NCBI GenBank assembly: GCA_017541205.1
Contig: JAFXZO010000073.1
Span: 1-55,682 of the forward strand
Reading direction: 5' to 3'
DNA length: 55,682 nt
Source: Clostridia bacterium
Lineage (GTDB): Bacteria > Bacillota > Clostridia > Christensenellales > Aristaeellaceae
Below, in pieces: positions 1 through 55,682 of the stretch. A program made the position numbers and the translations under genes. Position 1 is the first letter of the stretch; the number at the start of each line of letters is the position of its first letter. Below the pieces are notes generated by a model. It saw only the letters and a program-made list of their open reading frames with translations. It was not told the DNA's origin and made no database searches.

Positions 1-189
1 AGCCATCTTCGCTGCGAAAAAGCGAAAGAACTGCTGGCGGAAAGCGACCTGAGCATTTCAGAAATCGGCGAAAGAGTGGGCTTCGTTTCTTCCGCCCATT
101 TTTCCCACGTATTCAAAAAGCTGACAGGAATGACCCCGTCAGCCTGGCGGCTTTCATCCAGCAATCTTCCGCCGAAGGAGAGAGAATAA
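1..189 (+). CDS. AraC-family regulator, C-terminal end (partial)
   Basis: The window opens inside this gene. The 62 visible residues form the second helix-turn-helix of an AraC/XylS DNA-binding domain: a first part around ISEIGERVGF, then SAHFSHVFKKLTGMTP, the conserved FxxxFKKxxGxTP signature of the family. It ends with a short polar tail at a TAA. The family are transcription activators, usually of sugar or stress genes; the sensor half lies outside the window, so the effector is unknown. The next gene starts two bases after the stop, so the two are probably co-transcribed. Confidence 0.9.
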   Translation, partial: SHLRCEKAKELLAESDLSISEIGERVGFVSSAHFSHVFKKLTGMTPSAWRLSSSNLPPKERE

Positions 190-191
190 TC

Positions 192-560
192 ATGATCATC
201 AGCGCCGCTATGGAGCGTTACCTGTACGCGATCCTGCTGCTGAAAAAGAAATACCGCTGCGTCCGTTCGGTGGATGTGGCGCATTATATGAAATGCTCCA
301 AGCCCTCGGTCAGCGTTTCCGTCAATCGGCTGATCAAGGAAGGATTGCTGGTGATGGAGCAGGACGGCAATTTGGCCGTAACGGATCGGGGCAAAGCATA
401 CATTCAGGCCCATCAGGATCGGAGCAGGTACTTCCAGCAGCTGCTTGAGGCGGCCGGAATCGACCCGGATATTGCGGAAGCTGAATCTTTTTCCCTGGCA
501 AAAGCCATTCAGCCCGATACGTTTGACGCGCTGAAAAAGTATTTATCAAACGCTCTATGA
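192..560 (+). CDS. Short DtxR/MntR-like transcriptional regulator
   Basis: The 122-residue protein begins with a winged helix of the iron/manganese-dependent repressor type (MERYLYAILLLKKKY, then VDVAHYMKCSKPSVSVSVNR, then a wing ending VTDRGKAYI). A short helical part follows where DtxR proteins bind metal and dimerise. MntR is about 140 residues and DtxR about 225, so this is a minimal form. In the family this region has a His-rich HRxxERFL segment and an EACxxEH motif. Here the matching positions read HQDRSRYF and AEAESFSLAKAI, so most metal ligands appear lost. The start at 192 has a GGAGAG nine bases upstream. It is a candidate for binding the GTTAG-N6-CTAAC palindromes found nearby and at feo, but that link is inference. 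Confidence 0.8.
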   Translation: MIISAAMERYLYAILLLKKKYRCVRSVDVAHYMKCSKPSVSVSVNRLIKEGLLVMEQDGNLAVTDRGKAYIQAHQDRSRYFQQLLEAAGIDPDIAEAESFSLAKAIQPDTFDALKKYLSNAL

Positions 561-570
561 GCTTTTTACG

Positions 571-612
571 GAAAGCAACTCCCGAAGTCCATAAAGGGTT
601 TCGGGAGCTTTC
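571..612 (+). terminator. Hairpin after the DtxR-like gene
   Basis: An eight-base-pair stem CTCCCGAA/TTCGGGAG is extended by GAAAG/CTTTC across a small bulge, 11 bases after the stop codon. No strong T run follows, so it is a weak or factor-assisted terminator. Confidence 0.5.
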
Positions 613-674
613 ACATTGAGCACGGTTTTATTCATGCGCGGTTCCGCGGAAGGAACGGGATCATCTGCTGAAAC

Positions 675-714
675 AAAAAGCATGTGCCATGATGCCGCAT
701 AGCACACGCTTTTT
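675..714 (-). terminator. Strong terminator of the candidate sRNA
   Basis: The 13-base arms AAAAAGCATGTGC and GCACACGCTTTTT pair with one mismatch around a 14-base loop. Each strand ends the stem in a T run, so it can act in both directions, including as a backup for the rightward DtxR-like transcript. Confidence 0.75.
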
Positions 715-765
715 GGGAGAAGAAAAGGAGGCGCATGATTCCTTTGGAAAAACATGCTTTTGAGT

Positions 766-781
766 GTTAGTTATTTCTAAC
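766..781. promoter_or_regulatory. Palindromic operator GTTAG-N6-CTAAC (copy 1)
   Basis: The sequence is GTTAGTTATTTCTAAC. It lies nine bases downstream of the -10 box of the leftward sRNA promoter, over the start of transcription, a position where a bound repressor would block the promoter. The arms match those at the feo promoter and resemble the TTAGG-type half sites of DtxR/IdeR repressors. Confidence 0.7.
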
Positions 782-790
782 CTCGAAAGC

Positions 791-819
791 ATTATATAAT
801 GCTTCCGCCCGATTGTCAA
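791..819 (-). promoter_or_regulatory. Consensus sigma-A promoter for the candidate sRNA
   Basis: Read leftward, TTGACA (819-814), a 17-base spacer and TATAAT (796-791) match the vegetative consensus exactly. The -10 box lies within the self-complementary GCATTATATAATGC. Confidence 0.8.
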
Positions 820-862
820 GCGGAAAAGGGCCGGAAAAACAATTCGTGAACAATGATGTCCG

Positions 863-1543
863 TTACTTTACGCACCGGAAGATCCCTTCCGCCCGGACGG
901 CGCGTACCTCCGCTTCCCGGTACAGCCCCTTCAATCTGCTTTCCAGGCTCTCCTTCGTTTCAAAGGGCGGGGTAAAGAAGCCCTTGGGTACATACATGTG
1001 CTTCACAAACCAATCGGTTCTGTTGAATTCCCCTTTGATGTAAAAGCAGCCGCAGAAGACGCCGCCCTTTCTGAGCACGCGGCGGGTCTCCCGGTAGGCC
1101 GCTTCCTTGTCGGGAAAGGCGTGAAAACCGTTCAGGGAGAGCACGATATCGAAGCTCTCGTCCGCGAAAGGCAGCGCGCCCACGTCCCCCTGCCGGAAGG
1201 TCATATTCCGAATCTGCATTGCTTCCGCCCGCTTTTCGGCATGCGCCATCATATCCGCGGAATAGTCCAGACAGGTAATTTCCGCCTCCGCGAGGCTTTT
1301 GTACAGCGGCATGGTCAGCACGCCCGTGCCCACCGGCACCTCCAGCAGCTTGCCCGCGAAATCTCCGGGGATCGGGGCCAGCGCGTCGTTGAGCCATTGC
1401 GCCGCTTTTTCCGCGTCCAGGCCCCAAACCACGCTGTCCAACAGCTTCCCAAGCAGGGTCGAACGGGTGACGATCCCATCGTACAGGGTGCCAATGTGGC
1501 CGAGTTGTTTGTAGGACGCCCTGATTTCATCGTGCCGTGACAT
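863..1543 (-). CDS. SAM-dependent class I methyltransferase
   Basis: The 226-residue protein has the Rossmann-type SAM site: motif I LLEVPVGTGVLTMPLY (glycine-rich, as in E-x-GxGxG), an acidic strand end CLDYSADMM, and a post-motif DIVLSLNGFHAFPDKEAA typical of the UbiE/COQ5-like Methyltransf_11/25 group. It transfers a methyl group to an unknown small molecule in the cytosol. The start at 1543 is chosen because AAGGAGG stands nine bases upstream. The reading frame continues open upstream into a broken metallo-beta-lactamase gene, so automatic tools may call one 331-residue fusion. It belongs to the small locus marked by GTTAG-N6-CTAAC palindromes and may be metal regulated (inference). Confidence 0.8.
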   Translation of the reverse strand: MSRHDEIRASYKQLGHIGTLYDGIVTRSTLLGKLLDSVVWGLDAEKAAQWLNDALAPIPGDFAGKLLEVPVGTGVLTMPLYKSLAEAEITCLDYSADMMAHAEKRAEAMQIRNMTFRQGDVGALPFADESFDIVLSLNGFHAFPDKEAAYRETRRVLRKGGVFCGCFYIKGEFNRTDWFVKHMYVPKGFFTPPFETKESLESRLKGLYREAEVRAVRAEGIFRCVK

Positions 1544-1858
1544 GCTTATTTCCTCCTTATCCGCAGCGTAGGCGGACTTCCGCAACAGCAATTCGCTGTC
1601 CGTTTCCAGCGCGCCCACATGATCGGTATCCTGATGGGTGATGAGGATATCCCGGATGGAAGCCGGATCGATGTCCGGCCAGCGCATCTTCTCCCGGAGG
1701 CGCTCATAGTTGTACCCCGCGTCGATCATAATGGTTTTCCCGTTCTTCGTGTAGAAGAAGATGTTGGCGACCCATTCCCGCACGCAGACCGCATGCCCGT
1801 CGATCCAGCCCGTGTTCAGGGGCTTGAAAATCGCCTTGTCCCGGAACAGCCTGCTCAT
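1544..1858 (-). pseudogene. Metallo-beta-lactamase fold remnant, N-terminal part
   Basis: About 105 residues match the start of an MBL-fold hydrolase: the first strands with IMIDAGYNYE, and the metal-binding motif LITHQDTDHVG (the HxHxDH box with Gln in place of the second His). The rest of the fold, with its later histidine and aspartate ligands, is absent. The frame runs straight into the methyltransferase, whose own ribosome site survives inside the joint, so the junction looks like a deletion rather than a designed fusion. Just upstream, a 12-codon frame at 1894-1856 starting MAKRIPN ends in an ATGA overlap with this start. A second frame (MYKRWQKGF) also reads in here, so the true 5' end is unclear. 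Confidence 0.6.
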
Positions 1859-1915
1859 GGATTTCTTCTGGCGTTCGGAATCCTTTTTGCCATCGCTTAT
1901 ACATCCTCCTCAAAT

Positions 1916-1931
1916 GTTAGTTATTGCTAAC
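1916..1931. promoter_or_regulatory. Palindromic operator GTTAG-N6-CTAAC (copy 2)
   Basis: GTTAGTTATTGCTAAC overlaps the stop codon of the small HTH gene and lies upstream of the MBL/methyltransferase unit. It could control an internal start for that unit, or add a second binding site to the operon. Confidence 0.6.
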
Positions 1932-2154
1932 CATCATTCAAAAAAATAAGACGCTCACGAGGGTTTTTCTTCTCTTTCCCGTTTTTTATAGCCGGTTTCT
2001 GCCGCTCCGGCTTCACCGCATCCTCCGGCACAGCCCAGGAGCGCCCCAAGCGCTCGCAGCCCGGAACACGCCCTTCCAGAATGTATTGATTCACCCAACG
2101 GATCGAAACGCCCCATTTCTTCGCCGTCTCACTGACGGATCGATAACCTTTCAT
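1927..2154 (-). CDS. Small helix-turn-helix (excisionase-like) DNA-binding protein
   Basis: The 75-residue protein has a MerR/excisionase-type winged helix: YRSVSETAKKWGVSIRWVNQ, then ILEGRVPGCERLGRSW and a proline-bounded AVPEDAVKP, the usual end of this domain. A basic Lys/Arg tail follows. Such single-domain proteins are common and poorly characterised in Clostridia and usually regulate their neighbours. The start at 2154 is preferred because GGAGGAGA lies just upstream; longer in-frame starts run into the operator. It has its own promoter with palindrome copy 3 and precedes the MBL/methyltransferase unit on the same strand by 68 bases. Confidence 0.75.
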   Translation of the reverse strand: MKGYRSVSETAKKWGVSIRWVNQYILEGRVPGCERLGRSWAVPEDAVKPERQKPAIKNGKEKKNPRERLIFLNDG

Positions 2155-2196
2155 TCTCTCCTCCGACTTTTGTTTCGCCGTCGGTTCCATGTGCAA

Positions 2197-2246
2197 GTTA
2201 GTAATTTCTAACGCCTATATTATATTCCAAATACAGCGGAAATCAA
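2197..2246 (-). promoter_or_regulatory. Promoter plus palindromic operator (copy 3) for the HTH gene
   Basis: Leftward TTGATT (2246-2241), a 16-base spacer and TATAAT (2224-2219) are followed six bases on by GTTAGTAATTTCTAAC (2212-2197). The layout, with an operator immediately after the -10 box, matches the sRNA promoter. Confidence 0.7.
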
Positions 2247-2451
2247 GAGGGAAATTGAAGAAAACAAAAAATACGTGATAATTTCCGTAAAGAAGGAAAT
2301 AGGCAATTGACCTGATAACCCATTTTCAAAAAAGCTGCTTTCTATCCTTGACAAATGTGCTGTTATCAGGAAATGACGCCGGACGATGTGCCTTCCCGTC
2401 GGTTTGGCGCTCGCGCTGGTTCTGGCGCTGCTGTCCGTTTCGGCGCAGGGG

Positions 2452-2485
2452 GGGCCGCTGCGGCAAAACTGCGGCGGCCCTTTTT
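2452..2485 (+). terminator. GC-rich hairpin with T run
   Basis: GGGCCGCTGC and GCGGCGGCCC pair over ten positions (one G-U) around a nine-base loop, followed directly by TTTTT. It is a classical rho-independent terminator, but the gene it once served on the + strand is no longer recognisable. Confidence 0.7.
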
Positions 2486-2564
2486 GCTTCTGCAAGCGGA
2501 AAAATATCTCAATCAGATCATTTATCAGCCATTTTCGCATCGTTCGGGGATATTTTTTGGCGCT

Positions 2565-2658
2565 GGGGGATGGAAAATAACGAAAAAATGTGTTATGATA
2601 TTTTCTTGAAAGGGGGATGGAAAAAAACGGAAAAATGTGTTATGATATTTTCTTGAAA
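2565..2658 (+). repeat. 47-bp perfect-phase tandem duplication
   Basis: The units 2565-2611 and 2612-2658 are adjacent and differ at only two positions. Each contains TGTGTTATGATATTTTCTTG (a TATGAT -10-like box) and ends in TTGAAA. The TTGAAA of the second unit stands 16 bases before TATGAA (2675-2680) and may serve as the -35 of the next gene, so the duplication may have doubled promoter parts. Confidence 0.8.
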
Positions 2659-2751
2659 ACAGATACATTTTTAGTATGAAGCAAAAGATCTGCGCTGAAG
2701 CGTATTGAGCCGCATAGGGTGCTATTGCAGCAACGAGGGAGAAAAAACAAA

Positions 2752-5670
2752 ATGAGGACAGGCAGCGCCGGCATTCATTGGATGAAGCGATTCGCTTTGC
2801 TCCTGCTTGTCTTGCTTATCGCTGCGCCTCCGATTGCCGCGCGGACGGAACGGGAGACCAGAAACGTGCGCGTCGGGTGGTACGAATCTCCGTTTAACGC
2901 GACGGATGCATCCGGCAGGCGTTCCGGCTATGCTTACGAATACCAAATGAAAATCGCCGCTTATACCGGCTGGACCTACACCTATGTGACCGGCAGCTGG
3001 CCGGACCTGATGCAGATGCTGATGCGCGGCGAGATCGACCTGATGAGCGACGTATCCTATACGGAGGAACGCGCGGAGAAGATGCTCTTTGCGGATCTCC
3101 CCATGGGAACGGAGGAATACTGCATTTTCATTGCCCCGGGCAATACGGAAATCACGGCGGACGATTATTCTTCCCTGAACGACAAGCGGATCGGCGCGTA
3201 TAAGGGCAGCATCCAGGCCAGCCTTTATCTGTCCTGGGCCGAGAGCAACGGCATTCAGGCGGAGCTCGTGGAGCTGACGACCACCGAAGCGGAATCCGAG
3301 CAAATGCTGACCAAGGGCGAGCTGGATGCCTATGTCATCGTGAACGCCTACGGCCATCCGGGGCGTTTGGTGCCGGTATGCAAGATCGGCTCGTCGGACT
3401 TTTACTTCGCCGTCAGCAAGGATCAGCCGGAGCTGCTGCGCGAATTGAACGCCGCCATGAACCGGATCCAGGATGAGAACCCGTATTATAACCAGCGGAT
3501 GTTTGAAAAGTACGTGCAGCAGTACGGCTCAAACGCTTTCCTGACAAACGCGGAGCAGGCGTGGATCGGCGCCCATGGCGTCATCCGGGTGGGGTATCAG
3601 GACGGGTACCTCGCCTTCTGCGCGCAGGATCCCGCCACGGGAGAGCTCACGGGCGCGCTGAAGGACTATCTGGACGCGGCTTCCGACTGCATCAGCAATG
3701 TCCGTCTCGAATTTGAGCCCATTGCGTATCCCACCGCCGCGGCAGCCTTTGACGCGCTGAACCGCGGCGAAGTGGACTGTGTTTTCCCGGCCAATCTCGG
3801 CGCCTATGACGGCGAAACGATGCATATCCTCATGACGCCCCCGCTGATGCGGACGGAAATCTATGCCGTGGTGCGCCAGGGGGATCAGGACATTTTTGCC
3901 GACAGAGATCACGTGATCGTCGCCGTCAATGAGGGCAACCCAAATTATAACGCCTTTTTGCAGGAAAACTATCCCAAATGGAGAACGGTCTACTTCCCCA
4001 CCACCGCGGACTGCATCAAGGCGGTGTCCGATCACGTGGCGGACTGTCTCCTGATCAGCAGCTACCGCTACAACAACATCTCCAGGCTGTGTGAAAAATA
4101 CCGCCTGACCACCTTTTCCACCGGCATCGGGCTGGATTACTGCTTCGCGGTGCCTGAAGGGGAAACGTCGCTGTATTCCATTCTGGCGAAGGCTGCCGGT
4201 CAGATCCAGAGCTCCACGGTCAACGCGGCGCTCTCCCGCTATCTCACCGCGGACGCCCGGCTCACCCTGGCCGATTTCATCGCGGACAACCTGGCGGCCG
4301 TGATCGCGATTGTCGGCGCCATCGTGCTGGTGATCCTGCTGCTGCTGCTGCGGAGCATGCGGGCGGAAAAACGCGGCAGGGCGCTGATCTCCGCCACCGA
4401 GACCGACGGCCTGACCGGGCTGTATAACCGCGACTACTTTTTCCAATACGCCAACCGCATTTTCCAGGAACACCCGGATTCCCCGCGGGACGCCATCGTA
4501 ATGAACATCGAGCAGTTCCATTCGATCAACGCGCTGAACGGGTGGGAATTCGGGGATCAGATCCTCCGCGCGCTCGGAAGGGAGATCCTGGCCATTTCCC
4601 AGGAAAACGACGGGATCGCCGGACGCTTCGGGGCAGACCGCTTCGATATTTATTGCCGCCATACGAACAAGTATCAGGAGATCCTGGACCGTCTGCAGAC
4701 CAAACTGAACGATTTGGCGCCGAACGCCAGCATCCGCCTGCGTATGGGCGTGATGCCCTGGCAGGAAACGATGGAGCCGGTGCAGCAGTTCGACATGGCG
4801 CGGACGGCCTGCACGATGGCGCGCGGGCATTACAAGGAGCATTTGATCGTCTTTGATGAAAAAGTGCGGGAACGCGAGCTCCTTGACCAGCGGTTGCTGA
4901 ATGATCTGCGCCGCGCGCTGGACAACTATGAATTCGAGATCCATTATCAGCCGAAATTCAACATCCAAACCGAACCGCCCAGGCTCGTAAGCGCGGAAGC
5001 GCTGATCCGCTGGCAGCATCCGGAATTGGGCACGATCCCGCCCAATACGTTTATCCCGCTGTTTGAACGCAATGGCAAGATCGGAGAAGTGGATAAATAT
5101 GTCTGGGCGGAGGCGGCCAGGCAGATCGCCCGCTGGCGGGCGCAGTACGGGGTGACGGTGCCGGTGTCGGTGAACCTGTCCCGGGTGGACGTGTTTGACC
5201 CGGAGCTGGAAAAAACGCTGGAAAACCTTATTTCCCAGAACGGGCTGGCCCATGAGACGCTCAAGCTGGAGGTGACGGAATCCGCATATACCGAAAACTC
5301 AGATCAGGTGATCCGGGTGGTGGAGCGGCTGCGGGACAAAGGATACACGGTGGAGATGGATGATTTCGGCACCGGCTATTCCTCGCTGAACATGCTGTCC
5401 GCCATGCCCGTCGACGTGCTGAAAATGGACAGGACGTTTATCCGGAATATCGAGTATGACAATAAAAACATCCAGTTGGTCGCCCTGATTATCGGCATCG
5501 CGAAGAATTTGAATGTGCCGGTCGTTGCCGAAGGCGTGGAAACGGAATCCCAGCTGCGGCTGCTCAAGGACCTGGGCTGCGCGCTGGTTCAGGGGTATTA
5601 TTTTTCCAAGCCGCTCCATCCCAGGGAGTTTGAAGCCCAGCATCTTCAGAATCTGAAGGATTCTGTATAA
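2752..5670 (+). CDS. Membrane sensor with two solute-binding domains, degenerate GGDEF and EAL phosphodiesterase
   Basis: The order of parts is: signal sequence (residues 10-30), two bacterial extracellular amino-acid-binding domains (about 35-260 and 263-500), a membrane helix (about 511-533), GGDEF (about 550-720) and EAL (about 725-965). The cyclase signature reads GADRF instead of GGDEF, so cyclic-di-GMP synthesis is unlikely. The EAL half keeps the metal and catalytic residues: SAEALIRW, VNLSR, LEVTES, DDFGTGYSS, the Lys of LKMDRTFI, VAEGVET. It should therefore hydrolyse cyclic-di-GMP, with ligand sensing outside the cell and perhaps GTP binding in the GGDEF part. A GTG 11 codons upstream is possible; 2752 is preferred for its GAGGGAG and signal-peptide start. 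The next gene makes the opposing enzyme. Confidence 0.9.
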   Translation: MRTGSAGIHWMKRFALLLLVLLIAAPPIAARTERETRNVRVGWYESPFNATDASGRRSGYAYEYQMKIAAYTGWTYTYVTGSWPDLMQMLMRGEIDLMSDVSYTEERAEKMLFADLPMGTEEYCIFIAPGNTEITADDYSSLNDKRIGAYKGSIQASLYLSWAESNGIQAELVELTTTEAESEQMLTKGELDAYVIVNAYGHPGRLVPVCKIGSSDFYFAVSKDQPELLRELNAAMNRIQDENPYYNQRMFEKYVQQYGSNAFLTNAEQAWIGAHGVIRVGYQDGYLAFCAQDPATGELTGALKDYLDAASDCISNVRLEFEPIAYPTAAAAFDALNRGEVDCVFPANLGAYDGETMHILMTPPLMRTEIYAVVRQGDQDIFADRDHVIVAVNEGNPNYNAFLQENYPKWRTVYFPTTADCIKAVSDHVADCLLISSYRYNNISRLCEKYRLTTFSTGIGLDYCFAVPEGETSLYSILAKAAGQIQSSTVNAALSRYLTADARLTLADFIADNLAAVIAIVGAIVLVILLLLLRSMRAEKRGRALISATETDGLTGLYNRDYFFQYANRIFQEHPDSPRDAIVMNIEQFHSINALNGWEFGDQILRALGREILAISQENDGIAGRFGADRFDIYCRHTNKYQEILDRLQTKLNDLAPNASIRLRMGVMPWQETMEPVQQFDMARTACTMARGHYKEHLIVFDEKVRERELLDQRLLNDLRRALDNYEFEIHYQPKFNIQTEPPRLVSAEALIRWQHPELGTIPPNTFIPLFERNGKIGEVDKYVWAEAARQIARWRAQYGVTVPVSVNLSRVDVFDPELEKTLENLISQNGLAHETLKLEVTESAYTENSDQVIRVVERLRDKGYTVEMDDFGTGYSSLNMLSAMPVDVLKMDRTFIRNIEYDNKNIQLVALIIGIAKNLNVPVVAEGVETESQLRLLKDLGCALVQGYYFSKPLHPREFEAQHLQNLKDSV

Positions 5671-5719
5671 ATACGCACGCCCCACGGACGAAAAACATAT
5701 TTTTGGAGGTGCTCTCACA

Positions 5720-7339
5720 ATGCGGTCATTGCGGACAAAAATCACTTTGATGACAGTGTGCGTCATTCTTCTGGCCCTGACGATCATCACGCTTTTCAGC
5801 ACGGTCTTTATCCGGAAAAACGAGCATCGCAAAACCGAGCAGCTGCTCCTGCTGCTGTGCGAGACAGGCGAAAAAAATATCGATTACTATTTCAACAGCG
5901 TGCAGAAATCGGTCAGGCAGGTCGCTTCCTATGCGGAAACGGATCTGAACATGCTGAAGGAGGACCAGCTCGAGCAGCATATAGAGCGCGTGAGAGCGTG
6001 CTTTGACGGCATCGCGTCCAAGACAAACGGCGTGCTGACGTATTATTACCGCATCGATCCGGAGATCACTCAAACCGTCAAGGGCTTCTGGTACACCGAT
6101 CTGAACGGCACAGGGTTCGAGGAGCATGAGGTGACGGATATCACGCTCTATGACACCTCGGACACCTCCAGCCTGGTCTGGTTCACCGTTCCGAAATACA
6201 AAGGCGAACCGGTCTGGCTTTCGCCGTACATCACGGACAATCTGAACAAGCGGGTGATTTCCTATAACGTCCCGGTCAATTGGCGGGGCCGGTTTTTCGG
6301 CGTCATCGGGATCGAAGTGGATTATACCACCCTGGCGGAGCAGGTGGACAGCATCCGGCTCTACGGCAACGGCTACGCCTATTTGAGCGACGCGGAAGGG
6401 AACCTGTTCTACCATCCCCGGATCGACGTAAGCTCCCTCACCGAGGAGACGAAGCCGGCGATTCCAGACGGCGCGGTTGGAGAGAGCACCTTCCTTTCTT
6501 ACACCTTTAAGGGCGTGAAAAAGTTGGCGGCATGGCTTCCGCTGAACAACGGGATGCGCCTGAACGTGGCGGTGCCCGTCTCCGAGGTGGAGGGCGAATG
6601 GTATTCGCTGCTAAGGAATATCATCATCGGCGCCGTCGCGGCGCTGCTGGCGACCGGCCTGTTCATCATGTTCTATACCCGGCGGATCACCAAGCCCCTG
6701 GAACAGCTGACCGAAGCCGCGGAGCAGGCGGAAAACGGCAACTATGATTATAAGCTGGACTACAAAGGGAACGATGAGGTCGGCAGGCTCACGAATACCT
6801 TCAAGCAGATGTCCGGCCATATGAAGGATCATATCTCCGATCTGAACAGGCAGGTATACGTGGACGCGCTGACCCACGTCAAGAACAAGGGCGCTTTCGC
6901 GACGGCCGTTGACGATTTGCAGTCGAAAATGGATCAGGAAATGGGCCAGATAGAATTCGGCATCGGCATGTTTGACTGCGACGATCTGAAAGCGATCAAC
7001 GACAAGTATGGCCACGACAAGGGCGACACGTACCTGAAGGCCGCCTGCACCGTCATTTGCCGCGTATTCCAGCACAGCCCCGTGTTCAGAATCGGCGGGG
7101 ATGAGTTCGCCGTGATCCTCAAAAATGCGGATTACCAGGCGCGGGAAGCCCTCGTAAAGCTCTTCGAGCAAGTCGTAGGAGATATCAACGCCACCACCGC
7201 GAATCAGTGGGAGCAGGTGCACGTCTCCATCGGCATCGCGGTATATGACGCCCGGAACGACCGCTCGGTGAACGATGTGCTGCACCGGGCGAATGAGATC
7301 ATGTATGAAAACAAGCGCGTCAAAAAACCGGCGAAATAA
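5720..7339 (+). CDS. Diguanylate cyclase with Cache sensor and HAMP domain
   Basis: The 539 residues hold a membrane helix (12-32), a large extracytoplasmic dCache-like sensor (about 40-300, with a FGVIGIEVDYTTL strand typical of PAS-like Cache folds), a second helix (about 303-325), HAMP (TRRITKPLEQL onward) and GGDEF (about 380-535). The active site is intact: RIGGDEFAVIL with the metal-binding FDCDDLKAINDKYGHDKGD. It converts two GTP to cyclic-di-GMP in response to an external ligand. No RxxD inhibitory site is evident before GGDEF. It follows the phosphodiesterase gene by 49 bases with its own GGAGGT site, so the two likely form a matched make-and-break pair for a motility/adhesion switch (inference). 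Confidence 0.92.
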   Translation: MRSLRTKITLMTVCVILLALTIITLFSTVFIRKNEHRKTEQLLLLLCETGEKNIDYYFNSVQKSVRQVASYAETDLNMLKEDQLEQHIERVRACFDGIASKTNGVLTYYYRIDPEITQTVKGFWYTDLNGTGFEEHEVTDITLYDTSDTSSLVWFTVPKYKGEPVWLSPYITDNLNKRVISYNVPVNWRGRFFGVIGIEVDYTTLAEQVDSIRLYGNGYAYLSDAEGNLFYHPRIDVSSLTEETKPAIPDGAVGESTFLSYTFKGVKKLAAWLPLNNGMRLNVAVPVSEVEGEWYSLLRNIIIGAVAALLATGLFIMFYTRRITKPLEQLTEAAEQAENGNYDYKLDYKGNDEVGRLTNTFKQMSGHMKDHISDLNRQVYVDALTHVKNKGAFATAVDDLQSKMDQEMGQIEFGIGMFDCDDLKAINDKYGHDKGDTYLKAACTVICRVFQHSPVFRIGGDEFAVILKNADYQAREALVKLFEQVVGDINATTANQWEQVHVSIGIAVYDARNDRSVNDVLHRANEIMYENKRVKKPAK

Positions 7340-7370
7340 TCCCGGGCGGATCCATACGGAAAGAAATGGG

Positions 7371-7407
7371 GGGGGCGATTCCAGGAAACTGGAAAACGCC
7401 CCCTTTT
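7371..7407 (+). terminator. Terminator of the cyclic-di-GMP operon
   Basis: GGGGGCG/CGCCCCC encloses a second small stem CCAG-GAAA-CTGG and is followed by TTTT, 31 bases after the cyclase stop. Confidence 0.8.
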
Positions 7408-7409
7408 CA

Positions 7410-7626
7410 TCACCATGGCAGTTCCTTGCCCGCATAATCCAGATACATCGGCCTTTTCTTTACCGGACAGCTTCCCATCCGGGATGGTTTTCAAAATGCC
7501 GGCGGCGGATCCCGCGGGCGGATCCCGAAGATAGCACGCGGCCATATCGTAGCCCCTTTTGAGCAATTCCCAGGCCGAATGCAAGCCCGGCCCGCGGTCG
7601 CATCCGGTGACCATTGCGTGTTTCAT
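7410..7626 (-). pseudogene. Short-chain dehydrogenase remnant (internal deletion and frameshift)
   Basis: The first ~33 codons are a standard SDR start with the NAD-binding glycine motif, MKHAMVTGCDRGPGLHSAWE. After that the sequence jumps directly to a C-terminal tail AAGILKTIPDGKLSGKEK, and after a one-base shift PMYLDYAGKELPW and stop. That is the typical end of the same family (a 250-residue protein is expected), so about 180 codons are missing. This is a clear internal-deletion pseudogene, lying at the edge of a decayed sugar-use locus. Confidence 0.7.
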
Positions 7627-7681
7627 GCCCCGATTCCTCTTTTCTTTTTTTCCAATGCGTTTCCTCCGTGCGCGCGTTTTT

Positions 7682-8338
7682 TTATTTTCCCGCCGCCCAG
7701 CGGATCGCGTTCTTCAGCAGCTTTTGAAACTCCGGGTTTTTCCACACGCCCAGGGTATGCCCCGGCGTGAGCGCCACGACGCGGCCCCGGCCGAAATACC
7801 GGCGGTAGCCGCTGATCGTAACGCCGCCGTGGTCCGACGCCGTTTCAAGGAAAGGCTCGATGTCCCGGGCGGTGATCGCGATCTGATAGTGCTCGTCCCG
7901 TTCGGAAAAGTCCCTGACCCCGCGGGTGATTTCGTTTTCCGCCGTAACGCGCACATGGGTCGTTTCCCGGGGCGGGTGCGAGATGAAATAGCCGCCGGCC
8001 ACTTCGGTATAGGCGGGCTGGGGCTCCGCTTCGCCGCCGATGGTCAGGCCGGAATGCACGACCACCAGGCCGCCGCCCCGGGATACGTGATCCCGAAATT
8101 CCTCCGGGCCGAATTCCGTCACGCCTTTTTCAAACCAGGGAGCGCTGTTGGACGCGTTGATCGCGCTGCCGTGGCAGTTCACCAGCGCGTCGTACTCCCG
8201 CACCATTTCCGGCGTCAGGATGTCCTTGGCGGTTTTGACCACGTGAAACACCAATTCCTCCTTCTCCATGGCCTCCAGCCCCCGCTCGATGATTTCCGCC
8301 GGGTGCCAGGTATCGTCGCAAAGCAGCAGTACGTTCAT
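7682..8338 (-). CDS. ThuA-like domain protein
   Basis: The 218-residue protein matches the ThuA (trehalose utilisation) family, a class I glutamine-amidotransferase-like fold: MNVLLLCDDTWHPAE, a core YDALVNCHGSAIN, then GGGLVVVHSG at the place of the nucleophile elbow, and a His-rich middle ending in GRGRVVALTPGHTLGVW. The family is linked to sugar catabolism (trehalose and keto-glycosides) but its reaction is generally unproven. The start at 8338 has GGAGG nine bases ahead. Neighbouring remnants (SDR, GH30-like, sulfatase) support an ancestral carbohydrate locus. Confidence 0.8.
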   Translation of the reverse strand: MNVLLLCDDTWHPAEIIERGLEAMEKEELVFHVVKTAKDILTPEMVREYDALVNCHGSAINASNSAPWFEKGVTEFGPEEFRDHVSRGGGLVVVHSGLTIGGEAEPQPAYTEVAGGYFISHPPRETTHVRVTAENEITRGVRDFSERDEHYQIAITARDIEPFLETASDHGGVTISGYRRYFGRGRVVALTPGHTLGVWKNPEFQKLLKNAIRWAAGK

Positions 8339-8423
8339 TTTTGTTTCCTCCGTTCGTTCATAGATTTGAAACGTTTTTTGTAAAATAAATTTGATTTTGC
8401 ATATTGACAAAGCAAAAAGCTGA

Positions 8424-8537
8424 TTGCGCCGGGAGCACGGCTTCCTGGAAGGATTTCGGCGCAGCTGGGTGCTTTTCCTGTTTCTGGCGCCCTGCTTCGT
8501 ATTCTTTCCTATCCATAATCCACAAACTGTGCTATAA
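8424..8537 (+). pseudogene. Possible ABC sugar permease N-terminal fragment
   Basis: A 37-codon frame starting from TTG reads LRREHGFLEGFRRSW and then a membrane segment VLFLFLAPCFVFFP before a stop. This resembles the beginning of LplB/UgpA-type sugar permeases, which are about 300 residues. The call rests on a short match and on the carbohydrate context, so it is tentative. Confidence 0.3.
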
Positions 8538-8642
8538 TCGTTTCGATCAGGGAAACCGAAGGTTTTCCGGGCCGGCGGGCAAGCGAGCGGGCGAGCTGCG
8601 CAGCACGTCGGCGATCTCTGCCGGAGAGCCGTGCCCCTGCTC

Positions 8643-8974
8643 ATGGACGACGACCAGTTTGAAAAGGCGCTTGAGGAGGCGGGCGTCCCCCTTCTGCCGG
8701 AAAACAGCGGCGCGTGGGCCTGAGCCGCTTTGGCGATCGCATCGAAGCGGCCGCGGCGCAAAATCCCGATGGCTCTGTCTGCGCTGCGGCGATGAACCCC
8801 GCCGCCGAAACGCTGTGATTTTCTCTGCGCCTGAAGGATCGGGTGTGGCCCGTAGTCCTGGAGGGCGACAGCATCAGTACGTTCGTATTCTCGCCCGATG
8901 AAACGGTAAAAAGCGAAAAGCAGCCAGGCCTGGGCGGCGTGGCTGTTCAACTGTCAAGGAGGCTGCTGATATGA
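8643..8974 (+). pseudogene. GH30-like glycoside hydrolase C-terminal remnant, frameshifted
   Basis: Two segments in different frames together read like the C-terminal beta domain of family 30 glycosidases: LSRFGDRIEAAAAQNPDGSV, then MNPAAETL, and after a shift LKDRVWPVVLEGDSISTFVF with a trailing SPDETVKSE. The NPDGS...MNP...SISTFVF pattern is characteristic of that domain. An upstream piece (MDDDQFEKALEEAGVPLLPE) is in yet another frame and of unknown origin. The last stop overlaps the ATG of the esterase gene (ATGA), so the two were probably one operon before decay. Confidence 0.5.
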
Positions 8975-9852
8975 TCCCTTCGATCGGCCATCTGCCGAAG
9001 AATCCAATGCTGTCCGGCCAGGCGGAGCTGAAACAGCGCGTCGTGTATTCCGAAAACGGACAGACCTTGACCCTGGCGCTGCCCTGGGCGCACCGCGACC
9101 GGCGCGGGCCTGTGGAGCCTACGCCCTTGATCGTGTTTGTGCAGGGCAGCGGCTGGACCACCCCCAATCTGGATTATGAGCTGCCCATGCTGTCCCGTTT
9201 CGCAGAGGAAGGCATCGCCGTCGCCGCCGTATGCCACCGCAGTACGATGGACGGCCATCCTTTCCCCGCCTTTCTGCAGGATGTAAAATGCGCCGTTCGT
9301 TTCCTGCGGGCGCATGCGGAGGAATACAACTTAAGCAAAGAAAAGGTGGCGGCCTTCGGCACTTCCTCGGGCGGCCACACGGTTTGCCTGATGGGGCTGA
9401 CGGGCGACGATCCCCGCTACCGCACGCGGGAGTATCCGGAACAAAGCGACGCCGTGTGCGCCGTTGTATCCTGCTTTGGCCCCTTGGAGCTGGTTTCGCT
9501 GTTCGCGCAAAGGCTGGAGCAAAGAAGAGAGAGCACGGAGGAACGCCTGAAAAAGATGTTTGGGCCGGACAAATCCAAATGGCAGGAAAAGCTTTGGCAG
9601 TTCAGCCCCGCCCTTCAGGTGGAGAAAGGAAAAGCGTACCCTTCCTTCCTGCTGCTCAACGGAACCGGGGATGCGGTGGTCCCCTGCGAACAGATGGAAA
9701 GAATGTACCAAAGCCTGCGCGGCGCCGGCGCGTCTGTTCGCGCGTATTATGTGGATGGCGCTGAACACGAAGGCAATTTCTGGGGTCCCGAGGTTCGGCG
9801 GATCATTCATGACGAACTGACGGAAAAGCTGTTTGGAAGAACAGACAAATAA
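8971..9852 (+). CDS. Alpha/beta-hydrolase esterase
   Basis: The 293 residues follow the BD-FAE/carboxylesterase layout: an oxyanion segment LIVFVQGSGW, nucleophile elbow FGTSSGGH (Ser in GxSxG), the acid in NGTGDAVVP and the base in DGAEHEG. A feruloyl- or acetyl-esterase removing acyl groups from plant glycans would fit the degraded sugar locus around it, but the substrate is inferred. There is no signal peptide, so it acts in the cytosol. AAGGAGG stands eight bases upstream of the ATG, which overlaps the stop of the GH30-like remnant. Confidence 0.85.
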   Translation: MIPSIGHLPKNPMLSGQAELKQRVVYSENGQTLTLALPWAHRDRRGPVEPTPLIVFVQGSGWTTPNLDYELPMLSRFAEEGIAVAAVCHRSTMDGHPFPAFLQDVKCAVRFLRAHAEEYNLSKEKVAAFGTSSGGHTVCLMGLTGDDPRYRTREYPEQSDAVCAVVSCFGPLELVSLFAQRLEQRRESTEERLKKMFGPDKSKWQEKLWQFSPALQVEKGKAYPSFLLLNGTGDAVVPCEQMERMYQSLRGAGASVRAYYVDGAEHEGNFWGPEVRRIIHDELTEKLFGRTDK

Positions 9853-9868
9853 AAGGGGAGGAACAGCT

Positions 9869-10156
9869 TTGCGCGCCGTCACGGTCATGTTCGATGCATT
9901 GAATCGGCATCTGCTTTCCCCTTACGGCTGCCGGGAAACGGTCACGCCGAATTCTGACAGGCTGGCCGGGAAGTGGTCAAGGATCAGGAAGCCGACGGCA
10001 CGGCGTTATACGATTTGCTGCATGGTCCCCCCCCCGCGGCATCCCCTGCGGGATGAAGCGCTCCTGGGCGCGTTCGAGGAAGCGCTGAGCCGCCTGATGC
10101 AGCAGGAGGACGCGCCCGGGAAGCCATGGCTGCGCCTGGGCTTAAGCCGTCAATAG
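9869..10156 (+). pseudogene. Sulfatase remnant (internal deletion, C-tract frameshift)
   Basis: From a TTG start with GGGGAGG upstream, the first 30 codons are the start of a type I sulfatase (RAVTVMFDALNRHLLSPYGC, then TPNSDRLA). The sequence then jumps to a C-terminal tail: DGTALYDLLH, a run of C residues near 10030 that breaks the frame, and RHPLRDEALLGAFEEALSRL. The catalytic formylglycine region and nearly 400 codons are missing. The end overlaps the convergent flavin reductase gene by seven bases. Confidence 0.6.
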
Positions 10157-10719
10157 TACATGTCAAAGCCGTTCTCCAAACGGTCCGCGTAGGCTTTCCC
10201 TGCCTCGTACAGCGCGGGCAGCATGTAGTCTTTATTGTAGCGCACCACCGGAATACGGTCATACGCCCGCATGCCCATATGGGTCATGCCCCGCTCCATC
10301 TGCGTCAGGCATTCCAGGGTCCCCCTGCCGGTGCCGCCCGCGCAGGCGATCAGCACGCAGCGTTTGTCCGCAAGAAAATGATTGCGCGCGGCGTCGCAGC
10401 GGCGAAGCCTGTCAAAGAAGGCTTTGAAGCATTCCGTCATGTCAGACCAGTAAACCGCGCTGATCCAAACGATCCCGTCCGCTTCCTTCAGCGCCTGATA
10501 AATCTCCGCGAAATCGTCCCGGATCACGCACGCGCCTGTTTTATTGCAGGTCCCCCAGCCGTTGCCGCAGGCTCTGCAATGCTCTACCTTCTTTTGATTC
10601 AGATGGATTTCCTCGATCCGGGCGCCTGCCTGCGAAAGCCCTTTTACAAACTGATCCTTGGCGGACGCCGTCAGACCGTCTTTATTGGGGCTTGACCATA
10701 CCACGGCAACCTTTTTCAT
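10150..10719 (-). CDS. NAD(P)H-dependent FMN reductase / flavodoxin-fold oxidoreductase
   Basis: The 189-residue protein has the flavodoxin-like FMN phosphate loop VVWSSPNKDGLTAS, a Cys cluster HCRACGNGWGTCNKTG (C-x2-C-type spacing seen in iron-sulfur flavoprotein relatives), and the flavin-ring contact DGIVWISAVYWSDMTECFKA. It probably reduces quinones, flavins or other small electron acceptors with NAD(P)H. The start at 10719 is set by AAAGGAG twelve bases upstream. It stands alone on its strand, convergent with the sulfatase remnant. Confidence 0.8.
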   Translation of the reverse strand: MKKVAVVWSSPNKDGLTASAKDQFVKGLSQAGARIEEIHLNQKKVEHCRACGNGWGTCNKTGACVIRDDFAEIYQALKEADGIVWISAVYWSDMTECFKAFFDRLRRCDAARNHFLADKRCVLIACAGGTGRGTLECLTQMERGMTHMGMRAYDRIPVVRYNKDYMLPALYEAGKAYADRLENGFDMYY

Positions 10720-10886
10720 AGACTTTTCTCCTTTCATGCTCATGATTTTCATTATTTCGGCGGCAACGGGGACGCATCAAAACACTGCTTCCAATTCCAT
10801 TTCATCCATGCGTTCTTCCTGTCCTTCCTTTGCCGCAGCTCCAATACGGCTGCGGTTTTTGCTGCTGCGGCAAGGCATGGCCTCCG

Positions 10887-11165
10887 TTATTCCCGTTCGG
10901 CAACGACCACATGGATCGTATCGCCGTCGCCTTTCCCCAGGGCGGCGCGGATCGCTTTCAGGACGCCGATCACATAGCAAACGGAGCCGTCCGGGTTTTT
11001 GAGCCCCATATTGACGATGCTGCCGTCGTAAGGGATGCCGTCAAATTCTGCGCGCACCTTGACCCGGCCTTTGCCGAAAACCGCCCGGATATCCCACGGA
11101 AAGGCCACGTATGCCCCGCCGTTGTCCGGGAGCTCATGCAGCACTGCGTCATATTCGTATCGCAT
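10887..11165 (-). CDS. DUF1905 domain protein
   Basis: The 92-residue protein matches the small beta-barrel DUF1905 family (YEYDAVLHELPDNGGAYVAF, VKVRAEFDGIPYDGSIVNMG, CYVIGVLKAIRAALGKGDGD). In many bacteria this domain is fused to, or beside, a YdeI-type helical domain; here it is alone. No enzymatic residues are known for it. A GTG start four codons upstream (11177) is possible, but the AAGG site fits the ATG better. Confidence 0.75.
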   Translation of the reverse strand: MRYEYDAVLHELPDNGGAYVAFPWDIRAVFGKGRVKVRAEFDGIPYDGSIVNMGLKNPDGSVCYVIGVLKAIRAALGKGDGDTIHVVVAERE

Positions 11166-11257
11166 TTTCGCTGTCACACCTTCGCATTTTTTTCATAACG
11201 CCAGTCGGCGATATCCCGCATCGGCTCGAGCGGGCAGTGATCAAGCAATCCGAACGA

Positions 11258-11809
11258 TCATTGCAGCATTTTGACCATCAGGTAATCATTATCATAGCTG
11301 CCGTCGGGATACTTCATCCCGTGCGGACGGGTTCCGTAAACCGCAAAGCCATATTTGAGATACAATCCTATGGCCCGAAGGTTCTTTGATTCGACCGTCA
11401 GCTCGATCTGCTCAAATCCGGCTTGCGAAGCAAACGCAATCAACCGCTCCATGAGCGCGGAGGCGATGCCTTGCCGCCAATGATCTTTCCGAACGGAAAT
11501 GCCCAGCTCCGCCCGGTGCAGGACCCGCTGCTTTCTTCCGTGGGAACGCACATCTGCGCTGGCGATTATCTGTCCATCCATTTCCGCCACCAGCATCAGG
11601 CAGCGGGGGTCGTTTTTCCTTCCATCCAAAATGCGAGCTTCTTCCTCCGGCGTATAGTCGAATTCCTCAGGGGTGCGCAGGAGAAACGGCGTCTCTCCCA
11701 ACATGATTTTCATGTATTGCAGCATTTTTAGCGCGTCTTGAGGCTCTGCCGAACGAAGCGTACAGCGTTTCCGGTTCCGAAGGATCAATTCCTCCGCAGG
11801 ATAGATCAT
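11258..11809 (-). CDS. GNAT-family N-acetyltransferase
   Basis: The 183-residue protein carries the acetyl-CoA fold: substrate part ILRNRKRCTLRSAEPQDA, central strand IIASADVRSHG, the pyrophosphate-binding turn in VRKDHWRQGIASALMERLI (RxxGxA), and C-terminal LTVESKNLRAIGLYLKYGF, then GTRPHGMKYPDG. This C-terminal pattern is common in ribosomal-protein or aminoglycoside-type GNATs; the substrate is not predictable. GGGAGG nine bases ahead sets the start. Confidence 0.85.
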   Translation of the reverse strand: MIYPAEELILRNRKRCTLRSAEPQDALKMLQYMKIMLGETPFLLRTPEEFDYTPEEEARILDGRKNDPRCLMLVAEMDGQIIASADVRSHGRKQRVLHRAELGISVRKDHWRQGIASALMERLIAFASQAGFEQIELTVESKNLRAIGLYLKYGFAVYGTRPHGMKYPDGSYDNDYLMVKMLQ

Positions 11810-11861
11810 AAATGCTTTTCCTCCCATGGTCAGATCATTGTATGCGATTCAGGATAAGCTG

Positions 11862-13325
11862 TTACAAAACAAAATCATCCGCGACGGCCCGATTCAGCTC
11901 CCACAGATGGATGGAGGCGTCGCCTTCCATGCGCAGGCGTTCTTCCCCCGCCGCGGGAAAGATTCGGGAGGAGAAAACGGCGTCGCCATCGTTGACAAAG
12001 ATTTCAATGGAGCTTCGGTCAATAAAGATCCGCAGATGGAACAGGCTCTTGGGCAGAGGACGGCTGCGCTGCTCTCCCTGCTCCGTATTGAAGCGTTTGC
12101 TGAACCCGGAGCGGTCCACCGTGATGGTTTTTGCTGCGTCGTCATATGCGATCAGCAGCCCGCCTTCGCCATTCTCCCGGGCGAAGAGATGAAGCGCCAG
12201 ATCCCCGCCCCGGCTGATCACCTCCATTTCGCATACGCGGGGAAGAAGATCGGTGGCTTCAAGGTCCAGCTTCTTCCCGCGCAGCGCGCGAAGCGCGTCC
12301 AGGGGCTGCTGGATCAGCCGCCTGTCCCGCACCCGCAGTTCCCGGGGAAGCGTCAGGCAGCCGGACCAATCCTCCTCGTCCGTGGGATAAGCCGCGTCCG
12401 GCAGCCCCATCCAGGCCACCAGCGTGGCTTTGTTTTTGTCATTCGGGTTTGCGGCGCACTCCGCCGCGTAGGAATCAAAGCCGAAGTCCAGCACATGGAA
12501 GCTGGTGTTGTCCGGGGTGAAGGTCAGCGTGTCCCAATCCATATGCCCCAGCAAATAGCCGTTATGGTGGACCGTGCCGCCCCGTCCCGGCAGCGTCAGA
12601 TGCTGCGGGCAGAACAGCAGCACGTCGTACCCGCTGATGGTCTCGATGGACGGGCATTCCCACATGTCGCCAAAGTCCTCAAAGCCGGGAACCTTGAGTT
12701 GTCCGGCGAATGCCCAGCCCTCCGTGGGCGCGTTGGAGCGGTAGATGATGACGCAGCCTTTTTTCTGCTTGGTCTGCGCGCCGATCACGAGGTAGTATGT
12801 TCCGTTTTCTTTGTTGCGGATGATCTTGGGGTCGCGCTGGTGCTCGGTATAGCCGCCGTTGGGGCCAAAGAGCGGCGGAAGCTTCACCGCCGTCCCATCG
12901 TCCTTCAAATCCACCACGCAGGTATAGGATTTCCGTGTCCAGTCCTCGTCCCGGTGATTGCCGGTGTAAAAGAGATAGAGGGAATCCTCGGTGGGCAGCG
13001 CGGAGCCGGAATACGCCCCTTTATTGTCGTATTCCGTATCCGGCCGGATGCAGACGCCCGCGTTCTTCCAGGTCACCAAATCCCCGGATACCGTGTGATA
13101 CCAGTATTTCAGCCCGTGCACCGCCCCCCAGGGACACCACTGATAAAACAAATGCCACCATCCGTCGTGCAAGACAAAACCGTTCGGGTCGTTCAGCAGG
13201 CCGGTGATGCTTTGAATATGGTACTGCTGGCGATAGTCCGACCGGCTGATGCGGTCATGCAGCGGGCGGATCTCTTCGGCGCTCTTCAGGATACGGTATC
13301 GCTCTTCCTTCGTCCAGGTTTTCAT
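11862..13325 (-). CDS. scrB: Sucrose-6-phosphate hydrolase / beta-fructofuranosidase (GH32)
   Basis: The 487-residue protein has the three GH32 landmarks: the nucleophile Asp in LLNDPNGF, the transition-state stabiliser in HQRDPK, and the acid/base Glu in MWECPS. A C-terminal beta-sandwich follows (IFIDRSSIEIFVNDGDAVF, typical of the family). It cleaves sucrose-6-phosphate or fructosides at the terminal fructose. No signal peptide is seen, so it is cytosolic and would need a PTS or other importer, none of which is in the window. GGGAGGAGG precedes the ATG. It stands apart from any sugar-transport operon, an unusual isolation. Confidence 0.9.
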   Translation of the reverse strand: MKTWTKEERYRILKSAEEIRPLHDRISRSDYRQQYHIQSITGLLNDPNGFVLHDGWWHLFYQWCPWGAVHGLKYWYHTVSGDLVTWKNAGVCIRPDTEYDNKGAYSGSALPTEDSLYLFYTGNHRDEDWTRKSYTCVVDLKDDGTAVKLPPLFGPNGGYTEHQRDPKIIRNKENGTYYLVIGAQTKQKKGCVIIYRSNAPTEGWAFAGQLKVPGFEDFGDMWECPSIETISGYDVLLFCPQHLTLPGRGGTVHHNGYLLGHMDWDTLTFTPDNTSFHVLDFGFDSYAAECAANPNDKNKATLVAWMGLPDAAYPTDEEDWSGCLTLPRELRVRDRRLIQQPLDALRALRGKKLDLEATDLLPRVCEMEVISRGGDLALHLFARENGEGGLLIAYDDAAKTITVDRSGFSKRFNTEQGEQRSRPLPKSLFHLRIFIDRSSIEIFVNDGDAVFSSRIFPAAGEERLRMEGDASIHLWELNRAVADDFVL

Positions 13326-13360
13326 CCTTCGTCCTCCTCCCTTTTTTCCGTGAATCCCGG

Positions 13361-13846
13361 TCATCCATCCAACCGGTAGCGATAGGAGATCATGTCATAT
13401 TCCCGGCTGCCCCATCTGTGCGTGCCCTCCCGATACGCTTTTCCGCCCATTTTTTCATAGAATTTCCTTGATTCATGATTCTCTTTGAGGCACCATACGA
13501 TCATCGTTTTCTTTCCGGCTTTTCTGAAACCGTCCATGGCATGCAGCATCAAGGCCCGGCCGATCCCGTTTTTCCGCTTTGCGTATCGGACGTATAGCGC
13601 AATGATTTCGCAGTCGGCCGCTTCATCGTCCGTCTCCTCGCTCCATGCGTAACCCAGGACCTCATCCCGATCGGCTGCAACTGTAAATTTCCGGTATCTC
13701 CTGATCTCGATCTCAAATCGCTGCGCCGCGCTCAAAGAATCCAGGAAATCATCGTCCATGATCCCCCTGTATGCGGTTTGCCAGTCTTCCACCATGATCT
13801 CCGCGATTTGCATGACGTCTTCTTCTTTTGCCTGCCTGATCGTCAT
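13361..13846 (-). CDS. GNAT-family N-acetyltransferase
   Basis: The 161-residue protein begins MTIRQAKEEDVMQIAEIMVE, has the central strand EVLGYAWSEE, the CoA-binding turn YAKRKNGIGRALMLHAM, and ends with NHESRKFYEKMGGK, all standard GNAT features. Acidic residues in the middle (EETDDEAADCE) form a small loop. The start is set by AAGGAAAAGGA just upstream. Substrate unknown. Confidence 0.85.
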   Translation of the reverse strand: MTIRQAKEEDVMQIAEIMVEDWQTAYRGIMDDDFLDSLSAAQRFEIEIRRYRKFTVAADRDEVLGYAWSEETDDEAADCEIIALYVRYAKRKNGIGRALMLHAMDGFRKAGKKTMIVWCLKENHESRKFYEKMGGKAYREGTHRWGSREYDMISYRYRLDG

Positions 13847-13946
13847 TTCCTTTTCCTTCCCCGGCCGCGGGTTCCCCCTGTTCCGTATCCGCGTCTTTTT
13901 TCCGTATGCGCATAAAACGCTGTTTTCATCGATTTGCCGATCATGC

Positions 13947-14597
13947 TTACAGCACAAACATCAGCCAGATGATCGGGTACGCCTTTCTGATATCCCGCCC
14001 CACCAGCAAGTACACGCATCCATAGGCCAGGGCGGAAAGCATGATCCCGACGCCCGCCGCGCTGCCCTTGGTGAAGAAATGGGCGATCCCCCAGGTCACG
14101 GCGGCCAATATGCCCCCGTACGGAATATGCTTACAGCGAAACCATCGCTCAAAAGCCTCCTGCCCGAACACGATAATCAGCAGGACAAGCGCCGCCTCGA
14201 AGCAATAGTAGATATATTGGAAGATAAACTTGGCCGGCCCGTTCGCGTTGAATTCCCGGACGACCTTGCTTCCGTTCCAGTCCAGCCACGAGTAAATGAG
14301 GCTGGCGATCACCAGCGCGGCGACCGCGCCCCACTGCCAAGCGGACGGCTTTTCCTTCTTTTCAAACAGGCCGTTGCCATACCGCTTCCGAGCAAAACGG
14401 ATGATGCCCCAGCTCATCAAGCCCCAGACGGCGCAGGTGACGATCCAGTGCGAAATATGCTGTGGATCCGTCCAGGCCTGCATGGGCGCATGGTACAAAA
14501 GCGGCTCCAGAACAAAAGCAAGGATAACCTCCATGCCAAGGCCGGCAAAGGCCAGCATGGCTAAGATCAGATACGCCGAACCGCCTGTCTTTTTCAT
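13947..14597 (-). CDS. Polytopic membrane protein, CPBP/CAAX-protease-like (degenerate motifs)
   Basis: The 216 residues form about six membrane helices. A GQEAFERWFRCK segment and a later TWGIAHFFTKG resemble the EExxxR and FxxxH motifs of CPBP-family intramembrane proteases (Abi/CAAX), but the paired glutamates and the second histidine motif are incomplete, so protease activity is doubtful. Members are tied to bacteriocin self-immunity or membrane protein turnover. The assignment is by pattern only. Confidence 0.5.
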   Translation of the reverse strand: MKKTGGSAYLILAMLAFAGLGMEVILAFVLEPLLYHAPMQAWTDPQHISHWIVTCAVWGLMSWGIIRFARKRYGNGLFEKKEKPSAWQWGAVAALVIASLIYSWLDWNGSKVVREFNANGPAKFIFQYIYYCFEAALVLLIIVFGQEAFERWFRCKHIPYGGILAAVTWGIAHFFTKGSAAGVGIMLSALAYGCVYLLVGRDIRKAYPIIWLMFVL

Positions 14598-14628
14598 CGC
14601 GCTTATCTCCTCGAACCGGAATGATGTA

Positions 14629-15087
14629 TTACAGACAAAGCAGATAGATCAAAACCTTATGCCCCTTGGCATTTTCATAGAGATACCCGTCCGTTTCAAA
14701 TCCGAGTTTTTCATGCAGTGCAATGCTTGCCGCGTTATCTGCTCTCACCTGATCCAGAATGATGCGATATCCGCGTTTTCTCGCGAGTTCTATCATTAGT
14801 TTCATGCCTTCTGCCGCATATCCTTTGCCCCTTTCGTCAGAGAAAACCTCCACGCCGATCGATGCGGCTTTTTTTGTCTTTTCATAAAGGGAAATGCTGC
14901 CAACGACCGAGACATTCGCCACCAATGCGAGCATCTCGAAATACTTGCCTTGAAAGGTTTTTGATTCCCAGGCTTTTATCATCCCTTCGACTTCTTCCAT
15001 CGAGGCTTCGGTTATCTGCTTTTCTCGGATAACGGCTGCATCCTGCCCGGTAAACGGACGCAGCGCCAGCCTTTCAGTCTCGATCAT
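14629..15087 (-). CDS. GNAT-family N-acetyltransferase (RimJ/RimL-like)
   Basis: The 152-residue protein starts MIETERLALRPFTGQDAAVI, the signature beginning of the RimJ/RimL-type acetyltransferase_3 group. It has VSVVGSISLYEK, the CoA turn SDERGKGYAAEGMKLMI and the tail ADNAASIALHEKLGF. This group acetylates protein N-termini or small molecules. GGAGG stands seven bases before the ATG. Confidence 0.85.
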   Translation of the reverse strand: MIETERLALRPFTGQDAAVIREKQITEASMEEVEGMIKAWESKTFQGKYFEMLALVANVSVVGSISLYEKTKKAASIGVEVFSDERGKGYAAEGMKLMIELARKRGYRIILDQVRADNAASIALHEKLGFETDGYLYENAKGHKVLIYLLCL

Positions 15088-15104
15088 GTTTTTCCTCCGG
15101 TAAA

Positions 15105-15623
15105 TCATAAAACCGGCCTTTTGCCGCGGCCAATCACCGTATATTCCATTCCGTTTTCACAATGTTCGGATCGGTAGAGGCATACATCCTTTACGGTCAT
15201 CGCTGCCTGTGGTATGCAAATATCCGAGAGGATCAGGTTTTCCGGCACGATCGGCTTTCGCACCAGGGTTATGTGCGGATTGAACTCCCGGCGGTCAAAG
15301 GGGATCTCCGCCTCGGTCAGCGCATGCCGGACCTGGAGGGCCAGGCCGTTCAGGGCATCCGAGGGCTCCATGCCGGCCCACAGCACTTTGGCAGCCGGAA
15401 AGATGCCCAGGTGCGACAGCGTGATGGAAAAAGGCTGCTGGACCGACGGCAGAAGCCCTGTCATGTCTTCCGGCCACATGCCGATGAACGCCAGCGTCAG
15501 ATGCAGATTGGCCGGCGTCAGGTATCGCCCGGCCACCCCGGCAGCCCGCAGCCGATCCTGCAAAGTGGCCAGAGCATCCCGAAACGCGGGCGCAGGCTGT
15601 AAAGCGACAAAGATCCGCATCAT
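15105..15623 (-). CDS. thpR: RNA 2',3'-cyclic phosphodiesterase (2'-5' RNA ligase family)
   Basis: The 172-residue protein has both H-x-T-x motifs of the 2H phosphoesterase superfamily, NLHLTLAFIG and NPHITLVRK, which hold the two catalytic histidines. The start RIFVALQPAPAFRDAL is typical of ThpR/LigT. It opens 2',3'-cyclic phosphates on RNA ends, and some members work in tRNA ligation in reverse. It begins 11 bases after the Nudix gene upstream, so the two are likely co-transcribed; both touch nucleotide phosphates. Confidence 0.85.
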   Translation of the reverse strand: MMRIFVALQPAPAFRDALATLQDRLRAAGVAGRYLTPANLHLTLAFIGMWPEDMTGLLPSVQQPFSITLSHLGIFPAAKVLWAGMEPSDALNGLALQVRHALTEAEIPFDRREFNPHITLVRKPIVPENLILSDICIPQAAMTVKDVCLYRSEHCENGMEYTVIGRGKRPVL

Positions 15624-15634
15624 AGGCCAGCCCC

Positions 15635-16195
15635 TCAGCGGTTCGCCCACGCGTAGCAATAGGCCTGGGTCCGGGCCGCAAAAGGCTCCGTCCGCAGCAG
15701 CTGTTTGATTTCCTCCTTCGTGTACCAGCCGGGGACGATTTCCTCCGCGTCCGAAGTGCTCTTGCGGAATTCCCCCTCCGCCACGCCAAAGACGCAGACG
15801 TTCCGCTCGTTGGAAAACCCGACGGCGCTGTAGCTGTTGTCCAGGACGTTGTCGATTTTCACGAGCCGCAGCCCGGTTTCCTCCCACAGCTCGCGCCTTG
15901 CGCTCTCCTCCGCGCTCTCGCCCGGGTCGATCAGCCCGGCCGGGAAATTGTAGATCCACTGCGCCATGGCCATGCGGAATTCCCGGTTGACCAGGATGCG
16001 TTCCCCGCTTTCGTCCGTCAAAACCATGACCACGGCGTTCGCTTGCCTGTTCTGCAGATCCTCCAGCGTCCGGATATTGCCATTCCGGCTGATGATTTCA
16101 TAGGTCTTCGGGTTCCCTTCCGCGGTGATGTAATCCACATCATAGCGGGTGATGAATTTTCCCTCGTGTATCTTGCGAATCCCCCGGTATTCCAT
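15635..16195 (-). CDS. Nudix hydrolase, ADP-ribose pyrophosphatase-like
   Basis: The 186-residue protein has a complete Nudix box (Gx5Ex7REUxEExGU) running from GLIDPGESAEE to RRELWEETGL, preceded by the beta-stranded N-terminal domain of the ADP-ribose pyrophosphatase type (MEYRGIRKIHEGKFITRYDV). It should split ADP-ribose or related dinucleotides into AMP and sugar phosphate using Mg2+. GGGAGG lies before the ATG. A leader with a conserved 44-base motif (16245-16288), shared with the DUF503 gene, lies upstream. Confidence 0.85.
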   Translation of the reverse strand: MEYRGIRKIHEGKFITRYDVDYITAEGNPKTYEIISRNGNIRTLEDLQNRQANAVVMVLTDESGERILVNREFRMAMAQWIYNFPAGLIDPGESAEESARRELWEETGLRLVKIDNVLDNSYSAVGFSNERNVCVFGVAEGEFRKSTSDAEEIVPGWYTKEEIKQLLRTEPFAARTQAYCYAWANR

Positions 16196-16244
16196 GCTGT
16201 TCCTCCCGGCTGCGGATATATTTCATATTGAAACGATGATGCCC

Positions 16245-16288
16245 GGCATGCCCCCTTCGGGGCCGCCGAGGCAGAAAACTCCGCTTTC
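16245..16288 (-). repeat. Conserved leader element, copy A (upstream of the Nudix gene)
   Basis: Read leftward it is GAAAGCGG-N-GTTTTCTGCC, then TCGGCGG and CCCC, ending in GCATGCCG. The closely similar copy B is at 36639-36685, also upstream of a leftward gene. Here GCCCC-GAA-GGGGGC can form a hairpin. It may be a structured 5' leader or a small mobile repeat. Confidence 0.55.
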
Positions 16289-16321
16289 AATCATTTTTAT
16301 ATGCTTTTGATCCTTCGCTGT

Positions 16322-16678
16322 TTATGCCAGTATTTCCGCCTGTTTCTTTTTGCTGAAGCTTGCCAGTATCAGGCCGTAGGATTTATCCAGCAAGCGTTTC
16401 AATACATCATCCGGCACTTCGCCGTCCGGATTGATGGAATTCCAATGCACCTTATTCATGTAGTGACCCGGATAAATATCCTTATACTGCTCCCGGAAAA
16501 ACGCGCCCTCAACCGGTTCAAGCTTTAACGTAATGCAATAAGGCACGCCCGCCTCATCACAGCACACCGCCGCAAACATCTTATCTTCGATCCGATACCT
16601 GATCCAATTCCAATTTTCAAGATTTTTATTCACGCCTTTTTTGGATAATAAGTATTCGTCGATCCAATGATACCTCAT
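16322..16678 (-). CDS. MmcQ/YjbR family protein
   Basis: The 118-residue protein matches the MmcQ/YjbR (CyaY-like fold) family: a start RYHWIDEYLLSKKGVNKNLE, then YRIEDKMFAAVCCDE, PYCITLKLEPVEGAFFREQY, DIYPGHYMNKVHWNSI and PDGEVPDDVLKRLLDKSY. Members are described as DNA-binding or as small-molecule-binding double-wing proteins; the function remains open. The nearest GGAGGT is about 14 bases before the ATG, so the start could be slightly different. Confidence 0.8.
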   Translation of the reverse strand: MRYHWIDEYLLSKKGVNKNLENWNWIRYRIEDKMFAAVCCDEAGVPYCITLKLEPVEGAFFREQYKDIYPGHYMNKVHWNSINPDGEVPDDVLKRLLDKSYGLILASFSKKKQAEILA

Positions 16679-16844
16679 AACGCGGCATTCACCTCCGTTT
16701 TCCGTCTGTCCGACAAGCTTCGATTCATCGTCTGACAACATTTTAACACACCTTCTCTTGTCCCGCAAGGTGTCACGGAATGCCGCGCATCCTGCCAAGG
16801 ATCCTTCCGGCGGTTCTGATCCTGGCGCATCTGCCCCATGAAGA

Positions 16845-16872
16845 GAGGCGCGGGCAAGCTTACCCGCGCCTC
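16845..16872 (-). terminator. Terminator of the feo operon
   Basis: GAGGCGCGGG and CCCGCGCCTC form a perfect ten-base-pair stem with an eight-base loop, eight bases past the stop of the small Cys-rich gene. A short TCTCTTC follows on the leftward strand. Confidence 0.75.
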
Positions 16873-16879
16873 CAAGGCA

Positions 16880-17053
16880 TTACGGCTGTTTATGGCAGGA
16901 CGTGGCCATGGGACAGCAGCCGCAGTTCCCGCCGCAGGAACATTTCCCCTGTTTTTTATCCTTGCGCAGCCGGACGACGATCCACGTCACAAGGCCGATC
17001 AGCAATATGCTGACGATGATCGTTCCCGCGTTTTCCGCAAGCCAACTGAACAT
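16880..17053 (-). CDS. FeoB-associated Cys-rich membrane protein
   Basis: The 57-residue protein has one N-terminal membrane helix (WLAENAGTIIVSILLIGLVT), a basic stretch RLRKDKKQGK and a tail with seven cysteines (KCSCGGNCGCCPM and TSCH). This is the FeoB-associated family, found beside feoB in Bacillota and thought to help ferrous-iron handling at the membrane. It starts four bases after the feoB stop, and the last feoB codons (AGGAGG) double as its ribosome site, so the two are translationally linked. Confidence 0.85.
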   Translation of the reverse strand: MFSWLAENAGTIIVSILLIGLVTWIVVRLRKDKKQGKCSCGGNCGCCPMATSCHKQP

Positions 17054-17057
17054 ATCC

Positions 17058-19520
17058 TCATACCCTCCTTGTCAGCCTGGTGGCCTCCTGGTACTTTTTG
17101 AAGAACAGCATGTAGATCATTGCGCCCAGCACGCCCAGGGCGGCAATCAGGCCAATGATATTCACATGCCCGGTGAACAGATTGCCGAACTGATAGATCA
17201 TCAGGCTCACGGCGTAGGCAAAGCCGCACTGATAGGCGATGGCGAACCAGGTCCAGCCCGCGTTGTTCATTTCCCGCTTGATCGCGCCGATGGCCGCAAA
17301 GCAGGGCGCGCACAGCAGGTTGAACACCAGGAAGGCGTAGGCGGCGATGCCGGTGAAGGAGGCGGCCAGGTTCGCGTAGGCTGCCGTGCCGCCGTAGAGG
17401 ATGCCCATGGTGCCCACGATGTTTTCCTTGGCGATGAGGCCGGTGATGGAAGCCACCGTGGCCTGCCAGGTGCCAAAGCCCAGCGGTGCGAAGATCCAGG
17501 CAATGACGCTGCCGACTTTAGCCAGGATAGACAATTCCAGTTCCTCTTTCTCCAACATACGGAACGTGCCGTCCGCCACACCGAAGCGGCTGAGGAACCA
17601 CACCAGGATGGTGGACAGCAGGATGATGGTCCCGGCCTTTTTGATGAAGCTCCACCCGCGTTCCCACATGGAGCGAAGCACGTTGCCCAGCGTGGGCCAG
17701 TGGTATGCCGGAAGTTCCATAACGAAAGGCGCGGGTTCCCCGGCGAAGCGTTTTGTTTTTTTGAGGATGATACCGCTGATTACAATCGCTGCCATGCCGA
17801 TGAAATAAGCGCTGGTTGCTACCCAGGCGGAACCGCTGAAAACTGCTCCGGCGATCATCGCGATAAAGGGCACCTTCGCACTGCACGGGATGAATGTTGT
17901 CGTCATGATGGTCATGCGCCGGTCGCGCTCATTTTCAATGGTGCGGCTGGCCATGATGCCCGGCACGCCGCAGCCTACGCCGACAAGCATAGGAATGAAG
18001 GATTTGCCGCTCAGACCGAACTTGCGGAAGATCCGGTCCAGCACGAAGGCAATGCGGGCCATGTAACCGCAGGCTTCCAGGAAGGCCAGCAGGAAGAACA
18101 GCACCAGCATCTGAGGCAGGAAGCCCAGTACTGAACCGACGCCCGCCACAATGCCGTCCAGGATCAGACCTTTCAGCCAGTCAGCCGCGCCCACGGCGTC
18201 CAGACCCTTTTCCACCAGCGCCGGGATGCCGGGCACCCAAACGCCGTAGTTAGCCGGGGCTGGCGCGCCCACGTCGGATTTATACCCATCCTCTGTGCTC
18301 AGGTATTCTGCCACGGCAGCCTGAAGATCCGCTTTCCCGGTATCCGGATGCTCCTCAGTCGATAACGTTTCGTCATCCTGGGTGATATAGGTCACGCTGG
18401 CATCCTCCGGTACGGCAGCCATCAGGGCGTTCAGGGATGCCTCCGGGTTCTCTTCATCGATTTCCACTTCATACTGTTCCGCGAACGCGGAAATAATAGC
18501 GTCGGTATCGCCATAACGTTCAGACGCTTCACTGTACTGGGCAGCGCCATTGCCGAAAAGATGAAACCCGTCGCCGAAAAGATTGTCATTCACCCAATCC
18601 GTTGCAGGCGTGCCCACCGCCACCATGGCGATCCAGTATACCGCGAACATGATCAGAGCAAAAATGGGCAGGCCCAGGAAACGGTTGGTGACCACCTTAT
18701 CGATTTTGTCCGACGTGCTTAAGCTGCCCGCGTTGTGCTTGCGGTAGCAGGACTTGATGACCTGGGCGATGTACACGTAACGTTCATTGGTGATGATGCT
18801 TTCCGCGTCGTCGTCCAGCTCCTTTTCGGCGGCGGCGATGTCGGATTCGATGTGCTTCATGGTGTCCGGGGCGATGTTCAGCTGCTCCAGCACCTTGTCG
18901 TCCCGCTCGAACACCTTGATGGCGTACCAACGCTGCTGTTCTTCGGGCAGATCGTGCACGATGGCTTCCTCGATGTGGGCCAGGGCGTGCTCCACCGGGC
19001 CGGAGAAGGTGTGCTGCGGAACGGTTTTCGTTCCCTTCGCCGCCTGGATGGCCGCCTCCGCCGCGTCCAGGACGCCGGTGCCCTTCAGGGCGGAGATTTC
19101 CACGACTTTGCAGCCCAATTGTTTTGCCAGATCGGCTGCGTTCAGCTTATCGCCGTTCTTCTTCACCACGTCCATCATGTTGATGGCCACCACCACGGGA
19201 ATGCCCAGCTCCACCAGTTGGGTGGTCAGGTACAGGTTGCGTTCCAGGTTGGTGCCGTCAATGATGTTCAGGATGGCGTCGGGCCGTTCGTTGATCAGGT
19301 AATTCCGGGCCACCACCTCTTCCAGGGTGTAGGGAGACAGGCTGTAAATTCCCGGCAGGTCGGTGATGGTGACGCCGTCATGCTTTTTGAGCTTCCCTTC
19401 CTTCTTTTCCACCGTAACGCCGGGCCAGTTGCCCACGAATTGATTGGAGCCGGTCAGGGCGTTGAACAGGGTGGTTTTCCCGCTGTTGGGATTGCCCGCC
19501 AGGGCGATTTTGATATCCAT
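17058..19520 (-). CDS. feoB: Ferrous iron transporter FeoB
   Basis: The 820-residue protein starts with a G domain: G1 LAGNPNSGKTTLFNAL, the switch region GNWPGVTVEKKEG, G3 TDLPGIYSL and G4 VAINMMDVV. The membrane part carries two gate-like core repeats, including LVGVGCGVPGIMASRTI and FIPCSAKVPFIAMI with the conserved cysteines of the iron path. An extra, acidic extracytoplasmic insert (about 340-450, rich in Glu/Asp) separates the first helix from the rest, longer than in typical FeoB. It imports Fe2+ driven by its GTPase-coupled channel. The start at 19520 has AGGAGG eight bases upstream. Confidence 0.95.
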   Translation of the reverse strand: MDIKIALAGNPNSGKTTLFNALTGSNQFVGNWPGVTVEKKEGKLKKHDGVTITDLPGIYSLSPYTLEEVVARNYLINERPDAILNIIDGTNLERNLYLTTQLVELGIPVVVAINMMDVVKKNGDKLNAADLAKQLGCKVVEISALKGTGVLDAAEAAIQAAKGTKTVPQHTFSGPVEHALAHIEEAIVHDLPEEQQRWYAIKVFERDDKVLEQLNIAPDTMKHIESDIAAAEKELDDDAESIITNERYVYIAQVIKSCYRKHNAGSLSTSDKIDKVVTNRFLGLPIFALIMFAVYWIAMVAVGTPATDWVNDNLFGDGFHLFGNGAAQYSEASERYGDTDAIISAFAEQYEVEIDEENPEASLNALMAAVPEDASVTYITQDDETLSTEEHPDTGKADLQAAVAEYLSTEDGYKSDVGAPAPANYGVWVPGIPALVEKGLDAVGAADWLKGLILDGIVAGVGSVLGFLPQMLVLFFLLAFLEACGYMARIAFVLDRIFRKFGLSGKSFIPMLVGVGCGVPGIMASRTIENERDRRMTIMTTTFIPCSAKVPFIAMIAGAVFSGSAWVATSAYFIGMAAIVISGIILKKTKRFAGEPAPFVMELPAYHWPTLGNVLRSMWERGWSFIKKAGTIILLSTILVWFLSRFGVADGTFRMLEKEELELSILAKVGSVIAWIFAPLGFGTWQATVASITGLIAKENIVGTMGILYGGTAAYANLAASFTGIAAYAFLVFNLLCAPCFAAIGAIKREMNNAGWTWFAIAYQCGFAYAVSLMIYQFGNLFTGHVNIIGLIAALGVLGAMIYMLFFKKYQEATRLTRRV

Positions 19521-19549
19521 TGTATCGTTCCTCCTGTTATAAGCTTCCA

Positions 19550-19565
19550 ATTAGATAAAACTAAC
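19550..19565. promoter_or_regulatory. Imperfect palindrome of the GTTAG-N6-CTAAC type (feoB upstream)
   Basis: ATTAGATAAAACTAAC lies between the second feoA and feoB. It differs from the consensus arms at one base and may allow extra metal control inside the operon. Confidence 0.45.
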
Positions 19566-19582
19566 TTTCGAGCAAAAAAGAA

Positions 19583-19804
19583 TCACTCCACCTCGATGCT
19601 TTCGGCATCCGCCTTCCGGATGGACAATTCGTATCCGCGCACGGTGATTTCGATGGGGTCGCCCAGCGGAGCCACCTTGCGCACGAAGATCTCCACGCCT
19701 CTTGTAATGCCCATGTCCATGATCCTGCGCTTCACCGCGCCTTCACCGTGGATCCTGACCACTTTCGCCTTGCCGCCCACCGGTACTTCTCTCAGGTTCT
19801 TCAT
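19583..19804 (-). CDS. feoA: FeoA family protein (second copy)
   Basis: The 73-residue protein has the SH3-like FeoA fold: LREVPVGGKAKVVRIHGEGA, then RRIMDMGITRGVEIFVRK, APLGDPIEITVRGYELSIRK. FeoA is a small cytosolic partner that promotes FeoB transport. It sits between another feoA and feoB, and duplicated feoA genes in series are common in Clostridia. Confidence 0.9.
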   Translation of the reverse strand: MKNLREVPVGGKAKVVRIHGEGAVKRRIMDMGITRGVEIFVRKVAPLGDPIEITVRGYELSIRKADAESIEVE

Positions 19805-19821
19805 TCTCTTCCGCCTCCATC

Positions 19822-20034
19822 TTAAATCATGATCTTGCGGGCCATTTCATCGTTGATGGCCACGCGGGATTCCTTGACCTTGACGATCACATTGCCGTTC
19901 ATGGCTGTGATCACGGTTACATTGCCGCCTACAACAAACCCAAGGTTTTCCAGATGCTTTTTCACTTCCGGACCGCCGCCGATCCTGCGGATAACGGATT
20001 CTTCCCCGGGCGTCGCATAGCTTAATGGCATCAT
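19822..20034 (-). CDS. feoA: FeoA family protein (first gene of the feo operon)
   Basis: The 70-residue protein has the FeoA pattern MPLSYATPGEESVIRRIGGG, VKKHLENLGFVVGGNVTVI, NGNVIVKVKESRVAINDEMA. The start at 20034 follows GGAGGGGG; an upstream in-frame ATG (20049) would add five Gly/Arg-rich residues. Its promoter carries two GTTAG-N6-CTAAC operators. Confidence 0.88.
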   Translation of the reverse strand: MMPLSYATPGEESVIRRIGGGPEVKKHLENLGFVVGGNVTVITAMNGNVIVKVKESRVAINDEMARKIMI

Positions 20035-20079
20035 CCTGCCCCCTCCCATCCAAACGCATACGCACAGTCATCCGCGATT

Positions 20080-20137
20080 GTTAGAATATGCTAACCACCG
20101 CGACTCATATTATAGTTAGGGTAGCCTAACATGTCAA
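20080..20137 (-). promoter_or_regulatory. feo promoter with two palindromic operators
   Basis: Leftward TTGACA (20137-20132), a 17-base spacer and TATAAT (20114-20109). The spacer is filled by GTTAGGGTAGCCTAAC (20115-20130), the best copy of the palindrome and closest to the DtxR/IdeR consensus. A second copy, GTTAGAATATGCTAAC, lies at 20080-20095, downstream of the predicted start. A repressor bound in the spacer would block polymerase directly, as expected for iron-repressed feo genes. Confidence 0.8.
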
Positions 20138-20266
20138 GCATTTTTTCATTTTTTTATGAAATTTATTTGTTGCGAAGTTACGATACGCCGACAGGATGAA
20201 TCCTTCCGGCAATCCGCAATATTAACTGCCGATCCAGATTTTTTTCATCCATCGGACATTTTGCCC

Positions 20267-20322
20267 TTGACAGGGGAGGAGCGGTCGGTTATAATAATTG
20301 CGCACAAGCAAATTGTGCACAA
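20267..20322 (+). promoter_or_regulatory. Promoter and operator of the OhrR/peroxidase operon
   Basis: TTGACA (20267-20272), a 17-base spacer and TATAAT (20290-20295) are followed at once by an imperfect inverted repeat, TTGCGCACAA-N5-TTGTGCACAA (20298-20322, nine of ten arm positions). A MarR-type repressor such as the gene product itself would fit. Confidence 0.75.
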
Positions 20323-20346
20323 TGCATTTGGGAGGATGAAGGAACA

Positions 20347-20829
20347 ATGGCGGGCGAAACAGGCTCTTACGACGCGCTGAAGCTGGAAAATCAGGTGTGT
20401 TTCCCTCTGTACGCCTGTGCCAAGGAGCTGGTGCGTCAATATGGGCCGTACCTGAAGGACCTGAACCTCACCTACACCCAGTACATCGTGATGATGGTGC
20501 TGTGGGAAAAGGAAACCGTTTCTTCCCGGGAGCTTGCCGCATGTCTCCACCTGGACTACGGCACCCTGACGCCGGTGCTAAAACGTTTGGAGCAGGCGGG
20601 GTATTTGACCCGGGCGCGGACCAAAGAGGACGAGCGGCTTTTGACGCTGACGCTGACGGAGAAGGGCAAAGCGCTCAAAACCAGCGCCGTTGCGATCCCC
20701 CCGGCTATTGCGGCATGCATGGGATTGACGATGGAAGAATTCGGCATGCTGTATCAACTGACCTATAAGGCGCTCAAACACATGGAAGAAAGAAATGTTG
20801 AAGGAGGAAAAAACAATGTCTGTGTATGA
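20347..20829 (+). CDS. MarR-family regulator, OhrR-like
   Basis: The 160-residue protein has the MarR winged helix (SSRELAACLHLDYGTLTPVL, then RLEQAGYLTRARTKEDERLL). Near the N-terminus, LENQVCFPLYACAKELVRQY holds the cysteine that senses peroxide in OhrR-type proteins (LENQLCFALY in the family). It would repress the operon until oxidised by organic hydroperoxide. An inverted repeat lies just downstream of its own promoter, and its stop overlaps the start of the peroxidase by 14 bases. Confidence 0.85.
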   Translation: MAGETGSYDALKLENQVCFPLYACAKELVRQYGPYLKDLNLTYTQYIVMMVLWEKETVSSRELAACLHLDYGTLTPVLKRLEQAGYLTRARTKEDERLLTLTLTEKGKALKTSAVAIPPAIAACMGLTMEEFGMLYQLTYKALKHMEERNVEGGKNNVCV

Positions 20830-21370
20830 TTTCAATGTGAAGGACAGGAAAGGGAATCAGGTTTCTTTGAACGAATACGCCGGGAAGGTGCTGCTCATCG
20901 TCAACACGGCCACGGGCTGCGGCTTTACGCCCCACTACGAACCGCTGGAGGCCATGTACAGGGAATTCAGGGATCAGGGCTTTGAGATCCTCGATTTCCC
21001 CTGCAATCAGTTCGCCAATCAGGCCCCGGGCTCCGAGGACGAAATCCATCAGTTCTGCACCCTCAAATTCGGCGCCGAGTTCCCCCAGTTTGCGAAGATC
21101 GACGTGAACGGCGAAAATGCCGACCCGCTTTTTGCCTATCTTTCCGCGGAAAAGCCCTTTGCGGGCTTTGGCAAGGGCCTCAAAAACGCCGCCCTGAACA
21201 AGTTCGCGGACATGAACAATAAGCAGTTCGGCGACAAGGCGTACATCAAATGGAACTTCACCAAATTCCTGGTGAACCGTCAGGGCCATCTGATCGCCCG
21301 GTTCGAGCCCACCACAGACATGCGGGAAGTCCGGGCAGCGGTGGCCGCGGAGCTTGGGAAGAAAGCATAA
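20816..21370 (+). CDS. Glutathione peroxidase-type thiol peroxidase
   Basis: The 184-residue protein has the family tetrad: Cys in NTATGCGFTPHYEP, Gln in FPCNQFANQAPGS, and Trp-Asn in IKWNFTKFLVNRQG. The enzyme uses Cys rather than selenocysteine; bacterial members often use thioredoxin. It reduces lipid or small peroxides in the cytosol. AAGGAGG stands nine bases before the ATG. It is slightly longer than the ~160 residues usual for the family, from a lengthened middle (about 100-150). Confidence 0.9.
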   Translation: MSVYDFNVKDRKGNQVSLNEYAGKVLLIVNTATGCGFTPHYEPLEAMYREFRDQGFEILDFPCNQFANQAPGSEDEIHQFCTLKFGAEFPQFAKIDVNGENADPLFAYLSAEKPFAGFGKGLKNAALNKFADMNNKQFGDKAYIKWNFTKFLVNRQGHLIARFEPTTDMREVRAAVAAELGKKA

Positions 21371-21390
21371 GCGGAAAGGATGGAAAAAGC

Positions 21391-21807
21391 ATGAAAGCAG
21401 CAGTGCGGTATTACACCAAAACCGGGAACACCAAGCGCCTGGCGGAGGCCGTCGCCGATGCCCTGAACGTGGAGGCGCTGCCCCTGAGCGCGCCGGTGAC
21501 GGAGCCGGTGGACGTCCTGTTCCTGGGCAATTCCTATTACGCCTTCACGATCGACCCGGAAGTGCGGCAGTTTATCCGGTCTTTGGATAAAACCAAGGTG
21601 GGCCGTATCGTCAATTTCGGCTCGGCGGCCATGATGAATTCCACCTGGAAAAAGGTCAAAGCCGAGGCGGATAAAGCGGGGATCCCCATGGAGGAGAGGG
21701 AATTTCACTGCAAAGGCGAATTCAAAGGCATCCACAAGGGCAAGCCGGACGCGGAAGACCTGAAAGCCGCTGCGGCCTTCGCCCGATCCATTGTCAGCAA
21801 AGCATAA
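21391..21807 (+). CDS. Flavodoxin-like protein
   Basis: The 138-residue protein starts AAVRYYTKTGNTKRLAEAV, where TKTGNT is the FMN-phosphate loop, and has a middle strand VDVLFLGNSYYAFTIDPEVR and a third strand VGRIVNFGSAAMMNSTW. It is an electron carrier or flavodoxin-type reductase. It lies third in the peroxide-induced operon, 20 bases after the peroxidase, so it may supply electrons for thiol repair (inference). Confidence 0.8.
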   Translation: MKAAVRYYTKTGNTKRLAEAVADALNVEALPLSAPVTEPVDVLFLGNSYYAFTIDPEVRQFIRSLDKTKVGRIVNFGSAAMMNSTWKKVKAEADKAGIPMEEREFHCKGEFKGIHKGKPDAEDLKAAAAFARSIVSKA

Positions 21808-21821
21808 GGAGGAAGAACAGA

Positions 21822-22292
21822 ATGAAAGCGCTTGTCACCTATTTTTCCGCCGGCGGCGTGACCGCCAGGCTGGCCAAGCGGCTGGGCGAAGCGTTGAACG
21901 CCCCTTGCTATGAGATCCGGCCCGCGGTGCCCTATACCCGGGAAGACCTGGATTGGACCAACAAACACGCCCGTTCCACCGTTGAAATGCAGGATAAAGC
22001 CTGCCGCCCCGCCCTCAGGGATACCGATGCGCCGGTCTCGGACGCGGATGTGGTTTTCGTGGGCTATCCCGTCTGGTGGTATCGGGAGCCGTCCATCATC
22101 GACAGCTTCCTGGCCGCTTATGATTTCAGCGGCAAAAAGATCGTGCTTTTCGCCACCTCCGGCGGCAGCGATATCGGCACGGAAGCGCCCGCCCGCGCGG
22201 CCAAGATCAGCAATACAGCCGTCCTGCCCGGCAAGCGGTTCTCAGCCAACGCGTCCGTGGAAGAGTTAAAGGCGTGGGCGGAACAGTTTTGA
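21822..22292 (+). CDS. Flavodoxin family protein
   Basis: The 156-residue protein is of the flavodoxin_4 type: KALVTYFSAGGVTARLAKRL (phosphate loop), DADVVFVGYPVWWYREPSII, then KKIVLFATSGGSDIGTEAPA. It ends the peroxide operon, 14 bases after the previous flavodoxin-like gene, with its own GGAGGAA site. Such proteins often act on quinones. Confidence 0.85.
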   Translation: MKALVTYFSAGGVTARLAKRLGEALNAPCYEIRPAVPYTREDLDWTNKHARSTVEMQDKACRPALRDTDAPVSDADVVFVGYPVWWYREPSIIDSFLAAYDFSGKKIVLFATSGGSDIGTEAPARAAKISNTAVLPGKRFSANASVEELKAWAEQF

Positions 22293-22353
22293 TCCTTTCC
22301 TCCCTCAATCCGTCGGATAAGCTGCATCCCATCCGTAAGGATCCGAAATATGA

Positions 22354-22470
22354 ACGGTTCCTCAATATGAAGAAATGGGCGAAGATGAAAAGAGTGAGAT
22401 TTGCAGATATTCGGAAAAACTGGGTCTTCCATATGAGTTTATCAGGTTTTCGAGATCAGAAGATCAGTGA
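22354..22470 (+). pseudogene. Unidentified C-terminal gene fragment
   Basis: A 38-codon open tail begins right after a stop and reads TVPQYEEMGEDEKSEICRYS, then EKLGLPYEFIRFSRSEDQ and TGA. The amino-acid composition and pattern look like real protein, but there is no start codon. The final part (YEFIRFSRSED) resembles translations of the dispersed repeat at 44608-44655. Confidence 0.3.
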
Positions 22471-22507
22471 AAAAAACAAATACCGGTTTTCGAAAGACCT
22501 GTTTTTA
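22471..22507. terminator. Bidirectional terminator between convergent genes
   Basis: A small dyad GGTTTTCGAAAGACC is flanked by an A run on one side and T runs on each strand (AAAAAAC and GTTTTTA). It lies between the end of the flavodoxin operon and the end of the serine hydrolase. Confidence 0.4.
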
Positions 22508-23512
22508 TTGATCGGCGAATCTCATGTTCACAAGCCATTCGATCCCCGACTCCGTTTGATCGGCGCCCGGGTTCCGGTTGGTCATCACAACGGAAATTTC
22601 TTTTGTGCGGCAGTTCATCTTCATCATGCACTGGCCGTTTTCTCCCCAGCCTTGCGATATTAGGATATCTTCTCCGCCTGTGAACACGCCAAGGCCTGTC
22701 CAGGGGAAATCCTTCGCCGGCCGCGCCATCTCCCGTGCCGATCCCGCCTTAAGGAAGGCGCTTTCGCCATGAAGCGCTTTCACAAACTCCCCCGCGATCC
22801 CAAGCAGCTCCTTCGGCGTGCTCCACAGCCCGGACGCCGCCAGATCGGGAACCGGAGGAAATCTGCCCGGGATGGGCAGGAAGCTTTCGTCATAGCCGGC
22901 CGCCATCCTGTTTTCAAAACGCGCCGCGTTCCCGGAGGAGGCAAAGAAAGTGCTTTTGAGTGCCAGCGGATCAAAAACGATCTCCCGGGCGATCTCTTCA
23001 AACGCCTGACGCCCGGCTTCCTGCAGCAGCTGCTGCAAAACGCAGTATCCGGCATCGGAATACTCAAAAGCGGTCCCCTGGGGCTTTTCCGCCCGCGCCG
23101 GGCGTCGATTGTAAGCCGTCCTTCCTTCCAGAATGTCCTCCAGGCTGACGGAAGGATCACCGCGGCGGAGCCCCGAGAACGCTTCTTCACCATCCACGAT
23201 GCCGGCCGTATGGGACAGGATCGATCGGATGGAAGCATCGCTCCGTGTCCCCTCCACGGTAAGCAGTTTCCATCGGTGCAGGTACTGATTGGCAGGGAGA
23301 TCAATATCGATCAGTTTTTGCTCATGCAGCTTCATGACGCAGATCGCTGTGACAAATTTGGAGATGGAGCATGCGGGGAATACCGTGTTTTCATCCACGA
23401 AAACCTGGTTTTCCCGATCGGCAAATCCCCAGTATTCCGCGTTTTCTTTTCCCGCGGCATCCGCCCATGCGCAGCCTATCCCCGGAAACCGTTCAATGAT
23501 CTGCTGTTTCAT
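22505..23512 (-). CDS. Serine hydrolase, beta-lactamase class C / penicillin-binding-like
   Basis: The 335-residue protein has the SxxK catalytic pair in FPACSISKFVTAIC, and a YSD-type second motif FEYSDAGYCVLQQLL, near the YxN of class C enzymes. A usual HTG/KTG third motif is not clear. It lacks a signal peptide and is probably a cytosolic esterase or amidase of the beta-lactamase-related group. AAGGAG stands upstream of the ATG at 23512. A longer in-frame start (23749) would include the unrelated remnant next to it. Confidence 0.8.
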   Translation of the reverse strand: MKQQIIERFPGIGCAWADAAGKENAEYWGFADRENQVFVDENTVFPACSISKFVTAICVMKLHEQKLIDIDLPANQYLHRWKLLTVEGTRSDASIRSILSHTAGIVDGEEAFSGLRRGDPSVSLEDILEGRTAYNRRPARAEKPQGTAFEYSDAGYCVLQQLLQEAGRQAFEEIAREIVFDPLALKSTFFASSGNAARFENRMAAGYDESFLPIPGRFPPVPDLAASGLWSTPKELLGIAGEFVKALHGESAFLKAGSAREMARPAKDFPWTGLGVFTGGEDILISQGWGENGQCMMKMNCRTKEISVVMTNRNPGADQTESGIEWLVNMRFADQ

Positions 23513-23568
23513 TTTTTGTTCAGCTCCTTGAAAAAAATCAAATGATCGATCAGAAGCATCCGTTTTCA

Positions 23569-23697
23569 TCATGGCATGCGCAGGGACATCGGCTGAAGAT
23601 CGATCAGCCCCTCCCTCCTGTCGGCGGAAGCACTGCCAAAGGCGGAGAGCGCCGTCATCGCGGCAAGGATAAGCAAGATCCGTCATGGCCTTTTCAT
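23569..23697 (-). pseudogene. Signal-peptide-like fragment
   Basis: After MKRP and an in-frame TGA, the frame reads RILLILAAMTALSAFGSASA followed by DRREGLIDLQPMSLRMP and a stop. This is a clear export signal with a cleavage site after ASA. Either the TGA is a nonsense mutation or translation starts from the TTG just inside. Only about 15 residues of the mature protein remain, so it is a broken secreted-protein gene. Confidence 0.4.
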
Positions 23698-23718
23698 CGT
23701 TCGTTTGCTTCCCATCCT

Positions 23719-24315
23719 TTATACAACCAGACGTTTTATCGTCTCCCAATCAAAGCAGCGGGTATAGTTTTCGCCGGGAAACGCGCATTGACGATTCCAC
23801 GGACGATCAAAGACCATCACCTTCAATGCAGGCAGGTGCTCAAAAAAGCGGAATGCCGCCGGCGAATCCTCGACGGCGTAATCAAACCGCATTTTGTAAT
23901 AATCTTCGAGTTCAAGGCTGAAATCGCTGTTTTTGATAAAGCTGTCCCGCCCATACTTATTCAGGCAGTACAGCTTGGCGCGTTCAAGGCCGTGAACATC
24001 CAGCCATGTCCGCGACGGATCATACGCGCTGAACGGACGCCCTGTGATGATGGATACATCATGGCTTTTGTCAAGCCAACCGTTGATGGTTTTGGATGCG
24101 CCCGGCGTTTCCGCAAATGACAGAAGCGACGCCGGTCTGTGCGCTTCCATCATCATCTGTTCATACTGCTCATCCGTCAGCGAAAACGATTTTTGCAGAT
24201 CAAAGTACCTGATATCCCCGTATGGGATGTTCTTTCCATACATTTCCGCCACAAGCCCTGTGAAGTACCGTCCGGTTTCGCACAGGCAATCGTCAAAATC
24301 AACGTAAATCTTCAT
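23719..24315 (-). CDS. HAD-like 5'-nucleotidase-type hydrolase
   Basis: The 198-residue protein starts MKIYVDFDDCLCETGRYFTG, the nucleophile motif I (DxDxCLxET) of the NagD/5' nucleotidase, C-type (NT5C) group. A later VSIITGRPFSAYD gives motif II and FDYAVEDSPAAFRF motif IV. It removes phosphate from nucleotides or related esters with Mg2+. It starts 24 bases after the choloylglycine-type hydrolase gene. Confidence 0.75.
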   Translation of the reverse strand: MKIYVDFDDCLCETGRYFTGLVAEMYGKNIPYGDIRYFDLQKSFSLTDEQYEQMMMEAHRPASLLSFAETPGASKTINGWLDKSHDVSIITGRPFSAYDPSRTWLDVHGLERAKLYCLNKYGRDSFIKNSDFSLELEDYYKMRFDYAVEDSPAAFRFFEHLPALKVMVFDRPWNRQCAFPGENYTRCFDWETIKRLVV

Positions 24316-24339
24316 ATCCCGTCATCCTTATCTTTTGTT

Positions 24340-25449
24340 TCAGCGCTTCACAAATCCGGCTTGATCGCGAAGGCGCAGCGGATACCCGGCGTCGTAGTTC
24401 TCCGCAAAGAAAAACTCGGCCCGGCATTCCTTGGGAATATACACGATGCTCCACATGGTTTTTTCATAACTGCCGTCACCCTGAGGATAATTCTTCTGCG
24501 CGACGGATTCAAGCAGCGATTTCACCGCGGCTTCGTTCGCCGTCCCATCCCAGGCTGTGAGCGTATCGAAGCGGATATGCGATTGCCGGGAACCCACGCC
24601 TTGCTTTTCGCTCTCGCACAGGTAATGATTGGTGACCGCCTTCGTTTCCGTCACCAGCATTTCCCCGTTCACATATTCCACGACCACGCTTTTGCCCGCC
24701 GCGTCCGCGATGGAAAAATGATGCGCGGAAGCCATGGAAGAATGCATGTCGTACTGCCGGAGCAGCGCGATCGCTTCATCCACGGTCGCGGCCCGGTCCA
24801 GCAGCAGGCGGATGGCCGTGGTGGTGGTCAGGTCGGCTTTATCGGTCTGCTGGTGGGTTTCTTCCTGATCGCCCGCCATCAGGTCGGCAATCATCAGTCC
24901 CTTTTCGTTCATGCCGTCCACAGGCACGTAAATCGCCGCCAGCGCCTGCATTTTGTCCATCATGGAGCCGTCCGGACGGTAATCCTCCCCAAACCCCAGG
25001 AAATCCAGGTTGCAGGTGGACACCGATTCATACCCATCGGAGGGCTTGGTGTGCACGATGATGGTCTGGCAGGCTCCCCAATCGAAGTTGCGGCCAAAGA
25101 AGGTATCGCCCCGGCCGTTCGTCAGGCAGATGGTGGAGCAGCCGAAAGCCCCGGTCTGTATCTTGTTTTCTCCCTTGTAGAAGCCGTGGGAGAGAAACTT
25201 GGTCAGGTAATCCGCCACAGCGGCATCGCTGGCCGCGCCGCCCTGTTTGAGGAATTGGTCAAACCCGTAATCCCCGGTGTATTCCATGCAGTATAGGCCG
25301 TCCTCCAGCTTTTGCACTGTGTTCGCGGCGCTGATAAAGGTTCCGAACATCACCCAGCCGCCAACCAGGACGATCATGAGCAGCGCCGCCACGATCCCCC
25401 CGATCCACGCGGCGATCCTTTTTCCTTTGCTTTTCTTTTTACCTGTCAT
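24340..25449 (-). CDS. Membrane-anchored choloylglycine-hydrolase-family (Ntn) amidase
   Basis: The 369-residue protein begins with a Lys-rich tip and a membrane helix (about 11-35). The catalytic part follows: GAFGCSTICLTNGRGD with the likely nucleophile Cys, FFGRNFDW, then GMNEKGLMIADLMAGD and ATTVDEAIAL-type repeats. This is the linear-amide C-N hydrolase fold of bile salt hydrolases and penicillin V acylases. The anchor suggests it acts outside the membrane. It could deconjugate bile salts or acyl-amides, but the pocket residues cannot be judged here. CGGAGGAAG precedes the ATG. Confidence 0.8.
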   Translation of the reverse strand: MTGKKKSKGKRIAAWIGGIVAALLMIVLVGGWVMFGTFISAANTVQKLEDGLYCMEYTGDYGFDQFLKQGGAASDAAVADYLTKFLSHGFYKGENKIQTGAFGCSTICLTNGRGDTFFGRNFDWGACQTIIVHTKPSDGYESVSTCNLDFLGFGEDYRPDGSMMDKMQALAAIYVPVDGMNEKGLMIADLMAGDQEETHQQTDKADLTTTTAIRLLLDRAATVDEAIALLRQYDMHSSMASAHHFSIADAAGKSVVVEYVNGEMLVTETKAVTNHYLCESEKQGVGSRQSHIRFDTLTAWDGTANEAAVKSLLESVAQKNYPQGDGSYEKTMWSIVYIPKECRAEFFFAENYDAGYPLRLRDQAGFVKR

Positions 25450-25502
25450 TCTCGTTCTTCCTCCGATCTTGATCCATAAGTCATAATGAAGCGCATCACA
25501 TC

Positions 25503-26012
25503 CTACAATACTTTCTGCATCACTACGGCGTCTTTATAGATCCCATTTACATAAAAATATTTTTTATATATTCCTATATCAATAAATCCCATTTTATGGT
25601 ACAAACGGATGCCTCTTGCATTATCGGAGATCACTTCCAGTTCTATCACCCTCAGCTCCATCTTCTTTGCTTGCTCGATAATTCTTTTAAGCATTTCTGT
25701 CCCAATTCCCTGATTCCAGTACGCCTTTTTTACGGAAATCGAGAATTTGGCCCTATGGCGGATTCTTGCCGCATAATATCCCTCTAATTCTGCTCTCGCA
25801 ATGATCTGGCCGTTGTCAAGAGTGATCAGAACAATACTGTTCTGAGCGTCTTTGCTCATAGCCAATTTCCGTTTTACGCCTTCAATTGGAACATTGAATT
25901 CATTTTCTCCATGTAACAAATGATCAGATTCTCCGCCCACTTGATTCAGGTAGAGAATCATTTTCTCTGCATCCTCTGAAACAGCCTCTCGAATGATATA
26001 CGGATGATCCAT
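25503..26012 (-). CDS. GNAT-family N-acetyltransferase
   Basis: The 169-residue protein has YIIREAVSEDAEKMILYLNQ, central strand IIARAELEGYYAARIRHRAK, CoA turn VKKAYWNQGIGTEMLKRII, and tail ISDNARGIRLYHKMGFIDIG. The gene is A+T-richer than its neighbours, suggesting recent transfer. Confidence 0.88.
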   Translation of the reverse strand: MDHPYIIREAVSEDAEKMILYLNQVGGESDHLLHGENEFNVPIEGVKRKLAMSKDAQNSIVLITLDNGQIIARAELEGYYAARIRHRAKFSISVKKAYWNQGIGTEMLKRIIEQAKKMELRVIELEVISDNARGIRLYHKMGFIDIGIYKKYFYVNGIYKDAVVMQKVL

Positions 26013-26065
26013 TGAATCCCTTCCTCTCCGATAACCCTATCTTGATCGACGTATCAAAACGCCTT

Positions 26066-26509
26066 TCATATCCATTCCTGAAGGAGTTCTCTCAGAGCCC
26101 TGATTTTCAGATACGGCGTTTCCACATCGGAAGCCGGATCGGCCGCGATCAGGATCGGCGTGATGCCCAGGGCCGCCGCCCGCACAAGCTGCGGATATTC
26201 CGCAGCCAAAGCGCCGCCGCTGGTTCCCACGAGATACACTTTACTGAGGGCAAGATGCGCGCACAAAGCATGGACCTGCCTGGCCCATTCGTACCACAGA
26301 TCGGCAGGCCGGGCGGCCAGACGATCGGATCGCCCGCAGCCAAGACAATCCATCGTGATCACACGGTGTTTTTCGGCCGGCATCGGAATGATCGGATCGA
26401 GCCTCCTTGAGGAAGCCGTATTGCCGTGCAGCAGCAGCGGCTTGCCCGCGCCGCAGCTTTCGTAATAGATCGGATGGTTGTCATAGGGAAATTTCTTTCC
26501 AGCCCTCAT
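26066..26509 (-). CDS. Truncated alpha/beta hydrolase
   Basis: The protein has 147 residues, about half the usual length. It has the oxyanion strand KPLLLHGNTASSRRLDPI and a nucleophile elbow VYLVGTSGGALAAEYP, but stops shortly after, in DPASDVETPYLKIRALREL, without the strands that carry the catalytic Asp and His. It is likely inactive or a fragment. An upstream TTG (26524) with GAGG and a four-base gap from the HAD gene stop is an alternative start. Confidence 0.55.
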   Translation of the reverse strand: MRAGKKFPYDNHPIYYESCGAGKPLLLHGNTASSRRLDPIIPMPAEKHRVITMDCLGCGRSDRLAARPADLWYEWARQVHALCAHLALSKVYLVGTSGGALAAEYPQLVRAAALGITPILIAADPASDVETPYLKIRALRELLQEWI

Positions 26510-26527
26510 CGCACATCCATTCAAGCG

Positions 26528-27265
26528 TTATTTCCTCATTATTCTATCTTCGGTTTCCGCCCATCTTTTGAGGATCTCATACAGTTCGTCGAAAGACGAA
26601 GCGCAAAAATCAATAGCATACGCGCGCATGGCATCGGCGACGTCCCCGGCAGGCATGAACCACACGGAACGCAGGGAAGCGTTTTTCGCGCCGAGCATGT
26701 CCGACGAGAGGGAGTCGCCGATCACGATGCAGGATGCTTTGGGCTCTCCAATCCGTTCAAGGCAGATATCAAAGTATGCTTTGGACGGCTTTGCCACGCC
26801 CATGTCTTCGCTGACGAACAAGCCGTCTATGTACCGATCAAGCCCCGTAGACGCGATCCTGCCCTTGGCGTTCACGGTCGCCCCGTTGGTAATGACATAG
26901 ATCCTCGCATCCCCGATCCCGCTCTTGATCTTCTTCACGAATTCCAGCGCGCCGTCCATGAGCACGCCGTTTATTGACATGGTTTTGATGAAATCATCGT
27001 TGACCTTCATCGGATCGAGCGCTGCCGCGTCGCCCCCGCACCACGAAAGCACATCCACAAAACGCAGGGTAAAGAGCTCGGTCCTTGATATCTTTCCTTG
27101 TTCAAGCTCCAGCCAGAGGGATCGATTGTATGCCTTAAACGCCTGATAGATTTCCTCCGAGAACGAAAGGCCGTTTGCTTTTAGCACGATTCCAAGGGCT
27201 TTATGCTCGGATGCGTGAAAATCAAGCAATGTCTGGTCGAGATCAAAGAGGAAGTTGTGATGCAT
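26528..27265 (-). CDS. HAD hydrolase, YjjG-like pyrimidine 5'-nucleotidase
   Basis: The 245-residue protein has motif I NFLFDLDQTLLDFHASEH, motif II VITNGATVNAKGR, motif III Lys in GVAKPSKAYFD, and motif IV IVIGDSLSSDMLGAKN. This pattern is close to YjjG, which dephosphorylates non-canonical pyrimidine nucleotides as a housecleaning enzyme. AGGAAAGG stands eight bases before the ATG at 27265. It is probably co-transcribed with the truncated hydrolase downstream. Confidence 0.85.
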   Translation of the reverse strand: MHHNFLFDLDQTLLDFHASEHKALGIVLKANGLSFSEEIYQAFKAYNRSLWLELEQGKISRTELFTLRFVDVLSWCGGDAAALDPMKVNDDFIKTMSINGVLMDGALEFVKKIKSGIGDARIYVITNGATVNAKGRIASTGLDRYIDGLFVSEDMGVAKPSKAYFDICLERIGEPKASCIVIGDSLSSDMLGAKNASLRSVWFMPAGDVADAMRAYAIDFCASSFDELYEILKRWAETEDRIMRK

Positions 27266-27284
27266 GGTCATTGCCTTTCCTATA

Positions 27285-28232
27285 TCAGAATCGTATCCCC
27301 ATGATTCTGCACTGTTCGGCGTTCCATTCCGTCCATTCGCGGTAGAGCTCCGAAAACGGCTTGCCGAAGACCATTTTCATCGCGCTTGGATCGACGTCCC
27401 AGTTATTGAACACCGTATCTTTGCCGTATGCGTCCACAAGATACGCGATCATGCCGGACGCCTCGCAAAGGGAAAGCTCGCCCGGCTTCAGGTTCTTATC
27501 CATTTTTTCCGTGCGCACGATCGTTTCGTTCATAACGGCATAGTAGCGTTGTCCGACCAGTCCGCCGTTTGCCGCAAGCGCGCCAAGCCCGAAATACAGC
27601 TTCCGGGGATCGATACTATTCTCCGCTTCGTCCCACGACTGATCCCACATCACCGGGGGATAACCGGCGATTTCAAAGCCCATATTTTCGGACCGTCCCA
27701 GCCGGTTTTTGCAGACGAAATTGACGACGTACTCCGCCACGCCCTCCGCCCAGAAACCGAATTGCGTGCGGGTTTGGGCGCAGTGCATGGTCAAATAGTG
27801 CACGTACTCATGCAAAAGCGTGATACGCGCGTTTTCCCATCCGTTGAACAAAGTGATGATATTTCTTCTTCCGTTATAATACGCGTTCGCCGTATCGGCC
27901 ATCCCGTCTTTGCCGCAAAAGTCGGTCAGGATATCGACAGCCGGGATCTCATCGGGGATAAAGCCTTTCAGAGCCGCGCGTGCTTCCTGCATATCCGCCT
28001 CGGCGTCGGCCAGCATCGCATACAGCCCTTCAAAGAACGCGTCCTCGCCAAGCAGCTCGATATCCGCTTTCGCAGCATACCACGTTGCCGAGTCCGTTTC
28101 GACCAAATAGGGATGTGTGTCCGCCCGTTCGCCCGTGTTCTCCGTCCGCTTAAACCCCTGCTGTTCCGCGCAGCCGCAGGCCAGCATTGCGATCAGCACC
28201 GCACCGAGCAACACAAAAGCCGTTCTTCTCAT
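27285..28232 (-). CDS. Lipoprotein with gluzincin-type HExxH peptidase motif
   Basis: The 315-residue protein has a lipoprotein signal with lipobox (AVLIAMLACGC). The mature part has ARITLLHEYVHYLTMH (HExxH zinc motif) with a nearby FWAEGVAEYV supplying a Glu ligand. This resembles the peptidase MA-like group. It would be anchored outside the membrane. Substrate unknown; no propeptide is apparent. AAAGGAG precedes the ATG. Confidence 0.75.
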   Translation of the reverse strand: MRRTAFVLLGAVLIAMLACGCAEQQGFKRTENTGERADTHPYLVETDSATWYAAKADIELLGEDAFFEGLYAMLADAEADMQEARAALKGFIPDEIPAVDILTDFCGKDGMADTANAYYNGRRNIITLFNGWENARITLLHEYVHYLTMHCAQTRTQFGFWAEGVAEYVVNFVCKNRLGRSENMGFEIAGYPPVMWDQSWDEAENSIDPRKLYFGLGALAANGGLVGQRYYAVMNETIVRTEKMDKNLKPGELSLCEASGMIAYLVDAYGKDTVFNNWDVDPSAMKMVFGKPFSELYREWTEWNAEQCRIMGIRF

Positions 28233-28377
28233 TCCTGTCCTTCTCCTTTCCCGCTATCCAATGCAAAAGATAGGCAGTGCATGGTTAAAGGCCGCGCTTT
28301 TTTGCCGGTATTTTAAGTGCAGCTGTTTTCATACTGCTTGCTCCTTTTAACATCGGATGAAGCGCTCAGCATTTTTT

Positions 28378-28410
28378 CTTTCCAATAGGTATCCCGGCAA
28401 ACCGGAAGTT
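28378..28410 (-). repeat. Dispersed repeat family, copy 1
   Basis: Read leftward AACTTCCGGTTTGCCGGGAT continues ACCTATTGGAAAG. It has CCGG-CAAA-CCGG pairing and TTCC/GGAA ends. It starts six bases past the stop of the lipoprotein gene. Related copies: 38185-38214, 43073-43123, 44608-44655 and 47011-47032. Confidence 0.65.
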
Positions 28411-28415
28411 CCTGT

Positions 28416-28748
28416 TCAGTTCATTTCTACCAGAACCGCTTTATCCGGTGAAAAATAATCGTCCGAATTGCTGCTGATCCCCGCAGCCTGATATGCCTGA
28501 TCGAAGGTTATCTCCTCTAAATTGCTTAAATATACGAAAGATGAATCCACAGCCGCGTTCGGCATTCTGCCATCAATCTCAAGCCGGTATTTATACAATC
28601 GGTCCTCACACATCCACGTCCCGTCCGTCATCTCATAGTATGTTTTCATATTCCCCTCTATCGTGTTTTTAACAGCGGCTTTCTTTGTACATCCAGAAAA
28701 TGAGATGGCCAACAGGAGACACAGCAGCATCATTGCAATTTTTTTCAT
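28416..28748 (-). CDS. Small lipoprotein of unknown function
   Basis: The 110-residue protein has a lipoprotein signal (KKIAMMLLCLLLAISFSGCT with the lipobox cysteine after SG) and an acidic, mostly beta-like mature part (YEMTDGTWMCEDRLYKYRLE). No family recognised. It follows the cation-efflux gene by 17 bases on the same strand, so it is probably in that operon. Confidence 0.6.
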   Translation of the reverse strand: MKKIAMMLLCLLLAISFSGCTKKAAVKNTIEGNMKTYYEMTDGTWMCEDRLYKYRLEIDGRMPNAAVDSSFVYLSNLEEITFDQAYQAAGISSNSDDYFSPDKAVLVEMN

Positions 28749-28765
28749 GTTCATCCCTCCGCTTT

Positions 28766-29920
28766 TTATTTGGCCTCGGCTTCTTCGCTGAAATCCGTGT
28801 CCATGGCAATTTGCAGCCTGTAATCCGGATACGCTTTCTGGACGGTTTCGCATACGTCCCGGTACACCTGTTTGCGGTCCTTGGCGTCAAAGCTCACCAC
28901 GATGTCGAACCGGATCGTCTTTTCCGCCTGATCCAGATAGAAGCCGTGCATTTGAAGCACATACGGGTTTTCGGCCGTGATCTGGGCCGCCTTTTCCCGG
29001 GCGGCCGCCGCCGCCGGGTCCTTCGTGTTATAGGAATACACGCCGACGGCTGTGAGAAGCACATGATGCTTTTCCAAAACAGTCACTGTGACTTTTCGGA
29101 TGAGCTTGTCCAGGTCGTCCGCGGAGAGGGTGTCCGGCACCTCGATATGGACGGAGCCGTTGTAGGCGTCCGGCCCGTAATTGTGCAGCACCAGGTCATA
29201 CGCGCCGCTGATTTCCGGATAGCCGGCGATGGTCGCCTTGATGTCCCGGGCAAGCTGCGCGTCGGCCCTCTCCCCCAGGATTTTGGACAGCGTCTCGCTC
29301 AGCATCCCGATCCCGGATTTGATGATCACCGCGGCGATCACCGCGCCCAGCCACGCTTCCAGGGAAACATGGAAAATCAGATAGATGCCGGCGGCCAGCA
29401 GCGTAGACGCGGAAATCACGGAATCCAGCGTCGCGTCCTCGCCGGAATTGACGAGGGAATCGGAATGGACTTTCTCCCCGACGCGCTTCACATACCGGCC
29501 CAAAACGATTTTGACCAAAACCGCAACGGCCACGATGATGAGGGAAAGGGCGGAGTAGTCCGGCGTTTCGGGACTGATGATCTTTTTTATAGATTCCACG
29601 AACGCGGTGACGCCCGCGTACAGCACCAGCAGCGAAATCACCATGGCGCTCAGGTATTCGATCCTGCCGTAGCCGAAGGGATGCTTCCTGTCCGGCTCTT
29701 TCCCGGCCAGCTTCGTCCCCACGATGGTGATGACGGAGCTGGCCGCGTCCGACAGGTTGTTCACCGCGTCCATCACGATGGCGATGGAATGGGCGGTCAG
29801 CCCGACGGCCGCCTTGAAGGCCGCTAAAAATACATTCGCCAAAATCCCAATGACGCTGGTTCTCACGATCACAGCGTCACGGCTGTTTTTTCTTTCCGAA
29901 TCTTCGTTCCTCACGATCAT
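28766..29920 (-). CDS. Cation diffusion facilitator (metal efflux) family transporter
   Basis: The 384-residue protein has six helices with the site-A metal motifs HSIAIVMDAVNNLSDAASS (NxxxD-type) and HSDSLVNSGEDATLDS. It also has a cytosolic tail with an extra ferredoxin-like part (DLVLHNYGPDAYNGSVHIEV) and a further C-terminal extension (about 290-384) longer than the ~300 residues of many members. Members export Zn2+, Fe2+ or Mn2+ in exchange for H+. The lack of a His-rich loop and the DxxxD-type site suggest Mn/Fe over Zn, but this is not certain. It lies 17 bases after the radical SAM gene. Confidence 0.9.
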   Translation of the reverse strand: MIVRNEDSERKNSRDAVIVRTSVIGILANVFLAAFKAAVGLTAHSIAIVMDAVNNLSDAASSVITIVGTKLAGKEPDRKHPFGYGRIEYLSAMVISLLVLYAGVTAFVESIKKIISPETPDYSALSLIIVAVAVLVKIVLGRYVKRVGEKVHSDSLVNSGEDATLDSVISASTLLAAGIYLIFHVSLEAWLGAVIAAVIIKSGIGMLSETLSKILGERADAQLARDIKATIAGYPEISGAYDLVLHNYGPDAYNGSVHIEVPDTLSADDLDKLIRKVTVTVLEKHHVLLTAVGVYSYNTKDPAAAAAREKAAQITAENPYVLQMHGFYLDQAEKTIRFDIVVSFDAKDRKQVYRDVCETVQKAYPDYRLQIAMDTDFSEEAEAK

Positions 29921-29937
29921 CCGCCGCCTTTCCCGCT

Positions 29938-31035
29938 TTAAGTCAGTAATGCCTGCACCTGTTCGCGCTTTTCATACAAGACGCAGCCGCCCCTGTGATC
30001 GTCGTTAAGCAGATCGCCGGACTGAAGCGCGGTAAACAGGGAAGAATGCAAGGCGCCTTTCAGGCCCTTCTCCCGAACGTTCACGTCGGAATAGGGCGAG
30101 AAGGGACACGGCTCCGCGCCGCCGTGGGAATTGATGTGGAAAAACCCTCTCCCCGCCGCCAGGCACCCGCCGGAACTCTTTTCGTCGCCGGGGAAGGAGA
30201 TGAACACCATTTCAGGGACTTCCCTGCGCAGGCGGTCGATTTCCCCGGCTAAATATTCCCTTTCGGTATCTCCGGGAGCCAGTTCCTGGCTTTCCTCCGT
30301 CACCGGTACGAATTCCACAAAGATGACGGCCTTGCAGCCGCGGTCAGAGAGGCTCTGGATAAAGGAATCGGAGGATACTTCTTTCAGGTTTTCCGTCGTG
30401 ACCGTGACGGAGGCCCCGAAGATCAGCCCTTTCTTTTGAAAGGCGTCCATGTTGGCGATCAGGCGGTCGTAGATCCCTTTTCCGCGCCTCGCGTCGGTTG
30501 CTTCCCGGTTTCCCTCGATGCTCATGATGGGAAGCAGGTTGCGGCAGCGGTCAAACAGGGAAAGATATTTGTCGTCGATGAAGGTGCCGTTGGTGAAGAT
30601 GGGGAACAGGATGTTGGGGCGCTCTCCGGCGGCCTCGATCACGTCCCGCCGCAGCATGGGTTCCCCGCCCGCCAGCAGGATAAAGCTGATGCCCATATCG
30701 TCCGCTTCACTGAAAACCCGGCCCCATTCCTCGCCCGTCATCTGCGCCACCGGTTCCGCGTCCACCGTAGCGTGGTTGCACCGGGAATAGCAGCCCGCGC
30801 AGTGGAGGTTGCATTTGCTGGTAATGCTGGCGATCAGGAAGGGAGGGACGTGCTCCCCGTTCTTTTCCGTTTCCGCCCGTCGTTTGGAAGCGGCCCGGCT
30901 CGCGGCGGCGAACCGGAGCATAAAGGCGCTTTCTTTCGGGTTTTTGAGCGTGGCCTTGACGGCGTCCTTCACCACCCGCTCCACGCCTTTTGTCATATAA
31001 GCCTGTATATCAAAGCTCTGATCCATACTTCGCAT
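29938..31035 (-). CDS. Radical SAM protein
   Basis: The 365-residue protein carries the [4Fe-4S] motif SKCNLHCAGCYSRC (CxxxCxxC), a GGEP glycine motif in ILLAGGEPMLRRDV, and later IFTNGTFIDDKYLSLFDRCR. The C-terminal region has cysteines in ACPFSPYSD-like order (EPCPFSPYSDVNVR), as in SPASM-type or MoaA/NirJ/PqqE-like enzymes. A helical N-terminal part (about 1-70) precedes the barrel. The reaction is unknown. GGAGGG eight bases ahead sets the start. Confidence 0.85.
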   Translation of the reverse strand: MRSMDQSFDIQAYMTKGVERVVKDAVKATLKNPKESAFMLRFAAASRAASKRRAETEKNGEHVPPFLIASITSKCNLHCAGCYSRCNHATVDAEPVAQMTGEEWGRVFSEADDMGISFILLAGGEPMLRRDVIEAAGERPNILFPIFTNGTFIDDKYLSLFDRCRNLLPIMSIEGNREATDARRGKGIYDRLIANMDAFQKKGLIFGASVTVTTENLKEVSSDSFIQSLSDRGCKAVIFVEFVPVTEESQELAPGDTEREYLAGEIDRLRREVPEMVFISFPGDEKSSGGCLAAGRGFFHINSHGGAEPCPFSPYSDVNVREKGLKGALHSSLFTALQSGDLLNDDHRGGCVLYEKREQVQALLT

Positions 31036-31163
31036 TCAATGATCCCTCCGCAATGTCCTTTCTGATAACCACAAATCCTATTGTAATCACGAGCCGAGGA
31101 AAATCAATACAAAATCGCTCTCCATTTCTCTCATTATGAGATATAACCGCCTCCGTTTGCGTT

Positions 31164-31466
31164 TTACTTTTCCAGCGGTCCCTTGTAGGATATGATCCCG
31201 CCGATGCTTTTGACGTTCTGATACCCCATCCGCGTAAGGCGGCTCACAGCCCGCCTGCTCCTTGTGCCGCGCAGACAGTAGACGAAAAGCGGCTTGTCCT
31301 TCGGCAGCGTTACTTGCTCAATCGCGGACAGGGGCGCGTTGACGGCGCCGGGAATATGGCCGGATCGGAACTCGTCGGCCTCCCGGACATCCAGGAGAAC
31401 AGCGCCCGGCGTATTCCGGCATTCCTCAACCGCATCGTTTATGCTGGCCCTTTTGAAGAAAAACAT
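31164..31466 (-). CDS. Rhodanese-like sulfurtransferase domain protein
   Basis: The 100-residue single-domain protein reads AVLLDVREADEFRSGHIPGA with the catalytic Cys in FVYCLRGTRSRRA. Family members move sulfane sulfur between carriers. The six-residue active loop CLRGTR is of the thiosulfate/persulfide type. GAGGAGG precedes the ATG. A short stretch upstream in the same frame (about 31556-31467) may be a relic of another gene. Confidence 0.85.
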   Translation of the reverse strand: MFFFKRASINDAVEECRNTPGAVLLDVREADEFRSGHIPGAVNAPLSAIEQVTLPKDKPLFVYCLRGTRSRRAVSRLTRMGYQNVKSIGGIISYKGPLEK

Positions 31467-31569
31467 TTCCTGCCTCCTCTGCTCCATCCCAAATCCGTAT
31501 ACACCCGCATCCAGAGGAACGGTCCAGCCGCTCACGTTCCCGATCCGCAGGGGCATCGTCAGCCTTTTC

Positions 31570-32289
31570 TCACAGCGTTCTTTTCATCGCCTCGACAAAT
31601 GCGCCGAATATTTTTCTGCTGTTTTCGTCCGTCCTGTACGCAAACTCCGGGTGCCATTGGACGGCCCACAGGAAACGCTGATCCGGCTTGTAAAAGGCTT
31701 CCACGATGCCGTCGGGCGCGGCGGCCATCACTTGAAGCCCCTTTGCGATGGCCTTCACCGCCTGATGATGATAGCTGTTGACCGGCAAAGTTTCTTTTTC
31801 CAGACAAGCATATAACGGAGAATCCCTGTATACCGCCACATCATGCACAGGCTGGTCGTAAGGCGGCTGGCCGTGGTGGTTTGTTTCGGAAGGGTGCTGC
31901 AGCGGGAGATCCTGATACAGCGTTCCGCCAAGCGCCGCGTTGATGAGCTGAATGCCCCGGCAGATGCCGAGCACAGGCTTGTCCGCTTCCACAGCTTTTT
32001 TCAGCACAACGGTTTCCATCTGATCCCGCTTTTCACAGCAGGAAACAAGCCCCTCCATGGGCTGCTCGCGATAAAGATACGGGGATACGTCGTGACCTCC
32101 GGTGAATAGGAACCCGTCGCAGAGTTCCGTCAGCTGCGTCAGTTCCTCCTCGTCCGTGGAGAACGGGAAGATAAACGGAAGCGCCCCGGCCTGATGGAGT
32201 CCGTCCATATAGCCCGGCAGCATCCAGATGCTGTCTTTTTCATCATCCCACAACGGCATGACGCCTACGATGGGTTTCTTCTGCTTCAT
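31570..32289 (-). CDS. Class I glutamine amidotransferase-like peptidase C26 (gamma-glutamyl-GABA hydrolase type)
   Basis: The 239-residue protein has the nucleophile elbow PVLGICRGIQLINAALGGTL, a His in WAVQWHPEFAY and the start IVGVMPLWDDEKDSIWMLPG. This is the PuuD/peptidase C26 layout. It hydrolyses gamma-glutamyl amides such as gamma-glutamyl-GABA, or relatives. No puu pathway genes are nearby. Confidence 0.85.
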   Translation of the reverse strand: MKQKKPIVGVMPLWDDEKDSIWMLPGYMDGLHQAGALPFIFPFSTDEEELTQLTELCDGFLFTGGHDVSPYLYREQPMEGLVSCCEKRDQMETVVLKKAVEADKPVLGICRGIQLINAALGGTLYQDLPLQHPSETNHHGQPPYDQPVHDVAVYRDSPLYACLEKETLPVNSYHHQAVKAIAKGLQVMAAAPDGIVEAFYKPDQRFLWAVQWHPEFAYRTDENSRKIFGAFVEAMKRTL

Positions 32290-32341
32290 ATTTTATGCCC
32301 TTTCCGACGGTTCTTGCCATCATAAAACGTTAAACGGGGAC

Positions 32342-33091
32342 TTAGCCGCCATATGCAGCGCTGAAATCCTCTCCCCCGTTCAGCCTGTCTATCAGCTCCA
32401 TGAAACCCTGCAAGCCATGGTTTTCCAGTCATTCGGCGACATCGTGCTTCGCGTTCAGGTAACGGAAACGCCGATCTTCTTTTGTGCCCGAATAAAACTC
32501 CGCCGCCGTATCCATGGCTTCATGCGCGACAGTGTTTTTTCCGTTATCGGTCTGTTCTGCCCACGCTTCCGGTGCGTACTGTTCACGGTAGTCGTTCTGC
32601 AGGGCGATCCCCTCGTCGAACCAAGTCGGGATCCGAAGAAACGCTTTTCCCGAAAGCCGTTCGTACAGCTCCGCGTGCGTAAGCTCATGCGCAAGAACGT
32701 CAACGGTCAGGTATTCAGCAGAAACGGAAATATAGCTCTTCTTTACGGGAAACAGAACAGTCTGTGTATCGTGGTCTCCGCCGAGCTTTGCAAGCAGTTT
32801 TTCATCGTCGCATATCATGATGACCGTGTGATCCAGGCACGTCAATGATCCGAAAAAAACCGCATCACGCGATTTTGCTTCGCCGATCAGGCGGATGATC
32901 TCCTCTCTGCTTCCCGCGTAATCCCTGTTCACATAAACATTGTCCGCTATTTCTTCAAAGGAAGCCCTGCGGGAAACGCTCATGCGGTATCCGGTCGGAT
33001 TGAACTCAAAAAACCAGACCACTGCAGCTGCGATTAGAAAAATGAGCGAGAAAAAAACGATCAAAATGACTTTTCTCTTTTTTGCTTTCAT
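32342..33091 (-). pseudogene. Membrane-anchored gluzincin with premature TGA
   Basis: The first 220 codons give an N-terminal membrane anchor (KVILIVFFSLIFLIAAAVVW) and a zinc site VLAHELTHAELYERLSG (HExxH) with Glu in PTWFDEGIALQND. A TGA at 32431-32429 ends the frame after KHDVAE. The same frame then continues LENHGLQGFMELIDRLNGGE and DFSAAYGG to TAA at 32342. A tryptophan (WLENHG) would suit the TGA position, so a TGG-to-TGA change seems to have cut 28 residues. The truncated 220-residue product may still be made and active. Confidence 0.6.
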
Positions 33092-34352
33092 CTCCGGATC
33101 CCCCCATCTTCAGCATGACCTGTTCGATTGCCAGGGCGGCTTCATACAGCCTGCACTCATCCTTCCCGTACAGGATCACCGCCTCATTCACGCCGTCCGC
33201 GTTTTTCTTTCCTCCCGCCACCGTAACCGTCGGCAGGCCGCAGAAATGCATGATGCTGGTCGGCCCCGTCGTCAGGACGGCGTCATCGTTTTCAATTTCA
33301 GCCGTAACCCGTTTAACGGCTTCCCTGCGCGCCTCCAGGGCATCCAGATAGGGTTTCCCCCGAAGTCCGCCCGGCGTCTCATCCAGCGCCGCGCGCAGCA
33401 ACGTGTCCCCGTACTTCATCATGGTATCCGGATTGGCTTCATAGTACGCGACGATCTCCGCCAGGGTTTTCCTCTTCGCTGTGGATTTTTTCAGATACGC
33501 TTCCAGCATCGGCCGAAACTCCCACCGCATGATCGTCACCATTTCAGGCGCCGCCTTCTGATCCACTTCTCCGATCACGGCTCCGCCCGCTTTCAGCCTC
33601 TTGAGCAGGCTGTTCAGGAAGCGTTTTCGTCTTCCCGGCAGCGTTTCCCTTTGGGCCCGGTTCACCGCAATGCGAAGTCCGTCCAATTTGAGGGGCTTCA
33701 GCTCCGGCAGCGGCTCATCCCGCATGGCGGAATACAGTTTCAGCGCGTCGGTCAGGTCCCGTGCCATTGCCCCCGCGCTGTCCAGCGTCCTTGCAATGGG
33801 AATGATCCCCTCTGCCGAAAGCGCGCCCGCCGGCGGTTTCAATCCGCAGATGCCGTTGAACATCGCGCAGGCGGTAACGGAGTGGGACGTATCTGTTCCC
33901 ACCGCCATCGGCACGATGCCCGCCGCAACCGCCACGGCCGATCCGGAGGAAGAACCGGTGGGCGAAAGCTTGGGATTCACCGCGTGAATCACCTGTCCGC
34001 CCCGGGAGCTGTATCCGCCCGGCATGCCCTCGGTTGTGTAATTGGCAAACTCCGTCATGTTGGTTTTTCCCAGGATCACCGCGCCATTCCTGCGCAGGTT
34101 CCGGATCACCGGCGCATCCTCCCGGGCAATATTGTCTGCCAATGCCAGGCTGCCCGCCGTGGTATGCAGGCCTTTCACGTCAATATTATCTTTCACCAGC
34201 ACCGGGATCCCGGCCAACAGTTTGTCCTGTTTGTCCGCTTCCTGTTCTCTGGCCTGTTCTGCCGCGGTTTCATCAATTTCCGCGATACAGTTCAGCCTGT
34301 TTTTCCCGCCGATGCTTTCTGCAAGCGCCAGGGCCTTTTCCGTCTGATTCAT
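33006..34352 (-). CDS. Amidase signature family enzyme
   Basis: The 448-residue protein has the amidase triad regions: Lys in GIPVLVKDNIDVKG, the cis-Ser loop PTGSSSGSAVAVAAG, and the nucleophile region in VGTDTSHSVTACAMFNGICG. The last is a SHS variant of the usual GGS, but keeps the final Ser. It hydrolyses amides in the cytosol; GatA-like paralogues exist but this lacks gatB/gatC neighbours. The last ~28 codons overlap the start of the peptidase gene by 86 bases and do not match the family, so the natural stop may have been lost. GGAGGT before the ATG sets the start. Confidence 0.85.
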   Translation of the reverse strand: MNQTEKALALAESIGGKNRLNCIAEIDETAAEQAREQEADKQDKLLAGIPVLVKDNIDVKGLHTTAGSLALADNIAREDAPVIRNLRRNGAVILGKTNMTEFANYTTEGMPGGYSSRGGQVIHAVNPKLSPTGSSSGSAVAVAAGIVPMAVGTDTSHSVTACAMFNGICGLKPPAGALSAEGIIPIARTLDSAGAMARDLTDALKLYSAMRDEPLPELKPLKLDGLRIAVNRAQRETLPGRRKRFLNSLLKRLKAGGAVIGEVDQKAAPEMVTIMRWEFRPMLEAYLKKSTAKRKTLAEIVAYYEANPDTMMKYGDTLLRAALDETPGGLRGKPYLDALEARREAVKRVTAEIENDDAVLTTGPTSIMHFCGLPTVTVAGGKKNADGVNEAVILYGKDECRLYEAALAIEQVMLKMGGSGDESKKEKSHFDRFFLAHFSNRSCSGLVF

Positions 34353-34359
34353 ATTGGAC

Positions 34360-34800
34360 CTCCAAACTTTCCGTGCCCGTTTGCTCCGGATCCCGCCTGC
34401 TTCAGCAAGCTGTAAAACAGCCACGGCCGTAAATGTTTTTGAGCAGGAGCCGATGTTATAAGTTGTGTACAAATCCACGGGACATCCCTCGTCCGTCACA
34501 CCTTTCGGTCCGCCGAAAAGGATAGGCCGCGGCATCCTTTGCCAGCACGCGGAACCGGATCGGTTTGCCGTCATAGACCCCGAACCAGACATAGTTCCCG
34601 GACCAGGGCGTATCTTTGTTTTCCGGCGGCACCGGATCAGCGATAACAGATACGCCGAGCGCGGTGTTGCTCTCATCCTTTATTCTTCTGCCATTGTCAG
34701 AAATATCCGGGCCTGGCGCGGGAATGCTGTCGCTTTCTGCCAATCCGGCGAATGAAACAAGCAAAGCGATGCACAGTAAAAGCTGATACGCTTTTCTCAT
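34360..34800 (-). pseudogene. Mosaic remnant: secreted protein start joined to beta-lactamase-like fragment
   Basis: Starting at 34800 with AAAGGAGG upstream, the frame encodes a signal peptide (KAYQLLLCIALLVSFAGLA) and a mature part ending in NYVWFGVYDGKPIRFRVLAK, as in secreted clostridial proteins of the DUF6273 type. The frame then breaks (34500-34540). A different frame continues with VDLYTTYNIGSCSKTFTAVA, the SxxK region of a serine beta-lactamase-like hydrolase, and stops being recognisable before the amidase start. Two gene ends are thus joined. Confidence 0.6.
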
Positions 34801-34824
34801 AAAGCCTCCTTTTGCCATTTCTCC

Positions 34825-35115
34825 TCAGTCTGTTTTGAATCCTTGTTCTCCTTCAATCAGGGGAATCCTTCTGCTGTCCATGTTCTCGATCCGAACATAT
34901 GTCCCTCGCTCCATGGCGAGGATCACCCGATCGATATTCTCGTCCGTCCCTTGGATTTCCATGGTCACAGAGCCGTCCCGCTCGTTCCGGCACCAGCCGG
35001 TGCAGCCGTATAACGCTGCGGCATGGCGGGCCCGATAGCGGAAACCGACGCCTTGAACCCAGCCGTAGAAGGCAATGTGACGCCGGATCATCATAACATC
35101 GTGACGGTTGAACAT
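34825..35115 (-). CDS. acyP: Acylphosphatase
   Basis: The 96-residue protein has the signature RHIAFYGWVQGVGFRYRARH (GxVQGVxFR, holding the catalytic Arg) and the Asn in GWCRNERDGSVTMEIQG. It cleaves acyl phosphates such as 1,3-bisphosphoglycerate and acetyl phosphate. The start at 35115 has AGGAGG seven bases ahead; a start seven codons further in is possible. Confidence 0.93.
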   Translation of the reverse strand: MFNRHDVMMIRRHIAFYGWVQGVGFRYRARHAAALYGCTGWCRNERDGSVTMEIQGTDENIDRVILAMERGTYVRIENMDSRRIPLIEGEQGFKTD

Positions 35116-35230
35116 GGTGCTCCTCCTGTTCCGCCAATGGTCACGTCTGCTCTTACAATATTCGATCCGCTTCCATTATAGCAGAATTCCCTTGCACTTG
35201 GAACACCCGCATAAGCAAAAATCGAAGCAT

Positions 35231-35264
35231 CAAAAGGGCAGCAAGGTGAATCCGCCTTGCTGCC
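35231..35264 (-). terminator. Terminator of the first MerR-GyrI gene
   Basis: GGCAGCAAGG and CCTTGCTGCC form a perfect ten-base-pair stem with an eight-base loop, followed leftward by CTTTTG. Confidence 0.75.
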
Positions 35265-35296
35265 TGAACGTGATTGCCGCCGCTTTGAAAACGGGT

Positions 35297-36112
35297 TTAT
35301 TTCTTTTTCACCGGATAGCAGATTTCCGTCACGAATTCGTCCGGATTCTGCGTCTCATGCGGACTGACATGATAAATGTTGAACATCGGCGCCGCAGGCT
35401 CATAGCCATTGGCCTCCATCCACCCGACGACGGCGGCGTAGACGTCCGTGATCTGGGTATAGCTCCCCTGGTAGGTGCAGCTTGCGACCGTCACCGCCGG
35501 CAGCGTGCGGAACTTGACGTGCTCCGTGTCGGGATAACTGCCCTTCACGGTCTTCCACGCCATCATTTCCACGTTTTCTTCCTTGTATTCCCCGTCGAGA
35601 TACGTCACCGCGCACAGGCAGGGGTCTGCCTCCGCAAGATTCATCCGGCAGGTTTCTTCTGCCAGCTTGCCCCAGATCATCCCTTCATCCTCGTAGCGGG
35701 GGATGGTCATCTGAACGGTCGCGGCATAGCGTTCGGGAATGGTTTTGATCGTAACGTCGTAACGCATGTTTTCTTCCTTTCTCAGCCTTTCTCTGGCTGC
35801 GTCCAGAAGCGTCAGCTTATGCGCCGTATCCTGTGACAAGGCCTCCAGTTCCTTTTGCCGGGCAGAAAAGAACCGCTCCATCTGCTCCCGGTCGTCATAG
35901 ACCGCAAGGATCCTCGCAATATCGGCAAGAGAAAAGCCCATATCCTTCAGCGCGGCGATACGGCCCGCCGTGGGAAGCTGGTCTTCTCTGTAATACCGAT
36001 AGTCCGTGAAGCGGTCGATTTCAGCCGGCTTCAAAAGGCCGATCTCATCATAGTGGCGGAGCATCCTGACGCTGATCCTGGACAGCTTTGAAAATTCTCC
36101 GATTTTCAGCAT
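35297..36112 (-). CDS. MerR-type regulator with GyrI-like effector domain
   Basis: The 271-residue protein has a MerR HTH (LKIGEFSKLSRISVRMLRHY and YYREDQLPTAGRIAALKDMG), a coiled linker (QMERFFSARQKELEALSQDT) and a GyrI-like/BmrR-type ligand-binding domain (YDVTIKTIPERYAATVQMTI to FVTEICYPVKKK). Such proteins twist long-spacer promoters in response to hydrophobic compounds. Its own promoter has the 19-base spacer needed for this. A near relative lies at 36748-37539. Confidence 0.9.
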   Translation of the reverse strand: MLKIGEFSKLSRISVRMLRHYDEIGLLKPAEIDRFTDYRYYREDQLPTAGRIAALKDMGFSLADIARILAVYDDREQMERFFSARQKELEALSQDTAHKLTLLDAARERLRKEENMRYDVTIKTIPERYAATVQMTIPRYEDEGMIWGKLAEETCRMNLAEADPCLCAVTYLDGEYKEENVEMMAWKTVKGSYPDTEHVKFRTLPAVTVASCTYQGSYTQITDVYAAVVGWMEANGYEPAAPMFNIYHVSPHETQNPDEFVTEICYPVKKK

Positions 36113-36154
36113 GGCGGTACCTCCTGATGCTGGATTCGTTTGAGCTCAGGTTTC

Positions 36155-36185
36155 ATCATAATGCTTGCCACAGTGTGAGAGTCAA
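36155..36185 (-). promoter_or_regulatory. MerR-type 19-bp-spacer promoter (first regulator)
   Basis: Leftward TTGACT (36185-36180), 19 bases, TATGAT (36160-36155). The long spacer is the hallmark of MerR-regulated promoters, and CACAGTGTG inside it is a nine-base palindrome fit for a dimer. Confidence 0.75.
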
Positions 36186-36204
36186 GCGGGTTTTTTGAAG
36201 TTCT

Positions 36205-36309
36205 TTACGAAAAAATGCGTTTGATTTCGTTTTTCCTGCCACGCCGCCGGGCAATGTCCTCCGCGATTCGCGTGACGGGGCAGGCATCCGCGTCAATATA
36301 AATCGTCAT
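36205..36309 (-). pseudogene. YaiI/YqxD (DUF188) N-terminal fragment
   Basis: The 34 codons read MTIYIDADACPVTRIAEDIA, then RRRGRKNEIKRIFS and stop. The IDADACPV motif is the unmistakable start of the PIN-like DUF188 family (about 150 residues). Only its first quarter remains. The ATG overlaps the DUF503 stop (ATGA), showing an old translational coupling. Confidence 0.7.
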
Positions 36310-36587
36310 CTGATTTCCCTTGTCTCCTCCAGAAGCTGTGCGTCCGTGGCTGTTTCCACGAACTGTGATATTTCATCCATCAGGCTGTCCGCCAGGGCGT
36401 TATGCGGCACGACGGCTGCAACGCCGATCACGATGATCTGATGGACGTCCTGCTCGCCGATCTCCGCCGCGGATACATGAAACTTGTTCTGCATCTGCGC
36501 GACGAGGCTTTTAACGGTCATTCTCTTTTCTTTCAGGCTGTGCACCCAAGGGGCATGCAGCCGGAACGTCATCGCTGCCACGGTCAT
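36306..36587 (-). CDS. DUF503 (YlxP-like) protein
   Basis: The 93-residue protein reads MTVAAMTFRLHAPWVHSLKE, KRMTVKSLVAQMQNKFHVSA, and VHQIIVIGVAAVVPHNALAD, matching DUF503, a small ferredoxin-like fold often near ribosome maturation genes and possibly RNA binding. The start is at 36587 (GGGAGG upstream), not the longer 36644. A leader motif shared with the Nudix gene at 16 kb lies just upstream. Confidence 0.8.
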   Translation of the reverse strand: MTVAAMTFRLHAPWVHSLKEKRMTVKSLVAQMQNKFHVSAAEIGEQDVHQIIVIGVAAVVPHNALADSLMDEISQFVETATDAQLLEETREIR

Positions 36588-36638
36588 CCTGTTATGAACC
36601 TCCCTTCTTGCTGCGGGTACGTTCCGTATGATAACGCT

Positions 36639-36685
36639 CGGCATGCTCCTGTATGGGGCCCGCCGAGGCAGAAAACACCGCTTTC
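36639..36685 (-). repeat. Conserved leader element, copy B (upstream of DUF503)
   Basis: Leftward GAAAGCGGTGTTTTCTGCC, TCGGCGGG and CCCC to GCATGCCG matches copy A (16245-16288) at most positions. A TATAAT box lies just upstream of it (about 36701-36696), so it would sit right at the start of the transcript. Confidence 0.55.
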
Positions 36686-36747
36686 TGCGTTATTATATCC
36701 TTTCTTGAAATCGAAAGCCATTATCTGTCCTCCCCGTCAGCCGCCGG

Positions 36748-37539
36748 TCAGCGAACCGGCAGCTGGATTTCTGTCAGCCAGTCGTCCACGCTCTCCTTGT
36801 TCCAGATGCCGTCAATATAACATTCCCGGGTCAGACCGGCCGGCTGGTAACCGTTATCCTCCGCGTATTTCATGATAAAGGCATACGCTTCCCCGATGCT
36901 GTCATAGGCCCCTTTGTGATAGATGCTCAGCACCTTTGTTTCCGGGATCTCCCGGAATTTGACGACGTCGTTCTCAACGCCCCGGGCCGTGACCGCCTGG
37001 TTGTGCCGGATCTGGATATCGTGTTCCTTGTATTCCCCGTCCGGGTATTCACAGAATTCGTATTCCGGCTCCGCGCAGCGGAGATGCGGATTCAGCTTTC
37101 TGCATTCCTCGCCCAGGGAAGGGATCCACTGCATGATGTCGCTGTAGTTTTCCAGCACGGTCTCCGCGTAGAAAACAGTCGCTGCCGGCATGACTTTTTC
37201 GGTTGCCTGATACTTCATTTCTTTACCCTCCAGCATGTGATGGATTCTGGAAAGGAGGATATCGGTTTTCTCGCGCTGCTCCGACAGCGCTTTTGCTTTA
37301 TCGGACAATACCTGCATCATGTCGGCGCCTGACAGGATCGCCCGGATCTCGTCAATCGACAGATCCAGCTGGCGGCAGGCCTTGATCCTGGCCGCATCCT
37401 CCAGCTGGCTGGTTTCGTAGAACCTGTAACCGGTCCATTCGTCAACGGACGCGGGAATCAGGAGCTTTTCCTTCTCATAAAACCGCAGCGCCTTCACCGT
37501 CAGATGGGACAGCCTGGAAAAATCGCCGATCTTCAGCAT
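36748..37539 (-). CDS. MerR-type regulator with GyrI-like effector domain (second)
   Basis: The 263-residue protein has HTH LKIGDFSRLSHLTVKALRFY and FYETSQLEDAARIKACRQLD, a coiled linker with AKALSEQREKTDILLSRIHH, and the GyrI-like domain MKYQATEKVMPAATVFYAET to WLTEIQLPVR. It is a paralogue of the protein at 35297-36112, in the same orientation and with the same long-spacer promoter type. Targets other than itself are not evident. Confidence 0.9.
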   Translation of the reverse strand: MLKIGDFSRLSHLTVKALRFYEKEKLLIPASVDEWTGYRFYETSQLEDAARIKACRQLDLSIDEIRAILSGADMMQVLSDKAKALSEQREKTDILLSRIHHMLEGKEMKYQATEKVMPAATVFYAETVLENYSDIMQWIPSLGEECRKLNPHLRCAEPEYEFCEYPDGEYKEHDIQIRHNQAVTARGVENDVVKFREIPETKVLSIYHKGAYDSIGEAYAFIMKYAEDNGYQPAGLTRECYIDGIWNKESVDDWLTEIQLPVR

Positions 37540-37569
37540 GCCATACCCTCCTTTCCATTTGCGTATCCC

Positions 37570-37600
37570 ATGATAGAGGATCCCCTTAGGGGAGAGTCAA
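37570..37600 (-). promoter_or_regulatory. MerR-type 19-bp-spacer promoter (second regulator)
   Basis: Leftward TTGACT (37600-37595), 19 bases, TATCAT (37575-37570). The spacer contains the perfect dyad CCCC-TTA-GGGG (37582-37592), a typical MerR-dimer site between the boxes. Confidence 0.8.
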
Positions 37601-37618
37601 CAAGAGATTTCAACTTTT

Positions 37619-38128
37619 TCAGATCATGCAGTCGCTTATGAATTCTATGTCACGGTCGGCTTTCCTGAAAGCGGCAAAATGTATCTTTCCGCTGTACCGG
37701 TGCGCGTCCTCAAAAGCCTTTTTCATATAGGAATACCGGATGATTTGCATGGCCTCGTCCGGCGTGAACCAACCGGCCTCCAGGAATTCCTCCGATACAG
37801 TTACCTTTCCGCCCACATACCTGCACCTGAAAACCACATTGACGTTGGTAGGCAGCGTCATTCCCTCCAGGGGACCGTATCCCTTTCTGCATTCCAGATG
37901 CTGATAGATCCCCGTAACGGCTTCCGGTTCGGCGGCGATTCCGCTCTCCTCGAAAATTTCTCGCTTCAAGCCGTCCAGGATCGCTTCGCCCTGTTCAACG
38001 ATCCCTCCGGGAAACTCCCATCCCCTTCTTTCAGACCGGATCAGCAGGACCTTGTCCTCTTGATACACCACGCCCGCCGCCGAGACAAAATGCACCGGGA
38101 GCTGTTTGGTTTCCAGCCATTGATCCAT
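37619..38128 (-). CDS. Nudix hydrolase
   Basis: The 169-residue protein has a full Nudix box (from GGIVEQGEAILDGL to KREIFEESGI) after the strand VHFVSAAGVVYQEDKVLLIR. Its end (KKAFEDAHRYSGKIHFAAF) shows a Tyr-rich segment like MutT-type phosphohydrolases acting on modified nucleotides. Substrate uncertain. Confidence 0.85.
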   Translation of the reverse strand: MDQWLETKQLPVHFVSAAGVVYQEDKVLLIRSERRGWEFPGGIVEQGEAILDGLKREIFEESGIAAEPEAVTGIYQHLECRKGYGPLEGMTLPTNVNVVFRCRYVGGKVTVSEEFLEAGWFTPDEAMQIIRYSYMKKAFEDAHRYSGKIHFAAFRKADRDIEFISDCMI

Positions 38129-38184
38129 GGTATCCTCCGCCCCTTTTCATCATCAGGCATTTCAAAACACTTCATCCGCGTTTT

Positions 38185-38214
38185 CTTTCCAACAGGTTTC
38201 ACGGCAAACCGGGA
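38185..38214 (-). repeat. Dispersed repeat family, copy 2
   Basis: Leftward ATCCCGGTTTGCCGTGAAAC continues CTGTTGGAAAG. It matches the 28378 and 43091 copies in the GGTTTG.CG core and the CTGTTGGAAAG end, lying between two leftward genes. Confidence 0.5.
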
Positions 38215-38242
38215 TATGCCCGGAAATAACAATCCGATGAGA

Positions 38243-38338
38243 TCATATCAGAGAAGCTCTCTGCATGATCCGCTCATCGATCCTGCGCACAACGCTGGCG
38301 GTATTGGAGTAATAATGGGTGATATAGGGTTTATCCAT
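38243..38338 (-). CDS. Small open frame, possibly a gene start
   Basis: A 31-codon frame reads MDKPYITHYYSNTASVVRRI and DERIMQRASLI before a stop. GGGAAGGG lies upstream, but spacing to the ATG is long. The composition is protein-like; it may be the truncated start of a lost gene. No family recognised. Confidence 0.25.
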   Translation of the reverse strand: MDKPYITHYYSNTASVVRRIDERIMQRASLI

Positions 38339-38388
38339 TTCTTTTTCTTTCCCAATCCCTTCCCGTCGTCACGCAGGGATATATGAAA

Positions 38389-39168
38389 TCAAATAGCATT
38401 TTGAGCCTGAAAATCCGGCAGGAATCCATCCACGATTTTGTAGTCGATCCCCGCTTTGCGGGCTTGCGACGTTTGGAAACGGCGAGGGATATGGTACATT
38501 CTTCCGTCTTTGATAAAATAGGCTCCCGTTTGATGAAACTGAAAAGGGACGCCTTTGTTCATACATTGGCGGCGAACATCCAGCACCCATTCATAATCGA
38601 GCGGCCGCACGTTTACGCCTGATTCGCCTGAGCAAGCCACCTCGCAGATACTGCCGTTCAGATACTTTTCAAGATTGACCGGACCGAGCATCGGGCCGAG
38701 GATCACCGTTTTATGCTTGATCGGAAGCTCCGCAAAGATGGGCAGCCGGAAATCCGCCCGATCCTGGTTTTCACAAGTGCAGCCGACGATCACATGATCA
38801 TATCCGTTTCCCCAGTCGGCCGGCGCGCATTCCAGAAACCGTTCGATTCGCTTTGTGAAAAAATAAAACATGCAGTCATCGCGGGTTTTGATTATTTCCC
38901 AGCACGCATCCCGCCATGCATCCGCGTCCTTCAGCAAAAAATCCGAGGTAAAGCACGTCATGACGATCGAACCGGGCGCGATCTTCAGCGTTCCGTCCCG
39001 CTTCCTTTTTACCGGCAGATCGAAATTCAGCGTTTTGCGGCATTGCTCCGATGAAACCGCGCTGCCGTATGCTTCATCCTGCCGGTAAACATAGCAGTAA
39101 CGGCAGCCTTCCGAATATTTCGTACAGCCGTGCCAAGGATTCCAGCTCGCGTATTTCTGTTCGCTCAT
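38389..39168 (-). CDS. DUF5131 (phage Gp37/Gp68-like) protein
   Basis: The 259-residue protein starts KYASWNPWHGCTKYSEGCRY, with CYVYRQDE close by: the W-N-P-x-x-G-C...C..C-Y pattern of the Gp37/Gp68 family, which looks like a radical-SAM-derived cluster site (C-x5-C-x2-C). Later motifs TCFTSDFLLKDADAWRDACW and MFYFFTKRIERFLECAPADW match the family. It is often seen in phages and mobile elements. Function unproven; a radical SAM-like role is possible. Confidence 0.8.
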   Translation of the reverse strand: MSEQKYASWNPWHGCTKYSEGCRYCYVYRQDEAYGSAVSSEQCRKTLNFDLPVKRKRDGTLKIAPGSIVMTCFTSDFLLKDADAWRDACWEIIKTRDDCMFYFFTKRIERFLECAPADWGNGYDHVIVGCTCENQDRADFRLPIFAELPIKHKTVILGPMLGPVNLEKYLNGSICEVACSGESGVNVRPLDYEWVLDVRRQCMNKGVPFQFHQTGAYFIKDGRMYHIPRRFQTSQARKAGIDYKIVDGFLPDFQAQNAI

Positions 39169-39308
39169 GTTTTCATTCTCATTTCCGTAAACCGGCAGCT
39201 GTTTGGTATTGAGCCTCTCCGGGGAAATCGCCGGTCATATCTCCCTCTCTTCATTTCCGCAACCCGGTTTGTCCATCTCGCTGCAAACTGGAATTGGCTG
39301 CGTGCCTG
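39169..39308. other. Short degenerate spacer with repeat-like motifs
   Basis: No gene. Leftward AATTCCAGTTTGCAGCGAGA (from about 39295) resembles the dispersed repeat beginning (AAATTCCAGTTTATCAGG), and CAACCCGGTTTGTCC / GTAAACCGGCAGC elements also occur here. Confidence 0.35.
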
Positions 39309-39830
39309 TTATAGTGCTTTACCCATTTCGATCCGCATGTTATGTTCTTGCGGACCCCGGTTTGAATAGGCATATCTGTCGAAACCGATGATTTGAAACC
39401 CGTTCTTCCTGTAAAAAGAGATCGCCCTGAAGTTGAAACTCTGGGTCTCCAGCACGGCCATCCTGGCCTTGCTCTGAACTGCTTCCTCAAGGATGGTCTC
39501 CATCAGCCGCGTGCCAAAGCCCCTTCTTCTTTTGGCCTCGCCGAACACACAGATATTGGTGATCCTGTATCTGTTGTTCCACTTTTCCAGGAAACCCTCC
39601 ACAAATCCTGTGAGTTGATCGTCCTCAAAAGCGCCGTATGCTGTCGGATGGTCCAGCCAGTCCGACAGCATGGAATCGTTGACGGTCATTCTGAGCGGCT
39701 CGTCACTCATGACCCATCCGATGTCAAACCCTTCTCCCGCGGGTTCAATCGACAGGTATCTGTCGGAAACGATCTCCGCCTGATACTTCATTCCCTTATA
39801 TGCTTCATAGTCCAGTTTCCTGATGATCAT
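39309..39830 (-). CDS. GNAT-family N-acetyltransferase
   Basis: The 173-residue protein has VMSDEPLRMTVNDSMLSDWL, the strand QLTGFVEGFLEKWNNRYRIT, the CoA turn EAKRRRGFGTRLMETILEEA, and tail SFNFRAISFYRKNGFQIIGF. AGGAGG seven bases before 39830 supports this start over a longer Lys-rich one. Substrate unknown. Confidence 0.85.
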   Translation of the reverse strand: MIIRKLDYEAYKGMKYQAEIVSDRYLSIEPAGEGFDIGWVMSDEPLRMTVNDSMLSDWLDHPTAYGAFEDDQLTGFVEGFLEKWNNRYRITNICVFGEAKRRRGFGTRLMETILEEAVQSKARMAVLETQSFNFRAISFYRKNGFQIIGFDRYAYSNRGPQEHNMRIEMGKAL

Positions 39831-39879
39831 ACCGGCCTCCTGTTTCTTTTTCTTCTTCATGGGAACAGACAGAAAAAAT

Positions 39880-40218
39880 TCAAGACTTCGCTTCTATCCC
39901 CTGGTCCAGGCCGATATTTTTTTCCGTTCCGTTATAGTGCGGCTCAAAGGCGTACCGGCTCATATAGACCGGCGCGTGATCGTTGAGAGCAAGGAAGGTG
40001 TTCAGCCCGCCGCCGTGATCGTAATGCCCGTGGGACAGCACCGCGAAATCAACTTTGGACAGGGCGATCCCCAGTGTTTCCGCGTTCCGCTCGAACAAAT
40101 CCGTCTGCCCCATATCGAACAGGAATTTATGCTCCGCCGTTTCCACAAACAGGCTGAGGCCGTGTTCCGTGGGAAGACCGCGGGCGGAGGTATTCTCAAT
40201 CAAAGCTGTGATTTTCAT
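39880..40218 (-). pseudogene. Metallo-beta-lactamase fold protein, C-terminally truncated
   Basis: The 112 residues start KITALIENTSARGLPTEHGL and have the zinc motif VDFAVLSHGHYDHGGGLNTF (HxHxDH). This is the start of the dihydropterin-methyl-RFA-P synthase-like MBL group (about 250 residues). Everything after NIGLDQGIEAKS, including the later zinc ligands, is absent. It begins two bases after the ArsR-NifX gene, so it was once coupled to it. Confidence 0.65.
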
Positions 40219-40220
40219 GT

Positions 40221-40988
40221 TCAGTTCCCTTGGCAGTGATGCTCCGCGCAATGGTCGTGGCCGCAATCGCCGTCATGATGATGCTGTCCGTGATGGGTGC
40301 ATTCCGGGTTCGTCTCGTAGTTCAGCGTCCCCGCCAGCAATTTTTCCACCGCTTCGTCGGCGCTGCCTTCGCAGCCCGCAAAGAGTTTGATGCCAGCCTC
40401 AGCCAGCGCGGCCTGCGCGCCTGCGCCAATTCCTCCGCAAACCAGGCAATCCACCTGCTGCCGAAGTAGGAAGCCTGCCAATGCGCCGTGCCCAAATCCT
40501 TCGGCGCTGACGATTTGGCTTTTTTCCACAGCGTTGTCCTTTACATCGTAGAATTTAAACTGTTCTGTGTGGCCAAAGTGCTGAAAGATGGTTCCGTCCT
40601 GCTCATAGGTTACCGCGATTCTCATGATTTCCTTCTCCTTTTCCATCGTTTCGATCACGATCTGGTTTTCCGCCTCCCGGCGGCTTCGGCAATCACATTG
40701 CAGCGGATCACGGTTCATTGCGCGAGACAGCGCCCGCATCTGCGCAAACTGCTCCGCGAGGAAATCCAGAGCTTCCTGGCTGGGCAGGTAATGCACATGA
40801 TACCCGTACTTTTGCCGATAGACAAGCCCGGCTTCCCGTAGCACCTTCAAGTGCTGGGAAACCCCGGATTCGCTGATCTCCGTTTTCCAGGCCAGCGCGC
40901 GGGTACAGTGCTTCTGATGCACGATTTCCTGGAATATCCTGAACCGCATGGGATCGCCCAGTGCTTTGATCATCGCCGCTAAATCCAA
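40221..40988 (-). CDS. Fusion of ArsR-type HTH and dinitrogenase iron-molybdenum cofactor (NifX-like) domain
   Basis: The 255-residue protein has an ArsR winged helix first (MIKALGDPMRFRIFQEIVHQ, then ISESGVSQHLKVLREAGLVY), a charged linker with CDCRSRRE, and a NifX/NafY-type domain (MRIAVTYEQDGTIFQHFGHT, AGFLLRQQVDCLVCGGIGAG). It ends in a tail of His and Cys residues (CTHHGQHHHDGDCGHDHCAE). NifX-like domains bind Fe-S or Fe-Mo clusters. Coupled to a DNA-binding domain and a metal-binding tail, it reads as a metal/cluster-responsive regulator. It has a TTG start (GGGGG nine bases upstream). Confidence 0.85.
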   Translation of the reverse strand: MDLAAMIKALGDPMRFRIFQEIVHQKHCTRALAWKTEISESGVSQHLKVLREAGLVYRQKYGYHVHYLPSQEALDFLAEQFAQMRALSRAMNRDPLQCDCRSRREAENQIVIETMEKEKEIMRIAVTYEQDGTIFQHFGHTEQFKFYDVKDNAVEKSQIVSAEGFGHGALAGFLLRQQVDCLVCGGIGAGAQAALAEAGIKLFAGCEGSADEAVEKLLAGTLNYETNPECTHHGQHHHDGDCGHDHCAEHHCQGN

Positions 40989-41011
40989 AGCTTCATCCCC
41001 CTATCCATGAG

Positions 41012-41047
41012 AAAACCCCTCCTTCGGATCACGCGCCAAAGGAGGGG
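41012..41047 (-). terminator. Terminator of the FMN-binding/rhodanese gene
   Basis: CCCCTCCTT and AAGGAGGGG pair around a 14-base loop, followed leftward by TTTTC, 17 bases past the stop. Confidence 0.75.
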
Positions 41048-41063
41048 CAAAAGCTGTAACGGT

Positions 41064-42398
41064 TTACTTGGGCGCGATCCGGGTCAGTCCTTCAAAGGAA
41101 TAGGTGGCGTTGATGGCGATTTCCGGCGTATCGGTCACGATGTCCCGGTATTCCGCACCGGCGTAATGGGCCATGCCGCCGATGTTGTAGATCTTGCTCA
41201 TATCCCAGCCCCGGGCGGCAAGCAGCTTCATCATGTTGTTGACGCGGCCGCCGCTCTGGCACATGAGAAAAATGGTCTGTCCCTTGGGGAACAGGGCTTC
41301 CAGCAGTTCGTCGGATTCCGCGTAGACGGGAATGGGATCGTCCACCGTTCCGCCGTAAAGCTGGGGCAGGGATGCGTCGTTGCAGGCTTCCGCGTTGAAG
41401 ATCAGGGCGAAATAAGGAATGCACTCAAAGTTGCGCAGGTGCTTCTTCGCGTAGTCGGCATAGTCGCGCAGGTCGATGTATTTCACATCCGTGCGGCCCA
41501 GGTACTGGCGCAGGTTTTCGCTGTTGATGGCAGAGCAGGTGGGGCCGAAGTTGCCGGGCTCACAGACGGTTTCCACCGTGTCGTCCTTATTGGCCTTGTA
41601 GGTCTTGGTGGTGTCCACGGGCGCGGGAAGCTCCACTTCACCAGCAGCCACAGCGGCGGCGGCAGAGGAGGCCACTACTTCTTTCTTGGCCTCAAAAACC
41701 TGGCGCAGCTCCGCGGCCTTGGCGTCACCGTCAAAGAAGGAATCCGTGGCGTGGTAGGCATACAGCGCCTGGACAATGCGCAGGATGTTATTGCTGGACA
41801 CAGTAGCGCCTGTGAAGGCGTCCACCTTCAAATCCGCCCGGCCTTCGCCTTCGGAATAATCGGTGAAATCGTCAATGGTGCTATATCCCATCAGCTGGCC
41901 GTAGGTCTTGCCGATGTAGTAGGGAATCATTTCGGCCTTTACTTTTTCATAGGTGGCGTTGGGCGCGGTGGGCGGCGGGTTGCTGTCGCCCCAGAAGCCG
42001 CCCAGGTAATGGCCGGTGGAATCCGCGTCGAAGCTCAGGGTGCGGATGGCGGAATCCTCGATCTTGCCGGAGGAGGGCAGGGTCAGTTCCACATATGCGG
42101 TGGACCACACGTTCACGTCCGCGCTGCGGCAGGTGCAGGAAATGAAGGTGACCTGGTACTTGATGTAGCTGCGGGCCACATACTTGAAGGGAACGAAGGC
42201 GTAGAACAGGTCTTCATCCTTGGGGCCGTCGATGTGGTCGAAGGGGATCACGGCGACCTGATTCGCCTTGCTTCCTTCGCCCAGCTTCGCGGAGTTGTTG
42301 AGGAAGTCGTTCACGTCCCCGACGGACAGCCCGTCCGCCAGAGCAACCGGAACGACCAGGAGCAGGCAAAGCAGAATAGCCAGGAACCTTTTGAACAT
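41064..42398 (-). CDS. Exported protein with FMN-binding-like and rhodanese domains
   Basis: The 444-residue protein has a signal peptide (FKRFLAILLCLLLVVPVALA). The middle part contains LKVDAFTGATVSSNNILRIV; TGATVSS resembles the flavinylation motif (S/T)GATxx(S/T) of FMN-bind proteins. The C-terminal part is a rhodanese domain, with VKYIDLRDYADYAKKHL and the active loop Cys in FLMCQSGGRVNNMM. Such a protein could link extracellular electron flow to sulfur transfer. An Ala/Val-rich linker (about 235-250) joins the halves. It has a clear own promoter and terminator, so it is a single-gene unit. Confidence 0.8.
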   Translation of the reverse strand: MFKRFLAILLCLLLVVPVALADGLSVGDVNDFLNNSAKLGEGSKANQVAVIPFDHIDGPKDEDLFYAFVPFKYVARSYIKYQVTFISCTCRSADVNVWSTAYVELTLPSSGKIEDSAIRTLSFDADSTGHYLGGFWGDSNPPPTAPNATYEKVKAEMIPYYIGKTYGQLMGYSTIDDFTDYSEGEGRADLKVDAFTGATVSSNNILRIVQALYAYHATDSFFDGDAKAAELRQVFEAKKEVVASSAAAAVAAGEVELPAPVDTTKTYKANKDDTVETVCEPGNFGPTCSAINSENLRQYLGRTDVKYIDLRDYADYAKKHLRNFECIPYFALIFNAEACNDASLPQLYGGTVDDPIPVYAESDELLEALFPKGQTIFLMCQSGGRVNNMMKLLAARGWDMSKIYNIGGMAHYAGAEYRDIVTDTPEIAINATYSFEGLTRIAPK

Positions 42399-42431
42399 GG
42401 GGCACCCTCCTTTTGAGGTTTATTTGTTTTA

Positions 42432-42460
42432 ATTATATATGAATATTACCAAATTGTCAA
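42432..42460 (-). promoter_or_regulatory. Promoter of the FMN-binding/rhodanese gene
   Basis: Leftward TTGACA (42460-42455), 17 bases, TATAAT (42437-42432): an exact consensus sigma-A promoter in an A+T-rich patch. Confidence 0.8.
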
Positions 42461-42615
42461 TAATTTAATTAAGTATATACTGATTTAAAATCGTCAGTGA
42501 AGTGTAAAAGTAACTTCCAGAGTGTGGGGAGGGAACTGGAAATTAGTCTTACAGGAAAATCCAGATGGAAATAAGTTGTACACTTGGCACAGAAAGAAGA
42601 AAGGAGGCCAAGTGT

Positions 42616-42690
42616 ATGGGAGCAGATAACAAAGGAAACCACCTGACAAAAGAGGAAAGAAAGATCATCGCAAAGTCTGTATGGATGCGC
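42616..42690 (+). mobile_element. IS30-like transposase N-terminal fragment
   Basis: From the ATG with AAAGGAGG upstream, about 22 codons read MGADNKGNHLTKEERKIIAK, the beginning of the IS30-family HTH (HLTxEERxxI). The frame then runs into phage-derived sequence at about 42685. No complete terminal repeats were found, so it is the end of a broken insertion sequence. Confidence 0.5.
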
Positions 42691-42941
42691 CATACTTCAG
42701 TTCTGGTGTCATCACCCGGCGCGGTAAACTTCACCCTGGGCGTCATGGCGGCGGGTACCGGAGCACGAATGATACATCCCTCCACCAGCCGCTGCCATTT
42801 CCCTGCTTCGTCAATGGGATGTACCAATGATAGTTCGTATTCACCATTTAGAGTTTCTGTCACGGTAGCAATCAGGGGAGAAAGCGCCCCATTGCCGTTG
42901 GTGGAAAAATCGGTGCAATCCGCCGGATAGACGCAGATCAA
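42685..42941 (-). pseudogene. Phage tail/endopeptidase protein N-terminal fragment
   Basis: From TTG at 42941 with AGGAGG upstream the frame reads ICVYPADCTDFSTNGNGALS, then LIATVTETLNGEYELSLVHP and IDEAGKWQRLVEGCIIRAPV. This is the start of Siphoviridae-type tail/minor structural proteins. It stops being recognisable at the IS30-like junction after TEVWRI, so a prophage remnant was cut by the insertion. Confidence 0.65.
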
Positions 42942-43136
42942 TGGGGCTCACCTCCTCGGGCAAACTGAAAGCGCCGTCCGTGTGGACGACGCAAACGGTT
43001 CTCCATGAAAAATACGATTACCACAATAACCTTTGTACGATTAACTTCGGGTTTTCTGTTTCAGGGGTTACAATTTATCTTCCGAGATTCCTTTCCAACA
43101 GGTATCCCGACAAACCGGAAGTTATCGAAATGCTGT
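42942..43136. other. Spacer with dispersed repeat copy 3
   Basis: Left of the serine hydrolase stop lies a further repeat copy (43073-43123). Leftward it reads AACTTCCGGTTTGTCGGGAT, then ACCTGTTGGAAAGG, then AATCTCGGAAGATAAATTG. The rest is derived from phage sequence (a possible frame VCVVHTDGAFSLPEEVSP) with no clear gene. Confidence 0.45.
43073..43123 (-). repeat. Dispersed repeat family, copy 3 (longest)
   Basis: This copy has both parts of the family: the AACTTCCGGTTTGTCGGGAT half and the AATCTCGGAAGATAAA half. It lies 14 bases beyond the stop of the serine hydrolase at 43137. Confidence 0.65.
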
Positions 43137-44510
43137 CTACTGCTTTTTGCAGGTATACCCGCCGTAACTGATCCGGCCCTCTTCAAATTTGAATACGACC
43201 GAATACCACCGTTTGACTCCAAACTCGTTCGCGCCGAGCGGGAAGAGCTTCCAGTCCCAGCTTCTTCCCGTATCCGTCATGAACCTCGCGAAAAGCTCGC
43301 CGTCCTTCATGAACACTTCGTCGATGAAGAGATCGTCGTCCGGCTTTTCGTATCTGCCGCATAGGGCTTCCCAGCCCGACTTGTCCGGATCCTTTACCGC
43401 GACCTCTTCAACCGTTCTGACGGGCTCCGGCTCGTTGCCAAAGGCTATCGCGTGCATCCCGGGCACCAGCACTTTCATAGCCCGTCCGTCGATCTGATCG
43501 CGGCAGGATAGCTTGATGATCACTTTGTCCTCATTGATAAAACGCTCGAACCACAGCGAATATCCCGGCCAGCCGCCCGAATGGGCGACTATGAGTCCAT
43601 GCTCCGGATCGTTTGTTATATCCCAGCCGTAGCCATAGCGTGAGGGACCTATCAAGTCGTCGTCCTCCCCGTACTCTCCGTTATTAAGCAGCGTAGGCGT
43701 ATACATCTCTGCCTGCTCTTCAAGGGTGATGACTGAACCCTCCCGCAGCACGCGGTCCCAACGGAAAAGGTCGAAAATATTGGAATGCACGAGTCCATCG
43801 CCGTTCACTCCGTCCAGCGGGACGACGTCGTTGTTGTCTTTATCTGCGGAATCGTCGGGCAGGATATAGTGGTCGTCCTCATAAACCATACCGAGAGCAA
43901 GGTTCGGTACGGCGATCCCGTCCTTCCTGCGGTGATATACCTTCGTTGAGGTCATACCGGCGGGGATGAATATGTTCTGCTCGAGGAATTTCTCATAAGG
44001 CACGCCGGAGACTTTCTCAATTATCTGCGCCAGCACGCAGTAGCCGGTGTTCGAATACTCCCATTTTTCGCCCGGCGCGAACCCGGCATTTTCGCCGCTT
44101 TCCTTCAGGAATCGGATCATGATTTCGTTGCCGGGGATATTTCCCTCAGCAAAAGCCGTCTTTTCGATCCACTCCTCGTAATCGGGCAGACCACCGGTGT
44201 GAGTCAAAAGATGGCGGACTGTAACGCCGGGAAAGGGGATCCCCGGGAAGAACTTTGTGATCTCGTCGTTGAGAGAGAGGAGCCCGCGTCGCTTGAGCAG
44301 CATTACAGCCGACGCTGTGAACTGCTTGGTGACGGAGGCGAGGTCGAACAGCATATCCTCCGTAACGGGCGATCCCTTTTCAAGGTCGTTTATTCCTATC
44401 GCGCCTTTACTCACGATCTCGCCTTTTTCCGCGTACAGCCAGGTACCGGTAAAGCCGGCTTTTTCGTGCGCGTCGCGGACGAGGTTTTCAATCATCGTTT
44501 TCTTATCCAT
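43137..44510 (-). CDS. Serine hydrolase, beta-lactamase class C-like (AmpC/esterase type)
   Basis: The 457-residue protein has SxxK in FDLASVTKQFTASAVMLL, YSN in WEYSNTGYCVLAQII, and HSGG in LIVAHSGGWPGYSLWF. That gives a complete class C-like triad of motifs. A C-terminal beta-sandwich part (about 350-457) follows, as in D-aminopeptidase-type or estB-like proteins. It lacks a signal peptide. Possible roles include peptidoglycan or ester cleavage. Its 5' leader carries the GACAAATC motif also seen before two other genes, and the stop is followed by repeat copy 3. Confidence 0.85.
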   Translation of the reverse strand: MDKKTMIENLVRDAHEKAGFTGTWLYAEKGEIVSKGAIGINDLEKGSPVTEDMLFDLASVTKQFTASAVMLLKRRGLLSLNDEITKFFPGIPFPGVTVRHLLTHTGGLPDYEEWIEKTAFAEGNIPGNEIMIRFLKESGENAGFAPGEKWEYSNTGYCVLAQIIEKVSGVPYEKFLEQNIFIPAGMTSTKVYHRRKDGIAVPNLALGMVYEDDHYILPDDSADKDNNDVVPLDGVNGDGLVHSNIFDLFRWDRVLREGSVITLEEQAEMYTPTLLNNGEYGEDDDLIGPSRYGYGWDITNDPEHGLIVAHSGGWPGYSLWFERFINEDKVIIKLSCRDQIDGRAMKVLVPGMHAIAFGNEPEPVRTVEEVAVKDPDKSGWEALCGRYEKPDDDLFIDEVFMKDGELFARFMTDTGRSWDWKLFPLGANEFGVKRWYSVVFKFEEGRISYGGYTCKKQ

Positions 44511-44593
44511 ATTGCCTCCGCAAATACTGATTTGTCGATACCTTCAACATTGTCATCGGTTACTTTTTCTAGATGAATCTGACTTTGTTTCAC
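44492..44593 (-). pseudogene. GNAT-like N-terminal remnant in the spacer
   Basis: A GTG with AAAGGAGG upstream opens KQSQIHLEKVTDDNVEGIDK, then SVFAEAIWIRKR and stop, overlapping the serine hydrolase start. The beginning resembles GNAT N-termini, but there is too little for confidence. It may be the end of a lost cassette gene. Confidence 0.3.
44520..44540 (-). repeat. Recurrent 5'-leader motif, copy 1
   Basis: GACAAATCAGTATTTGCGGA leads directly into the GGAGGC ribosome site of the serine hydrolase. Similar leaders stand before the GrpB gene (45183-45198) and the Nudix gene (45776-45793), forming a GACAAATCGG-N-ATTTG group. Confidence 0.5.
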
Positions 44594-44607
44594 GGCGTAT
44601 TCCCTCC

Positions 44608-44655
44608 TTTATCTTCCGAGATTGCGTGCCAAGGTATCCTGATAAACTGGAATTT
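44608..44655 (-). repeat. Dispersed repeat family, copy 4
   Basis: Leftward AAATTCCAGTTTATCAGGAT, then ACCTTGGCACGC, then AATCTCGGAAGATAAA. It begins inside the stop codon of the GrpB gene and shares its last half exactly with copy 3. Confidence 0.65.
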
Positions 44656-45166
44656 ATATCCCTATCTTTGCATAGATTATCTCGATGAACGGAGACTTAT
44701 GTTCAATATATCGCTCAATATCATAGGGATATCGTTTTGCTCCTTCTTCTTTGATACGGCTGTATTCCCGCACAGCATCAGGATGAGTCCGCAGATAATC
44801 CCTGAAAGCAATGTGCCGTTTCAGCTCTGGCGAATCCTCAGGGCACACATATAAATGATGCTTTCTTAAATGCTCCTTGCCGTCGTATTTAAATGCCTCC
44901 CGCCCTGTGATGCCAAGATTTCCTTCGTGTCGATAACCTATTACTCCCAAAGCTGATACCACTTCTTCCAACACAGTATAATCCTTAATGACAACATCTA
45001 TATCAATGATGGGTTTGGCAGATAAACCTTCGACAGAAGTGCTGCCTACGTGGTCAATCCTCATTGCCAGTTGTCCGAGAGCAGTTATGAGTTCATCTTT
45101 TATCATAAGGAAATCCTGCTTCCATTGTTCGTCGTATGGAAGGACAACAACATGCTTTGTGACCAT
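44654..45166 (-). CDS. GrpB/UPF0157 family protein
   Basis: The 170-residue protein has VVLPYDEQWKQDFLMIKDEL, RIDHVGSTSVEGLSAKPIID, IDVVIKDYTVLEEVVSALGV, GREAFKYDGKEHLRKHHLYV and LKRHIAFRDYLRTHPDAVRE, typical of UPF0157 (GrpB), a nucleotidyltransferase-like fold of unknown reaction. It has a His/Asp-rich pocket and low G+C compared with its surroundings. Confidence 0.88.
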   Translation of the reverse strand: MVTKHVVVLPYDEQWKQDFLMIKDELITALGQLAMRIDHVGSTSVEGLSAKPIIDIDVVIKDYTVLEEVVSALGVIGYRHEGNLGITGREAFKYDGKEHLRKHHLYVCPEDSPELKRHIAFRDYLRTHPDAVREYSRIKEEGAKRYPYDIERYIEHKSPFIEIIYAKIGI

Positions 45167-45182
45167 TTTCTATCGCCTCTAC

Positions 45183-45198
45183 AAATTCCGATTTGTCT
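45183..45198 (-). repeat. Recurrent 5'-leader motif, copy 2
   Basis: GACAAATCGGAATTTGTAGA precedes the ATG of GrpB with AGAGGCG as ribosome site. It shares 14 of 16 core bases with copies 1 and 3. Confidence 0.5.
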
Positions 45199-45218
45199 CT
45201 GGTTCATTAAAGTTCAAC

Positions 45219-45755
45219 TCAATCGTTGGTCGGATCACTTCTTGTATGCGAACTGCGGTGATCCTTGCGAAAGAAAAGAAGCTCAATCAAGCTTTTTTCG
45301 TATGGGATGAATTCTCCGCTGTCTATCATCCGGAGGATTTTCTCTTTGGATGCCCAGCACACAGCCTGTACTTCCTCGTCCTGTAGATGCAGAGAACGGA
45401 TATCAACATCCCGCGTCAGAAGATAATAATCATCAAAGCCGTTCTCCCAGTGAATGGTCAGAGAGGGCCGGACAGCAGACAAATCGAGAAAAAGCCCCAG
45501 CTCCTCCCGCGTTTCCCGTTCCGCGGCAGACCGGCTGCTGTCTCCGGCTATGGCGCTTCCGCCCACTGTGATATCCCAAAGGTTCGACCATCCGCGTTTG
45601 AACGGCTGCCGTTGCTGGATCAGCATTCTGCCTTGAGCATCAAAAATGCAGACGTGAACAACAAGACGGTAAAACCCTTCAGGCGTCGGTTCACCCCGGA
45701 CCATCTTTCTGTCCGTCTTCTCCCGTTCAGCGGTATACAGGTCAAACAATTCCAT
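45219..45755 (-). CDS. Nudix hydrolase, IPP isomerase-like
   Basis: The 178-residue protein starts MELFDLYTAEREKTDRKMVR with the Nudix box spread over GGSAIAGDSSRSAAERETRE and ELGLFLDLS. The N-terminal pattern FYRLVVHVCIFDAQGRMLIQ and QRQPFKRGWSNLWDITVGGS is like the isopentenyl-diphosphate isomerase/Nudix_YfcD group. Substrate not assignable. Confidence 0.85.
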   Translation of the reverse strand: MELFDLYTAEREKTDRKMVRGEPTPEGFYRLVVHVCIFDAQGRMLIQQRQPFKRGWSNLWDITVGGSAIAGDSSRSAAERETREELGLFLDLSAVRPSLTIHWENGFDDYYLLTRDVDIRSLHLQDEEVQAVCWASKEKILRMIDSGEFIPYEKSLIELLFFRKDHRSSHTRSDPTND

Positions 45756-45775
45756 GTTCGTACACCTCTTTCATT

Positions 45776-45793
45776 CCAAATACCGATTTGTCG
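45776..45793 (-). repeat. Recurrent 5'-leader motif, copy 3
   Basis: GACAAATCGGTATTTGGAAT lies in the leader of the Nudix gene. A short frame MTNDKSVFGM runs through it. The distance to the ATG is longer than in the other copies. Confidence 0.45.
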
Positions 45794-45836
45794 TTGGTCA
45801 TATAACTCAAAATATATCTTCCGAGTTTGCTGACTA

Positions 45837-46277
45837 TTAGGGATAAATATATGAAAGTCTCTTCATGCCGATCGTCTCAGCGGCTTTTTGCATGGCGAGA
45901 TTGGTTTTTTCTGTTGTCAATGTTGCGATTTTTCCTTCATTCAGTATTCTGAAAGCCATCTCAGAAATAAGCGCCTTGCAATAACCTTTGTTTTGCTGAT
46001 CCGGAACAGTTGCGACTCCTCCAATTTCAGTTTCGCCATCCCGGAATGATAACGGTATTGCAAAGCTTATGATTTCGCCAGCGCGCTTGATCGCCACCGG
46101 ATTCCCGATATATTGGTCGAACTCATCAGGATTGATTTGTTTATTTCCGAATCGGGCATAAAACCTTTGTATAAGTGATAGATCCGCATGCCAATCAAGG
46201 TCGCTGACAGAATAAACTACATTTCTTTTCAGGTCGTTCAGCGATTCTATGCGATAGTATACAAAAGGGTTGTTCAT
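45837..46277 (-). CDS. GNAT-family N-acetyltransferase
   Basis: The 146-residue protein has NPFVYYRIESLNDLKRNVVY, AGEIISFAIPLSFRDGETEI, the turn VPDQQNKGYCKALISEMAFR, and TTEKTNLAMQKAAETIGMKR. It has a shorter CoA turn (QNKGYC) than usual. Low G+C; the leftward stop lies next to repeat-like sequence AACTCGGAAGATATATTTTG (45832-45809). Confidence 0.8.
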   Translation of the reverse strand: MNNPFVYYRIESLNDLKRNVVYSVSDLDWHADLSLIQRFYARFGNKQINPDEFDQYIGNPVAIKRAGEIISFAIPLSFRDGETEIGGVATVPDQQNKGYCKALISEMAFRILNEGKIATLTTEKTNLAMQKAAETIGMKRLSYIYP

Positions 46278-46323
46278 CTCAATCAGCTCCAGTATTCAAT
46301 CTGAATATGCTTAGCAAACAATT

Positions 46324-46932
46324 TCAAAAAATATAAGAAAGGCCAAAGAACAGTAAGCTGATGAATGCTGCCAGTGCCGGGAGCCAGGCTACCACCAGGT
46401 AGTTGCTGTTCAGGTTGTTCACAAACTGCATCTTGCTGATGTACCAGAGGCCGTCCTTTTCCTCCAGGATACCTGTGATCCGGATCGGAATGCGGAAACG
46501 GACGTAATCCAGCTTAATCTTCCCCCGCAGGACATAGTACAAGGCGCTGCCTGCCCGGCAGAGTGCAGTCTGATCCGCGTCCAGCGTCAACTGTCCCCAG
46601 TGTTTCCAGTCGCCCTGCAGCAACCATTTGGCGCCTTCCCGGCCGTAGAAGATTTCATCCGGGTTGGTCCCCAAGATCCGCATGTTATCCGAAAGCATGG
46701 TTTCATCGATGCAGGCGCCAGCCTGTTCTGGATCCCGTTTTTCATAATACCCATTCAGCAGCTTCAGGGGACGAATGGCGGCCTCCTGCAGTTCTTTCGG
46801 AAGTTCTTCACCAGCGATCTCATGGGGCATGCGCTGCTCACGTTTTCCTTCCAACCAGATATGAAAGAGGAGATACAGCAGAACCAGTAAAAAGAAGATG
46901 AAGAGTCCCCCTGTGATATACTTGCAAATCAT
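46324..46932 (-). CDS. Membrane protein with NTF2/SnoaL-like domain
   Basis: The 202-residue protein has N- and C-terminal membrane helices (about 5-30 and 180-200). Between them lies a soluble part with LPKELQEAAIRPLKLLNGYY, EKRDPEQAGACIDETMLSDN, IFYGREGAKWLLQGDWKHWG. The PDEIFYGREGAKWL segment is typical of SnoaL-like/NTF2 folds in uncharacterised lipid- or solute-binding proteins. No catalytic residues assigned. Confidence 0.6.
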   Translation of the reverse strand: MICKYITGGLFIFFLLVLLYLLFHIWLEGKREQRMPHEIAGEELPKELQEAAIRPLKLLNGYYEKRDPEQAGACIDETMLSDNMRILGTNPDEIFYGREGAKWLLQGDWKHWGQLTLDADQTALCRAGSALYYVLRGKIKLDYVRFRIPIRITGILEEKDGLWYISKMQFVNNLNSNYLVVAWLPALAAFISLLFFGLSYIF

Positions 46933-47010
46933 TTTTCCAACTCCTCAAAACGAACTTTTATCTGTCCGTCTCTGACAATCCTGACAAATGCCTTGGTACA
47001 GAATTTCAAA

Positions 47011-47032
47011 AGATATCCTGATAAACTGGAAT
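47011..47032 (-). repeat. Dispersed repeat family, copy 5 (partial)
   Basis: Leftward ATTCCAGTTTATCAGGATAT matches the first half of copy 4. It lies between the MgtC gene stop (47104) and the membrane protein start (46932). Confidence 0.5.
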
Positions 47033-47103
47033 GGTTGATAATACTTTTGATATTCCTCTGAACCGCATTTCTGTATCACCGTTCGATATTATCTGCGTTC
47101 AAA

Positions 47104-47829
47104 TCAATTGCTGTTCGTCTGGCGAAAGAAGGATATATTGCTGTTTTGTTCCAGAAACGCAAATATTTCTTCCTGTTTGACATTGCTGTTCATCTTGACT
47201 TCCAGGGAATATGAAGTAGTCCCATCCTGGTTATGCGTGATACTGCTTTCGATGACCTGTGCCTGCCATTTTTGGATTTGACTGGACAGCGCCTTACGGA
47301 ATTCATCATCATCAGCGACTGTGACATCGATGTGATTGTTATGATACTGATCGTTGTGAATTGGCAGTTTGTGCATGAAAACCTGCAATACAAGCACCAG
47401 GATCGTGGTAAAGACGCCCAGCGGATACATCCCCGCGCCCAACGCCAGACCAATGCCTGCTGTTGCCCATAAGCCTGCGGCGGTCGTCAGGCCTTTTACC
47501 ATGGAACCCTGCTTAAAGATTACGCCCGCACAGAGGAAACTGATGCCACTGACCACCTGCGCTGCAATCCGTGCAGGATCAGCGCCGCGAACGCCCAAAT
47601 CTCCAGTTGCTTCCGTTCCTGTCAGGTCTGCAAAGCCATACTTTGATACAACAATGATCAATGCCGCGGTGCAGCAGACCAGCAGATGTGTGCGCACGCC
47701 TGCCTCTTTCAACCGTCTGCTGCGTTCCATGCCAATGATCGCGCCGCAGCCGCAGGCAATCATGATGCGCAAAAAGAATTCCAAATACTGAAGAATTGAG
47801 ATATTCTGATTCATTTTCTCCCAAAACAT
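47104..47829 (-). CDS. MgtC/SapB family membrane protein
   Basis: The 241-residue protein has the MgtC signature: FFLRIMIACGCGAIIGMERS, RRLKEAGVRTHLLVCCTAAL, VVSGISFLCAGVIFKQGSMV, TTAAGLWATAGIGLALGAGM, followed by a soluble ACT-like C-terminal domain (VIESSITHNQDGTTSYSLEV). Members limit F-type ATP synthase or Mg2+ transport and help survive low magnesium. The start at 47829 has AAAGGTGG seven bases upstream. An extended -10 (TGCTATAAT) lies at 47915-47908. Confidence 0.9.
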   Translation of the reverse strand: MFWEKMNQNISILQYLEFFLRIMIACGCGAIIGMERSRRLKEAGVRTHLLVCCTAALIIVVSKYGFADLTGTEATGDLGVRGADPARIAAQVVSGISFLCAGVIFKQGSMVKGLTTAAGLWATAGIGLALGAGMYPLGVFTTILVLVLQVFMHKLPIHNDQYHNNHIDVTVADDDEFRKALSSQIQKWQAQVIESSITHNQDGTTSYSLEVKMNSNVKQEEIFAFLEQNSNISFFRQTNSN

Positions 47830-47926
47830 AACCATGCCACCTTTATTGTTTGATTCACAGGATCTTTCGGTCTTCTTATAAGTATGTTTTATGATGCCTT
47901 TCGGGAACATTATAGCATGCTTCTTC

Positions 47927-48091
47927 TCATTTGAAAACTCGGAACAAAGCATCTTTCAACTTTTTCGCTGCATCTTCCACTGAAAAACTGAAAGATACAT
48001 ATTGCTGATCGCGTTCTGCAAAAGGAGTATATTGAAAATACTTTCTGTATTGACCTTCTATAAAGTTTTCAATATCAATCTGATTTATCAT
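47927..48091 (-). CDS. 54-residue protein coupled to the AlbA_2 gene
   Basis: The frame MINQIDIENFIEGQYRKYFQ, YTPFAERDQQYVSFSFSVED and AAKKLKDALFRVFK starts with ATG overlapping the stop of the AlbA_2 gene (ATGA), so it is translationally coupled. The composition is protein-like: aromatic core and Lys-rich amphipathic end. No family recognised. It could be a small partner of the upstream regulator, or a truncated domain. Confidence 0.55.
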   Translation of the reverse strand: MINQIDIENFIEGQYRKYFQYTPFAERDQQYVSFSFSVEDAAKKLKDALFRVFK

Positions 48092-49740
48092 TTGCTTTCA
48101 TTTTCCTTTACGGTATAGCGGGAGCCGTTCTTATTCCCCTCCAGTGCCAACCGCCCCTCCTTCACCAGCTTTTGCAGTAGCCGATAAGCCTGGGGCGGGG
48201 CCACGTGCAGCAATTCGATCACGTCTTTCCGGGTGATGGATTCTTTTTTCTCCGCCAGTTTCATGATAAGCTCTTTATATCGAATCTGGTCGATATCGGT
48301 CTGCCGCACGTATTCCGCGGGATCGAGGTACATTTTTGCGCTCAGCACATAGTTTCTGCCCCGCCCGCTGCCCATGGCTTCGATCAGTCCCGCTTCCGTC
48401 AGGCGTTCCAGGGTGGCGCGGAGTTTTGCTTCGGGAAGATTGAGCCCTTGGTTGATGGCTTCCGCGTTCATCCGGCGATTCTCTTTCAGGAGGTTGAGCA
48501 CAAACAAGGACACCAACGGCATCGGTTCCCCGCTCTTTTGCTGGTATTCCGCGATCATCCGCACGATATGCTTATCCGGCATCCCGCGAGGGATGAACAG
48601 CTTCACGCTGACGGCGGTGGACCCGGAATAATCCGGGAAATCACGGCCATAGCGCAGAGAGCCTTCATAAATACGATCCACCCCGCGTCCGCTGCGTTCC
48701 GCCAGGCCGATGCGTTTCAGTGCGTCCGCCAAAACGGGGTTTCGGCCATGGGGTTCAACGGTCAGGATGTTGTTATAAGTGACGCCCTCGATGAAACCGC
48801 CGGGGTTGGAGACGGTCAGGCCGTCGCTGTCCATCTGCACCAGGACGCGGCCCAGCCGGGTATAATCCCGATGGGCAAAGGCGTTGATGACCGCCTCGCG
48901 GACGGCGCGTTTATCAAATTCGGGGATGGACATGCGGTACATGCCCATTTCCATTTCCTGCTCCGGGTTGCGGGCGTCGATGAAATCCATGATTCGCTGG
49001 GCGGCAGCCAGCAACGGCAGGAAAAAGGATTCGTTCACGGAAACTTCGGTGCCCCGCAGCATCTGAAAAGCCGCTTCCGCTGTGGGCATCAATTCCCTGA
49101 TTTTCTGCTGACGGCCGATCAGCAGCAGGCCCGCATAGGTGGGCACAAGCTGCCCGTTCACCGTCACAGCCAGCTGCAGCGCTTTGTCCAGTTCATCGTC
49201 TGGCAGCTCCAGCAGGGTCTTTTCACCGTTGTACGTCAAAATCATCCGCCGCAGCCGTTCCCTCTCCAGCGGGTCAAAATCGGCATACACCGCGCCGGGG
49301 ACGGGCTGTGCGGAGAAGTCCAGCAGCGACAGTTCGCTCAGCCGGGTGTTGATCTCAAAAGGATACATAGGTACGTTTTCCGGCGTGCCGTCCCCTTTGA
49401 TCCTGCGGCGCTGGATTTTCCCCGCGGAGGACGCGACAATGCTCCTGCTCTGCGGCACGTGGATCATGACGACAGGTTCTTCCGCGTTAATCATTTCCAC
49501 CCGCACGGAAACAGGCGGGATGGTTTTATTGGCAATAAACGCCGCCAACTGCGTTATATCCTTATGGGAAGGATGCAGCCCGGTCACCCGTCCGTCGTCC
49601 TCCACGCCTAAATACAAATCCCCGCCGTTGGTGTTGGCAAAGGCTACTACCGCGTCAATCAAATCGTTGTCCGGCAACTTGCCTTTGTCGCTTTTGAACT
49701 CGATTTCCAGAGTTTCACAGGGGGGAATGATTTGGTACAT
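48088..49740 (-). CDS. AlbA_2/Schlafen-type putative ATP-binding transcriptional regulator
   Basis: The 550-residue protein has an AlbA_2 domain (LEIEFKSDKGKLPDNDLIDA, VVAFANTNGGDLYLGVEDDG), a central part with FDKRAVREAVINAFAHRDYT (HATPase-like ATP-binding, HATPase_c_4/RecG-like), a DGLTVSNPGGFIEGVTYNNI stretch, and two winged-helix-like parts near the end (NRRMNAEAINQGLNLPEAKL, ESITRKDVIELLHVAPPQAY). Such proteins control stress or mobile-element genes. A perfect palindrome in its own promoter suggests autorepression. The start at 49740 is set by GAGGTG. Confidence 0.8.
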   Translation of the reverse strand: MYQIIPPCETLEIEFKSDKGKLPDNDLIDAVVAFANTNGGDLYLGVEDDGRVTGLHPSHKDITQLAAFIANKTIPPVSVRVEMINAEEPVVMIHVPQSRSIVASSAGKIQRRRIKGDGTPENVPMYPFEINTRLSELSLLDFSAQPVPGAVYADFDPLERERLRRMILTYNGEKTLLELPDDELDKALQLAVTVNGQLVPTYAGLLLIGRQQKIRELMPTAEAAFQMLRGTEVSVNESFFLPLLAAAQRIMDFIDARNPEQEMEMGMYRMSIPEFDKRAVREAVINAFAHRDYTRLGRVLVQMDSDGLTVSNPGGFIEGVTYNNILTVEPHGRNPVLADALKRIGLAERSGRGVDRIYEGSLRYGRDFPDYSGSTAVSVKLFIPRGMPDKHIVRMIAEYQQKSGEPMPLVSLFVLNLLKENRRMNAEAINQGLNLPEAKLRATLERLTEAGLIEAMGSGRGRNYVLSAKMYLDPAEYVRQTDIDQIRYKELIMKLAEKKESITRKDVIELLHVAPPQAYRLLQKLVKEGRLALEGNKNGSRYTVKENESK

Positions 49741-49758
49741 ATCAATCACCTCGTGCTA

Positions 49759-49787
49759 AGTATATAGCACGCGTGCTAAATTGTCAA
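49759..49787 (-). promoter_or_regulatory. Promoter with palindromic operator for the AlbA_2 gene
   Basis: Leftward TTGACA (49787-49782), 17 bases, TATACT (49764-49759). The spacer contains the perfect 14-base palindrome TAGCACGCGTGCTA (49765-49778). Half sites GTGCTA/TAGCA occur just before and after (around 49754 and 49795), suggesting cooperative binding. Confidence 0.8.
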
Positions 49788-49824
49788 TAGCTTTTAGCAT
49801 AAACATGTTATTGTTCCATGTGAT

Positions 49825-50076
49825 CTATATTTTCAAGTATCTATTTCCTTTTTCATATTCTTTTTTATATACGTAATCACCAAACAAATTTGCTATTCTT
49901 TTAATTTGCCTATCACCCCAATGCATTTTGGGCACAAAATAATCTATGGCACACAGAATTGCAAGTATTGCATTTCCTATGCTATAAATCGATATATTGT
50001 TTTCCATATCTCCCGATAAATTGCTTATCAATGAAATAATGAAGAACAAAATTATTGCAAATCGTATTAACCCTAA
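49825..50076 (-). pseudogene. Membrane protein fragment (5' end replaced)
   Basis: The frame reads LIRFAIILFFIISLISNLSG, then two helices with ILAILCAIDYFVP and a basic tail (KRIANLFGDYVYKKEYEKGN). The upstream start of the frame is antisense to the integrase remnant, so the true N-terminus was lost at the junction near 50077. The gene is A+T-rich. No family recognised. Confidence 0.45.
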
Positions 50077-50270
50077 CAGAAGCTTAAGAAGGCGCAGGAG
50101 ATGCAACGTCAGGCCGTCGGCCCAGCTTGGGATGATGGAGGATTCCCCAACCTGGTCTTCACGCATCCTGATGGAAGTCATCTGTCGCAGCCGACAGTCT
50201 GGAAATCCCTACAAAAAATCCTCAAAAAAGCAGGGCTCGAAAGGCACCGCTTCCATGATCTCAGGCACCC
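50077..50270 (+). mobile_element. Tyrosine recombinase (phage integrase) internal fragment
   Basis: The frame, with no start, reads KKAQEMQRQAVGPAWDDGGF, NLVFTHPDGSHLSQPTVWKS, LQKILKKAGLERHRFHDLRH. The HDLRH box and the layout before it are typical of catalytic domains of phage integrases. After HDLRH it becomes unrelated. Both ends of the gene are lost, so it marks an old integration. Confidence 0.6.
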
Positions 50271-50351
50271 CGATGTCAAGCAAGCGACAAAGTATTTATT
50301 CATAAAGACTGTATTGCCTTTTTCTTTCATGATACATTTTTCTTTCACATT

Positions 50352-51302
50352 TCAAGAAAACATACTGAGTTGTTCTGTTTGCGTGGAATTCCGGGATGCC
50401 AGCAGTTGATTCACATCGCCGTCCCATTGGGAATCAATGGGAATCGCGCCTTGATTGATGAGCGCCTGATTGCCGGGAATATCCGCTTGATTTCTGCACA
50501 GAACCGGAGCCCATTGGTGCTTCAGGCTCTCCACAGCGCCGGACCAGGTGCCGCCTTTATTGTAATCGGATTTGACAACAACCGTCGCTTGGGACTGGAT
50601 ATAAATATACCGATTGCGCATCATGGCGGTGCCCGCGTGAAAACCCGCGTCGGGATTTACGGCTGAGAGCAGCAGCATGTTTTTCTTTTGCAGCGCTTTC
50701 AGGTTTTGCGGTACTTTGATTTTCCTCAATAATGAATCCGACAGGAAGGAGACTGCGGCGCTGCCTTTTTCCAACGCGGCAGTTTCCGCAGTTGAATCTA
50801 CGCCCTTCGCCCCGCCGGATACCACGATAAAGCCATGGCGAACCGTTTTTGCGACGGTGTCCCGGGTGAAAGTCAAATCTTCCTCCGTAATCAAGCGGGA
50901 CCCGGCGTATCCCACTGCCGGCCGATCCAGCAGGCTCAAATCCCCCGCATAATAGAACAGCGGCGGGCAGGTGTTTCCCAAAGCGGCTTTCAGGCGTCTC
51001 GGATACTGCGCATCAGTCCGGGTTACCACATAAACGCCTGCGTCCTGCAAATGATTCAGCGCAAAGGCAAGACTGGCTTCCCGATTCAGCAGCCGTCCGA
51101 TTCGCTCCAACGCTGCATCATCCATGTCCAGCGCATCCCGGGTTTCCGGATCGGAAAGCTGATAAAGCGCTTTGGGCTCCATCTGGCGCTCCATCATTTT
51201 CTTGGCCAGATCACTCCATTCCCGGGGTTCCAGGGGCTTGATTTGCTCATCCTCCCCGATGTGGCTGCAAAGCGCGAAAATGATCGCGGAATTGTCGTTC
51301 AT
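50352..51302 (-). CDS. DprA-like (SLOG-fold) protein
   Basis: The 316-residue protein has DprA/Smf features: an N-terminal helical part (PLEPREWSDLAKKMMERQ) and the Rossmann/SLOG nucleotide site in YAGSRLITEEDLTFTRDTVA, FIVVSGGAKGVDSTAETAAL, and later KKNMLLLSAVNPDAGFHAGT. Two more patches follow (QSQATVVVKSDYNKGGTWSG). It starts two bases after the helicase gene stop, with GGAGG six bases before, so the pair is coupled. DprA loads RecA in transformation; a stand-alone DprA-like protein coupled to a helicase-PRTase suggests defence (ShosA in ShosTA is DprA-like). Confidence 0.85.
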   Translation of the reverse strand: MNDNSAIIFALCSHIGEDEQIKPLEPREWSDLAKKMMERQMEPKALYQLSDPETRDALDMDDAALERIGRLLNREASLAFALNHLQDAGVYVVTRTDAQYPRRLKAALGNTCPPLFYYAGDLSLLDRPAVGYAGSRLITEEDLTFTRDTVAKTVRHGFIVVSGGAKGVDSTAETAALEKGSAAVSFLSDSLLRKIKVPQNLKALQKKNMLLLSAVNPDAGFHAGTAMMRNRYIYIQSQATVVVKSDYNKGGTWSGAVESLKHQWAPVLCRNQADIPGNQALINQGAIPIDSQWDGDVNQLLASRNSTQTEQLSMFS

Positions 51303-51303
51303 G

Positions 51304-53373
51304 TCAAACCTCCGTGCGGCTGCTGTCTGCCAGAGCGAAGGGGTATACCTCTTGGCAGCCGTGTTCCATCAATAGGATGCCGCATACTGTCATCGTCCAG
51401 CGGGAATCCACAATATCGTCCACCAGGATAATTCGCTCCGGGAGAGAGATTCCCTCCCGAATGGAAAAAGATTCAAACGCATTTTGGCATTGATGCGCGC
51501 TGTTCTCCATGGTTTTCTGCGGTTCTGCGGGCTTCTTTTCCAAAGCTTCAAGGTAAGTAAGCCCGCAGCGCGCCGCCAGCCTTTTCACAAAATCCATCAC
51601 GATACCGCTGCGCAGGGATGGAACGGCAACCGCATGGGTGATGCGCTTTTCCTGAATCAATGGAAGCAGCAGACTGGCGCTTTTCCCCACCAATTCATCG
51701 GAGAAGCGCGCAGGCTTCGCGTATTTCCCCTGCCGCACCAATTCACCGTACCCCGGATCGCCATATTTAGAGAGGCACACCCCCGGCATATTCTGATACT
51801 GGATTTTCCCCGCTTTGTGTCCCGCAAAGGCCGGCCACCGTTTCCGCGGCTCAATGGTCAGCACCATTTTATCCACATACGCCGCGGCGGCTTGCCGGGC
51901 GGAAAAGGAGGCGGTTTCAGGAAAGATGGGCCGTCCCAGACAATTTGCGCAATGGCCGCAGGGGAAAGGGGCAGGATCATCCAAGGCATGGATAATAAAC
52001 TGGGAATAACAGCCCTTCGTTCGGACAAGGGCCTTCATCTGCTCCATTTCCTGCCTTCGGATGGCAGTCACGGCATCATAATGAGCACGATTGTAAACAT
52101 AGGGTTTTGGTGAAGCATAGTACAATCTGTCTTCTTTGTAAAGGAAACCGTCATTCTGCAAAAACGTGATGGCTTTATCCATCCGGCTGCGGCTGATATT
52201 GACCTTTTGTTCAATGCCTGCCAGCGTCAGCCCGCCCGCCTCCGTAACAGCAGACAGGATATCGCCCGTTTCTTTTTCCGTTGGAAAGGCGGTGCGGATG
52301 AAATAATCAATGATCTCCTCGTCCTCCTGCCCGTGCATCAGCACCACATACGCCCGTTCAATGTTTCTCCCGGCCCGCCCGATTTGCTGATAATAGGAAA
52401 CGATATTGGCAGGCATCTGATAATGGATGACAAACGCGATATCGCCTTTGTCGTAGCCCATGCCTAATTTGATCGTAGCCACCAGCGCTTTGATTTGATT
52501 GCGCCGGAACAATTCCTCCGCTTCCCGGTTTTTCTCTTCCTCCAATCCATCCCTGGAATAATAGGAGCGGGCGGAAATCCCGTGTTTATTGAGAAAGTCG
52601 CTCAGATAATCGCAGTCCCGCTGGGTCAGGCAGTAGATGATCCCGCTTCCGGGCATATGTGGAATATGCTCCAGCATCCAGGCGTAACGCTCGATTTTGT
52701 TGGGCATATTCAAAACCTGAATCCAAAGTGATTCACGGGCAAGGGAGCCTCTCGATACGAATACGTCCTTTCCCAACTGTTCAGCCAGGTCATTGATCAC
52801 GCGGTCATTGGCCGTAGCGGTCGTGGCCAGTACCGGAACATGGAGCGGCAGCAGCCGGACGATTTCCCGAAGCCGGGCGTATTGCAGCCGGAAATCGTGG
52901 CCCCAATCAGAAATGCAGTGCGCTTCATCGATTACGAAAAGCCCAATGGGGATTTTACAGATTTGCATTTGCACGTCCTGGCTGAACAGCGTTTCCGGCG
53001 TCACCAGCACCAAATCCAGTTGATTGTTCACCATGCTTTGCAAAATGTCCTGCCGCCGATCCTTGACCGTACTGTTTAATACATCGCAGGAAAGGCCCAT
53101 TTTCTGCGCGGCTTCCAATTGGTTTTGCATCAGCGCCAGCAACGGGCTGACCACCAGCGTCATTCCGCCGGATTCTTCCCGCATGAGCTTTGTGGCGATA
53201 AAATAAACCAGACTTTTTCCCCAGCCCGTGCGCTGCACCACCAATGTTCTGCGATGGATCATGGTAGCTTCAATGGCTTCATATTGCCCCGGACGAAACG
53301 CGGCGTCCGGGCCATATAGGGATACCAGGATGCGATACGCCTGCCGGTATATTGCCCGATTCTGTATCTCCAT
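51304..53373 (-). CDS. RecQ-type helicase fused to a C-terminal phosphoribosyltransferase-like domain
   Basis: The 689-residue protein has a RecQ helicase core: motif I VQRTGWGKSLVYFIAT, DEAH-like FVIDEAHCISDWGHDF, then TTATANDRV, a second domain IIYCLTQRDCDYLS, VATIKLGMGYDKGDI and QQIGRAGR. Zn-type Cys follow (FPCGHCANCLG). The C-terminal third contains a PRPP-loop-like ERIILVDDIVDSRWTMTVCG (VDDIVDS...T as in ComF/PRTases). Helicase and PRTase parts together with DprA are found in conflict or natural-competence-like modules. The transcript also carries the TnpW-like gene upstream. The start at 53373 has AGGAAG upstream. Confidence 0.85.
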   Translation of the reverse strand: MEIQNRAIYRQAYRILVSLYGPDAAFRPGQYEAIEATMIHRRTLVVQRTGWGKSLVYFIATKLMREESGGMTLVVSPLLALMQNQLEAAQKMGLSCDVLNSTVKDRRQDILQSMVNNQLDLVLVTPETLFSQDVQMQICKIPIGLFVIDEAHCISDWGHDFRLQYARLREIVRLLPLHVPVLATTATANDRVINDLAEQLGKDVFVSRGSLARESLWIQVLNMPNKIERYAWMLEHIPHMPGSGIIYCLTQRDCDYLSDFLNKHGISARSYYSRDGLEEEKNREAEELFRRNQIKALVATIKLGMGYDKGDIAFVIHYQMPANIVSYYQQIGRAGRNIERAYVVLMHGQEDEEIIDYFIRTAFPTEKETGDILSAVTEAGGLTLAGIEQKVNISRSRMDKAITFLQNDGFLYKEDRLYYASPKPYVYNRAHYDAVTAIRRQEMEQMKALVRTKGCYSQFIIHALDDPAPFPCGHCANCLGRPIFPETASFSARQAAAAYVDKMVLTIEPRKRWPAFAGHKAGKIQYQNMPGVCLSKYGDPGYGELVRQGKYAKPARFSDELVGKSASLLLPLIQEKRITHAVAVPSLRSGIVMDFVKRLAARCGLTYLEALEKKPAEPQKTMENSAHQCQNAFESFSIREGISLPERIILVDDIVDSRWTMTVCGILLMEHGCQEVYPFALADSSRTEV

Positions 53374-53445
53374 GGCCCGACTTCCTGCCTTTCTTCATTA
53401 TCAAGCCATATGCCACCTATTGATAATCTATCACGGGATTATCTG

Positions 53446-53757
53446 TCAACCCATTTTACCACAATGTTCCCTTTGGGGATAAGGCTCGGAGAAGATCAGC
53501 CGCTTTACCTTATCAATCAGCGTTTCTCCTCCGGCGCAGTCGGTCAGGATCGTGTACCGCGTATTGCCGATCTTTCGCTCGATAATGCCGTGGAAGGGAT
53601 TGGTTTCGGATCGCATTGCCTGCCAATCCTCCCAGCTGGGCAGCGGGGAATCAATTGGGAAGTCATAGCAGGCGGCCAGGTCGATGGGTTCATAGTCGCT
53701 TGTGATCCACGCTTGGGTGGAATCACGGTTGGTTTCTTGGGGGACGGGGTAACGCAT
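53446..53757 (-). CDS. TnpW-like protein
   Basis: The 103-residue protein has an N-terminal part MRYPVPQETNRDSTQAWITS and a C-terminal core IIERKIGNTRYTILTDCAGG, ETLIDKVKRLIFSE. The ERKIGNTxYxI...DKVKRLI pattern is that of TnpW, a small protein of Tn4451-type conjugative/integrative elements. It is first in the transcript with the helicase-PRTase and DprA genes, suggesting a mobile-element origin. AAGGAGG lies about 14 bases before the ATG, longer than normal. Confidence 0.6.
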   Translation of the reverse strand: MRYPVPQETNRDSTQAWITSDYEPIDLAACYDFPIDSPLPSWEDWQAMRSETNPFHGIIERKIGNTRYTILTDCAGGETLIDKVKRLIFSEPYPQREHCGKMG

Positions 53758-53784
53758 GGGACTGGGATAAACCTCCTTCAAAAA

Positions 53785-53861
53785 AGTTTCGCATATTTGC
53801 TAAATATATATTATCACATGAAAAGCAACCTGTCAATAGCAGTTTCGCATATTTGATAAAT
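53785..53861. promoter_or_regulatory. Divergent control region with 21-bp direct repeats
   Basis: AGTTTCGCATATTTG-C-TAAAT (from 53785) and AGTTTCGCATATTTG-A-TAAAT (53841-53861) are direct repeats. Leftward TTGACA (53836-53831), 17 bases, TAATAT (53813-53808) drives TnpW/RecQ/DprA; the first repeat lies right after it. The second repeat ends just before the rightward TTGACG (53867-53872), 17 bases, TATAAT (53890-53895), which drives the XRE gene. An XRE-type repressor with direct-repeat sites fits. Confidence 0.8.
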
Positions 53862-53970
53862 TTTTCTTGACGAATAAAACGCTTCCCTGTATAATGCAGG
53901 AGAAGGATGAAACGACATGTCTGTAAAAACAGACACGTTGTTTCAAAGAAATCGGAAGGAACCATACCTG

Positions 53971-54570
53971 ATGAAAACGGGAGAGAAGATCAAATGTATC
54001 CGCAGATTTCGCGGATATAATCAGCCGGACTTTGCCGTGATGATCGGTTTGGGCGAGAATGCCGCGCCGCGTGTCGCGCAATATGAATCCGGCTATCGTG
54101 TACCTTCTTCGAAGATGCTGAAAACGATGGCGGAGGTATTGGACTGCAATACGCTGGCGCTGATGGATGTAACCGGGCAGAATGTGGAAGAGCTGATGAT
54201 GCTTCTCTTCTGGTTGGAGGAAGAGCACCCAGGAATGTTCCATGCTTTTGAGCTGCAACGGTTGAAGCGAAAATCGAACCATGGCCCAGAGCATAAAGCA
54301 CATCAAGACGGTGATACTGACGGCCAATCGAACGATAATGTTTATTATCATGATGGCGATAATTGGCCTGCACATGCTCCCTGCGGATTGTGGGTTGATA
54401 ATCCATTGCTGAATGGATTCATGCGGGAATGGCTTTATCATCAACAGGAACTGAAAGAGAATGTCATCACAAGAGAAGAATACTTCGAGTGGAAAATCGG
54501 CTGGCCCTATACTTGTGATGAATGCGGAAAGCGTAAGCCTATGAAAAAGTGGCGGCTCAGTGAAGTATAA
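53971..54570 (+). CDS. XRE-family regulator with C-terminal Cys-containing domain
   Basis: The 199-residue protein has an HTH_XRE domain (MKTGEKIKCIRRFRGYNQPD, VAQYESGYRVPSSKMLKTMA) and a linker, then a part rich in aromatic and charged residues. Near the end YTCDECGKRK gives one Cys pair. The start at 53971 (GGAAGG about 11 bases upstream) fits the family start better than a longer 53917. It is divergent from the TnpW-RecQ-DprA transcript, with repeats between them. Confidence 0.82.
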   Translation: MKTGEKIKCIRRFRGYNQPDFAVMIGLGENAAPRVAQYESGYRVPSSKMLKTMAEVLDCNTLALMDVTGQNVEELMMLLFWLEEEHPGMFHAFELQRLKRKSNHGPEHKAHQDGDTDGQSNDNVYYHDGDNWPAHAPCGLWVDNPLLNGFMREWLYHQQELKENVITREEYFEWKIGWPYTCDECGKRKPMKKWRLSEV

Positions 54571-54610
54571 TTTTGCATTGCGTATGTCAGCGAAAGCAGG
54601 AAAACAAAAC

Positions 54611-55052
54611 GTGGCAAGCAATGCAGAATTAGTAATTTCTGCACAAAGCTTGTTGGTAGGCTCCGCCCCCAAACCCCTGTTTTCCAGCGCAAGCGCTGTG
54701 GTTATGATCGATAAAAAGCGAAAGTCCGCCGCTCACCAGATTTGATACCAGTCGCTTCTATAACTTACAGCAGTTCCATCGTTCGAACGATTCTGACCAT
54801 CGTCCGAAAACACAGCATTGTGCATAGTCCAAACGCACAATAATGAAAAGAACACCACACAATCAGACGAACCTCTTACATGAAAGCGCATAAGCGCAGG
54901 GATCATTCTTTTCATCTCGGCGTGAGCCGCAACGGCGTTTGATGCAGACAAACGTCACAACCACAGAGCATCAGCTCTGGTATTCGGGGGCTTGGGGGCG
55001 GAGCCAACCAACAAGCTTTGTGCAATTCGGCCCGGATTGCATTGCTTGCCAC
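54611..55052. mobile_element. MITE-like element with long inverted repeats
   Basis: Left arm 54611-54703 (GTGGCAAGCAATGCA, then CACAAAGCTTGTTGGTAGGC, TCCGCCCCCAAACCCC, then CGCTGTGGTT) and right arm 54959-55052 are inverted copies over about 90 bases, with near-identical cores at 54641-54677 and 54987-55024. They enclose about 250 bp with no gene. The arms also make hairpins. No transposase is encoded, so it was moved by one elsewhere or is a relic. Confidence 0.75.
54704..54958. other. MITE interior, no gene
   Basis: A+T-mixed sequence with no convincing open frame on either strand. A minor inverted pair (TTCGAACGATTCTGACCATC) occurs around 54790, but nothing recognisable is coded. Confidence 0.6.
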
Positions 55053-55163
55053 GATCATGCATAACGGGAGAAGGACAGAAGCTGTGCTGAAAACGGACTT
55101 GGTGATATAGCAAAACCCGTCCGAAAGTTCTATGATATTGTGATGTACTGCAGGAGGAAAACC

Positions 55164-55682
55164 ATGCGGAAGGCTGCAAAGCAGATCGGGATTTGTGCGA
55201 TGGCGCTGATTCTTTTTTGCGTGCTGTGCCGTTTGACGGTGTTTCGAACATACACTGCCCATATCCCGATCCAGGAGCGAGTGGAACAAGCACTGCGGGA
55301 AGACAACAGCATACCGCGGACGGAAAGCGATCATGCGGACGTTTTGCGATTGGGCGATATAACGCTTCGTCCGGGCTCGGTCAACGTTCCGATTCGTCCG
55401 AATCAGGCGGGCGAGGCGGACGTCCGCTTGTACGACCAACAGGGGAATGAGATCGCCTTTCAGGTTTTTCGCGTAGGCCCGCTGGGTACGGTATATGATC
55501 CGCAGACAGGAGGGTTTACAGGCGATACTGCCGTGCTGATCGCTGTGACGCTGTTCTGGTTCTTTGTCAGCGCGATCATGATTTGGCATTACTTCCAGGC
55601 AAAGGGGCCGGACTATTACGCTTATTCCACGATTTACTACGCAGGCTTTTCCTTATTTGCGATGCTGACGGGCATCACCATG
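55164..55682 (+). CDS. Membrane protein of unknown family (partial, runs off the window)
   Basis: Starting from ATG with GCAGGAGG eight bases ahead, the 173 visible residues have an N-terminal helix (KQIGICAMALILFCVLCRLT), a soluble domain with RLGDITLRPGSVNVPIRPNQ and VRLYDQQGNEIAFQVFRVGP, then two helices (DTAVLIAVTLFWFFVSAIMI, IYYAGFSLFAMLTGITM). No family recognised. The open frame continues past the edge. Confidence 0.6.
   Translation, partial: MRKAAKQIGICAMALILFCVLCRLTVFRTYTAHIPIQERVEQALREDNSIPRTESDHADVLRLGDITLRPGSVNVPIRPNQAGEADVRLYDQQGNEIAFQVFRVGPLGTVYDPQTGGFTGDTAVLIAVTLFWFFVSAIMIWHYFQAKGPDYYAYSTIYYAGFSLFAMLTGITM

Follow-up and report, generated by a model that had tools for sequence, protein, structure and literature searches.

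The question raised by this locus is what is made from positions 819-674 on the reverse strand of the window (by which is meant the whole 55,682-nucleotide stretch of DNA that was analysed), where an exact promoter, an operator at the predicted start site, a CU-rich stretch and a terminator follow one another in a single array, and what such a product would regulate. The promoter, at 791-819 on the reverse strand, is an exact match to the sigma-A-type consensus TTGACA-17-TATAAT, of which the window holds four against 0.01 expected from shuffled sequence. The palindrome GTTAGAAATAACTAAC, of the form GTTAG-N6-CTAAC, lies over the predicted start site (766-781), and exact sites of this form number five in the whole window, with 0.01 expected. 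The candidate sRNA transcription unit, with both ends placed by promoter and terminator, is predicted to run across 674-784 on the reverse strand and has a computed fold of -38.9 kcal/mol, with z = -6.0 relative to shuffled sequence (675-785) or z = -7.2 (674-784). It begins with a 5' hairpin (733-757, reverse strand), continues into a presumed seed of 17 nt, the CU stretch CCUCCUUUUCUUCUCCC (715-731, reverse strand), which contains the anti-Shine-Dalgarno core CCUCC and has a computed mean unpaired probability of 0.94, and ends in an intrinsic terminator hairpin of 17 bp with a six-base loop and five T (675-714, reverse strand). A first-pass annotation of this DNA had claimed an exact leftward promoter, a palindromic operator just after it and then a unit of about 110 nt with a hairpin, an exposed CU-rich anti-Shine-Dalgarno stretch of 16 bases and a hairpin terminator with a T run. 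These features are borne out, and a stand-alone sRNA gene is supported, except that the 5' hairpin, present in the window, is absent in the related genome G015 and does not belong to the conserved element. On the reverse strand of the window the upstream sequence AAAAGCATGT is a perfect complement of ACATGCTTTT in the arm of the terminator (676-685, 752-761), and this complementarity, which is not a conserved feature, could give an alternative structure there.

The unit has 11 homologues and is carried by 12 of 29 genomes examined from its genus. BLAST against 150 relatives returned one close copy (G026, 91%) and otherwise short matches, three of the matches proving to be the candidate sRNA unit (G026, G011 and G015). 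A covariance model of the core, built from the window, G011 and G015 and run on 308 genomes of the family, gave 12 strong matches (E <= 2.4e-11), all in the window's genus and one per genome; a second model, built from all 12 members and run on the 29 genus genomes, again gave 12 matches (E <= 8.4e-13, the next best at 7e-4), among them the window unit, itself a row of the model, at 1.7e-15. The 12 weak matches of the first model (E of 1.2e-4 or worse) were rejected; the ten that were inspected resemble, by eye, common hairpins or coding sequence, and lack the operator. Because matches are confined to the genus, and 17 of the 29 genus genomes, two of them 96% complete, gave no strong match, the family is narrow and patchy in its distribution. 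Consistent with these limits, a scan for the exact pattern across one genome from each of 84,980 species yielded nine records, which are nine of the same 12 genomes; they are listed as uncultured Clostridiales, Clostridia or Christensenellaceae, and for three of them rumen or omasum is named. A pattern joining the operator to CCTCCTTTTC matched in seven of the 308 family genomes, all of this genus, and six of these matches are the candidate sRNA; the match in G009 is coincidental, lying on the other strand across the promoter. Membership of a known Rfam family was rejected for the window unit, as a scan of the window with Rfam 15 gave no match above the gathering threshold and only five sub-threshold matches in 600-860, the best with an E of 0.36.

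As the first covariance model was built without the operator, the presence of an operator in the members is an independent test, and a search of the 420 bases before each core found in every one of the 12 both TTGACA-17-TATA(A/T/C/G)T and GTTAG-N6-CTAAC, the latter exact in ten and with one mismatch in two. The distance from the start of the -35 element to the start of the operator is 38 bases in nine members, 36 in one and 39 in two; in nine short members the operator begins 23-51 bases before the core, and in the three long ones 292 (G024), 325 (G022) and 241 (G002) bases before it. The CU stretch CCUCCUUUUCUUCUCCC is identical in eight of the 12 and similar in the other four. In the 12-row alignment eight rows read exactly CCTCCTTTTCTTCTCCC, with slight departures in G026, G010, G022 and G002, and no row deviates from TGCGGCATC. 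The computed mean unpaired probability of the seed is 0.77-1.00 in eight short units and 0.54 in G011; for the long units it is 0.40 (G024), 0.49 (G022) and 0.97 (G002), which leaves the seed about half paired in the computed ensembles of G011, G024 and G022.

Covariation in related Clostridia, which had been proposed as a check on the unit, is found in the terminator stem, where 11 of 17 pairs are changed on both sides among the 12 members and 94.7% of cells are paired. The covariation score of these 12 rows was reached by none of 500 shuffles, the number of further pair types by 119 of 500. Since three rows of the 12-row alignment had seeded the model to which it was fitted, a free MAFFT alignment of four rows is the fairer check; in it six of 17 pairs are changed on both sides, and again none of 500 shuffles reached the covariation score. 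The terminator loop CGGCAU (692-697, reverse strand), which lies within the invariant UGCGGCAUC in all 12 members, is a second element of the family, an invariant one, that the first-pass annotation did not mention. The possibility that this is simply a common terminator loop of the genus was rejected, since among 62 terminator-like hairpins in about 219 kb of genus DNA the loop CGGCAT occurs in five, all of them the candidate sRNA, in a scan whose strict rules caught five of the 12 sRNA copies present and may miss other terminators too.

Could the locus encode a protein instead? A gene for a small protein, read leftward or from the other strand, would account for the ORFs of 34-66 aa that can be listed across the unit and for an AGGAGG-N3-ATG on the forward strand of the window, and we give this reading almost no credence, the earlier claim that there is no convincing protein having held up. 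In none of the nine short units does an ORF of at least 10 codons end inside the unit; in G015, G019 and G009 the sole start codon that opens at least 10 codons sits inside the terminator stem; and what is conserved is the RNA rather than opposite-strand coding, the forward-strand AGGAGG-N3-ATG being absent, for example, in G015. The protein-coding reading was rejected on these ORF results. As to the unit being a leader, it is convergent with the DtxR-family gene at 192-560 and so has no evident leftward gene to lead into. Several different gene neighbourhoods occur among the 12 members, and a fixed downstream gene under attenuation was rejected because the neighbours vary from member to member.

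In three of the 12 members (G024, G022 and G002) an ORF, of 54, 58 and 41 aa respectively, intervenes between operator and core, with its stop codon within a few bases of the CU stretch. The core thus lies directly 3' of coding sequence in these three and not in the other nine, the window included, an arrangement that is read from the DNA. All three ORFs are membrane-protein-like, and those of G024 (L099:3604-3768, forward strand) and G022 (L100:3571-3747, reverse strand) are Cys-rich, with the common motif KCLGKCA.CP. The latter two resemble FeoB-associated proteins by eye only; Pfam and NCBIfam assigned none of the three small ORFs to a family, returning only a sub-threshold match to DUF6095, and they are therefore not called FeoB-associated. 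The same AAA-ATPase-type gene lies just upstream in G015, G028, G024 and G022, which places short and long forms at the same locus. Since only a few bases separate a small ORF from the core in G024, G022 and G002, the core might be what is left of a leader or 3'UTR, inactive in trans, in which selection acts on the terminator alone. This is very unlikely, as nine of the 12 members lack such an ORF and still carry seed, loop and promoter-operator, and the loop is absent from the other terminator-like hairpins scanned. Across the 12 genomes the arrangement of promoter and operator persists while gene context, and even the internal ORF, change. We see here a new sRNA family whose functional kind is known, unusual in its alternation of coding and non-coding forms. 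It may be, though this is less likely than not, that the locus leads a dual life, giving a dual-function transcript in some species and, where the ORF is lost or absent, a bare regulatory 3' end that would act without Hfq through its exposed anti-Shine-Dalgarno stretch and CGGCAU loop. Were this true, a small Cys-rich membrane protein and a regulatory 3' end would share one DtxR-controlled transcript, an arrangement that hints at how a single promoter can come to serve either an iron-regulated protein gene or an sRNA alone.

The operator, which we take to be a palindrome of the DtxR type and not a Fur box, ties the unit to other genes, as had been claimed, and above all to ferrous iron import. 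The same palindrome sits inside the promoter of the feoA-feoA-feoB operon of the window (17058-20049, reverse strand), where an exact promoter at 20109-20137 on the reverse strand holds the operator 20115-20130 in its 17-base spacer, and a second exact operator follows just downstream of that promoter (20080-20095). The remaining exact sites of the window precede a leftward MBL/methyltransferase-like gene at 863-1858 (operator 1916-1931) and a leftward HTH_17-like gene at 1927-2196 (operator 2197-2212; the Pfam match to HTH_17 is sub-threshold). The former gene is an odd fusion of MBL fold and methyltransferase, and the latter encodes a small HTH_17-like protein. In the genome to which the window belongs, ten sites match GTTAGNNATNNCTAAC with at most one mismatch, against none for the reversed control, this pattern being stricter and excluding the two feo sites; six of the ten are on contig C90, where the surrounding genes are for ABC transporters, a DUF3793 protein, a protein with an FMN-binding domain and a DtxR-family regulator. 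All 12 sRNA-bearing genomes have FeoB_C, with 20 matches in total, of which 19 exceed the cut-off. The upstream DNA was examined for 15 feoB loci in the 12 genomes (that of the window and 14 others): in nine the operator, with no more than one mismatch, stands before the feo genes or between them, and three more have a two-mismatch form (GTTAA..TTAAC-like or similar), which is weak evidence; three second feoB copies among the 15 have no operator, and the other five FeoB_C matches, covered by short loci only, showed no exact operator sites.

Two DtxR-family regulators come into consideration as the repressor. The gene convergent with the sRNA (192-560, forward strand; Pfam Fe_dep_repress) lies directly downstream of an AraC-type gene, and an 88% homologue of its product in G011 (L035), also after an AraC-like gene, is on a contig other than that of the sRNA. 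In alignment with the C90 regulator all six positions aligned with metal ligands are changed in the 192-560 protein, so it is probably a metal-blind paralogue and not the metal sensor. The C90 regulator, whose gene has the operator beside it, is ligand-complete, with D, E, H, E and H at positions that, in both proteins, we take to be ligands after MntR and DtxR, and with Cys where the aligned MntR has Glu. That Glu is presumably the ligand Glu99, and we assume Cys at this place to be typical of iron-sensing DtxR. Judged from these residues, the C90 regulator rather than the 192-560 protein is probably the repressor acting on the predicted operator.

Iron is the likely metal, and likelier than manganese, because the operator lies at feoAAB and because no Nramp gene was found in the 12 sRNA-bearing genomes, which are 80-95% complete, the same search being positive in seven of 14 control genomes. 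A manganese-responsive sRNA under an MntR-like repressor, sparing manganese, would have its precedent in RsaC of Staphylococcus aureus, which is an MntR-controlled RNA that originates from a 3'UTR, being cut out of the mntABC mRNA, and serves manganese (PMC9294342). Its DtxR-family control and 3'UTR origin resemble the forms seen in G024, G022 and G002, the three of 12 members that are 3'UTR-like, and the closest solved-structure relatives of the C90 regulator are MntR proteins. Such an RNA is nonetheless quite unlikely here, in view of the operator at feoAAB, the 0/12 result for Nramp and the Cys that replaces the Glu of MntR; RsaC also differs in that it is released by mRNA cleavage, whereas a promoter lies immediately upstream in nine of the 12 members.

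We favour, at a probability of roughly 0.6, a real sRNA gene of the iron regulon that is repressed by a DtxR-family protein, made together with Feo at low iron, and acts by anti-Shine-Dalgarno pairing without Hfq. The observations within this reading are the anatomy, the conservation, the covariation, the operator common with feo, and the failure to find Nramp and Hfq (PF17209); the latter was found in none of the 12 genomes, 80-95% complete, and in five of 14 control genomes. The identity of the repressor, induction at low iron, pairing and targets are what we infer. With Fe(II) in good supply, a DtxR-family repressor carrying metal, probably that of C90, would occupy the start-site operator and shut the strong promoter; as iron falls the operator would be freed and the RNA produced together with the Feo importer. 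Its single-stranded CCUCCUUUUCUUCUCCC would then pair, in a set of mRNAs, with Shine-Dalgarno regions rich in purines and block ribosome binding, with no need for Hfq. That the targets are spared iron proteins is a guess by analogy. A metal switch common with the iron importer, joined to an exposed stretch directed against ribosome-binding sites, means that the RNA probably dampens translation when iron is scarce.

The claim that it is the translation of iron proteins that is repressed found no backing in the target searches. Target prediction around the CU-rich stretch, proposed along with that claim, gave no signal either among complements in the 12 genomes or in a test of 372 genes. Complements of the 17-nt stretch with at most two mismatches numbered 44 non-self sites in the 12 genomes against 36 for the reversed control, hardly an excess; among the 30 loci of this search, few of the non-self ones, on inspection, precede a gene. 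The pattern GAAAAGGAGG-N3-9-ATG occurred 174 times in the 12 genomes against 37 in the control, an excess such as a plain Shine-Dalgarno sequence would give. The genes that follow it, read by eye in G000 (16 of 17 sites, the seventeenth being the sRNA locus itself) and G015 (19 of 19), the only two genomes covered, had no iron-protein theme. Duplex energies were computed over about 0.47 Mb of the own genome, including the window and part of C90, with home-made gene calls. A first round of 378 genes had poor gene calls and only four genes with Fe-S motifs; in the second, of 372 genes, the seven with Fe-S-like Cys motifs paired no better than the 365 others (p = 0.71), a number too small to rule out an effect. 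One IspG-like gene, by eye that of an Fe-S enzyme and passed over by the motif filter, ranks fifth of the 372 by duplex energy and is a lead only. On its sequence the seed is strongly Shine-Dalgarno-like, which makes its predicted specificity doubtful. The terminator loop might in turn pair with AUGCCG start regions; the order of CU stretch and loop makes joint pairing of both with one start region awkward.

The seed also resembles the 3' end of 16S rRNA, and the RNA might be a generic mimic that copies the 16S tail and has no particular set of target mRNAs, either reducing translation across the board or titrating an RNA-binding protein. An invariant terminator loop, such as a protein site might be, and the absence of target enrichment would fit this proposal, which we consider unlikely, given that the stretch beyond the anti-Shine-Dalgarno core is about as conserved as the core, something for which a mimic would have no need.

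The best-known sRNAs of iron starvation are controlled by Fur and, in the enteric model, work with Hfq. The first-pass annotation had likened the unit to FsrA and RyhB; an exposed anti-Shine-Dalgarno stretch under a metal-type operator agrees with that logic, and the unit departs from RyhB in that no Hfq was found in the 12 genomes. Pairing of C-rich or UCCC sequences with Shine-Dalgarno regions is known for FsrA, IsrR and LhrC (PMC9410917, PMC4132741). IsrR of Staphylococcus is described as a Fur-regulated iron-sparing sRNA with single-stranded C-rich regions that acts on translation independently of Hfq (PMC9410917). Both it and the present RNA have C-rich sequence, computed here to be single-stranded and complementary to Shine-Dalgarno sites, and the iron repression and translational action of IsrR are predicted here; IsrR differs in having Fur boxes in place of a DtxR-type operator and three C-rich regions, two of them in loops, in place of one linear stretch of 17 nt, and the window unit has no Rfam match. 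FsrA, the Gram-positive iron sRNA of Bacillus subtilis, likewise binds Shine-Dalgarno sequences through a C-rich motif, and is under Fur control with three helper proteins, FbpABC (PMC9410917), whereas the operator here is of DtxR type. The CU-rich UCCC sites of LhrC from Listeria, one of them in the terminator structure, bind G-rich sequence upstream of the start codon (PMC4132741); LhrC is controlled by cell-envelope stress and present in five copies, and the conserved terminator loop here, CGGCAU, is not CU-rich. MrsI of Mycobacterium tuberculosis, an iron-starvation sRNA of a host without Hfq, has a promoter site for IdeR, of the DtxR family (PMC8628891, PMC9410917). Likened by description, it agrees with the present unit in a host without an Hfq hit and, if the operator here does belong to a DtxR-family regulator, in its promoter site, and differs in its six-nucleotide seed and in belonging to a different phylum. 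MrsI with its IdeR site (PMC8628891) is also the nearest exception to the table of a 2022 review, which enters 'NR' (no cognate sRNA) for DtxR/Fe (PMC9294342). A search of open-licence papers turned up no description of an iron sRNA from this bacterial group. On this comparison the unit is best read as a new anti-Shine-Dalgarno sRNA of narrow distribution, with a DtxR-type operator and no Rfam match, that would work much as FsrA, IsrR and MrsI do. It offers a covariation-supported family with a DtxR-type operator in uncultured Clostridia without detectable Hfq, and with an exact seed available.

A different arrangement of the operator is seen in G021 and G011, where leaders of the form operator-hairpin-operator (L008 of G021, at about 1500-1660, and L033 of G011, at 420-504) precede genes that by eye are DUF3793-like and FMN-binding-like. 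Leader RNAs of another sort, flanked by operators and with a hairpin of their own, may be present there.
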